Positions 1-32,741 of a DNA stretch of 32,741 bases are shown here, piece after piece. A program made the position numbers and the translations under genes. Source of the stretch: a virus; IMG/VR virus record IMGVR_UViG_3300042519_000516, positions 1 through 32,741 of that record. One strand, written 5' to 3'. How positions within the stretch are numbered: the stretch's first letter is position 1; the number at the start of each line of letters is the position of its first letter. The notes under the pieces were generated by a model. It ran no database searches. It saw only the letters and a list, made by a program, of their open reading frames with translations, and was not told the DNA's origin.

Positions 1-165
1 TCGGATCAACACTATTTGGCTTACGATGTGCCTATTGCTGCGAATGATTCGACCACTCTCACATTGGGTTTGACTATGGATGCTACTGATGTGTTGTCGG
101 TGAACGCTGCTGGTACGGCTTCACGCTTGTCTTTCAATGCGTTCGGTGCTGAAGTAACGGTTTAA
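1..165 (+). CDS. Small tail/fibre-region protein, 3' part only (homologue of the gene at 32158)
   Basis: The reading frame is open from base 1 to a TAA at 163-165 and gives the last 54 residues of a protein whose start lies outside the window. The translation is almost the same as the C-terminal half of the complete 112-residue protein at 32158-32496 (shared LAYDVPIAANDSTTLTLG and ATDVLSVNAAGTASRLS). About a quarter of the bases between 10 and 138 nevertheless differ, nearly all at third codon positions. From base 139 onward the two copies are identical to the stop. It precedes the glycine-rich fibre gene by 11 bases, as its partner does at the right end. Function is not recognised; its position and beta-rich, Ser/Thr-rich composition suggest a small tail-tip or fibre-associated virion protein. 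This copy uses T-ending codons, unlike most of the window. Confidence 0.8.
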   Translation, partial: SDQHYLAYDVPIAANDSTTLTLGLTMDATDVLSVNAAGTASRLSFNAFGAEVTV

Positions 166-176
166 GGGGGTAACTG

Positions 177-1130
177 ATGGCTGTTACTTCTATATCAACT
201 TCTAGCATAGTGTCGGGTGCTAAATACACGCGTATGACCGGCAAACTTAGCGCTGGACCTTTTGAGTGTCGTTATGTTGTGATTGCCGGCGGCGGCGGTG
301 GTGGCGCTAACTTTGGTGGTGGTGGCGGTGCTGGTGGTTATCGCTCTAGTGTTTCGGGTGAAAACTCTGGCGGTGGTGCGGCTGCTGAAAATCCTTTTAC
401 TCTTGCGCGGGGTATTGCTTATTCCGTCATAGTAGGTGCTGGTGGTGCTGGTGGCGCAACTAACCGTGGAACTTCAGGCGCTAATTCTACTTTTCTAACT
501 GTCACATCTACTGGTGGTGGTGGCGCTGGTGGCGGTTCGGGAACCCAAACAGGTTTGACCGGTGGCTCTGGTGGTGGTGCTGGGGCAAACGGTGGGGCTG
601 GTCAGGCTGGTGGTACGGGAACAACCGCACAGGGGTTTGGCGGTGGAGTAAATAGCAATACTGGTAGCGTCGGTGGTAACGGTTCTGGTGGTGGTGGTGG
701 TGCGGCTGAGGCTGGCAACACAGACCAGGCACCAGGAAATAATGTTGCCGGTGCTGGCGGTGACGGTGTTGCCTCTTCCATAACTGGTTCTTCTGTCACG
801 CGCGCAGGAGGCGGTGGCGGAGGATTAGATACTCGCGGTGGCGGTACGGCTGGCGGTGTCGCTGGTGACGGTGGCGGTGGTACAGGCCAAGGTTCTGCGG
901 CTGCTGTCGCTGGAACAGCGAACACTGGCGGTGGTGGCGGTGGCGGTAAAGACGGCGCTGCTGGAATTGGTGCCGCCGGTGGCTCGGGTGTAGTTATTTT
1001 TACTTTGCCAAAAAGCGCATTAGTGCGTTTTAGTTCGGGCGTAACTTTTAGCGCGACAGCGGTGGGCGATAATTTTGCTTATAGTGTTACAGCCACTTCT
1101 ACCACTGCGGAAACGGTGACAATACTATGA
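177..1130 (+). CDS. Glycine-rich tail fibre/adhesin-like protein
   Basis: This 317-residue protein is probably a distal tail or fibre protein that contacts the host surface. The N-terminal ~35 residues (ending near ECRYVVIAGGGGG) lead into a long glycine-rich region, roughly residues 37-275, with runs such as GGGGGAGGYR and repeated GAGG, NSTF and GGGG blocks. A non-glycine tail follows (residues ~277-317, VVIFTLPKSALVRFSSG). Glycine-rich domains of this kind, with VIVGAGGAGG-type repeats, are known from phage fibre and adhesin proteins, where glycine-rich loops can form the binding tip; that role here is inferred. A GGGGG-containing ribosome site precedes the ATG. Codons are strongly T-ended (GGT, GCT), unlike the C/G-ended core genes, which suggests recent exchange. 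A nearly identical 5' part recurs at 32508-32741. Its stop overlaps the next gene by 4 bases. Confidence 0.8.
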   Translation: MAVTSISTSSIVSGAKYTRMTGKLSAGPFECRYVVIAGGGGGGANFGGGGGAGGYRSSVSGENSGGGAAAENPFTLARGIAYSVIVGAGGAGGATNRGTSGANSTFLTVTSTGGGGAGGGSGTQTGLTGGSGGGAGANGGAGQAGGTGTTAQGFGGGVNSNTGSVGGNGSGGGGGAAEAGNTDQAPGNNVAGAGGDGVASSITGSSVTRAGGGGGGLDTRGGGTAGGVAGDGGGGTGQGSAAAVAGTANTGGGGGGGKDGAAGIGAAGGSGVVIFTLPKSALVRFSSGVTFSATAVGDNFAYSVTATSTTAETVTIL

Positions 1131-1528
1131 GCCACTTTGCAAAACTCGATGCCAACAACATCGTCACATTCGTTACTGTCGGCAGGCAGGAAGATGATGG
1201 CCTAGAGGAAGAACTGTTTGAGCGCACAGGTGATGTGTACCGTCAGACTTCTTACAACACTTTCGGCGGTGTTCACTACAGCACTGATGAGGAAGGCAAC
1301 CGGGTTCCCTCAGAAGATCAGTCCAAGGCTCTACGGAAGAACTATGCCGGAATCGGCTACACCTACGATGAGGAACGCGATGCGTTTATCCCACCGAAGT
1401 TTTTTGAGTCATGGGTTCTGAATGAGGACACTTGTTTGTGGGAAGCGCCGGTGCCTTACCCTACTGATGGAGCCCAATATGTTTGGGATGAGGAAACCGT
1501 AGCCTGGGTGGAGGTAGAGGATGTCTGA
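1127..1528 (+). CDS. Fibre-associated protein of the aquatic-phage MSHFAK type
   Basis: This 133-residue protein starts MSHFAKLDANNIVTFVTV and contains QTSYNTFGGVHY, NYAGIGYTYDEERDAFIPP and a tryptophan-rich end (WEAPVPYPTDG, YVWDEETVAW). The same motif series occurs in proteins encoded near tail-fibre genes of many marine phages, which is the basis of the family call from memory. Molecular function is unknown; location behind the glycine-rich fibre suggests a fibre accessory or virion surface component. ATGA overlap with the fibre gene implies coupled translation. The protein is acidic and has no signal peptide or membrane segment. Confidence 0.75.
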   Translation: MSHFAKLDANNIVTFVTVGRQEDDGLEEELFERTGDVYRQTSYNTFGGVHYSTDEEGNRVPSEDQSKALRKNYAGIGYTYDEERDAFIPPKFFESWVLNEDTCLWEAPVPYPTDGAQYVWDEETVAWVEVEDV

Positions 1529-1622
1529 TCGGACGTGCGCGTACTGTGAGCAACGTCATGAGTGCTCAGGTGTTTGTGGTGTTGAGTGTCAGAATCATTT
1601 CTGTGACTTCGTGCAGGTGTAA
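1521..1622 (+). CDS. Six-cysteine micro-protein
   Basis: A 33-residue ORF starts at ATG 1521, overlaps the end of the upstream gene by 8 bases and stops 2 bases before the endolysin start. GGAGGTAGAGG just upstream gives it a strong ribosome site. The peptide has six cysteines (C6, C9, C15, C19, C23, C28) plus His13 and His26, a spacing that would suit a small zinc-binding knuckle. Tight packing in the gene string and the high Cys content argue for a real gene. No function is recognised. The alternative is that the ORF is only a translational coupler for the endolysin. Confidence 0.6.
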   Translation: MSDRTCAYCEQRHECSGVCGVECQNHFCDFVQV

Positions 1623-1624
1623 CG

Positions 1625-2317
1625 ATGCGCCTCACCCAGCCATGGCCTCACGGCTTCAGCATCAACCCGAATGGTAAGTATGGGATGCGTCGTCATCCAA
1701 TCACTGGCCGTCAGGCAAAACACAGAGGCGTCGACGTTGGAGGCGTGTTTCAGGTCTCTGTGGCCGCGCCTGGTGTCGTAGTCCACATCGGCTACTCACC
1801 TAAGGGTGGCGGGCACACGGTCATCATCGACCACGGTGAGGTCCACACGGCCTACTATCACGGCGCTCAGGCGACGAAACTACGTGTCGGGCAGAGGGTG
1901 AACACTGGTGACCCTATCTACACGTCAGGGACCACTGGGGCGTCCACCGGAAACCACCTTCACTTCGAAGTTCGTAAACGCAAAACGTGGGGGACTGACG
2001 TTGATCCGACCCCCTACCTTAACGGCAACGCGAGCGTGCCCGTGCTGAAGGTGTCTGGGCGTGAGGACCGTGCCACGTGGAAGCAGTGGCAGACGTGGCT
2101 CCAACGTGAGGACTTCTATGACGGCCGCGTGGATGGTGTCGCTGGCGCTATGACTTACCGTGCCATCCAGTCCTGGGTGGGGACACCTCGCACCGGCGTG
2201 TTAGATGTGGTGACGCGTAGGGCGGTCCAGGCGCGTATCGGTGTGACTGTGGATGGTGTGTGGGGCCGTGGGACTTGGTCGACGATTCAGCGGAAACTGA
2301 ATGAGGGGTCACTGTGA
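1625..2317 (+). CDS. Endolysin: M23 (LytM-type) peptidase with peptidoglycan-binding repeats
   Basis: This 230-residue lysis enzyme should cut peptide cross-bridges of the host peptidoglycan at the end of infection. Residues ~1-130 form an M23 zinc metallopeptidase domain: GMRRHPITGRQAKHRGVD supplies the H33-x3-D37 zinc ligands and GNHLHFEV supplies the H111-x-H113 pair. Residues ~147-230 hold two repeats of peptidoglycan-binding type 1 character (YDGRVDGVAGAMTYRAIQ and VTVDGVWGRGTWSTIQ). There is no signal peptide, so export should depend on the holin genes that follow. The stop overlaps the next start by 4 bases (GTGA). All key metal ligands are present and the enzyme looks active. Confidence 0.93.
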   Translation: MRLTQPWPHGFSINPNGKYGMRRHPITGRQAKHRGVDVGGVFQVSVAAPGVVVHIGYSPKGGGHTVIIDHGEVHTAYYHGAQATKLRVGQRVNTGDPIYTSGTTGASTGNHLHFEVRKRKTWGTDVDPTPYLNGNASVPVLKVSGREDRATWKQWQTWLQREDFYDGRVDGVAGAMTYRAIQSWVGTPRTGVLDVVTRRAVQARIGVTVDGVWGRGTWSTIQRKLNEGSL

Positions 2318-2553
2318 GCGACGAGCACTTGGAAACAGCGACCGTGAAGGTGTCGATGAGGGATATCTACCTGGAGGTTCAACGGCAGGGCCGCCTGTTG
2401 GAGAAGATTGCGAACGCGCTCCCCGACAGTGAGCAGAAAATCGACGATCATGAGGTTCGCATCCGACGCTTGGAGCAACGCATGTGGCAGGCGATTGGTG
2501 TGTTCGGTTTCCTAGCGGCCGTCATCTCCCCGTTGGTGGCGATACTCACATGA
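2314..2553 (+). CDS. Coiled-coil plus single-TM protein of the lysis module (XhlA-like holin or holin accessory)
   Basis: This 79-residue protein begins at GTG 2314 (GTGA overlap with the endolysin, GAGGGG ribosome site). Residues ~12-53 are a charged helical segment rich in heptad-like leucines and isoleucines (QGRLLEKIANALPDSEQKID, then VRIRRLEQRMW). One membrane helix ends the protein (AIGVFGFLAAVISPLVAILT). That layout matches XhlA/hemolysin-type lysis accessory proteins. A holin or holin-regulator role is inferred from layout and position. Confidence 0.7.
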   Translation: MSDEHLETATVKVSMRDIYLEVQRQGRLLEKIANALPDSEQKIDDHEVRIRRLEQRMWQAIGVFGFLAAVISPLVAILT

Positions 2554-2774
2554 GGGCTAACCCTAACTGGAGGATACGCCGTCGGTACATTTTCGCATCG
2601 TTCGCCCTAGGCGTCACCATGATTGTGTCGGCGGTCGCTGCCGTGTGGGCTGACAGACTAGGTGCAGGTGACCTCATCACTGGTGGTGTGGCACTCATCA
2701 CACTCATCCTCACGTCCTACATTTTTGGGGCCGCGTGGGAGGACATAGCAAAGAAAGGTGACACAGATGGATAA
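2550..2774 (+). CDS. Small two-TM membrane protein, lysis module
   Basis: I place the start at ATG 2550, which overlaps the previous stop as ATGA; an in-frame upstream ATG at 2484 would overlap the previous gene by 70 bases. The resulting 74-residue protein has a basic N-terminus (NPNWRIRRR), two hydrophobic helices (YIFASFALGVTMIVSAVAAVW and ITGGVALITLILTSYIFGAAW) and a short charged tail. It lies between two other small membrane proteins in the lysis run. It could be a holin, an antiholin or a membrane chaperone of the lysis system; the sequence does not decide. Confidence 0.7.
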   Translation: MRANPNWRIRRRYIFASFALGVTMIVSAVAAVWADRLGAGDLITGGVALITLILTSYIFGAAWEDIAKKGDTDG

Positions 2775-2970
2775 GTGGAATAAGTATTGGGGGTTCGCTG
2801 GTGAGCGTGCCCTGAAAACCGTGGCACAGGTGGCCTTGGCTACGATCGGCGTGACCGCTGCAGGCTTGCTGGATGTCGACTGGGTGCAGGTGTTGTCAGT
2901 GTCGGCGCTTGCCGGTGTGATGTCCCTGCTCACCTCGGTTCTCACATATGATAAGGCTGACTTATCGTGA
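2767..2970 (+). CDS. Holin, r1t-like
   Basis: I prefer ATG 2767 (MDKWNKYWGFAGERALKT) over GTG 2758, because an AAAGG site lies 8 bases ahead of it; this gives 67 residues. The pattern W-x-GERALKTVAQ-x-ALATIG followed by AAGLLDVDWVQVLSVSALAG is the signature I know from r1t-family holins in actinobacterial and lactococcal phages. Two membrane helices are visible (TVAQVALATIGVTAAGLL and VLSVSALAGVMSLLTSVL). The holin would permeabilise the cytoplasmic membrane and release the endolysin. It is the best supported holin of the three adjacent small membrane proteins. Confidence 0.85.
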   Translation: MDKWNKYWGFAGERALKTVAQVALATIGVTAAGLLDVDWVQVLSVSALAGVMSLLTSVLTYDKADLS

Positions 2971-3047
2971 GCGACCGTGAGGTTGTGGACGGGTTTGCCG
3001 TGCCGGTCGACCCGATGGACATGTTGCAGTGCGATTCATGTCAGTGA
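2967..3047 (+). CDS. 26-residue peptide ending in CDSCQ
   Basis: A GTG at 2967 overlaps the holin stop (GTGA), the same coupling used by its neighbours, and opens a 26-residue ORF that stops at 3045-3047. It is acidic and ends with a CxxC pair (MLQCDSCQ). It is the last plus-strand ORF before the terminator hairpins. The overlap supports translation; function is unknown and it may be a coupling remnant. Confidence 0.45.
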   Translation: MSDREVVDGFAVPVDPMDMLQCDSCQ

Positions 3048-3062
3048 TGGTAGTCTGTATCT

Positions 3063-3134
3063 GAACGGTTCCCTTCTCTCGGTTCCCGTTCTAGGGCCGT
3101 CCTGCTTCCACCATCGCGGGGCGGCCCTTCTCTA
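3063..3134 (+). terminator. Two tandem hairpins between convergent genes, likely bidirectional terminator
   Basis: Two inverted repeats follow the lysis genes. The first pairs GAACGG (3063-3068) with CCGTTC (3086-3091). The second pairs GGGCCGtCC (3094-3102) with GGggCGGCCC (3118-3127), followed by TTCTCTATT. They separate the plus-strand lysis run from the convergent minus-strand HTH gene, where a bidirectional terminator is expected. The direct repeat CGGTTCCC also occurs twice in the loop of the first hairpin. Confidence 0.7.
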
Positions 3135-3350
3135 TTCCCCTAACCAGGAATAGATTGTCGGGCGGGTTACGCCTGCACGCTTCGCAAGTTTCAGGATGGG
3201 TGTGCCGTCGGCGTGTGCCTGCTTCACCTGTTCGCGCATCACGTTGGTGACCGTGTCGACACGTCTCAGTCCCTGATCGCGGATGTCGGCTAGTTGCTCA
3301 ATGCTCATAGCGTCGTATGAGTGAAAATCAAAAGTTCCCATGTCTACCAT
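3132..3350 (-). CDS. Small helix-turn-helix DNA-binding protein
   Basis: This 72-residue minus-strand protein ends in a clear helix-turn-helix (ILKLAKRAGVTRPTIYSWLG, about residues 52-71) of the resolvase/Hin C-terminal type. The rest is helical and charged (IEQLADIRDQGLRR...). An AAGGA ribosome site lies ahead of ATG 3350; a second ATG nine bases on is possible. It is one of three minus-strand genes in the window and faces a divergent gap holding a TAGTG-N4-CACTA dyad, so a local regulator is plausible. Catalytic recombinase residues are absent, so it is a DNA-binding protein only. Confidence 0.8.
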   Translation of the reverse strand: MVDMGTFDFHSYDAMSIEQLADIRDQGLRRVDTVTNVMREQVKQAHADGTPILKLAKRAGVTRPTIYSWLGE

Positions 3351-3447
3351 CTTACATCCTTTGTTATCAAAATGTGATTATCTAATGCTGTCTAGTGCTT
3401 ACACTACACGCTACTGTTGGGGTAACCAAATGAGAAGGGAGTCCACC
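3351..3447. promoter_or_regulatory. Divergent regulatory gap with dyad
   Basis: This AT-richer gap lies between the minus-strand HTH gene and the plus-strand gene at 3448. It contains the perfect dyad TAGTG-CTTA-CACTA (3393-3406) and candidate -10 boxes: TACACT (3400-3405) and TACTGT (3412-3417) on the plus strand, and GATAAT-like on the minus strand (about 3379-3384). The HTH protein next to it is the obvious candidate binder; this is inference. Confidence 0.45.
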
Positions 3448-3798
3448 GTGGGCTACTACAAACAGCAAGAAATCTCTGATCAGGAACGTGTTGACGACAT
3501 CATCAGGTGGTGGAAGTCGCATGAGAACCAACCCATCCCGTTGTATCTGCTGCAGGCTGTGGTCGGTGACTCACAGTTCTTCAATCACGTGCTGGAGCAG
3601 TGGGAGGGTCACATCGACACGGTCATGGGGCGCGAACGCCCGAACCGTAAGGATGCCGACCGTATCCTCCGTGACCGGAAACGTCGCGCCTTCTGGACTA
3701 TGACCTGGACTGAGTCGCGCATGATTATCATCGCCCTGTTCACGTCCCTGGTCGTCAACGTGGCCCTGGTCACATCCATCCTGGTGGTGACACTATGA
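3448..3798 (+). CDS. C-terminally membrane-anchored small protein
   Basis: I place the start at GTG 3448, which sits 6 bases behind a strong GAAGGGAG ribosome site; ATG 3430 lies in frame but overlaps that site. The 116-residue product has a soluble N-terminal part (QERVDDIIRWWKSHENQPIP...LYLLQAVVGDSQFFNHVLEQW), a basic stretch (RPNRKDADRILRDRKRR) and one C-terminal membrane helix (MIIIALFTSLVVNVALVTSIL). This suggests a tail-anchored cytosolic domain. No family is recognised. It overlaps the next gene by 4 bases (ATGA). Confidence 0.75.
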   Translation: MGYYKQQEISDQERVDDIIRWWKSHENQPIPLYLLQAVVGDSQFFNHVLEQWEGHIDTVMGRERPNRKDADRILRDRKRRAFWTMTWTESRMIIIALFTSLVVNVALVTSILVVTL

Positions 3799-3947
3799 CC
3801 TGGTGGATAGTCCTGGTCGTCGGCGGCCTGTTCGTTCTACTCCCCGGCATGGTGAACCCTTTCGTGGTCATTAACGGGGCGACACTCGTCGGGCTGGTAC
3901 TCATCAGCCTCGCAACGTACAAACTGACTGGAAAGGTAGACAGATGA
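3795..3947 (+). CDS. 50-residue two-TM membrane protein
   Basis: ATG 3795 overlaps the previous stop (ATGA), and the stop at 3945-3947 overlaps the next ATG at 3944. The 50 residues are almost all membrane sequence: WWIVLVVGGLFVLLPGMV, a short turn (NPFVVINGA), then LVGLVLISLATY and a basic end. It follows another membrane protein, so the two may act together. Function unknown; the double overlap and clean hydrophobic design support a real gene. Confidence 0.7.
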   Translation: MTWWIVLVVGGLFVLLPGMVNPFVVINGATLVGLVLISLATYKLTGKVDR

Positions 3948-4111
3948 GTGGTGTGACTGAGTTTGATGGCAGGGAAATGAAGGTGATGTTGAGTGAGCCT
4001 TGGACGGTCGACGACAACGGGTTCCTCGTTCTGTCTAGGCTGCAAGCCCGTGACCTATGCGATCACCTGACGTGGCAGTTCCAGGACGACCTGGAGAGTG
4101 AGGACGGATGA
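3944..4111 (+). CDS. 55-residue acidic hypothetical protein
   Basis: ATG 3944 and the stop at 4109-4111 both form ATGA overlaps with the neighbours. The product is soluble and acidic (VMLSEPWTVDDNGFLVLSRL, then QFQDDLESEDG at the end). No domain is recognised. Exact coupling on both sides is the evidence for the gene. Confidence 0.65.
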   Translation: MSGVTEFDGREMKVMLSEPWTVDDNGFLVLSRLQARDLCDHLTWQFQDDLESEDG

Positions 4112-4290
4112 GCAACATATCCATGGAGTTCTTCTATGACTCCCATGCGGCCGACAAATGGAAGGTCACCGTCTACGCCGGAAATGACGTGGGGTTCGAT
4201 CTCGTCGGTGACACCTGGGAAGGCATAATGGAGGACCTGACCTATAAGACGAAATGGGAGTTGGAGGGTGTGCTACCGGTCACTTGGTAG
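4108..4290 (+). CDS. 60-residue hypothetical protein
   Basis: Starts by ATGA overlap and encodes a small soluble, beta-rich acidic protein (ISMEFFYDSHAADKWKVTVY ... FDLVGDTWEGIMEDL). No family recognised. Its 3' end overlaps the convergent whiB-like gene by 18 bases, so transcripts from the two sides would be antisense at their ends; no terminator is visible here. Confidence 0.65.
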   Translation: MSNISMEFFYDSHAADKWKVTVYAGNDVGFDLVGDTWEGIMEDLTYKTKWELEGVLPVTW

Positions 4291-4527
4291 CGTGCCACCC
4301 CATATGCCGTGCCGTTCCTTAGCGGCCAACGCATATTCGAAACAGGCCATCTGGATGGGACACTCGGAGCATAACCGCTTCGCCATCTGGATGGCCTGCT
4401 TCCGTTGGCTACCAGCCTGGATGTCCTCAGGGAAGAAGATGTGTGGCACTGACTCGCATGGGACACTATCGACGGCGGCCCTGGCATCGGCTAGGCGGCC
4501 TATTGGTCGGTGTCGGTGCTTGCTCAT
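4273..4527 (-). CDS. whiB: WhiB-family iron-sulfur transcription regulator
   Basis: This 84-residue minus-strand protein shows the full WhiB signature: C24 before an IFFPED motif, then C53-x2-C56-x5-C62 (CSECPIQMAC), the four ligands of a 4Fe-4S cluster, and the GIWGG turn (74-78). The family occurs in Actinobacteria and their phages; members bind the host primary sigma factor and alter promoter use. A phage copy could redirect host transcription or act in superinfection exclusion, as reported for mycobacteriophage TM4. The C-terminus ends right after GIWGGTLPSDR, so the usual basic DNA-binding tail is nearly absent and action through sigma-factor binding is more likely. ATG 4527 lies 6 nt behind a TAGACT hexamer with no leader, facing the divergent gene at 4539. 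Confidence 0.93.
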   Translation of the reverse strand: MSKHRHRPIGRLADARAAVDSVPCESVPHIFFPEDIQAGSQRKQAIQMAKRLCSECPIQMACFEYALAAKERHGIWGGTLPSDR

Positions 4528-4541
4528 AGGATGAGTCTATG
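4525..4541. promoter_or_regulatory. Inverted repeat forming divergent, leaderless start sites
   Basis: The sequence CATAG-GATGAGT-CTATG is an inverted repeat. Its left end is the complement of the whiB-like ATG (4527-4525, minus) and its right end is the ATG of the exonuclease gene (4539-4541). Each strand carries a TANNNT hexamer exactly 6 nt before its ATG (plus TAGGAT 4527-4532; minus TAGACT 4539-4534). Both transcripts would start at or next to the initiation codon, and the two -10 boxes overlap, so polymerase can occupy only one direction at a time. Confidence 0.6.
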
Positions 4542-5432
4542 AGATATAACACACAGTTCCAGACAATCAGTGACACTTTCCAGGACGCCGTATGGTTGGG
4601 CTACGCCGACCACGGCTCAGACGAATGGCACGCCATGAGGTCCACCGGCATAGGCGGATCGGAGATTGGCACCATCATGGGGCTCAACCCGTGGGAGTCA
4701 GCGTTCAGCCTCTGGGCGAAACGTACAGGGCAGATACCTAACCCGCCGGTGGATAACTGGTCGGTGAAGTTCGGGCAGGTTTTTGAGGAACCTATCCTGC
4801 AACTGTGGGCTGACGAGAACCCTGAGTGGAAGGTGTATCGGACTGGGACATGGTCGCACGCTGCACACCCGTTCATGCATGCGAACCCTGACGCGCTCGC
4901 TCAACACCGTGACACTGGTGAGTGGATGGTAGTGGAGGTCAAAACGTCCAGGTCGTTCTGGGACGAGGTCCCACCGGCTTACCGGTCACAGGTGCTGCAC
5001 TACATGGATGTCCTCGGTGTCCGACGCGGCGTGATTGTCGCCGTCGCCGGATGGAACTGGGAGGTGCATGACGTTCTGTGGGATGACTTTGAGGCTGACA
5101 CTCAGAGGTCGCACGCGCAACGCTTCTGGGAGCACCTGGAACAGCATGTTCGGCCTGAGTGGGACGGGTCGAAGTCGACGTATGAGGCTCAGAGGCAACT
5201 GAACCCTCACATCGACGGTGAGGAAGTGGACCTGGGTGCACTCGGTTCTGAACTGCTCCAGGCTCAGACGGCCTACGACGACGCTGAGACGACGCTGCTG
5301 AAGGTGAAGGCTCAAGTGTTGGACGCTATGGGATCAGCGAAACATGGACTTGTCGGTGGTGAGCGTGTAGCGTCAAGGCAGGCACGGGGCGCTGGAGTGC
5401 CCTGGCTGGTAACGAAGAAGGGAAAGAACTAA
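4539..5432 (+). CDS. YqaJ-family viral recombinase/exonuclease
   Basis: This 297-residue protein belongs to the YqaJ/lambda-exonuclease type of PD-(D/E)XK nucleases that resect double-stranded ends for annealing-based recombination. Visible motifs: WHAMRSTGIGGSEIGTIMGL (residues ~30-49), the WAKRTG box, GQVFEEPILQLW, then HPFMHANPDAL and VVEVKTS carrying the catalytic Asp and E-x-K, followed by YRSQVLHYMDV. The C-terminal ~80 residues are helical. It pairs with the annealing protein encoded directly downstream (ends overlap by one base), the classic two-component recombination module. The start is ATG 4539 at the divergent promoter. Confidence 0.92.
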   Translation: MRYNTQFQTISDTFQDAVWLGYADHGSDEWHAMRSTGIGGSEIGTIMGLNPWESAFSLWAKRTGQIPNPPVDNWSVKFGQVFEEPILQLWADENPEWKVYRTGTWSHAAHPFMHANPDALAQHRDTGEWMVVEVKTSRSFWDEVPPAYRSQVLHYMDVLGVRRGVIVAVAGWNWEVHDVLWDDFEADTQRSHAQRFWEHLEQHVRPEWDGSKSTYEAQRQLNPHIDGEEVDLGALGSELLQAQTAYDDAETTLLKVKAQVLDAMGSAKHGLVGGERVASRQARGAGVPWLVTKKGKN

Positions 5433-5956
5433 TGGCTAGATTTGACCTCAGTCAGTATTCGACTGTTGCGGAACGCATCGACCTGTTTTGGTCGCGGTGG
5501 CCTCAGGGTCGCATCCACACAGAAATAGTGCACTTTGAGAACAACCAGGTGATTGTGAAGGCGTCGGTGTGGACTGACCGTGACGACGAGTACCCGGTGA
5601 CCACAGACTATGCAGAGGAATCGTTGGTGACTGGTCCGATGGCGAAGTTCGGTGTGGAGACGTGTGCTACGTCGGCGATCGGCCGCGCACTCGCTGACCT
5701 CGGTGGTGAGTTCTCTGGAACTAAACGGCCGTCACGTGAAGAAATGATGAAGGCTGAACGGTATCGGGACCGTGACTGGGTTGCCGAGTCTGACGCACTG
5801 ACCGATGTCGATGCTTTACGCCTACTATGGAGTGAAGCGAAACGAGCAGGGGTTGACCCGGCCACACTAGACAAGGTGAAGCAACGTGCACAACGAATGG
5901 AGAGTACCCCTAGCGTCGGTGAGGGAAGTGGCTCAGGCGTTGCAGGAAGCAGTTGA
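5432..5956 (+). CDS. Probable single-strand annealing protein (ERF/Rad52-like)
   Basis: The N-terminal ~115 residues read VAERIDLFWSRWPQGRIHTE ... VKASVWTDRDDEYPVTT ... ESLVTGPMAKFGVETCATSAIGRALADLGG, a pattern I associate with actinophage proteins of the ERF/Rad52 annealing superfamily. The C-terminus is a low-complexity helical and Ser/Gly tail. Direct coupling to a YqaJ exonuclease supports the role: it would coat resected strands and anneal them. The exact superfamily (Erf, RecT or Sak) cannot be settled by eye. Confidence 0.7.
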   Translation: MARFDLSQYSTVAERIDLFWSRWPQGRIHTEIVHFENNQVIVKASVWTDRDDEYPVTTDYAEESLVTGPMAKFGVETCATSAIGRALADLGGEFSGTKRPSREEMMKAERYRDRDWVAESDALTDVDALRLLWSEAKRAGVDPATLDKVKQRAQRMESTPSVGEGSGSGVAGSS

Positions 5957-6098
5957 ACGTGGCAACGCACAGGACGTCCTGTTCTGGAAGCAGGTGCTCA
6001 GTGAAAGGGTGGAGGTGCTGATTGCAACCGTCAACAGTGATCGAAGCGTTACAGGAACTAACGGCGACGAACCGAAAGGGAGTGGAGGCACTATATGA
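5886..6098 (+). CDS. Small helical protein overlapping both neighbours
   Basis: A 70-residue ORF from GTG 5886 with AAGGTG upstream. Its core is a well-formed amphipathic helix (VREVAQALQEAVERGNAQDV, then LFWKQVLSERVEVLIATV); the tail is Gly/Ser-rich. It overlaps the annealing gene by 71 bases and the next ORF by 77 bases, which is unusually deep for this compact genome. The protein-like helix argues for translation; a later GTG at 5919 would shorten the first overlap but lacks a ribosome site. Function unknown. Confidence 0.5.
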   Translation: MHNEWRVPLASVREVAQALQEAVERGNAQDVLFWKQVLSERVEVLIATVNSDRSVTGTNGDEPKGSGGTI

Positions 6099-6348
6099 GG
6101 CTGAAACAGTATTGGCTGAATCGGAGCATCGACTGGACACGCGGCAGGCTCAATCGTTTATTAGCGCGTCAGGGTCGGTTGCTGAGAGAAACGCGCAAGC
6201 GACGCTTGATGCGGCTGATGCCAAACTAGATCGCGACCTGGCTAAGGCTCAGGTGTCACGCGTCAGGATGAAGTTGCGGGTCATTGAGTCGGAGATTATG
6301 GCTCAGGCGACGATGGCAAAACTGCTCCAGGCTGAGATGAGACTCTAG
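6022..6348 (+). CDS. Coiled-coil hypothetical protein
   Basis: TTG 6022 lies 5 bases behind a strong GGAGGTG site (6011-6017), which decides the start; GTG 6037 is the alternative. The 108-residue product is almost fully helical, rich in Ala, Glu and Arg with heptad-like spacing (VLAESEHRLDTRQAQSF ... AKLDRDLAKAQVSRVRMKLR). It closes the recombination run; a 212-base noncoding gap follows. It could be a structural partner of the recombination proteins; no family recognised. Confidence 0.65.
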   Translation: MQPSTVIEALQELTATNRKGVEALYEAETVLAESEHRLDTRQAQSFISASGSVAERNAQATLDAADAKLDRDLAKAQVSRVRMKLRVIESEIMAQATMAKLLQAEMRL

Positions 6349-6548
6349 GCTACCGTTTCAACACTTTATACGCTCCCAAAATATCACTACGGCTAGTTCT
6401 TTATCCTGAACAAATGTGCGTTCTTGCACACATTAGGGGACTTTGACTCGGTTAGATCGCGTGAATGGGCCTCGTTGTGTGTGAGCGCACATTATTTGCA
6501 ACCTGGTCCGGCTTCGTTGTGCCGATGCACACCTGTTCGTCGATGACT
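6349..6548. promoter_or_regulatory. Noncoding gap with three TGTG-CACA dyads
   Basis: This AT-richer gap holds no convincing ORF. It has three related dyads: TGTGC-N6-GCACA (6415-6430, nested in AATGTG-N10-CACATT), TGTG-AGCG-CACA (6480-6491) and TGTGC-CGAT-GCACA (6518-6531). The last two are preceded by TCGTTGTG. Repeated dyads ahead of a new transcription unit suggest binding sites of one protein; operator or replication functions are both possible. Confidence 0.55.
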
Positions 6549-6560
6549 TAGGATGAGCCC
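6549..6560 (+). promoter_or_regulatory. Leaderless -10 box for the HNH gene
   Basis: TAGGAT (6549-6554) ends 6 nt before ATG 6561, the same spacing found at other genes that follow gaps. No good -35 was seen. The box is identical to the plus-strand box at 4527. Confidence 0.5.
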
Positions 6561-6908
6561 ATGGCGATCAAACCGGCGGTGCTCAGACAACTGCATGCAA
6601 GGGACCCCTACTGCATGCACTGTGGGAGTGACGTGGACCTGGTCCCACACCACAGGAAGAACCGCGGCGCTGGTGGATCGAAGTCGCGGGAGAACGATGT
6701 CACAAACGTCATGCTTATTTGCGCCGTATACAACGGGCTCATGGAATCGGATGCTGACGTCGCACAACAGGCGCGTGACTGGGGTCACAAACTGAGGTCA
6801 TGGCAGGACACGTTCAACCCTGTTTTCGACTTTCCCTCTGGTCGGTGGTATCGTCTAACTCCCGATGGTGGGAGAACTGAAACGACAAGGGACGCTGTGC
6901 CCTTCTAG
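6561..6908 (+). CDS. HNH endonuclease
   Basis: This 115-residue protein has the zinc/HNH arrangement: C18-x2-C21 (YCMHCG), the catalytic HH pair (LVPHHRKN, residues 30-31), a glycine-rich turn (RGAGGS) and N49 ... C54 (TNVMLICAVYNGL). HNH proteins nick or cut DNA and in phages act in packaging, recombination or homing. It opens the replication-region operon behind the dyad-rich gap and starts at a leaderless-type ATG. A second HNH protein lies at 12905, closer to the terminase. Confidence 0.85.
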   Translation: MAIKPAVLRQLHARDPYCMHCGSDVDLVPHHRKNRGAGGSKSRENDVTNVMLICAVYNGLMESDADVAQQARDWGHKLRSWQDTFNPVFDFPSGRWYRLTPDGGRTETTRDAVPF

Positions 6909-6918
6909 AGAGAGAAGC

Positions 6919-7173
6919 ATGATGGTGGATTGGGCTGACGAGTTAGGTATCGACCTAGCAACACTGCATTTGGAGGCGTTTTGGCATCCGGTGGCTCAGT
7001 GGGAGAACGCTCGCATCGCGAAGCGTGGTGAGGATTACTGGGACTGGTATCGGCAAGCGCATCCTGAACCGCCGACGATGGTGGCCCGTGTGGAGGCTCA
7101 GGCGCGGCCGCGGTTTGATTTCACGGAACGACAGATGGAGATTGCTATGAGGTCCCTCAGTGTTGGTCTTTGA
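6919..7173 (+). CDS. 84-residue hypothetical protein
   Basis: I place the start at ATG 6919, directly behind GAGAGAAG; an in-frame ATG at 6865 would overlap the HNH gene by 44 bases. The protein is rich in Trp and Ala (VDWADELGIDLATLHLEAFW ... EDYWDWYRQAHPEPPTMVAR). No domain is recognised. Its 3' end overlaps the methyltransferase-like gene by 14 bases. Its initiation region (TAGAGAGAGA then ATGATGG) resembles that at 7798. Confidence 0.6.
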   Translation: MMVDWADELGIDLATLHLEAFWHPVAQWENARIAKRGEDYWDWYRQAHPEPPTMVARVEAQARPRFDFTERQMEIAMRSLSVGL

Positions 7174-7801
7174 TTTCTTCGCTGGCACTGGTTCCTCGAC
7201 GCAAGCGTTCTCTGATCGCGGTCACAGGGTTATCCGCTTTGAACTGGATGAACAGTTCCAGGCAGATGAGCACGTCGATGTGGCGTCTCTGAACGCCTAT
7301 GATCTCATTGCAAGATATGGGCGTCCTGATTTCGTTTGGGCGTCACCACCTTGCACTGCATTCTCTGTGGCGTCGATCGGACGGCACTGGTATGAGCCGG
7401 GGAAACCCAAAACTGACGCTGCCAGATACGCTCAGGAACTGGTAGCAAGCACGGTGTCGCTAATCGACGATTTGAAGCCGTCACTGGGATGGCTGATGGA
7501 GAACCCTAGGGGGATGCTTCGCAAGTTGCCCGTGGTCGCACATCTGGCACGGCAGACGGTGACCTACTGCACCTACGGAGACTTCAGGATGAAACCGACT
7601 GACCTCTGGGGGGGGGTGCCGGGATGGACTCCACGGCATGCTTGCAAGAACGGCGACCCTTGTCACGTGTCAGCGCCTCGCGGTTCCAGAACTGGCACAC
7701 AGGGCATGATGAGCCCTGAGGTGAAGGCCATGATTCCATACGACCTTGGTGATGAAATATGTGATGCTGCTGAAGCACTGATTAGAGAGAGAGAACAATG
7801 A
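7160..7801 (+). CDS. C5-cytosine DNA methyltransferase-like protein 1
   Basis: This 213-residue protein (GTG start) carries the order of Dcm-type motifs: SAM-binding FDFFAGTGSS (residues 4-13), ASPPCTAFS with catalytic C65, and MENPRG (113-118) with the conserved Glu. The end contains TYCTYGDFRMKPTDLW and a Cys/His-rich stretch. It is much shorter than typical C5 methyltransferases and has little room for a target-recognition domain, so specificity may be relaxed or partner-dependent. The likely role is methylation of phage DNA against restriction. A run of nine G (7608-7616) codes for W-G-G and is in frame here. A second, frameshifted relative lies at 8580. Confidence 0.85.
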   Translation: MLVFDFFAGTGSSTQAFSDRGHRVIRFELDEQFQADEHVDVASLNAYDLIARYGRPDFVWASPPCTAFSVASIGRHWYEPGKPKTDAARYAQELVASTVSLIDDLKPSLGWLMENPRGMLRKLPVVAHLARQTVTYCTYGDFRMKPTDLWGGVPGWTPRHACKNGDPCHVSAPRGSRTGTQGMMSPEVKAMIPYDLGDEICDAAEALIREREQ

Positions 7802-8583
7802 TGGATAGTGTCATCGTCGATCGTAAGTTTGCGATAGTCGACGAATGGGTTCTGAACCTACCAATCTCGGATAGGGCGCTTAGACTGTATGTGCTGCTGT
7901 TGCGGTACGCGGACAACCACACACACAAGGCGTTCCCGTCACGTGAGACTCTGGCGAAACGGATGGCATGCTCCACTTCTTCTGTAGATCGCGCCACACA
8001 GGAACTCATTGACCACGGTGCTGTGTCTAAGTCTCAGCGCATGAACAGTTCACTTGTCTACACGGTGCACATCAACCAGGCAGGGTCGTCACCAGCGACC
8101 AGGGGGGTCGTCATGGGTGACGAGGGGGGGTCGTCACCGGTGCAGAGGGGGGTCGTCACGGGTGATGACCTAACTAGAACCACTGAACTAGAACCAGAAG
8201 AACTATATTTACAACAGGATGTGAAAGAGGCCTTCGATCAGTTCTGGCAGGTGTATCCGAAGCATTTGCAGAAGGGTGAAGCACGTAAGGCTTTCTTCAG
8301 GGCCGCTAACAGGCTGGGTGGTGTTGCACCAATCCTGGATGGTGTTGCACGGATGGTGGTTGACCCTAATCTGCCACCGAAGCAGTTCATCCCGTATCCG
8401 GCGACATGGTTGAACCGTGAGGGCTGGGATGATGAGCCTTTCCCTGAGCGCGTCGATCTGCCTGGTGTGCAGAAGGGCATCGCACGGTCCCCTTATGTTG
8501 GTGGTCCTCGCGAATGGGTGAAGGACATGCATGACATGGGTGAGCACTGGGAGTGCAAGCCTGGGGAGTTCGGTTGCAAATGA
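7798..8583 (+). CDS. Replication initiator/replisome organiser (winged helix, internal iterons)
   Basis: The 261-residue protein has an N-terminal winged helix (residues ~20-85; FPSRETLAKRMACSTSSVDR then ATQELIDHGAV), a linker of near-repeats (GSSPATRGVVMGDE, GGSSPVQRGVVTGDD) at ~95-120, and a C-terminal domain with FDQFWQVYPKHLQKGEARKA and FIPYPATWLNREGWDDEPFP. This architecture is usual for phage initiators that bind origin repeats inside their own gene and recruit the host helicase. The linker DNA is a repeat array (8083-8168), supporting that view. It overlaps the methyltransferase stop by 4 bases. No phage helicase or polymerase is seen, so host replication enzymes are presumably used. 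Confidence 0.82.
   Translation: MMDSVIVDRKFAIVDEWVLNLPISDRALRLYVLLLRYADNHTHKAFPSRETLAKRMACSTSSVDRATQELIDHGAVSKSQRMNSSLVYTVHINQAGSSPATRGVVMGDEGGSSPVQRGVVTGDDLTRTTELEPEELYLQQDVKEAFDQFWQVYPKHLQKGEARKAFFRAANRLGGVAPILDGVARMVVDPNLPPKQFIPYPATWLNREGWDDEPFPERVDLPGVQKGIARSPYVGGPREWVKDMHDMGEHWECKPGEFGCK
8083..8168. repeat. Iteron array, probable replication origin inside the initiator gene
   Basis: Four tandem imperfect units lie in phase with the initiator linker: GGG-TCGTCACCAGCGACCA (8083), G6-TCGTCATGGGTGACGA (8102), G7-TCGTCACCGGTGCAGA (8124) and G6-TCGTCACGGGTGATGA (8147), 19-23 bases each. The second holds a perfect dyad, TCGTCA-TGGG-TGACGA (8108-8123). Origins within the initiator gene are known, as in lambda O; here the identification is inferred from the repeat layout. 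The AT-rich stretch at about 8170-8220 could be the unwinding element. Confidence 0.7.
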
Positions 8584-9184
8584 AAATCTTGAACCTCTAC
8601 GCCGGCATCGGTGGCAATAGAAAACTGTGGGGGGGGGTCATCAGATTACGGCTGTGGAGTACGACCCAGCCATCGCTGCTATCCACGCTGACTTGTTCCC
8701 AGACGATGAACTAATAGTCGGCGACGCTCACGACTACCTACTAAAGCATCACGATCAGTTTGACTTTATCTGGTCGTCCCCACCATGTCAGACACACTCG
8801 TCATTCCGGTTCAACATCGGCGTCCGATACCGTGGTGTCGAACCCAAGTTTCCCGACATGAGCCTTTATGAGGAAATCGTATTCCTGCAATATCACTCCA
8901 AAGCGCTTTGGGTGGTTGAGAACGTGGTGCCCTACTATGAGCCACTGATGCCCGCGACTAGAATCGGCCGACACCTTTACTGGTCCAACTTCGATCTGCC
9001 CACCTCGGTTCATATCGTCGACAAGATACGGGGGGCACAGATTCCAGACTTGGAGGCTTTGCATGGGTATGACCTATCGAAGTATCGGCTGCCAAATAAG
9101 CGTCAGGTGTTGAGGAACGTGGTGTCGCCTCAGGTGGGGCTCGACATACTGAACGCTGCAATGTTGTCTCAGCCGTCCGAGTAG
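8580..9184 (+). CDS. C5-cytosine methyltransferase-like protein 2, broken by a frameshift at G9
   Basis: ATG 8580 overlaps the initiator stop (ATGA) and opens MKILNLYAGIGGNRKLWGG, a SAM-binding motif I. The frame is then lost at a run of nine G (8629-8637). The rest continues in the -1 frame: HQITAVEYDPAIAAIHADLF, WSSPPCQTHSS with the catalytic Cys (C70 in the joined protein), VVENVVPYYEPL, and a C-terminal NKRQVLRNVVSPQVG box. Ten G would restore one ~201-residue protein. The break may be a homopolymer sequencing error, a real mutation, phase variation or programmed slippage. Like the first methyltransferase it is short for the family. Product would methylate cytosine in phage DNA. Confidence 0.82.
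8629..8637 (+). other. Poly-G tract of nine that breaks methyltransferase 2
   Basis: Nine consecutive G separate the two frames of the methyltransferase gene; one extra G would join them. In-frame G9 tracts also occur at 7608-7616 and 13116-13124. Confidence 0.85.
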
Positions 9185-9192
9185 TGTATGGT
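9164..9192 (+). promoter_or_regulatory. Promoter for the gene at 9220
   Basis: TTGTCT (9164-9169), a 17-base spacer and TATGGT (9187-9192) make a sigma-70/SigA-like promoter at the end of the methyltransferase gene. GAGAGAAAGGG follows as the ribosome site. The string GTGTATGGTCATAGACAC around the -10 box recurs with two changes at 21184-21201. Confidence 0.5.
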
Positions 9193-9219
9193 CATAGACA
9201 CCGAGAGAAAGGGTGGCAA

Positions 9220-9354
9220 ATGACCATCACCGAAGTGCAGAACAAGACCACAACCCGCATCTATGAGATCGTCGGCCCCAAGCCTGAGACTGTCAAGTCT
9301 TTCTGGGACTACCTGGTAGCCCAGGGCGTGATTGAGTCCTACGAGATCAACTAG
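9220..9354 (+). CDS. 44-residue hypothetical protein with its own promoter and terminator
   Basis: ATG 9220 follows GAGAAAGGG, with a promoter upstream and a strong terminator directly downstream, so it looks like a one-gene transcription unit. The peptide is TITEVQNKTTTRIYEIVGPK ... VKSFWDYLVAQGVIESYEIN: a beta-hairpin plus helix pattern, soluble, no Cys. It is reminiscent of small DNA-mimic or toxin-inhibitor sized proteins, but no family is recognised. Confidence 0.7.
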   Translation: MTITEVQNKTTTRIYEIVGPKPETVKSFWDYLVAQGVIESYEIN

Positions 9355-9364
9355 CGGCCTCACA

Positions 9365-9400
9365 ACATAAAGACCTCGCTTCGGTGGGGTCTTTATGTGT
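9365..9400 (+). terminator. Rho-independent terminator
   Basis: ACATAAAGACC (9365-9375) pairs perfectly with GGTCTTTATGT (9388-9398) around a loop containing TTCG. It closes the 9220 unit. The symmetric A/T-rich base of the stem could let it work in both directions. Confidence 0.85.
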
Positions 9401-9417
9401 TAGAACACATTTTCGAA

Positions 9418-9429
9418 TACCCTAATATG
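9418..9429 (+). promoter_or_regulatory. Leaderless -10 box for the zinc/HNH-like gene
   Basis: TACCCT (9418-9423) ends 6 nt before ATG 9430, just behind the terminator, where transcription must restart. The overlapping TAATAT (9423-9428) with TTAGAA 17 bases upstream is a better sigma-70 match but would start inside the gene. Confidence 0.4.
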
Positions 9430-9720
9430 ATGCCCGTCATCACATGCGACCGTTGCGGGTATGAGTGGACCGTGAACAGCATCCGCAAGAACACGAAACT
9501 GTGTTCATCATGTCGCGCCCGTGAGGTCCAGACGGTACACACGTCTCACGGCAAGTGTCTACCTTGGCATGGCAACTTCGCCCCCGATCAGGTCACGCCC
9601 GTCGATGACGAAGGCCAACGCATACTTCCCGGCCTCAGGCTGTGCGGCAACCAGGACTGTTGTGCACCCTCACACGTCCTAGCGGATGTCAGACGTTCTG
9701 GATATGATGAGTCCAACTAA
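9430..9720 (+). CDS. Zinc-finger/HNH-like protein
   Basis: I place the start at ATG 9430 (MPVITCDRCGYEWT); ATG 9427 is adjacent and an in-frame upstream start at 9397 falls in the terminator. The ~96-residue protein has two CxxC pairs near the N-terminus (CDRCGYEW and LCSSCR) and a C-terminal CGNQDCCAPSHVL box, which resembles the Cys/Asn/His core of His-Me-finger (HNH) nucleases. A central GKCLPWHGNF stretch adds more Cys and His. It may be a DNA-binding or DNA-cutting protein; the SSB gene follows 15 bases later. Confidence 0.65.
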   Translation: MPVITCDRCGYEWTVNSIRKNTKLCSSCRAREVQTVHTSHGKCLPWHGNFAPDQVTPVDDEGQRILPGLRLCGNQDCCAPSHVLADVRRSGYDESN

Positions 9721-9735
9721 TAGAAGGGACCATCC

Positions 9736-10107
9736 ATGATTCAGGTGGAGTTCAAAGGATATGTGAACGGTGTCAAACAGTTCGACTGGGGCACCGTGTA
9801 CGACGTGTCACACAACCAGGTCAAGAAGAACGACCAGGGTGAGTGGGAGAAAACTGGCGCTGACTATTTCAACGTCGTCGGCCCTGAGGGTTTCCATGAG
9901 GGTGACCTTATCGAAATCAAAGGACGACTGAAAACGAAGCGTTTCGATAAGCGTGACGGGTCGAAGGGTATGAGCCTGGAGGTTCGCGCCGATGACATCA
10001 CACTCGTCAACAAAGGCAACAGCCGCGACTCTAAGCAGGGCCATGCGGCCGTGAACGCTGTCTGGCCTATCGCTGACATCCCTGGAAGCGACGACGCCCC
10101 GTTCTAA
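9736..10107 (+). CDS. ssb: Single-stranded DNA-binding protein
   Basis: The 123-residue protein has an OB-fold-like N-terminal part (VEFKGYVNGVKQFDWGTVYD ... DYFNVVGPEGFHEGDLIEIK ... SLEVRADDITLV) and the acidic SSB tail ADIPGSDDAPF, which in bacterial SSBs binds host repair and replication proteins. It would cover single strands during replication and recombination. GAAGGGA precedes ATG 9736. It overlaps RusA by one base, linking SSB with junction resolution. Confidence 0.82.
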   Translation: MIQVEFKGYVNGVKQFDWGTVYDVSHNQVKKNDQGEWEKTGADYFNVVGPEGFHEGDLIEIKGRLKTKRFDKRDGSKGMSLEVRADDITLVNKGNSRDSKQGHAAVNAVWPIADIPGSDDAPF

Positions 10108-10556
10108 TGATCACCTTCTTCGTCGCGGGCCGCCCAGCACCTCAGGGCAGCAAACGCTACGTCGGAGGGAACAGGGCATCGGGTGGTCGTTTCATTGAGG
10201 CGTCAAAGTATCTCCCAGCGTGGAGGTCAGCGGTCACAGATGTGGCCCGCGAATACATGGGGGAGGCGTTTCTGCCACCACTGGAAGGACCAGTGGAACT
10301 TCATGTGGCGTTCTACCTGGAACGGCCACCATCGGTCAGTCGGAAGAAACGACCAGAACCTGTGGTGCCACCCGATGTTGACAAGTTGTGCCGCGCCGTC
10401 TGCGACGCCCTATCGGACGGTTTCGTCTGGATGGATGACTCACAGGTCGTCCGACTGTACGCGTCAAAGCATTACGCTGACGATCGAGAAACCGGCGCGC
10501 ACATCACTGTGAAAGCACTAGACACACCAGACGACAAGTTTGACCTAAACGTCTAA
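10107..10556 (+). CDS. rusA: RusA-type Holliday junction resolvase
   Basis: The 149-residue protein shows the RusA pattern: FFVAGRPAPQGSKRYVGG at the N-terminus and VPPDVDKLCRAVCDALSDG followed by FVWMDDSQVV, holding the catalytic Asp residues (about residues 91-117), then KHYADDRETGAHITV. It cuts four-way junctions left by recombination or replication and so prepares DNA for packaging. Length is typical for the family. Confidence 0.92.
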   Translation: MITFFVAGRPAPQGSKRYVGGNRASGGRFIEASKYLPAWRSAVTDVAREYMGEAFLPPLEGPVELHVAFYLERPPSVSRKKRPEPVVPPDVDKLCRAVCDALSDGFVWMDDSQVVRLYASKHYADDRETGAHITVKALDTPDDKFDLNV

Positions 10557-10565
10557 GGTTTCCGT

Positions 10566-10590
10566 TATGCTGTGGGATGAGAGAAGGGAG
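10566..10590 (+). promoter_or_regulatory. Candidate -10 box and ribosome site for the 10598 gene
   Basis: TATGCT (10566-10571) lies in the 41-base gap behind rusA, followed by GAGAGAAGGGAG as the ribosome site for ATG 10598. The hexamer matches the box before 22574. No clear -35 was found. Confidence 0.4.
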
Positions 10591-10597
10591 ACTCCCC

Positions 10598-10831
10598 ATG
10601 TTGGAGAATCTAACGCCACCAGCGCGTGTCCTACCATGTAAGGTCCGAGCAATCCTCCAGGGCTTAGAAACCACCGACCGCAACATCCTCATCGGTGCAC
10701 TGACTAACACAGAGGCGTGGAAAGACCACGTGCTATCCGAGGAACTAGGGAAGCGTGGCCTACCCGTCTCACCCGGCTCGATTAGGAAGCACCGACATGC
10801 TCAGTGCTCATGCGGGCTGATCAATGCTTGA
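10598..10831 (+). CDS. Small helical HTH-like protein ending in a CxC motif
   Basis: ATG 10598 has the strong ribosome site GAAGGGAG; ATG 10577 is in frame but lies ahead of it. The 77-residue product reads CKVRAILQGLETTDRNILIG, then VLSEELGKRGLPVSPGSIRK and HRHAQCSCGLINA. The segment from LSEELGKRGLPVS to IRKHR has helix-turn-helix character. Similar small proteins next to phage phosphoesterases are familiar to me from actinophages, but their function is unknown. It overlaps the phosphoesterase gene by 8 bases, and both proteins begin MLENL. Confidence 0.65.
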   Translation: MLENLTPPARVLPCKVRAILQGLETTDRNILIGALTNTEAWKDHVLSEELGKRGLPVSPGSIRKHRHAQCSCGLINA

Positions 10832-11981
10832 AAACCTGAGACCTGCCGAGAAGGTGCAGGCACCTAAGGGTTACCGTCCCGGCGTGGAGTTCGACGGAAA
10901 CGAAGGTGTCGCTACAACACCCGGCTACACGTCTGAGCCTGAGAACTTCGACGAGTTCCTCAGAGACGCTGGACTCGACCCTGACGGTATTGAGGTCATC
11001 CCACCCGTCAGGACGTCACGTTGGCAGCAGCAGAAGGATGGGGACCTGGTATGGCTGACGTCATACAGGTTCACGTTCCGCAAGAAAGCCACAGACATCG
11101 ACCTGCCACTACTGATCGCTGAGGCTCAGAAGAACCTGAAGCCAGCGAAGTTAGGCAAACCTAACCCTAGGGCGCTAGTCATCCTATGGTCGGACCTGCA
11201 GGTCGGTAAGGTCGACTTCCGAGGCGACACCAGCACACTACTTGAACGTGTCGATCTGATGCAGGCCAGACTCATCGACCAGATACAACGCGAGAAACCA
11301 GAGAAAGTCATCTTCGCTGACCTAGGCGACACCGTAGAAAACTTCTACAACGCCAACGGCCCACAACAGTCCTACTCGAATGACCTCAGCATCATGGCTC
11401 AGGTGGACCTGGCGACAACCCTGGCCTATCAGACACTGAAGCGTGTAGCGCAACACGTGACAGACATCACCTATGCATCGGTCGGCTCCAACCACTGTCA
11501 GTTCAGACTGAACGGCAAAGCCGTCGGCACGCCCACAGACGACTGGGGAGTGTTCATCGGCCGCCAGATCGCCCGACTGTCACAGGAAGCAGGACACGGG
11601 TGGAAGTTCCTGGAGCCACAGACACATGACGAGTCGCTCGCGGTCGACGTGTTCGGTGACGGGTTTCACATCCTAGGCATCGCTCACGGGCACCAGGCTC
11701 GACGCCCAGACATGATGGCGTCCTGGTGGCGCGGCCAAGCGTTTGGTAACCAACCAGTCGCTGACGCCAATGTTCTTGTTCACGGCCATTTCCACCATTT
11801 ACGTATAACGGAACTTGGTTGCACACCACGTGGCACGTCCAGGTTCCTGGTCATGGCACCGACGATGGACAACGGCTCCAACTGGTTCAGACTGATGGCC
11901 GGTGAGGAAGCAGTCCCAGGGCTCGCAACACTCATCCTCGAACAGGGGGTTGACTACACAGGGACGGTGCACAAACTATGA
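10824..11981 (+). CDS. Calcineurin-like metallophosphoesterase
   Basis: The 385-residue protein has the metal-binding motifs of the metallophosphoesterase fold in order: WSDLQVGK (about residue 122), FADLGDTVEN (about 164), VGSNHC (about 222), GIAHGHQ (about 290) and VHGHFHHLR (about 317). The N-terminal ~110 residues are a separate region without a recognised domain. In phages these enzymes are thought to be Mre11/SbcD-like nucleases or nucleotide phosphatases; context (SSB, RusA, nucleases) favours DNA processing. No SbcC partner is seen. Confidence 0.88.
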   Translation: MLENLRPAEKVQAPKGYRPGVEFDGNEGVATTPGYTSEPENFDEFLRDAGLDPDGIEVIPPVRTSRWQQQKDGDLVWLTSYRFTFRKKATDIDLPLLIAEAQKNLKPAKLGKPNPRALVILWSDLQVGKVDFRGDTSTLLERVDLMQARLIDQIQREKPEKVIFADLGDTVENFYNANGPQQSYSNDLSIMAQVDLATTLAYQTLKRVAQHVTDITYASVGSNHCQFRLNGKAVGTPTDDWGVFIGRQIARLSQEAGHGWKFLEPQTHDESLAVDVFGDGFHILGIAHGHQARRPDMMASWWRGQAFGNQPVADANVLVHGHFHHLRITELGCTPRGTSRFLVMAPTMDNGSNWFRLMAGEEAVPGLATLILEQGVDYTGTVHKL

Positions 11982-12286
11982 CTGTGATAGCAGGCGACCA
12001 CATGCCTGACGAGTGGAACATCGGGGACCAGATACACCTGGAGGTGTACGCCCGCCTCGCAAAACTGATGGAGGTCGGCGAGCACAACGCCCTGATGTTC
12101 TTCGCGAACGAACTCATCATGGATGCTGTGGAGAGAAACCGTGACGTGACCGACACCGACGTTATCGCTTTAGATAACTTTCTGGACACGTGCCTCCAGG
12201 CCGAACACATCATCCGCAAGTATCTTGGAGCCAACTACATCACCGATTACATAGAGACACTGGAGGAAACTGATGAGCAACCCTGA
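11978..12286 (+). CDS. 102-residue acidic helical hypothetical protein
   Basis: Starts by ATGA overlap with the phosphoesterase. The product is acidic and helical (LEVYARLAKLMEVGEHNALM ... LDNFLDTCLQAEHIIRKYLG ... IETLEETDEQP). No domain is recognised. It sits in the coupled DNA-metabolism run. Confidence 0.7.
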   Translation: MTVIAGDHMPDEWNIGDQIHLEVYARLAKLMEVGEHNALMFFANELIMDAVERNRDVTDTDVIALDNFLDTCLQAEHIIRKYLGANYITDYIETLEETDEQP

Positions 12287-12422
12287 ACAAGTCCTGACGC
12301 TGGCCGAGCAGTACCGTCAGCAACTGCAGGACGCTAACGATCGCGACACCATCCGCGCCAAGCAAGAGTGGTTCCGTGAGACTGCAGCGCCACTGTTCAC
12401 CCAGGCTGATGGCACGGATTGA
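12273..12422 (+). CDS. 49-residue helical hypothetical protein
   Basis: ATG 12273 has GGAGGAAAC just upstream; the ORF overlaps its left neighbour by 14 bases and its right neighbour by 14. The peptide is one long charged helix (EQVLTLAEQYRQQLQDANDR ... AKQEWFRETAAPLFTQADG). No function is recognised. The ribosome site and tight packing support it. Confidence 0.6.
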   Translation: MSNPEQVLTLAEQYRQQLQDANDRDTIRAKQEWFRETAAPLFTQADGTD

Positions 12423-12903
12423 CCTGAACGACTCTGACCTGGTCATCTGTCGCCTAGTCGCTGACAAACGCAACGAGATGAACCTGGGACGGGGTGACGC
12501 TCCAGCGTATGCACGGAACAGTGAACGCATGGAGGACAACAGTGTCGCCATGTACGCCTCGACACGATGCGAACTAGCGGTAGCGAAGGCGACAAACAGG
12601 TTCTGGCACGCCTCATGGTGGCCAGCCGAACAACACCACCTGCACAAGCATGAGCCCGATGTCGGACAGAACATTGAGGTGAAACGTGTCAGGTCACTAC
12701 ACAACCCGCTACTGGTGAAAGAGGACTACGTCGCCCTCGACCGTGTCATCTTCATGGCCTACGCCCACACCGACCCAGAGAACCATGTGGAGGTCATCGG
12801 GTACATCAAGGCGGTAGATGCCTGGAACCTAGGTGAGCCCGTCGACTGGGACGAATCGAAACTATTGCGGGCGGTCCCACAACAACTACTGACTAAAATC
12901 TAA
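12409..12903 (+). CDS. PD-(D/E)XK-like protein
   Basis: I place the start at ATG 12409 (ARIDLNDSDLVICRLVADKR) rather than 12376. The 164-residue protein contains CELAVAKATNRFWHA, then EPDVGQNIEVKRVRSLHNP and DYVALDRVIFMAYAH. The D-x(n)-E-V-K order with a preceding helix carrying Glu fits a PD-(D/E)XK nuclease fold. No nuclease type can be named. It sits between small helical genes and an HNH gene. Confidence 0.6.
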   Translation: MARIDLNDSDLVICRLVADKRNEMNLGRGDAPAYARNSERMEDNSVAMYASTRCELAVAKATNRFWHASWWPAEQHHLHKHEPDVGQNIEVKRVRSLHNPLLVKEDYVALDRVIFMAYAHTDPENHVEVIGYIKAVDAWNLGEPVDWDESKLLRAVPQQLLTKI

Positions 12904-12904
12904 A

Positions 12905-13240
12905 ATGTCTACCTACGGGTTCCAGCGGCCCTGCCTGACGTGTGGCACCCTGAGCAAACAGTCCTACTGTGACGAACACAAACGCAAAACACAACCATCT
13001 AAGTCACCAAAGCGTGCCCTAAAGAAACAGTTCCTTTACGGTGGAAACTACAAACAGAAAGCAAAAATAGTCAAAGCATCCCCCGGGGTATGCCACCTAT
13101 GCGGTGAAGGGGATAGGGGGGGGGACCCATGGGAAGCCGATCACATAAATCCTGAACTCGGACACTACTCGTCATTAGCGAAAGCGCACCGTTCATGTAA
13201 CCGCAAGCGCGGCAACACACCACTCAATCAAAAGACTTAG
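12905..13240 (+). CDS. HNH endonuclease with N-terminal zinc knuckle
   Basis: This 111-residue protein begins with a Cys-rich knuckle (RPCLTCG and SYCDEH), a basic linker (KSPKRALKKQF), then the HNH core: GVCHLCGEGD, WEADHINP with the catalytic DH pair, and AKAHRSCNRKRGN. HNH proteins beside terminase genes help DNA packaging in HK97-like phages; this one is about 1.5 kb upstream of the small terminase. TAAAAT ends 5 nt before ATG 12905, so it may also be leaderless. A G9 tract (13116-13124) codes for R-G-G within the HNH region. Confidence 0.88.
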   Translation: MSTYGFQRPCLTCGTLSKQSYCDEHKRKTQPSKSPKRALKKQFLYGGNYKQKAKIVKASPGVCHLCGEGDRGGDPWEADHINPELGHYSSLAKAHRSCNRKRGNTPLNQKT

Positions 13241-13378
13241 CAAACACACCACCACTACCGCCCTACCCCCACTACCGGGTCATTTATAGGGGTGGGGTAA
13301 ATCTCTAATAGCCCTGAGGCACCATCCCGTCAGCCCCAGCCACACGTCTAGTGTCGCGAAAAGAAGTGTTTTTTGGGT
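13241..13378. other. Noncoding gap with C/G-rich hairpin and direct repeats
   Basis: No gene is seen here. CCACTACCG occurs twice (13252-13260, 13269-13277). TACCCCcAC (about 13264-13272) can pair with GTGGGGTA (about 13292-13299), giving a hairpin with no clear T tract. It could be a terminator, or a cos/pac-like site, since it lies between an HNH gene and the terminase block; neither is proven. Confidence 0.4.
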
Positions 13379-13390
13379 TAGGCTAGGACG
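13379..13390 (+). promoter_or_regulatory. Leaderless -10 box for the ParB-like gene
   Basis: TAGGCT (13379-13384) ends 6 nt before ATG 13391. The surrounding GTTTTTTGGGTTAGGCTAGG closely matches the string before the gene at 17141 (GTTTTTTGGATAGGCTATGG). Confidence 0.6.
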
Positions 13391-13996
13391 ATGAAGATTG
13401 AGACTCTGAAAATCGCCGACCTCACGTTTGACCCGACGAACGCTCGCATCCACGATGACCACAACCTGCAGGCCATCCAGGGCTCACTCTCTCAGTTCGG
13501 TCAGCGCAAACCTGTGGTCATCACCCATGAGAACGTCATCGTCGCTGGTAATGGAACGGTGCAGGCCGCCACGCTTCTTGGCTGGGACACGGTCAGTGCC
13601 GTCAGGGTTCCCGCCGACTGGTCAGAGGATCAGGTGAAGGCGTTTGCGCTTGCCGACAACAGGACCGCTGAACTTGCTGACTGGAATCACGTGGAGTTGT
13701 CTGAGCAACTGACTGAACTGTCGTTGGCTGACTGGGATGTGAAGTCGCTGGGGTTCGGTGAGTATCAGATACTCGACGTTCGGCCTGATGAGGTCGACGA
13801 CCCCTTCTCACTGCTAGAGGATACGCCTCGCAAGGACGCGACACAGATGACCTTCACTCTGAGTCTGGAGCAGGCTGAGATTGTGAAGCAGGTGCTTGCT
13901 CAGGCGAAGCACTCTGACCGGCTACCTGATGATGAAGAAAACCAGAACACCAACGGCAACGCGCTGTTTCTTGTGGTGTCGGAGTGGCCCGGATGA
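13391..13996 (+). CDS. ParB-like (ParB/Srx fold) protein
   Basis: The 201-residue protein begins with a ParB/sulfiredoxin-type domain (residues ~1-110): IADLTFDPTNARIHDDHNLQ, SLSQFGQRKPVVI, VIVAGNGTVQAATLLGW and VRVPADWSEDQVKAFALADN. In phages this domain often precedes DNA methylase domains and appears in DNA-hypermodification clusters. Here it is free-standing and coupled by ATGA to a Mom-like gene, so a shared modification role is likely. The C-terminal ~80 residues are acidic and helical and lack a methylase. Confidence 0.88.
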   Translation: MKIETLKIADLTFDPTNARIHDDHNLQAIQGSLSQFGQRKPVVITHENVIVAGNGTVQAATLLGWDTVSAVRVPADWSEDQVKAFALADNRTAELADWNHVELSEQLTELSLADWDVKSLGFGEYQILDVRPDEVDDPFSLLEDTPRKDATQMTFTLSLEQAEIVKQVLAQAKHSDRLPDDEENQNTNGNALFLVVSEWPG

Positions 13997-14793
13997 GCGC
14001 GAGAGATATAGAGGTCCGAGGTATCCCGCGAAGCGCTGCCGTCGACTTCGTCCGACGCCATCACTACTCTGGAAAGGTCGACCCGCGATCACAAGTGCAC
14101 CTGGGTGTGTTCTACAACGACCGGCTGGAAGGTGTCATGCAACTGGGACCATCTATCGACAAGGCTAAGAGTGTGGGCCTGGTCCGAGACACGTCCTGGA
14201 ACGGCTTCATCGAACTGCACCGGATGGCGTTCTCTGACGTGCTGCCGAAGAACAGTGAGTCGCGTGCTATCGGTGTGGCGATGAGGATGCTCAGGAAGAA
14301 GGCACCACACATTGAGTGGGTTCTGTCATATGCCGACGGCACTCAGTGTGGTGACGGCACCATCTACCGGGCCAGCGGTTTTGACTTGCTGAAAATCACA
14401 CCTAACAAGTCGATGTGGAGGATGCCTGACGGAAACGTCATCTGCAAGATAGTCCTCGAACCTGGTTTCGGTTCAGGCTCGAAGGGTGAGAACAACATCA
14501 AGGCACGCTATAACAAGACGGGCTCAGAGACGTCCACGTCGTTCCTGAAGCGTGTCGGCGCTGAGTGTCTGGGTGGATATCAACTGAAATACATCTACTT
14601 CCTTAACCCGGCCGCTAGGGAACGGCTGACTGTTCCGATCATGCCGTTCTCGGAGATTGCCAAAGCGGGTGCAACCATGTATCGTGGACAACGCCCTGGA
14701 AGCATTGTTAGTGATGTGTCTGACTACCGGTCAGAAGAAGGCGGTGCGACTCCGACCTCAGGGCTCCAAGGCGGTACTGATGCCACAGGGTAG
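13993..14793 (+). CDS. Mom-like DNA-modification protein (GNAT fold)
   Basis: I prefer ATG 13993 (ATGA overlap with ParB-like) to GTG 13984, giving 266 residues. Key stretches: RRHHYSGKV, HLGVFYNDRLEGVMQLGPSI, ELHRMAFSDVLPKNSESRAI, VLSYADGTQCGDGTIYRASG. These fit the Mom family, whose founder in phage Mu converts adenine in phage DNA to a carbamoylmethylated form that resists restriction. The C-terminal part (YFLNPAARERLTVPIMPFS) is also familiar from phage Mom relatives. It lies between ParB-like and terminase genes, so modification could occur just before packaging. The family call is from memory of motifs. Confidence 0.75.
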   Translation: MSARDIEVRGIPRSAAVDFVRRHHYSGKVDPRSQVHLGVFYNDRLEGVMQLGPSIDKAKSVGLVRDTSWNGFIELHRMAFSDVLPKNSESRAIGVAMRMLRKKAPHIEWVLSYADGTQCGDGTIYRASGFDLLKITPNKSMWRMPDGNVICKIVLEPGFGSGSKGENNIKARYNKTGSETSTSFLKRVGAECLGGYQLKYIYFLNPAARERLTVPIMPFSEIAKAGATMYRGQRPGSIVSDVSDYRSEEGGATPTSGLQGGTDATG

Positions 14794-15223
14794 ACCGCCT
14801 AAGCCGGTGGAGCAGAAACGGATGCTAGGCAACCCTGGCAAGCGCCCACTGCCTAACCACTATGACGTCCAGATACTTCCGGCCATCCAGGAAATACCAG
14901 AACCGGCACGCCCGTTGCTCACCTACGGTCAGGGAATGTGGGACCGCGTGTGGGCCATCGGTGCCTCATGGATCAGTCCGAACACTGACATGGAACTGTT
15001 GCTGATGACGTGTGAGATGGTCGATGAGCGTTGGAACCTGAGGGTCCAGGTGATGAAAACTGACGACCCTCGCATGCGTCGCGGGCTCAGAGAACTGGAC
15101 CGACAAATCGTCTCGAACCTTTCGTTGCTCGGTTTCACACCTACCGATCGCGGTCGCCTAGGCGTGGCAGAGGTGAAGGGGCGCTCGAAGTTGGAGGAAC
15201 TCCTAGCGCGTTCTGACTCATGA
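14780..15223 (+). CDS. terS: Terminase small subunit (P27 family)
   Basis: I choose ATG 14780, which gives the typical opening MPQGRPPKPVEQKRMLGNPG and puts AAGGCGG in the ribosome-site position; longer in-frame starts overlap the Mom-like gene deeply. The 147-residue protein continues with LPAIQEIPEPARPLLTYGQG, a helical core and RGRLGVAEVKGRSKLEELLA. It would recognise the packaging site and load the large subunit. The start overlaps the Mom-like gene by 14 bases and the stop overlaps the kinase gene (ATGA). Confidence 0.88.
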   Translation: MPQGRPPKPVEQKRMLGNPGKRPLPNHYDVQILPAIQEIPEPARPLLTYGQGMWDRVWAIGASWISPNTDMELLLMTCEMVDERWNLRVQVMKTDDPRMRRGLRELDRQIVSNLSLLGFTPTDRGRLGVAEVKGRSKLEELLARSDS

Positions 15224-15627
15224 TTCGCGTCATCAGTGGGCCACCATGTGCCGGGAAGTCTACTTTCGTCACAGACAACTGCCTACCCGGTGACATAGTT
15301 ATAGACATGGACCTCATAGCCTCATCCCTGGTTGTGGACGACATAGAGACACATGACTACTCTCAGGAAGTCAGGCGTATAGCAAGGGCCGCACGTCGAT
15401 CGGCTGTGAAGGAAGCGCTGCAGGTTGGACCAGTGTCTAGACGGAACGTGTGGATAGTGCACACCGACCCGTCACCTGAGTGGTCACGGATTTACCGTTC
15501 TGTGAACGCACACATGACTGTGGTGGACCCTGGCCGTGACGTGTGTTTGACCAGGTTGGCTGAACGGCCCAAGGGCCAGCACGTGCTGACGAAGCGAGTG
15601 ATAGATGAGTGGTATGCAAAGCGTTGA
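15220..15627 (+). CDS. P-loop kinase-like ATPase between terminase subunits
   Basis: The 135-residue protein has a perfect Walker A motif near its start (SGPPCAGKSTF, residues 6-16), followed by IVIDMDLIASSL and a typical small-kinase core with TVVDPGRDVCLTRLAERP. It resembles AAA_33/polynucleotide-kinase-type proteins. Substrate is unknown: DNA or RNA ends, nucleotides, or modified bases are options. It overlaps TerS by 4 bases and TerL by 23, so it is made with the packaging motor. Confidence 0.8.
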   Translation: MIRVISGPPCAGKSTFVTDNCLPGDIVIDMDLIASSLVVDDIETHDYSQEVRRIARAARRSAVKEALQVGPVSRRNVWIVHTDPSPEWSRIYRSVNAHMTVVDPGRDVCLTRLAERPKGQHVLTKRVIDEWYAKR

Positions 15628-17131
15628 GAGTTGGCCCCCTCGCTGGTGGACGCCGGTCAGCGATGGCGCGACCTTCAAGAAGGCTGAACTAGCGATTGAC
15701 TTCATCGACGCCTTCGGTGTCATCACGAAAGATAGTGTCTCTGGCCGCGCCGGGTCCAAACTGGTGTTGCGCGACTGGCAGAAGGCGCTCATCCGTCAGT
15801 TGTATGCACAGGATGAGGACGGCGGATTCATTGCAAAGAACGCACTTGTGGGCCTTCCCCGCAAGAACGGGAAATCGGCTTTGGCGTCACACCTGGCCGT
15901 TTTCGACACCATATTTGGTGCCACTGGTGGAGAGACGTATAGCGTGGCGGCCACACGCGATCAGGCTCGCATCGTTTTCGGTGAGGCAAAACGCATCATT
16001 GAGACGCATGAGGAACTCAGAGATTTGACCAAACTCTACCGTGACGCGATAGAGGTCCCACTGAAGGGCTCCGTGTATCGGGTGCTTTCCGCTGAGGCTG
16101 GCGCTGCCGAAGGGCTCAACAGTTCCAGCATTTGGGTGGACGAACTCCACGCCCAACCTAACCGCAAAATGTTCGACGTGATGTCCCTCAGTATGGCGGC
16201 CCGCGGTTCCCGCGCACACATGGTGTCAATCACCACGGCCGGGGTGAAGTCAGACTCGACTGGGCGCGACTCTATCGCTTTCGACCTTTACAACTATGGC
16301 AAGAAGGTGTCAGCGGGTGAAATCGACGACCCGAACTTCTTCCTGGCATGGTGGGAGAACGATGGGCCACACACTGACCCGGAAACGTGGAGGCTCGCAA
16401 ACCCAGGGTTCGGCGACCTGAACGACCCATCCGACTTTGAGGCCGCCGTGAAACGTACACCAGAAGCCGAGTTCCGTACAAAGCGAATGAACTGTTTCGT
16501 CTCGTCAGCACTGTCCTGGTTGCCCACTGGAGCATGGGAGCAACTAGAGGGTGAAGTGACCATCAGCCCAGATGAGGAAATCATCCTAGGCTTCGACGGG
16601 TCATTCAGTGGCGACTGCACCGCCCTAGTGGCCGCGACCGTGCAGAAGGATGACGAACCGGTCAGGGTGCAACTGGTCAAGGTGTGGGAGAAGAACCTAG
16701 ACGAGGATGAGGAAGATTGGCGGGTCGATATCGCTGAGGTGGAGCAGACCATAATCCAGTTCTGTCAGGACCATCCGAAAGTTGTGGAGATCGCGTGTGA
16801 CCCGTTCCGTTGGCAGAGGTCGATGCAGGTTCTGGCCGACCTTGGGCTGCCCATAGTCGAATACCCCTCGACATCGCCCCGACGCATGGTGACGGCGTGT
16901 GCGAAGTTCTACGACATGGTCATGGATAAGCAGATAATCCAGGACGGTAATCCGACACTGGGACGTCATCTGGCTAACGCTGTGGTGAAGCAGGACCAAC
17001 TAGGTCCCCGGATTGTGAAAGAGTCACGGAACTCACCCAGAAAGATAGACAGTGCCGTGGCCTGCATCATAGCCGTGGACCGCGCCACGGTCGCTAGAAT
17101 GGAACAGGTAGTGCCTCAGTTTTTTGGATAG
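15605..17131 (+). CDS. terL: Terminase large subunit
   Basis: This 508-residue packaging motor has the adenine-binding LRDWQKALI region, Walker A GLPRKNGKS (residues 83-91), Walker B SSIWVDELHA with catalytic E180, a coupling motif (MVSITTAG), and a C-terminal nuclease with GFDGSFSGD (D331) and late acidic residues (ACDPFRW; PRKIDSAVA). Length and motif order fit HK97/phage terminases. It cuts concatemers and pumps DNA through the portal encoded downstream. Confidence 0.96.
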   Translation: MSGMQSVESWPPRWWTPVSDGATFKKAELAIDFIDAFGVITKDSVSGRAGSKLVLRDWQKALIRQLYAQDEDGGFIAKNALVGLPRKNGKSALASHLAVFDTIFGATGGETYSVAATRDQARIVFGEAKRIIETHEELRDLTKLYRDAIEVPLKGSVYRVLSAEAGAAEGLNSSSIWVDELHAQPNRKMFDVMSLSMAARGSRAHMVSITTAGVKSDSTGRDSIAFDLYNYGKKVSAGEIDDPNFFLAWWENDGPHTDPETWRLANPGFGDLNDPSDFEAAVKRTPEAEFRTKRMNCFVSSALSWLPTGAWEQLEGEVTISPDEEIILGFDGSFSGDCTALVAATVQKDDEPVRVQLVKVWEKNLDEDEEDWRVDIAEVEQTIIQFCQDHPKVVEIACDPFRWQRSMQVLADLGLPIVEYPSTSPRRMVTACAKFYDMVMDKQIIQDGNPTLGRHLANAVVKQDQLGPRIVKESRNSPRKIDSAVACIIAVDRATVARMEQVVPQFFG

Positions 17132-17140
17132 GCTATGGAC
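17129..17140 (+). promoter_or_regulatory. Leaderless -10 box for the 17141 gene
   Basis: TAGGCT (17129-17134) overlaps the terL stop and ends 6 nt before ATG 17141. The context repeats the one at 13379. It could give the head genes their own transcript. Confidence 0.5.
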
Positions 17141-17269
17141 ATGTCACTTACATTGCAGATTGCTGGTGTCGTCGCCATAACCGTCGGTGCCCTACTTGTT
17201 TCAGTTCCAGTCGGACTCATTGTGGGCGGTGTGTTCCTGACTGTCATCGGCTTCGCCTTGGGACGATAA
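17141..17269 (+). CDS. Small two-TM protein between terminase and portal
   Basis: ATG 17141 is favoured by its spacing from TAGGCT; ATG 17135 is in frame two codons upstream. The 42-residue product is LTLQIAGVVAITVGALLVSV, then VPVGLIVGGVFLTVIGFALGR: two membrane helices joined by a Pro/Gly turn. Its stop directly abuts the portal ATG (TAAATG). Small membrane proteins at this site occur in other actinophages as far as I recall; a role in docking procapsids to the membrane is only a guess. Confidence 0.7.
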   Translation: MSLTLQIAGVVAITVGALLVSVPVGLIVGGVFLTVIGFALGR

Positions 17270-18634
17270 ATGATTTTCAACAGACTTTTCGAACAGCGCG
17301 GCATTTCCTACCAGTCGATCTTCGCCTCTGGTGACGACATCGCGTTCGGCACATACAGTGGCACGAACATCAACAGCGACTCGATCTACACGGTCAACGC
17401 TGTGTTCAGTGCCGTGAACCTCATCAGCACGACCCTGAGCACTCTCCCACTGGACGTGTTCATCCGTGACGATGGCACACGCCGCCCGTTCCGTCCCAAG
17501 CCTGAATGGGTGAACAAGCCCGATGTGGCGATGCCCCGCGAAGCGTTCTATTCTGCCGTGTTCACTTCGATGCTTTTGGAGGGTTCCGCGTTCATCCGTG
17601 TCTACGCCAACACCCGCAATGAGGTTGTGAACCTGGTTGTGCTAAACCCCAATACGGTAGAGGTCAAGCGCAACGGCCTAGGGTTCCTACAGTTCACAGT
17701 CGATGGTGAATCGAAGCCACTGACTTCCGACGAGATCATCTATATCCCCGACATGGTCAAGCCTGGTTCGGTCAGAGGCATCTCTCGCGTGTCAGCACTG
17801 AAAGAGTCGTTCGGGCTATCACTCGCTTTGGAGCGTTGGGCTCAGACGTTCTTCGGTAGCGGAACCACCATGAACGGTGTAATCGAATACCCAGGTGCGC
17901 TCACGGAGGCCCAGGCCAGCGACTTGCAGCGCGGATTCGACCAGTCACACAGTTCCTGGAAGAAGGCACACAGGACTGGCGTGCTCACCGGTGGTGCACA
18001 GTTCAAGCCGACTCAGGTCGACGCCGAACAGTCTCAGGTTATCGAAGCACGTCGTATGGCTGTGGAGGATGTGGCCCGCGCTTTTAACATACCCCCCCAC
18101 CTCATGGGTCTCCCCGGTACGAACACTTTCGCGTCAGTGGAAGAAAACAACCGCAACTGGGTAACGACGAACCTGAGGCCTTTGGCAACGAAGGTGGAAT
18201 CGGCGATGTCTGTGCTCATGGCCCGCTACCGTGGAGGCTCCGAGGCTTTCCTCCGTTTCAACCTAGAGGGTTTGCTACGCGGTGATGTTGACGCTAGGAC
18301 TAACGCTTACTCGCGGATGATACAGATGGGCGCTATGTCGATCAACGATGTTCGCAACCTGGAGGACATGGCACCGATTGACTCTGATGGTGCACGGAAC
18401 CCTCGCGTGCCGTTGGCGAACGTGAACATCGACGACTCGAACGTGAAGGCTCAGATGGAGCGTGTCAAGATGGTGCAGGCGCTCGTCTACTCTGGGTTCA
18501 CACCCGCTGAGGCTTTGCAGGCTATCGGTTTGCCACCTATCGGTCACACTGGCCTGCCGTCGGTTCAGTTGCAGGGTGTTGCACAGGTCAACCCGACCGA
18601 CACGTCTGCCCCGTATGAGGACAAGGTGGAGTAG
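17270..18634 (+). CDS. Portal protein (HK97 family)
   Basis: The 454-residue protein has the HK97-portal pattern: YTVNAVFSAVNLISTTLSTL near the start, EWVNKPDVAMPREAFYSAVF, VLNPNTVEVKR, ISRVSALKESFGLSLALERW, FFGSGTTMNGVIEYPG, and DVARAFNIPPHLMGLPGTNT followed by SVEENNRNWVTTNLRP. It forms the dodecameric ring at the capsid vertex that passes DNA. The C-terminal part (INDVRNLEDMAPIDSDGARN) is also typical. A run of seven C falls in the conserved IPPHL motif. Confidence 0.95.
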   Translation: MIFNRLFEQRGISYQSIFASGDDIAFGTYSGTNINSDSIYTVNAVFSAVNLISTTLSTLPLDVFIRDDGTRRPFRPKPEWVNKPDVAMPREAFYSAVFTSMLLEGSAFIRVYANTRNEVVNLVVLNPNTVEVKRNGLGFLQFTVDGESKPLTSDEIIYIPDMVKPGSVRGISRVSALKESFGLSLALERWAQTFFGSGTTMNGVIEYPGALTEAQASDLQRGFDQSHSSWKKAHRTGVLTGGAQFKPTQVDAEQSQVIEARRMAVEDVARAFNIPPHLMGLPGTNTFASVEENNRNWVTTNLRPLATKVESAMSVLMARYRGGSEAFLRFNLEGLLRGDVDARTNAYSRMIQMGAMSINDVRNLEDMAPIDSDGARNPRVPLANVNIDDSNVKAQMERVKMVQALVYSGFTPAEALQAIGLPPIGHTGLPSVQLQGVAQVNPTDTSAPYEDKVE

Positions 18635-18636
18635 AT

Positions 18637-18918
18637 ATGGCAATCGTTTCTAGCCTTGTGACACTGTCGAACGTGACACCGACTGAGATTGTCGGCCACG
18701 ACAACATGCCTCACGACGTTATCCTCCACAATCACACTAAGTCGTCTAACCAATACATCTACATCGGCGGGTCCACTGCCGTGAGTACCACTAACTCGAT
18801 GCACATTGACCCTGCCCAGACTATCTACCTGACTCTCCAGCCTGGTGACAGACTGTTCGCCGTCTCCGACCCTAACGGCCTACAGATTGGTGTGACAGAC
18901 ATTAGGAAAGTTGACTGA
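18637..18918 (+). CDS. Small beta-rich virion-region protein
   Basis: The 93-residue protein (IVSSLVTLSNVTPTEIVGHD ... DVILHNHTKSSNQYIYIGGS ... LQPGDRLFAVSDPNGLQIGV) has an all-beta, Thr/Asn-rich pattern that fits a head-decoration or structural protein. It lies between portal and protease and overlaps the protease start by one base. No family can be named. Confidence 0.7.
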   Translation: MAIVSSLVTLSNVTPTEIVGHDNMPHDVILHNHTKSSNQYIYIGGSTAVSTTNSMHIDPAQTIYLTLQPGDRLFAVSDPNGLQIGVTDIRKVD

Positions 18919-20669
18919 TGGCCCCGTATTACATCAGCGACTCAGCCGAGGGGTGTGCCGGTTGGGCTACCGTGAAAGACGACGGCGAAGTCATGGGATG
19001 CCACACCACTAAGCAGGGCGCTATCGACCAGGCCCTAGCAATCGCACAGGCTGAGGACTCCACCTATGAGGGTGAGCGCAAGAAAACTAAACTGAACTAT
19101 AAGCGGGCTGAACCTGACGCGCTGGATGTCGGCGACTATGTGTCCTGGGGTTCATCCGGCGGCCGTGCGCGTGGCCGCATCGAAAGCATCGAGCGTGACG
19201 GTTCCATCAACGTCCCAGATAGTGACTTCACTATCAACGGCACAGAGGATGACCCTGCAGCGCTCATCCGCATCTACCGGCCCGTGGAGGGTGGATGGAA
19301 CGCCACAGACACCCTCGTTGGTCATAGGTTCTCCACGCTGAGGAAGATTGACCCGCTACCGGCACCACCTGAGGATCGGGACCTGCCTGACAACTATCGG
19401 CCTGCACTGTCTGAGGATGTGCCTGAGGGCCGCGCTTGTGGTAACTGCATGTTCTACGACGAGGCACGGGTCAGTGAGGATGGCACCCAGGCCTGGTGTC
19501 AGCGTTGGGACGAGTTCGTCGATGGTGGTTTCTACTGCAACGCTTGGGAACCTGATGATGAGGAACGTCAGGTGAACCTGGTCGCGCCGTCGTACATGAG
19601 GGCCGCGGCACGTCAGGGACTCCGATACTACGACGAAGGATTGGCCGGGGATGGTCTAGTCGACAGAACCGTCACTGAGGCGCGTCAGATGGCCCGTGGC
19701 GACTCGCTGACACCCGACAAGTGGGTTAGGACCGCCGCGTGGATTGCACGTCACCTGGTGGACCTGGATGCTCCAGGCGCTAACCCTCAGAGTGACCAGT
19801 ATCCGACACCCGGTGTGGTTGCACACCTTCTGTGGGGTTCCGGCCCGTCAAAACGGTCAGCGCGTAGGGCCATGGAATATGCTGAGGGCGTGGTTGCTAG
19901 ACTAGAAGCAGAGAACGAAGGGCGGGCAAAGGGATTGGCTGTTAAGAAGTTAGAAACTAGGATTCGACCAGTTGACTTTGAGATTCGCGAACTGGAGGAC
20001 GGTGGCCTGCACTTTGAGGGCTACGCGGCCGTGTTCAACAGTCGCTCCGAGGACCTTGGTGGTTTCACTGAGGTCGTAGCACCTGGAGCGTTCAAGCGTT
20101 CACTGCAGTCTCGCAACGACGTCAAACTTCTGTTCGATCACAACCCAGCGAACGTGTTGGCGTCGACCCGTGCAGGGACGATGACTCTGACTGAGGATGC
20201 CCGTGGCCTGAAGGTTGTGGCATCGCTGGCCCCGACGACCCTAGGCCGCGACATCAGCGTCCTCATCAAGCGCGGCGACATCGACTCAATGTCGTTCGGT
20301 TTCAGTGTCATCCGTGACTCATGGAACGACAACGGAACCGAGCGCACACTCAACAGTGTCAGGATCATGGAAGCAAGCATCGTCTCATGGCCCGCCTACA
20401 AGGGGACCGCTGGCACCGTATCAGTCCGAGGCTCCGACCGTATCGCCAAGCGTGCAGACGTCGACGCCGATCAGTTGGCTGACGCGCTCATGAAACTAGA
20501 GGAAGGCGCTGACATGTCTGCAGATGAGGTCAACCTGCTTTCACAGGTCATCGACAAACTGAAGCCACAGGACGACTCAGTGGATGCTGAGGCATCACAG
20601 GCTGACGAGTTCGACGGCCTTGCACTGAAAAAGAAGAAACTGCAACTTTTGGAGATGCTCAATGGCTGA
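18918..20669 (+). CDS. Multidomain prohead protease with N-terminal accessory domains
   Basis: At 583 residues this is far longer than usual prohead proteases (~180-250). The C-terminal region (~347-500) is the HK97 U35 protease: LHFEGYAAVFNSRSEDLGGF, APGAFKRSL, LLFDHNPANVLAST with H408, and DSMSFGFSV with S459. Before it lie a domain with WATVKDDGEVMGCHTTKQGA (1-45), a Tudor-like segment (VGDYVSWGSSGGRARGRIES, about 70-145), a four-Cys block (GRACGNCMFYD ... WCQRW ... FYCNAWEP, about 172-208) and a helical domain (226-330). A helical tail follows. The protease would mature the capsid and may free the accessory domains into the prohead. Confidence 0.88.
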   Translation: MAPYYISDSAEGCAGWATVKDDGEVMGCHTTKQGAIDQALAIAQAEDSTYEGERKKTKLNYKRAEPDALDVGDYVSWGSSGGRARGRIESIERDGSINVPDSDFTINGTEDDPAALIRIYRPVEGGWNATDTLVGHRFSTLRKIDPLPAPPEDRDLPDNYRPALSEDVPEGRACGNCMFYDEARVSEDGTQAWCQRWDEFVDGGFYCNAWEPDDEERQVNLVAPSYMRAAARQGLRYYDEGLAGDGLVDRTVTEARQMARGDSLTPDKWVRTAAWIARHLVDLDAPGANPQSDQYPTPGVVAHLLWGSGPSKRSARRAMEYAEGVVARLEAENEGRAKGLAVKKLETRIRPVDFEIRELEDGGLHFEGYAAVFNSRSEDLGGFTEVVAPGAFKRSLQSRNDVKLLFDHNPANVLASTRAGTMTLTEDARGLKVVASLAPTTLGRDISVLIKRGDIDSMSFGFSVIRDSWNDNGTERTLNSVRIMEASIVSWPAYKGTAGTVSVRGSDRIAKRADVDADQLADALMKLEEGADMSADEVNLLSQVIDKLKPQDDSVDAEASQADEFDGLALKKKKLQLLEMLNG

Positions 20670-20844
20670 TGTAAACCAGGTTCGCGCCGCCATCATGAAG
20701 GTTGCAGGCAACCCTGAGAACGGTGTCATCAAGGAACTAGCGCAAGAGATGGCTGAGGCTATCGTCGCGCTGGACGGTCCTGAGGTCAAATCATTTGACC
20801 CAGTGAAAGAGACTCGCGTATTAGGGCCTTCTGAGAAGCGCTAG
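20662..20844 (+). CDS. 60-residue hypothetical protein in the head cluster
   Basis: Overlaps the protease stop by 8 bases (LEMLNG / MADVNQ). The product is a helical small protein (VNQVRAAIMKVAGNPENGVI then KELAQEMAEAIVAL) with a charged tail. It precedes the terminator that closes the portal-protease operon. Function unknown. Confidence 0.7.
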   Translation: MADVNQVRAAIMKVAGNPENGVIKELAQEMAEAIVALDGPEVKSFDPVKETRVLGPSEKR

Positions 20845-20852
20845 ACGAGTCG

Positions 20853-20890
20853 CCCCGTCGCTGGTCTACTCAGTGGCGGGGTTCTTTCAT
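20853..20890 (+). terminator. Terminator behind the protease operon
   Basis: CCCCG (20853-20857) pairs with CGGGG (20877-20881), with further pairing inside (CTG/CAG), followed by TTCTTTC. It separates the portal-protease unit from the convergent antisense gene and the capsid unit. Confidence 0.75.
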
Positions 20891-20892
20891 CT

Positions 20893-21147
20893 CTAGTCAC
20901 GGATGACCGCGTGGTCGATGACCTGGTACATCTCAGCGTAGAGGTCGGACCAGTTCTGCCCACACTCTGAGTTGACACCGATACCAGAGAACGGCCCTGA
21001 TAGCGGTGAGTCCCATGAGTATCCGTCTGGCAGTTGGATTTCTACGCGGCTGTGAAGCGTGTCACAGTCTGCACAGGCGTCATACGTGATGGTGAGCAGT
21101 GCACCCTGACGGGCGGTTAGTTCGGTCAAATCGTTCAGTGCGCTCAT
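20893..21147 (-). CDS. Antisense-strand hypothetical protein inside the head cluster
   Basis: I place the start at ATG 21147, behind GAGAGAAGGAAC; the longer frame to 21201 would cover the promoter. The 84-residue protein (SALNDLTELTARQGALLTIT ... YDACADCDTLHSRVEIQLPD ... GYSWDSPLSGPFSGIG ... CGQNWSDLYAEMYQVIDHAV) has three Cys, a beta-rich middle and a helical end. It has its own consensus-like promoter with dyads, like a moron gene expressed independently of late genes. No family is recognised. Confidence 0.75.
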   Translation of the reverse strand: MSALNDLTELTARQGALLTITYDACADCDTLHSRVEIQLPDGYSWDSPLSGPFSGIGVNSECGQNWSDLYAEMYQVIDHAVIRD

Positions 21148-21173
21148 GATCTGTTCCTTCTCTCGGTGGTTCT

Positions 21174-21211
21174 GACACTCACAGTGTATGGCCGTAGACA
21201 CTCAGTGTCAA
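21174..21211 (-). promoter_or_regulatory. Consensus-like promoter with two dyads for the antisense gene
   Basis: On the minus strand TTGACA (21211-21206) and TACACT (21188-21183) are 17 bases apart, the best sigma-70/SigA match in the window. Two dyads overlap it: ACACT-CAC-AGTGT (21175-21187) across the -10 box and GACACT-C-AGTGTC (21197-21209) over the spacer and -35. This looks like a repressible promoter. Confidence 0.75.
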
Positions 21212-21255
21212 CATCATCAGCGGCTGTTTCCCGTCGGCCACAACACCTAACCTTC

Positions 21256-21349
21256 TACAATAGAAACATCGGCTATTCGTTAGCGATGCCGACCGGTTGA
21301 GCGTCATCGCCACCACATCCATATTCACAACAAACCATTGGAGACAACT
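21256..21349 (+). promoter_or_regulatory. Capsid-gene -10 box and structured leader
   Basis: TACAAT (21256-21261) would start a transcript with a leader of about 82 bases. That leader contains a small hairpin (GGCTA/TAGC around TTCG) and ends in GGAG (21340-21343) before ATG 21350. No good -35 was found; a late promoter is inferred. Confidence 0.45.
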
Positions 21350-22507
21350 ATGTCTGAGTTCATCAAGCGCTCAGAGGAAACTCGCGCCAACCTGGTCATG
21401 CAGATGAGAGATGTCATCGACTCTGCAGAGGCACAGAAGCGCAACCTCGACGCCGAAGAAATGAAGAAACTGGACAACCTGGAGGCCGACTACCAGCGTC
21501 ACGCTGAGGCCATTGAGGTTGCCCGTCGCAACGAAGAACGCGCCCTGGAGGCATCTGCCGCCGCTGGCCTGTTCGTCCCCGCTGAAGAGTCACGTTCTGC
21601 CGGTGATGTTTTCCGTGCAATGGGTCGCGGTGAGGTTCGCGCTCACAACTTCGGTTTTGAGTCTCGCGCAACTCTCGTCCCATCGGTCAACACCGTTCCG
21701 GTTGAGTTTCTCGATCGCGTGTTCCTCCGTGCCCGTTTGGTCGGCCCTTACCTCGAAGTGTCTGATTTGATTCAGCGCTCCTCTGGTTCGGACCTTCGCA
21801 TCCCGGTCATGACCGCCTACTCCACGGCCGCTGAAGTTGCCGCCGGTTCTGCTATTGCAGATTCCGAGCCCACCTTCTCCAGCCTTCTCATCCAGCCCAC
21901 AAAGCAGGCTTTCCTCAGTTCCGTTGCGAACGAGTTGCTCGCCGACCAGGGCTTCGATGTGGAGTCGACCATTGCGGAGCAAGCGGGCAATGCCATTGGT
22001 ACGCGGGCGAACGCCGTCATCCACGCCGCTGTGACTGCAGTTGCCGGTTCGGGAATCACTGCAGGAACCACGAACGCTATTACGGCAGACGAGTTGATCT
22101 CGCTTGCATTTAGTGTCGATGGGGCAGTTCGTCGCCTCGGTTCCGCTGCCTACATGGTCAGTACCTCGACCGCTGGTGCAATCCGTCGCCTGAAGGACAC
22201 AAACGGTTCATACATCTTTGAGCCGATTGTCGGCGCGATGGGTGTGAACGGTGCAGGCAACGCAACTGGTAGCATCCTCGGGTTCCCCGTGTATGAGAAC
22301 CCAGCCGTCGCCAACATCGCGACTGGAACCAAGCCCGTTTTCTTCGGCGCATGGGACCAGGTCAAGGTTGCGACCACCGGTTTGGACGTTGCGACTTCGG
22401 TCGACTACGCGTTCAACCAGGACGTCACGACGTATCGCTTCACCTACCGTCTCGGCGCTGCCGTTGCGAACGGTGCAGAACACGTCAAGACCATCCAGAT
22501 GGCCTAG
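21350..22507 (+). CDS. Major capsid protein (HK97 fold)
   Basis: I choose ATG 21350 (GGAG six bases ahead) over TTG 21338. The 385-residue protein starts with a charged helical delta/scaffold region (~1-75: SEFIKRSEETRANLVMQMRD ... KRNLDAEEMKKLDNLEADYQ) that the protease would remove. The HK97 capsid core follows: FLDRVFLRARLVGPYLEVSD, IPVMTAYSTAAEV, FLSSVANELLADQGFDVEST, IGTRANAVIHAAVT, SILGFPVYENPAVANI and FFGAWDQVKVATTGLDV. It stands in its own unit between a promoter-like leader and a strong terminator, which fits high late expression. Confidence 0.96.
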   Translation: MSEFIKRSEETRANLVMQMRDVIDSAEAQKRNLDAEEMKKLDNLEADYQRHAEAIEVARRNEERALEASAAAGLFVPAEESRSAGDVFRAMGRGEVRAHNFGFESRATLVPSVNTVPVEFLDRVFLRARLVGPYLEVSDLIQRSSGSDLRIPVMTAYSTAAEVAAGSAIADSEPTFSSLLIQPTKQAFLSSVANELLADQGFDVESTIAEQAGNAIGTRANAVIHAAVTAVAGSGITAGTTNAITADELISLAFSVDGAVRRLGSAAYMVSTSTAGAIRRLKDTNGSYIFEPIVGAMGVNGAGNATGSILGFPVYENPAVANIATGTKPVFFGAWDQVKVATTGLDVATSVDYAFNQDVTTYRFTYRLGAAVANGAEHVKTIQMA

Positions 22508-22520
22508 TCCATTTGACACG

Positions 22521-22560
22521 GAAACCCCTGTCGGTCCTAGTGGCTGGCAGGGGTTTTCTG
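22521..22560 (+). terminator. Strong terminator behind the capsid gene
   Basis: GAAACCCCTG (22521-22530) pairs with CAGGGGTTTTC (22549-22559), a long stem ending in TTTTCTG. It insulates capsid mRNA from the glycosyltransferase cassette. Confidence 0.92.
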
Positions 22561-22573
22561 TATGCTAGGGGCC
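22561..22573 (+). promoter_or_regulatory. Leaderless -10 box for the glycosyltransferase cassette
   Basis: TATGCT (22561-22566) lies directly behind the terminator and ends 7 nt before ATG 22574. No ribosome site precedes this ATG in the usual position, which supports leaderless initiation. Confidence 0.55.
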
Positions 22574-23764
22574 ATGCCTAAATATGAGCGTATTCCTAAC
22601 GCCTCACTCAGTCTTGTGAGCAACACACCAGGAACCAGCACCGGTTATGGGGTTCAGGCGCAATACCTGATGGACCGCCTGATGCGACACGGTGTGAAGG
22701 TGGCCGTCCAATCCAACTATGGACTGGAGGGGCTGTTCGACACCATCAGAACCAAGCACGGTGACGTGATGCATTACCCTAAAGGGTTTGCCCCTTACTC
22801 TCAGGACGTCATCCCCATCTGGGCTAAGGACTGGGAGTCTCGTCACCCTGATCGTAAGCACGCCGTGATGACACTGTATGACGTTTGGGTGTATAGCAAA
22901 CTGGTTTATGACGGTCCCATCATCGCCTACGTGCCCCTGGACCACATCACCATCCCACCTTTGGTGAAAGAGTTCCTGCAACGTGACAACGTGACCCCTG
23001 TTGCGATGAGCCCTCACGGTCACCGTATCCTCACCGACCGCGGCATCGACTCTCACTATGCGCCGCACTCATTCGACGCGTCAGTGTTCAAGCCGACCTA
23101 CAAGGTCGATGGTGTGCCGACCCGCGAGTTCATGGGACTCACCGACGAGCACTTCCTGGTCACGATCGTGGCAGCGAACAAATCAAATGGGATATTGCAC
23201 CGCAAGGCCCTATCCGAACAACTGTTCGCCTACTCACAGTTCAAAAAGGAACACCCTGAGGCGCGACTGTACCTGCACATGGAACCGTCAGCCGTGTTCG
23301 GTGGCTTCAACATCCCACGCCTACTGGACGCGATCGGGCTGAACCGTGACGAGGTCATCTTCCCCGACTCCACCCTGCTACGTGTTGGCTACCCGCCCGA
23401 ACATTTGGCGGCGTTCTATACCGCCTCAGACGTGGTGATGAACGTCACCTATGGCGAAGGTTTTGGCGTTGTTAGTGTGGAGTCACAAGCGTGTGGGGCG
23501 AAACTGTTGACATCAGCGTGGACGGCATCCCTGGACCTCGCTGGCCCTGATTCCTTTCTCTGTGATGGGGAGCCGCTATGGGATGAGCCTCAGGCTTCTT
23601 TCTATATGCGCCCGACACTGTCGTCCATGGTGCAGGCCCTGGAGTTGGCATATAAGAAACCGCGTGGACTCAGTCAGGCAAACATCGACTTCGTTCAACA
23701 GTTTGAGGTGGAGCATGTCTGGGACACACACTGGATGCCGTTCTTCAAGGGTTATTTTGAGTGA
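22574..23764 (+). CDS. Glycosyltransferase, GT-B fold (GT4-like)
   Basis: I use ATG 22574 rather than the in-frame ATG 22562 that lies in the -10 box. The 396-residue protein starts with a GT-B acceptor-type opening (SLVSNTPGTSTGYGVQAQYL), has FLVTIVAANKSNGILHRKAL in the linker, and carries the donor-site signature YGEGFGVVSVESQACG (about 295-310) with the E-x7-E glutamates. It transfers a sugar from a nucleotide donor. It leads a five-gene cassette directly behind the capsid gene, suggesting modification of virion proteins or host surface glycans. Confidence 0.9.
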   Translation: MPKYERIPNASLSLVSNTPGTSTGYGVQAQYLMDRLMRHGVKVAVQSNYGLEGLFDTIRTKHGDVMHYPKGFAPYSQDVIPIWAKDWESRHPDRKHAVMTLYDVWVYSKLVYDGPIIAYVPLDHITIPPLVKEFLQRDNVTPVAMSPHGHRILTDRGIDSHYAPHSFDASVFKPTYKVDGVPTREFMGLTDEHFLVTIVAANKSNGILHRKALSEQLFAYSQFKKEHPEARLYLHMEPSAVFGGFNIPRLLDAIGLNRDEVIFPDSTLLRVGYPPEHLAAFYTASDVVMNVTYGEGFGVVSVESQACGAKLLTSAWTASLDLAGPDSFLCDGEPLWDEPQASFYMRPTLSSMVQALELAYKKPRGLSQANIDFVQQFEVEHVWDTHWMPFFKGYFE

Positions 23765-24384
23765 AACTGACACACTTCTACCACGTGTTCGCGGATGGCG
23801 ATTGGCAGATGCCCGCCACGGAACACTTTGATGAACTGGTCACATCAGGTTTGCTCGATAACCTCGACGACGTGTTTCTAGGGGTTGTGGGCTCACGACA
23901 GAACCGTGACAAGGTGAAACATTATTTGCCGGGTGTTGTAGTCGCTGAGGCGGATAACGGGTGGGAGCAAGTCACATTGCAAAATGTCCACGAGTTTGCA
24001 CAGACTGATGATGGCGCTATTTTCTACGCTCACACTAAAGGTGCCTGGTCCCAGGGCGACTTAGCGAAACAGTGGAGGGTTTCGATGACTCATGACACTG
24101 TGACACGATGGCGGGAATGTGTGACGGCTTTGCTTGATGTGGAGGCCGCTGGACCTTATTGGCTGAAGTCTTGGGAGCCGGAGCATGTGGATCATGACTT
24201 CTTTTTCGCCGGTAACTTCTGGTGGGCACGGTCAGACTATGTGCGAACACTTGACCCGGTAGGCGTGGAGAACCGTTACCAGGCTGAAGGCTGGATAGGG
24301 TTGGGGAAACCTACCGTTAAGAACATGCGCGACGGCAAGTCATTTTGGGGGAACTTTTGGATACCAGACTCACTAGAGAACTAA
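23761..24384 (+). CDS. Putative glycan-synthesis protein (FYAHTKG type)
   Basis: GTG 23761 overlaps the previous stop (GTGA). The 207-residue protein contains IFYAHTKGAWSQGDLAKQWR, MTHDTVTRWRECVTALLDVE, AAGPYWLKSWEPEHVDHDFF and FAGNFWWARSDYVRTLDPVG. The YAHTKG and GNFWWA motifs occur together in a group of putative glycosyltransferases of surface-polysaccharide clusters, phages and large viruses. The enzymatic activity is unproven. Its last 28 bases overlap the cytidylyltransferase gene. Confidence 0.65.
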   Translation: MKLTHFYHVFADGDWQMPATEHFDELVTSGLLDNLDDVFLGVVGSRQNRDKVKHYLPGVVVAEADNGWEQVTLQNVHEFAQTDDGAIFYAHTKGAWSQGDLAKQWRVSMTHDTVTRWRECVTALLDVEAAGPYWLKSWEPEHVDHDFFFAGNFWWARSDYVRTLDPVGVENRYQAEGWIGLGKPTVKNMRDGKSFWGNFWIPDSLEN

Positions 24385-24812
24385 CAATCTACACCGGTGG
24401 AACTTTTGACCTGTTCCATGCGGGGCACGTTAACTTCCTCGCGAAGTGCTCCAACCTGGGACGTGTCGTCGTCGCCCTAAATACCGACGAGTTCATTCAG
24501 TCGTACAAGGGGAAACCGCCCGTATGTACGTTTCAGGAACGCCTAGATGTATTACAGGCGTGCATCTGGGTGGACGAGGTTATCCCTAACTATGCGGGCG
24601 CTGACTCCCGACCAGCGATTGAGTCGGTGAGCCCTAACATCATTGCTATCGGAACTGACTGGGCACGCCGCGACTACCACGCTCAGATGGGTTTCGATCA
24701 GGACTGGTTGGATGCTCGCGACATTTCCCTCATCTACATCCCCTACACCGTGGGGATATCTACGACGAACCTGAAGGCGCGAAGTGCTGACCGTCATAGC
24801 GTCAAGCCCTGA
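24357..24812 (+). CDS. Cytidylyltransferase (glycerol-3-phosphate cytidylyltransferase-like)
   Basis: TTG 24357 lies five bases behind GGGGG; TTG 24345 is the other in-frame choice and no ATG is available. The ~151-residue protein has the nucleotidyltransferase signature TGGTFDLFHAGHVNFL (HxGH at residues 21-24), the FQERLDVLQACIWVDEVIPN region and the C-terminal GISTTNLKAR motif (ISTT type). TagD-like enzymes make CDP-glycerol, and relatives activate other sugar phosphates. It would supply an activated donor for the neighbouring transferases. Confidence 0.88.
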   Translation: MDTRLTRELTIYTGGTFDLFHAGHVNFLAKCSNLGRVVVALNTDEFIQSYKGKPPVCTFQERLDVLQACIWVDEVIPNYAGADSRPAIESVSPNIIAIGTDWARRDYHAQMGFDQDWLDARDISLIYIPYTVGISTTNLKARSADRHSVKP

Positions 24813-25302
24813 CCGGATGATGTGGGCGTCTGACTGTTTGCAGTCTTTGGGACGCGACGCCATCATCGTCACCTACGGGGACTATGAGTTGGGAAAGATA
24901 GGTTGGGTTCTCAGGCACACTACGGCTGACCGGTTTCTGTTTCTGCAGGACTCGTTCATGGTGAAGTCTCAACGGTTTTGGTCAATGCTGGATGAGCATG
25001 CTGGGTCGGTTTCGTTACTGTCTGACCCCGACGTGTTCGGTTGCTACGCGGGCGTCTATGAGCGTCACGTGCTGGAGCGTGTGGGCGTGCCGGTGGTTGA
25101 GTCTAAACGTGAGGCTGTGAGGGGTGAGCGTCAGTGGACTAGGGCCTACTGTGCTCAGGCCGGTCACGTGCCCGTGCTGTTCCCTGATGTGAGGGATGAC
25201 AAAGCATCTGGTGTTGTGGAGCGTCACGGCCGCCAGAACCTAGTCCTAGAGAATGATGTCATTGTCAAATACAAGGGGACATGGAAGGACGAGCAACTGT
25301 GA
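24784..25302 (+). CDS. Short GT-A-like glycosyltransferase
   Basis: GTG 24784 follows GAAGGCGCGAA and overlaps the cytidylyltransferase by 29 bases. The 172-residue protein opens LTVIASSPDRMMWASDCLQS, with FLFLQDSFMVKSQRFWSML in the place of a GT-A metal/donor site, and ends FPDVRDDKASGVVERHGRQN ... IVKYKGTW. The layout suggests a small family-2-like transferase, shorter than usual. Assignment is by pattern and context. Confidence 0.6.
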   Translation: MLTVIASSPDRMMWASDCLQSLGRDAIIVTYGDYELGKIGWVLRHTTADRFLFLQDSFMVKSQRFWSMLDEHAGSVSLLSDPDVFGCYAGVYERHVLERVGVPVVESKREAVRGERQWTRAYCAQAGHVPVLFPDVRDDKASGVVERHGRQNLVLENDVIVKYKGTWKDEQL

Positions 25303-25961
25303 TTCCGAACCTCATTGTGCCAGTGCTGAACCGTTACGACCTACTCCAGCGCTTGCTGGACTCTATCGACTTCCCCATCCGTGACCTGCTCATCATCGAC
25401 AACGGTGGCGCGTTGGATCAGGTGCAGTTCCCCAAGTCTGTGTTGAACAGTCACGTGTTGTCTATGCCGTCGAATCTGGGTGTGGCAGCGTCCTGGAACC
25501 TGGGGGTAAAACTGTTCCCGCATGATAACAACTGGTTCTTCGCGTCCAATGACGCCTGGTTCGGACCAGGTGACCTGGAGAGACTCTCACAGGCCCGTAG
25601 AGACGCGTTGACCATCTGTGACGTGTTTCCCTACTGGCAGGTGTTTTCTGTCGGTGACGAGGCGCTGACGAAGGTCGGTTTATGGGACGAGGCACTATAT
25701 CCGGCTTTCGGGGAGGACAACGACTGGATGAACCGGGCCGCACACTTCGGAGTCGATATCGTCAGGATGGAACTGTCTGTACGCCACGACAACTCATCAA
25801 CTATTCACTCCGACGCTGACCTGTTCCACAAGAACAGTCTGACGTTCCCTCAGAACATGAGGTATCTGTCAGACAAGGTGGAGCGCGGCGATTTCAGTGC
25901 CGGTGGATGGTCCCTAGATAGGCGACGACGCAACGCCTGGGACGGCCCACGGGTAGAATAG
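25299..25961 (+). CDS. Glycosyltransferase, family 2-like
   Basis: GTG 25299 overlaps the previous stop (GTGA); ATG 25281 in frame is possible. The ~220-residue protein opens IPNLIVPVLNRYDLLQRLLD, with LLIIDNGG and NLGVAASWNLGVKLF, then WFFASNDAWFGPGDLERL and PAFGEDNDWMNRAAHFGVDI, all typical for GT2 enzymes. It closes the cassette; the head-tail connector follows after 18 bases. Confidence 0.88.
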   Translation: MIPNLIVPVLNRYDLLQRLLDSIDFPIRDLLIIDNGGALDQVQFPKSVLNSHVLSMPSNLGVAASWNLGVKLFPHDNNWFFASNDAWFGPGDLERLSQARRDALTICDVFPYWQVFSVGDEALTKVGLWDEALYPAFGEDNDWMNRAAHFGVDIVRMELSVRHDNSSTIHSDADLFHKNSLTFPQNMRYLSDKVERGDFSAGGWSLDRRRRNAWDGPRVE

Positions 25962-25970
25962 AAACTGGAG
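25954..25970 (+). promoter_or_regulatory. Candidate -10 box and ribosome site for the connector/tail run
   Basis: TAGAAT (25954-25959) followed by AGAAACTGGAG lies ahead of ATG 25980. A very similar string, TAGAATGGAGACTAGGGG, precedes the gene at 27891. No -35 was found for either. Confidence 0.35.
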
Positions 25971-25979
25971 GCTTCCCCT

Positions 25980-26594
25980 ATGGCAATCACTAACGGCTAC
26001 TGCACACTGTCCGATGTTAAGTCGGCTTTCCGCATCACAGACTCAGTCGATGACGCGATGCTGGAGATCGCGATCGAGTCGGCATCCCGTGAAATCGACG
26101 GCTACTGTGAACGCATTTTCTACAACGCTGGAACAGCGACCCGTGTGTACGTTCCCACCGACACGTTCTATGTCGAGACAGACGACATCATCTCAATCAC
26201 CACACTGAAAACGTCATCTAACGGTGACACGTTCGACACCACCTGGTCAGCATCGGGCGACTACCAACTGGAACCACTGAACGGTGTCAGCGGTGGACTC
26301 GTCGGTCACCCGGCGACACGTATCCGCGCCATCGGCTCATACCTGTTCCCACTGTGGGACCCTAAGAACGTGAACAGCCATGAGGCGACCGTGCAGGTCC
26401 TAGGTGTGTTCGGTTGGAGCGCCGTCCCTATCGCTATCAGGCAGGCCACCATCATCCTTGCCAGCCGCCTGTTCAAGCGCCTAGACACCCCACTGGGGGT
26501 CTCATTTGACGAACTTGGAGCATTGCGGGTCGGACGTATCGACCCCGACGTAGAGAAGTTGGTCGGCCCTTACAAGAAGGTGAGGATGGCGTGA
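25980..26594 (+). CDS. Head-tail connector (adaptor, gp6-like)
   Basis: The 204-residue protein starts CTLSDVKSAFRITDSVDDAM then LEIAIESASREIDGYCERIF, the N-terminal helical pattern of adaptor proteins that bind under the portal. It continues with VYVPTDTFYVETDDIISITT and a C-terminal helix (IRQATIILASRLFKRLDTPL). It opens the connector-tail run. No separate stopper gene is seen next to it. Confidence 0.8.
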   Translation: MAITNGYCTLSDVKSAFRITDSVDDAMLEIAIESASREIDGYCERIFYNAGTATRVYVPTDTFYVETDDIISITTLKTSSNGDTFDTTWSASGDYQLEPLNGVSGGLVGHPATRIRAIGSYLFPLWDPKNVNSHEATVQVLGVFGWSAVPIAIRQATIILASRLFKRLDTPLGVSFDELGALRVGRIDPDVEKLVGPYKKVRMA

Positions 26595-26995
26595 GCATCG
26601 GCACCATCAGGACTGCCCTTGCAACGAACCTCGCAACGATCAGCGGGCTCCGTGTCGCGTCGAACATCCCCGACAACCCGATGCCACCACAGGCTATCGT
26701 CATGCTGGAGAACGTCGACTACGACAACGCCTTCAAGAACGGGCTAGTCACTTACCAGTTCCGTGTGTCAGTGATGGTCGCTAGGGCTGATGAGCGCACG
26801 GCTCAGGACAAACTGAACGCCTACGCCTCGACTGGTGTCGGTGGAATCAAACGTGCGATTGAGTCAGACAAGACGCTTGGAGGGGCAGCCTTCGACGTTC
26901 GCGTCTCGACGATGACTAACATCGGTACGATATCATTAGGTGGAGATGTTGCGATGCTTTCAGCGGACTTCATCGTCACCGTGTATAGCAACTAA
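26591..26995 (+). CDS. Tail terminator/tail completion protein
   Basis: GTG 26591 overlaps the adaptor stop. The 134-residue protein (MSIGTIRTALATNLATISGL ... MPPQAIVMLENVDYDNAFKN ... YQFRVSVMVARADERTAQDK) has the helix-then-beta order of tail terminators that cap the tail tube and join it to the head. Position before the tail tube gene supports this. Confidence 0.75.
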   Translation: MSIGTIRTALATNLATISGLRVASNIPDNPMPPQAIVMLENVDYDNAFKNGLVTYQFRVSVMVARADERTAQDKLNAYASTGVGGIKRAIESDKTLGGAAFDVRVSTMTNIGTISLGGDVAMLSADFIVTVYSN

Positions 26996-27007
26996 GGAGA
27001 ACCAAAC

Positions 27008-27421
27008 ATGGCCCGTTTCGTCGCCACTGACTACGAAATCAAGTTAAACAACGTGGATTATTCGTCCAGCATCGCCGCGGTGACTCTCGACATCACTGCC
27101 GACGCTGTAGAGACGACTTCCTTCTCATCCGACTACAGGACCCGCATTGGTGGCCTGAAGGATGCATCGCTCACCATCGACTGGCACCAGGATTTCGGTT
27201 CCGGCGCGATCGACTCCGTCCTGTTCCCGCTACTGGGTTCACAGGCTACCGTTGTCATCAAGCCGACTTCCGGTTCTGTGAGCAGTTCAAATCCCTCTTA
27301 TGCAGGTGTCTGGCTTGTCGAATCCTACCAACCCTACGCGAGCAGCGTCGGCGATTTGGCCACGTTCAGCACCACCTGGTCATTGGCTGGAACTGCAGGA
27401 ATCACCCGCGCAACTGCCTAA
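27008..27421 (+). CDS. Major tail (tube) protein
   Basis: GGAGA precedes ATG 27008. The 137-residue protein is beta-rich: VATDYEIKLNNVDYSSSIAA, VTLDITADAVETTSFSSDYR, ASLTIDWHQDFGSGAIDSVL, then a Ser-rich stretch and ATFSTTWSLAGTAGITR. This matches small tail-tube proteins of siphoviruses. It lies between the terminator protein and the tail-assembly chaperones, the expected place. Confidence 0.88.
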   Translation: MARFVATDYEIKLNNVDYSSSIAAVTLDITADAVETTSFSSDYRTRIGGLKDASLTIDWHQDFGSGAIDSVLFPLLGSQATVVIKPTSGSVSSSNPSYAGVWLVESYQPYASSVGDLATFSTTWSLAGTAGITRATA

Positions 27422-27423
27422 CA

Positions 27424-27429
27424 TAGGCT
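27424..27429 (+). promoter_or_regulatory. TAGGCT box upstream of the tail-assembly chaperone
   Basis: TAGGCT (27424-27429) lies 12 nt before ATG 27442 in the 20-base gap behind the tail tube gene. It is the same hexamer as at 13379 and 17129, but the spacing would give a five-base leader. Confidence 0.35.
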
Positions 27430-27441
27430 AGACTGACCAGC

Positions 27442-27690
27442 ATGAAACTTGAACTGGTCGTACAGTACGCGGATGGTAATGAGACGGTAGTCACGGTCAA
27501 GGCTGTGGATATCGTCGCGTTCGAACAACATTTCGACATGTCGATGTCTCGTCTGGAGAAAGAAATCCGGATGACTCACCTGTTCTTCCTGGCCCACCAC
27601 GCTCAGAAGCGTTCCGGTGAAACCAAGGATGACTTCGACAAGTGGTTGGAGAACGTCGACAACGTCGTCATGGGAGACGCAAAAAAATAG
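27442..27690 (+). CDS. Tail assembly chaperone G (short product)
   Basis: This 82-residue protein (LELVVQYADGNETVVTVKAV ... VAFEQHFDMSMSRLEKEIRM ... HLFFLAHHAQKRSGETKDDF) has the typical fold pattern of the G-type chaperone that binds tape measure protein during tail assembly. It ends at TAG 27688-27690, directly behind an A7 slippery site, and a fraction of ribosomes should shift to make the longer GT product. Confidence 0.85.
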   Translation: MKLELVVQYADGNETVVTVKAVDIVAFEQHFDMSMSRLEKEIRMTHLFFLAHHAQKRSGETKDDFDKWLENVDNVVMGDAKK

Positions 27691-27863
27691 TTGGCCTGGG
27701 TGACGATTCCATGCATTGGAAGGTCGCCACGATATCGGTCGAAACAGGCATCTCCCCTTTGGACCTTCTCGCGTTGGAGCCACGTATGTTGTGGACCATC
27801 GAACGGTACATGGTGCATCGCGCTCAGGAGCAACAGAAGTCTCAGCGACACCGTCGCCGGTAG
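27442..27863 (+). CDS. Tail assembly chaperone GT (-1 frameshift product)
   Basis: The slippery heptamer A-AAA-AAA (27681-27687) is followed at once by the stop of G. A -1 shift continues with IVGLGDDSMHWKVATISVET, GISPLDLLALEPRMLWTIER and a basic end, giving about 140 residues in total and stopping at 27861-27863. Programmed -1 frameshifting between G and T is one of the best conserved features of long-tailed phages. The product would bridge tube subunits and tape measure. Confidence 0.85.
27681..27687 (+). promoter_or_regulatory. -1 frameshift slippery site A-AAA-AAA
   Basis: Seven A in the correct frame (GCA AAA AAA TAG) sit at the end of the G chaperone, and the -1 frame is open for 58 more codons. 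The stop codon next to the slip site should promote shifting. Confidence 0.88.
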
Positions 27864-27890
27864 AATGGAGACTAGGGGTTAGGAGTCTGG

Positions 27891-28502
27891 GTGAAAATCG
27901 ATGCACGTGTTGACGGGCGTGAGATACAGGCGCTTCTCCGTGACCTGAAACAGATCGACAACCGTGTGACGAGGAAACTCCAGCGCGAGTTGTCTATGGG
28001 CCTGGGTAATGTGACGGCTGAAATCCACGCCGCTATTCCTGACACTCCACCTATCCAGGGCCGTGACGGTCGACCATCCATGTCACACCGTGGACGCTCC
28101 CGTTGGCGTGGGGCGAACAAGCCTAGGGTTATCTTCTCTAGTGGTAGTGCTGGTGGTTGGGCTAACCTTCTTGTCATTGAGGTGACTGGTGGTGCCCGCG
28201 GTCTCGGTTTCAACTATGCGGAACTCGCTGGTATCCGTCCACGATCGGCACGGTCTAACCAGTCGCGCACATACACCCGCCGTGGTTCATCAGCGCTCAT
28301 GAGTCACAAGGTCACGACTCAGGGCGACGAGTTCATCGAAGCCCTCAACAGGGCTAAACCCATCAAGGGTGTCGCCGGTCGGTTCGCCTACGACCAGTTC
28401 CTGAAGTCGCGCCCCAGGATTATCCGCGTGACCGCGTCTATCATCGACCGGTTCATGCAGGAATACAACCAGAAACTCGACGCTAGAATGTGGGGACTGT
28501 AA
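27891..28502 (+). CDS. HK97 gp10-like neck/minor tail protein
   Basis: GTG 27891 follows TAGGAG. The 203-residue protein starts KIDARVDGREIQALLRDLKQ then IDNRVTRKLQRELSMGLGNV and IHAAIPDTPP, as in HK97 gp10-type proteins (helix, then a segment with IPxxPP), with a basic middle and RPRIIRVTASIIDRFMQEYN at the end. Such genes normally lie between adaptor and tail terminator; here it sits between the chaperones and the tape measure gene, an unusual place. Confidence 0.65.
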   Translation: MKIDARVDGREIQALLRDLKQIDNRVTRKLQRELSMGLGNVTAEIHAAIPDTPPIQGRDGRPSMSHRGRSRWRGANKPRVIFSSGSAGGWANLLVIEVTGGARGLGFNYAELAGIRPRSARSNQSRTYTRRGSSALMSHKVTTQGDEFIEALNRAKPIKGVAGRFAYDQFLKSRPRIIRVTASIIDRFMQEYNQKLDARMWGL

Positions 28503-30685
28503 TGGCTGGAGGTCCAATCCGGTTACCTATCGTTAGCCGGTTCGATGATAGAGGTGTCAAGGACGCTTCCGCTGCACTGACGGGGTTCGCTAAAAACTCT
28601 GCTATAGCGCTTGGCGCTGTGACGGCCGCGGTAGGCGCGTTCGGTATCGCATCGGTCAGGGCGTTCGCTGACTTCGACGCCGCCATGAATGAGTCCCTGG
28701 CAATCATGGGGAACGTGTCTGACGCGCTCCGTGACGATATGGCTCAGGCCGCCCGTGACGTTGCAAAGAGTACGACGTTTAGTGCTGAGGAAGCCGCTGA
28801 GGCGTTCTACTTCCTAGCATCCGCTGGTCTCAGTGCTGAACAGTCGATCGGCGCTATGCCGAAGGTGGCCGCGTTCGCTCAGGCCGGTATGTTCGACCTG
28901 GCAACGGCGACGTCCCTGCTTGCTGACGCGCAATCCGCTATGGGCCTCACCTCGTCTGATGCTACAGAGAACATGGAGAACCTGGTTAGGGTCTCCGATG
29001 TGCTGGTCAAGGCGAACATCCTTGCTAACGCATCAACGCAACAGTTCTCTGAGGCGCTGACTAACAAGGCCGCGGCGTCGATGAAGGCGCTGAACATCCC
29101 GTTGGAGGAAGGTGTCGCCGTCCTGGCAACTTTCGCCGCCCAGGGCATCAAGGGTTCTGAGGCTGGCACCACGTTCAACGCGACCATCCGTGGTCTTACT
29201 AACGGTGTCCTACGGTTCGGTGATCGCTTCAAGGCGATGAACATTGAGGTCTATGACGCTCAGGGCAACTTCAACAACATGGCTGACATTGTCGGCCAGA
29301 TGGAGGAAGCCATCGGTGACCTCAGTGTGGAGCAACAACGAGCCGCCCTAACCCAGTTGGGGTTCACTGAGGAAACGCTGGCCGGTACTTTGGCCCTGTT
29401 GGGTAACAGTGAGGCCATCCGATCGTATGAGGAAAGCCTTCGTGAGGCTGGTGGTACGACTGAGGATGTCGCCGGTAAGCAGTTGGAGACGTTTAACGCG
29501 CAACTGTCGCTGATGAAGTCAGGGTTCGACGATGTCATGTTGTCGGTCGGTGCGGGACTCACGCCTACCCTGATGGAGTTCGCTGAGAACCTTGGACCCA
29601 TCCTGGACCAGTTGGGTCCCGCCCTCATCCTTCTGTTTGAGGAACTAGGCCCCGTCATCACCAGCATCGCTGAGGAACTCCCCGGCTTCATCGAGGCACT
29701 ATTGCCTATGATTCCAATCATTGGGGACCTGGCCTTGCTGACACTGTCGGTCGCTGAGGCTATCATGCCGATTCTGTCTGGCGTCATGCAAGAGATTGGC
29801 CCTATCCTGGAGGGCTTCACTGGTGCGCTAGGTGAGAACGGTGAAATGTTCGGGGCGCTAATCGTCGCTGGTGCTTTGTTCGTTGGGGTGCTCAGGGTCA
29901 TCTCTGCCTGGTTTGCCATCACAGGTGGTGCCGGTGCCGCCTCAGCCGCGGCACAGAAACCGTTCCTGGCTGTCCTTTTCAGCATGGTCGGGTTGATAGC
30001 ATCCGCAATCGCCGCCCTAGGTGGGCTGGCCTACTACCTGTTCCATGTTGGGCAGACTACTGAGGAACTGAACCCGGTGTTCCGTGGCTTCCTGGAGGGT
30101 CTCGCTGGGCTCGTTTATGGGACCGCCTATATCATCCAGACGATAACAACAACGGCTATCAGTCAGATGAACGGGTTGCTGAACGCGGCCACCAAGGGCA
30201 TAGAGGCTGCCTACAACACTGTGGCGCGAGCCTTCAAACGTGAAACCATCACCCTGGCCGCCCCGGTCATCCCACTGCCTAAGATGACCACGCTGGAGGA
30301 CTTGCGTCGCGAGATGGGGTTGCTACGTGACGAGACGTTCACCTTCACACCGAAGCGAGTGGACGGTGGCCCAGGGTCATTCCTCAGTACCCGTTCTGAG
30401 GATAGGCGCTTCGCGATGCTAGGCGGTGGCGGTGGACCCCAGGGCATCACCGGTGGTGTACCGATGAACCCTGCAGCGTTGGCTGCCGCGTTCTTGAACA
30501 CTGGCATGGGTCAGAGTACGTTGCCGTTGCTTGGCTCCCAAACACCAGCGGATCAGAGGAACTACAACATCACGGTGAACGCTGGCATGGGCACTGACCC
30601 GACACAGTTGGGCGACGAAATCTATAACATCCTTTTGCAGTACGACCGCTACGCGGCCCCCGTGTTCGCCTCGGCTAGGCAGTAA
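28502..30685 (+). CDS. Tape measure protein
   Basis: I choose ATG 28502, which overlaps the previous stop, over GTG 28490. The 727-residue protein has an N-terminal tape-measure domain (~50-230: FDAAMNESLAIMGNVSDALR, AEEAAEAFYFLASAGLSAEQ, MFDLATATSLLADAQSAMGL), hydrophobic segments in the middle (MIPIIGDLALLTLSVAEAIM; LIVAGALFVGVLRVISAWFA; MVGLIASAIAALGGLAYYLF) and a Gly/Pro-rich end. It sets tail length; by the usual ~0.15 nm per residue the tail would be near 110 nm. It is the longest gene here. Confidence 0.95.
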   Translation: MAGGPIRLPIVSRFDDRGVKDASAALTGFAKNSAIALGAVTAAVGAFGIASVRAFADFDAAMNESLAIMGNVSDALRDDMAQAARDVAKSTTFSAEEAAEAFYFLASAGLSAEQSIGAMPKVAAFAQAGMFDLATATSLLADAQSAMGLTSSDATENMENLVRVSDVLVKANILANASTQQFSEALTNKAAASMKALNIPLEEGVAVLATFAAQGIKGSEAGTTFNATIRGLTNGVLRFGDRFKAMNIEVYDAQGNFNNMADIVGQMEEAIGDLSVEQQRAALTQLGFTEETLAGTLALLGNSEAIRSYEESLREAGGTTEDVAGKQLETFNAQLSLMKSGFDDVMLSVGAGLTPTLMEFAENLGPILDQLGPALILLFEELGPVITSIAEELPGFIEALLPMIPIIGDLALLTLSVAEAIMPILSGVMQEIGPILEGFTGALGENGEMFGALIVAGALFVGVLRVISAWFAITGGAGAASAAAQKPFLAVLFSMVGLIASAIAALGGLAYYLFHVGQTTEELNPVFRGFLEGLAGLVYGTAYIIQTITTTAISQMNGLLNAATKGIEAAYNTVARAFKRETITLAAPVIPLPKMTTLEDLRREMGLLRDETFTFTPKRVDGGPGSFLSTRSEDRRFAMLGGGGGPQGITGGVPMNPAALAAAFLNTGMGQSTLPLLGSQTPADQRNYNITVNAGMGTDPTQLGDEIYNILLQYDRYAAPVFASARQ

Positions 30686-30687
30686 CC

Positions 30688-31878
30688 GTGGCGACGATAG
30701 TCGAGATTAGTGCCACTGAGGGGTTCATCCTGGACGACCCGGTCTATGGGTTGCTGGATGAGAGTGAACTGGGTGGCACGGTATTCCGTGACATTTCTGA
30801 CGCGCTCATCAACGCCAACATTGCACGTGGTAAGAACCGTGAACTGGACCGCTTTGTCCCCGGTCGTTTCTCTATCACCCTGAACAACGAGGATCGTCGG
30901 TTCGACCCGAACTATACGCCCTCACCACTTTATGGCGACATCATCCCCAGGCGTGCTGTGAGGGTGACGGTGGATGGTCAGCAACAGTTCATCGGTGTCA
31001 TCCAGGACTATGACTTCGAATACGACCCTGACGGTCGATCTCGCGCCTCATTCGTTGCCACAGACGAGATGGGTAACTTGGCACGGCAGACACTGACCGC
31101 TGGCACGGCGACCCCGCAACTGTCTGGTGCGCGTGTCGCTGAAATCTTGGACATGGAGTCTGTGAAGTGGCCTGCAGACAAACGCAACATCGACACAGGG
31201 TCATCGACGCTGGGTGCAGACGTGTGGGACCCCGGCACTAACGCCCTGGAGTATTTGCAGAAGGTGGAGGCATCTGAGAACGGTCAACTGTTCGTCGGCA
31301 AGAACGGTCAACTGTTCTTCCGCGATCGGCTGGATGCCACACCACGCTCAGGCGGCATCGTCACACTCGCTGATGACGGCACAGGCATCCAATACACAAA
31401 GGTTGACGTGTCCTACGGCACAGAACTGTTGTTCAACACCGTGACTGTGGAGTCGCTCGATGGGACCGCTACGGCACAGAATGAGGGCTCCAGGACCACG
31501 TTCGGTGTCACTGCCACATCTATCAGCACACTGTTGTCGACGGTGGAGCAGGCAGGCAACCTGGCAAACTTCACAGTGCAGAAGTATGGGTTGCCTGAGT
31601 ACCGTATCGAACGGGCTGTGATCAACCTGAGGAACCTATCCGAGACAGACAAGGCCACAGTGTTGGGCCTGGAGTTGGGTGACGTCACCCTGTTCAAGTT
31701 CACACCGAACCGTATCGGTGACCCGATCGAACAGTACGGGCAGATTATCAAAATCGACCACCGTATCGACCAGAACCGTCATGAGGTCACCATTGGGGTG
31801 ACATCACTCGACTGGACGTTCCTAGTCCTCGACGATGCTCTGTTCGGTATACTGGACGAAGCACATCTAGCGTTCTAG
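30688..31878 (+). CDS. Minor tail protein (tail hub/tip)
   Basis: GTG 30688 starts two bases behind the tape measure stop. The 396-residue protein has GRFSITLNNEDRRFDPNYTP, PLYGDIIPRRAVRVTVDGQQ and FIGVIQDYDFEYDPDGRSRA, the pattern of distal tail/hub proteins of actinophages. Its ends are alike: LDDPVYGLLDESELGG near the start and LDDALFGILDEAHLAF at the end. As the only large gene behind the tape measure it may combine distal-tail and hub functions. Confidence 0.82.
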   Translation: MATIVEISATEGFILDDPVYGLLDESELGGTVFRDISDALINANIARGKNRELDRFVPGRFSITLNNEDRRFDPNYTPSPLYGDIIPRRAVRVTVDGQQQFIGVIQDYDFEYDPDGRSRASFVATDEMGNLARQTLTAGTATPQLSGARVAEILDMESVKWPADKRNIDTGSSTLGADVWDPGTNALEYLQKVEASENGQLFVGKNGQLFFRDRLDATPRSGGIVTLADDGTGIQYTKVDVSYGTELLFNTVTVESLDGTATAQNEGSRTTFGVTATSISTLLSTVEQAGNLANFTVQKYGLPEYRIERAVINLRNLSETDKATVLGLELGDVTLFKFTPNRIGDPIEQYGQIIKIDHRIDQNRHEVTIGVTSLDWTFLVLDDALFGILDEAHLAF

Positions 31879-31886
31879 GAGTTTTC

Positions 31887-32150
31887 ATGGCTGTACCAGC
31901 AGGCGCAAAAACATTCAGCGCCGGGGCCGTTCTAACGGCTGAGGAAGTGAACACGTACCTCCAGGCTCAGGTCATCGCCGTGTTCGCTAGTGAGGCCGCG
32001 GCAGGATCGGCTATCCCTTCTCCACAGGAAGGCCAGCACAGGTTCCTTCGCGATGTGGACGCGCTCCAGTATTACACTGGGAGTGCCTGGGTGGCCGCTG
32101 GCGGTGCCTCTGTAGGTTTCGAATCAAACTTTCTACTAATGGGAGCATAA
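31887..32150 (+). CDS. Small tail-tip/fibre-region protein
   Basis: The 87-residue protein (AVPAGAKTFSAGAVLTAEEV, NTYLQAQVIAVFASEAA, EGQHRFLRDVDALQYYTGSA) has the phrase pattern of phage fibre-base proteins (GAVLTAEEVNTYL; alternate YYTGSAWV). TAGGAG precedes ATG 31887. It is likely a virion component upstream of the fibre genes; exact role unknown. Confidence 0.75.
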   Translation: MAVPAGAKTFSAGAVLTAEEVNTYLQAQVIAVFASEAAAGSAIPSPQEGQHRFLRDVDALQYYTGSAWVAAGGASVGFESNFLLMGA

Positions 32151-32157
32151 GGAAATC

Positions 32158-32496
32158 ATGGCTAGTTCATACAAGACACTGGGGCAGGTTGACCTTCAGG
32201 CGGCGACACTGTCCACACTTTACACATGCCCTGCAAGCACTGAGACCGTCATCTCCAGCGTCATCATTGCTAACCGTGCGGCGACCGCTACCACGTTCCG
32301 TCTGGCGCTTCGCACAGAGGGTGACGCGATTAGCGACAAGCACTATCTGGCCTACGATGTGCCAATCGCCGCTAACGACTCCACCACGTTGACCTTGGGA
32401 ATCACCATGCAGGCTACGGACGTGTTGTCTGTCAACGCTGCAGGCACGGCGTCTAGGCTGTCGTTCAACGCGTTCGGTGCTGAAGTAACGGTTTAA
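32158..32496 (+). CDS. Small tail/fibre-region protein, complete copy
   Basis: The 112-residue protein (SSYKTLGQVDLQAATLSTLY, TCPASTETVISSVIIANRAA, TATTFRLALRTEGDAISDKH, then the part shared with 1-165) looks like a beta-sandwich virion protein. It uses C/G-ended codons like the core genome, whereas its partner at 1-165 uses T-ended codons. The two become base-identical only over the last 27 bases before the stop and onward into the glycine-rich gene. Confidence 0.8.
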   Translation: MASSYKTLGQVDLQAATLSTLYTCPASTETVISSVIIANRAATATTFRLALRTEGDAISDKHYLAYDVPIAANDSTTLTLGITMQATDVLSVNAAGTASRLSFNAFGAEVTV

Positions 32497-32741
32497 GGGG
32501 GTAACTGATGGCTGTTACTTCTATGTCAACTTCTAGCATACTGTCGGGTGCTAAATACACGCGTATGACCGGCAAACTTAGCGCTGGACCGTTTGAGTGT
32601 CGTTATGTTGTGATCGCCGGCGGTGGCGGTGGTGGCGCTAACTTTGGTGGTGGTGGCGGTGCTGGTGGTTATCGCTCTAGTGTTTCGGGTGAAAACTCTG
32701 GCGGTGGTGCGGCTGCTGAAAATCCTTTTACTCTTGCGCGG
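32332..32741. repeat. Imperfect terminal repeat with bases 1-410
   Basis: Bases 32332-32741 align end to end with 1-410 without gaps. Divergence is about 25% over 10-138, nil from 139 to 176, and about 2% from 177 to 410. This pattern is a mosaic, so the two ends come from related but different molecules or from two gene copies. Confidence 0.85.
32508..32741 (+). CDS. Glycine-rich fibre protein, 5' part cut by the window end
   Basis: ATG 32508 opens a frame that runs off the window. Its 234 bases match 177-410 except at five positions: two change residues (Ile to Met at codon 6 and Val to Leu at codon 11) and three are silent. The same GGGGG ribosome site precedes it. It is either the same gene reached again around a circular genome, from another strain, or a second tandem copy. 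Confidence 0.85.
   Translation, partial: MAVTSMSTSSILSGAKYTRMTGKLSAGPFECRYVVIAGGGGGGANFGGGGGAGGYRSSVSGENSGGGAAAENPFTLAR

Follow-up and report, generated by a model that had tools for sequence, protein, structure and literature searches.

A putative pair of back-to-back leaderless promoters within 17 bp at the divergent whiB-YqaJ junction of actinobacterial phages

The virus record analyzed here, whose 32,741 bases we call the window, has tail, lysis, replication, terminase, portal, and protease genes and comes from an actinobacterial phage. The junction of interest separates two divergent genes (Table 1). The leftward open reading frame matches Whib in Pfam (PF02467, E = 6.4e-15), and the rightward one matches YqaJ (PF09588, E = 2.4e-22, 80.3 bits against a cut-off of 22) as well as PHROG 434 (E = 1.8e-67). 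When the phage WhiB is compared with 11 relatives, C24, C53, C56, C62, and GIW are invariant, and the Wbl motif G[IV]W[GA]G is present. The protein ends in ...GTLPSDR, i.e., it stops at the last conserved arginine, and the basic tail or AT-hook is absent. Wbl proteins usually, although not universally, carry C-terminal basic residues or an AT-hook. Some accepted members of the WhiB3 class also lack the basic tail (PMC10245118). The closest solved structure to the phage protein is the chain named WhiB in 8dy7/8dy9. A nucleotide search of the region against phages and plasmids gave zero matches, and we found no cultured phage with a whiB/YqaJ junction: phiPsal1 and PFR1 have whiB, but not divergent to YqaJ. 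Elsewhere, positions 13984-14793 encode a Mom-family protein (Pfam PF25680, E = 4.3e-49), possibly involved in DNA modification against host restriction.

Table 1. Features of the whiB/YqaJ junction in the window, and chromosomal gene pairs of Microbacteriaceae with the same layout.
Feature	Position or locus	Strand	Comment
whiB-like gene	4273..4527	-	84 aa; has GIWGG plus the four conserved cysteines, lacks a C-terminal basic tail
YqaJ / RecE-like recombination exonuclease gene	4539..5432	+	297 aa; first of an early DNA-metabolism gene run
Core element CATAGGATGAGTCTATG	4525..4541		whiB start codon (CAT), twin -10 boxes, YqaJ start codon (ATG)
-10 box TAGGAT, putative YqaJ promoter	4527..4532	+	6 nt, then ATG; TANNNT kept in 33/34 families
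-10 box TAGACT, putative whiB promoter	4534..4539	-	6 nt, then ATG; TANNNT in 33/34 families; TAGGCT in the exception clade
Predicted YqaJ transcription start	4539	+	First base of ATG; A kept where the YqaJ ATG is 15-19 nt downstream
Predicted whiB transcription start	4527	-	First base of ATG; whiB ATG here in 31/33 twin-core families, 3 nt downstream in two
Weak candidate -35 of YqaJ promoter, TTGGTC	4503..4508	+	Inside whiB; 18-bp spacer; read from the sequence
Weak candidate -35 of whiB promoter, TGGAAC	4556..4561	-	Inside YqaJ; 16-bp spacer; TTGGAA/TTGAAA-like in many relatives, confounded with coding conservation
GACAC (GACA at whiB +14..+17)	4510..4514	-	whiB codons 5-6; DNA-level conservation; candidate WhiA site
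pabB/pabC-like divergent pairs, 17-18 bp twin layout	L178, L183, L192, L196-L201, L205, L207, L208, junction near 1501
map pairs, same twin layout	L181, L184, L186-L188, L193, L195, L202, L206
upp/tadA pairs, same twin layout	L185, L204

On the plus strand the junction element consists of CATAG, GATGAGT, and CTATG. A previous reading of the sequence alone (the sequence-only reading) had stated that both ATGs lie within CATAG-N7-CTATG and that on both strands a TANNNT hexamer stands exactly 6 nt before the ATG, and we find both statements to be correct. Every TANNNT opens on the predicted start base of the opposite RNA, and the hexamers adjoin and have no bases common to both. As deduced from the -10 position and the ATG, the predicted starts are 12 bp apart in the window and 13 bp apart in some relatives. 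The pattern CATANNNTN{1,2}ANNNTATG occurs once in the whole window, at this junction. It is the joint presence of two starts and two hexamers that goes beyond chance, as it has this sole occurrence in the window and is conserved. Well-conserved -35 boxes were not found at the aligned phage junctions; the signals are weak and partly confounded with codons, because the upstream half of each promoter is the coding sequence of the other gene. Two further strings in the window resemble a leaderless start. A second TAGGAT-N6-ATG (6549-6563, TAGGATGAGCCCATG), nearly the same string as the putative YqaJ promoter, opens an ORF that looks HNH-like by eye and has no Pfam match, and TAGGCT-N6-ATG at 13391 precedes a 201-aa ORF (ParB-like by eye), a further candidate leaderless start.

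The conservation of the junction was studied in 112 loci holding both genes, which were obtained by YqaJ and WhiB scans; the genes are divergent in 111 of them. We defined families by representatives below 90% YqaJ identity (n=34). The twin core TANNNTN{1,2}ANNNTA is found at the junction of 33 of these families, and of 15 out of 16 when the threshold is set at 70% YqaJ identity. We then considered the 23 families chosen solely for having both ATGs at a distance of 12 (n=18) or 13 (n=5), a choice blind to the -10 bases. In the distance-12 class every column varies except CAT, A, T, A, T, and ATG; apart from the start codons, these are the A and final T of either TANNNT. The same four bases are invariant in the distance-13 class, together with three others. 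On an IQ-TREE phylogeny of the YqaJ proteins, the six -10 core bases show 0 changes and the six N positions 7, 8, 9, 7, 9, and 11 (51 in sum), a count that takes in the core-matching families only. Given the weakness of the TANNNT consensus and the AT-richness of the gap, start codons and such strings might have met there by chance, but 33 of 34 families keep the core, with no change at its bases against 51 at the neighboring N positions. This conservation contradicts the chance reading and leaves it a practically negligible probability. The one exception family is the L159 clade, with 16 members, which keeps the whiB box as TAGGCT-6-ATG and has lost the box on the YqaJ side. In L145-L163, which belong to this clade, whiB is shortened at its start and the two promoters appear uncoupled.

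The sequence-only reading had also centered on the inverted repeat, as the source of both start codons and both -10 boxes, and suggested aligning the junction in relatives. That alignment bore out the twin core and did not support the dyad as an independent element. In the window, the repeat extends to perfect 7-bp arms (CTCATAG/CTATGAG, 4523-4543). Perfect repeats are frequent there, with 39 having 5-bp arms and a 7-bp loop and 3 having 7-bp arms, and a single-strand hairpin at the junction is no more stable than those of shuffled sequences (z = -0.59). Across families only CATA/TATG and a central T/A pair are symmetric; beyond them, arm positions 5/13 are complementary in 1 of the 18 families of the distance-12 class, and positions 7/11 also in 1 of 18. 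The dyad alone is thus neither beyond chance nor conserved, and it is mostly forced, because CAT...ATG supply the start codons at its two ends, and directly inside each of them stands the A of the -10 box of the opposite gene. This bears on the possibility that CATAG-N7-CTATG is an operator, at which WhiB or some other phage protein binds as a dimeric repressor and silences both genes. A perfect dyad with 7-bp arms does lie between two divergent genes, one of which encodes a regulator, but the column and pair conservation across the 18 families is against this explanation, the element varies in length (17 or 18 bp), dyads of similar size are common in the window, and the phage WhiB has no C-terminal basic tail. 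We therefore rejected the operator, which we regard as very improbable.

The sequence-only reading further predicted that both RNAs begin at the start codon, and the comparison of sequences supports it, given the invariant -10 bases and the 23 families in which both ATGs stand at the predicted RNA start, each 6-7 nt after its hexamer. Of the 33 twin-core families, 31 have a whiB gene that is predicted to be leaderless, as it is in the exception clade; in the two other families its ATG lies 3 nt downstream of the predicted start. The YqaJ ATG is found 15-19 nt downstream of the predicted start in 10 families, where the twin core is unchanged and an SD-like site (e.g., AAAGGGG or AAAGGAG, with duplexes of -4.6 to -8.0 kcal/mol) precedes the moved ATG. 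The tree requires at least three switches between the leaderless and leadered states. Several groups have their leader where the leaderless versions have N-terminal codons, ahead of conserved Phe-Glu codons. For example, the SD-bearing leader of one group corresponds to the N-terminal codons of the other, behind the same promoter, when L108, L128, L138, and L141 are set against L096. ATGs that move on an unmoved twin core are the pattern expected if the twin boxes fix the RNA starts and the translation starts shift. TANNNT -10 boxes that lack a -35 consensus are established in Mycobacterium tuberculosis, where about a quarter of the genes are leaderless (PMC3898074).

The same data bear on a different assignment, in which only whiB is leaderless and the YqaJ RNA starts inside whiB, with AGGATGAG (4528-4535) serving as a Shine-Dalgarno site. 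An AGGA does stand 7 nt before the ATG, with a duplex of -4.0 kcal/mol, and 13 of the 23 doubly leaderless families reach -3.9 or -4.0 kcal/mol. The TAGGAT or TAAGGT of many families includes AGGA or AAGG, a weak Shine-Dalgarno-like string, so that in these the YqaJ RNA may carry a leader and start further upstream. Yet at least eight families of the leaderless class have no SD-like string (values of 0.2 to 1.0, or weak) and all of them retain the -10 bases; moreover, where a real SD exists, it comes after the predicted start and ahead of the moved ATG. We consider a leadered YqaJ RNA in the window to be unlikely.

The reading that we favor, with a probability of about 0.85, is that the 17 bp form a twin, back-to-back promoter of the sigma-A type from which both mRNAs are leaderless. 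Each strand would have its own TANNNT -10 box, with the boxes 1 bp apart (2 bp in some relatives). The leftward RNA would start at the A of the whiB ATG and the rightward RNA at the A of the YqaJ ATG, and the upstream half of either promoter would be the coding sequence of the opposite gene. Both open complexes would draw on the same base pairs, and one polymerase should accordingly exclude the other. Such mutual exclusion is plausible given the overlapping geometry and the bidirectional promoters of Escherichia coli, where simultaneous binding of two polymerases is prevented (PMC12825309). The element would then couple, as alternatives, the expression of a Wbl regulator and that of the recombination and replication gene run.

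A second conserved sequence lies inside whiB. When the junctions are aligned on the YqaJ box, TGTC is found 12 bp upstream, i.e., GACA at whiB +14..+17, in 28 of the 34 families, against a background density of 0.7%. Codon 5 of whiB, where it encodes arginine, is always CGA (18) or AGA (5), that is 23 of 23, and it is GGA where the residue is glycine; elsewhere CGA makes up 7-9% of the arginine codons. The distance from GACA to the predicted start is unchanged where the whiB ATG has shifted by 3 nt. At the same position, three families carry CACA and two others GACG, and the fifth base after GACA varies. Besides the core, this asymmetric sequence within whiB is the sole conserved DNA box, so that the possible tuning by WhiB itself that the sequence-only reading raised would have its candidate site here and not at the dyad. 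The box is absent from the chromosomal twins described below (0/62). A WhiA gene is present in a metagenome-assembled genome (MAG) labelled Microbacteriaceae. WhiA and WhiB activate from upstream positions, from which the phage box, at -28..-25 of the putative YqaJ promoter, differs. The motif of WhiA is GACAC (PMC3781837), and the WhiB of Streptomyces acts with WhiA on a common regulon and has no motif of its own (PMC3781837, PMC4850268).

These observations suggest an addition to the twin promoter, not a replacement for it, that we put forward as tentative: host WhiA and phage WhiB may bind GACA and balance the two directions, probably with feedback. It would account for the box kept well above background, for the choice of codon 5, and for the constant distance between box and start, and it is in line with the shared regulon of the two proteins, the best structural match of the phage protein, the WhiA gene of the MAG, and the lack of the box in chromosomal twins. 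Against it, the match covers four bases only, some families deviate within these four, and the location is not that of an upstream activator; GACA might instead act in the RNA, as a signal for translating the leaderless message. Given where the box lies, repression or feedback seems likelier than classical activation.

The MAG mentioned above has three contigs with the phage junction and the same pattern at a chromosomal pair of the pabB/pabC type. The search for CATANNNTN{1,2}ANNNTATG in 100 Microbacteriaceae genomes gave 119 matches, compared with 35 for the reversed pattern, 18 when the spacing was increased by 2 bp, and about 65 (hand-summed) for the shuffled-core control CATNANNTN{1,2}ANNTNATG in the same genomes. 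The spacing control is the fairer one, because the shuffled core alters the rare TA dinucleotide. Among the inspected loci, true start-to-start divergent gene pairs make up 27 of 34 in Microbacteriaceae; the class-wide figure is 6 of 27, and that for Alphaproteobacteria 1 of 21. The 27 Microbacteriaceae pairs comprise aminodeoxychorismate synthase and lyase-like genes (the lyase assigned from sub-cutoff matches and the synthase read by eye), a small ORF paired with methionyl aminopeptidase, TadA paired with uracil phosphoribosyltransferase, and two phage junctions. Besides the start codons and TANNNT, which the search pattern itself demands, no position is conserved in the chromosomal pairs. 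Hence, the minimal device would be the start codons and TANNNT boxes alone.

Taken together, these elements might form a unit in phages of aquatic Microbacteriaceae, with two exclusive leaderless promoters in 17-18 bp, WhiB and host WhiA at GACA choosing between more WhiB and the recombination/replication run, and the bare twin as a general device of the bacterial family; as a whole, we hold this scheme to be speculative and rather doubtful. Both bidirectional promoters and leaderless genes have been described before; here the two would be fused, with both start codons and both -10 boxes in 17 bp. The conservation points to strong selection on the arrangement in phages, and in the host family the arrangement recurs at metabolic gene pairs that are unrelated to the phage one. 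It offers a sequence signature by which divergent genes that are obligately coupled may be found, a natural series in which leaderless genes become leadered while the promoter stays the same, and a small system for asking whether the competition of opposed polymerases serves as a switch.

Our literature search found no paper that treats double-leaderless divergent promoters as a class, and the known systems each match the junction in part. Lambda cI and the tetR of Tn1721 are located at divergent promoters, but there only the regulator is leaderless, the promoters are further apart, and the operators are known. As predicted for the phage whiB, both are regulators of mobile elements expressed from leaderless mRNA (PMC4681348). 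The bidirectional promoters of E. coli and Salmonella, of the type described by Warman, have divergent starts 7-25 bp apart, most commonly 18 bp, and also 10 and 23 bp (PMC12825309, PMC10268837). They resemble the phage element in that -10 sequences and starts reciprocally overlap and one polymerase excludes the other, as we propose here. They differ in that their -10 bases are shared, whereas here the spacing is 12-13 bp and the hexamers are separate and adjacent, both predicted starts fall on start codons, and each RNA would encode a protein. The prpD (Rv1130)/Rv1129c pair of M. tuberculosis also consists of divergent regulator and enzyme genes, with starts at the start codon that are mapped there and predicted here (PMC3898074). 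Unlike our junction, it is a single pair, for which the accessible part of that source gives no 12-13 bp spacing, common element, or conserved geometry (PMC3898074). With the WhiA/WhiB system of Streptomyces, the phage junction has in common a WhiB-type protein, GACA(C) beside a promoter, and a WhiA gene in the likely host (PMC3781837, PMC4850268). In contrast to that system, the WhiB is phage-encoded and without basic tail, and the candidate box is inside the whiB coding sequence. Relative to known bidirectional promoters, what is new is thus a predicted doubly leaderless pair, with 12-13 bp between predicted starts, that is conserved in phages and recurs on chromosomes of the host family.
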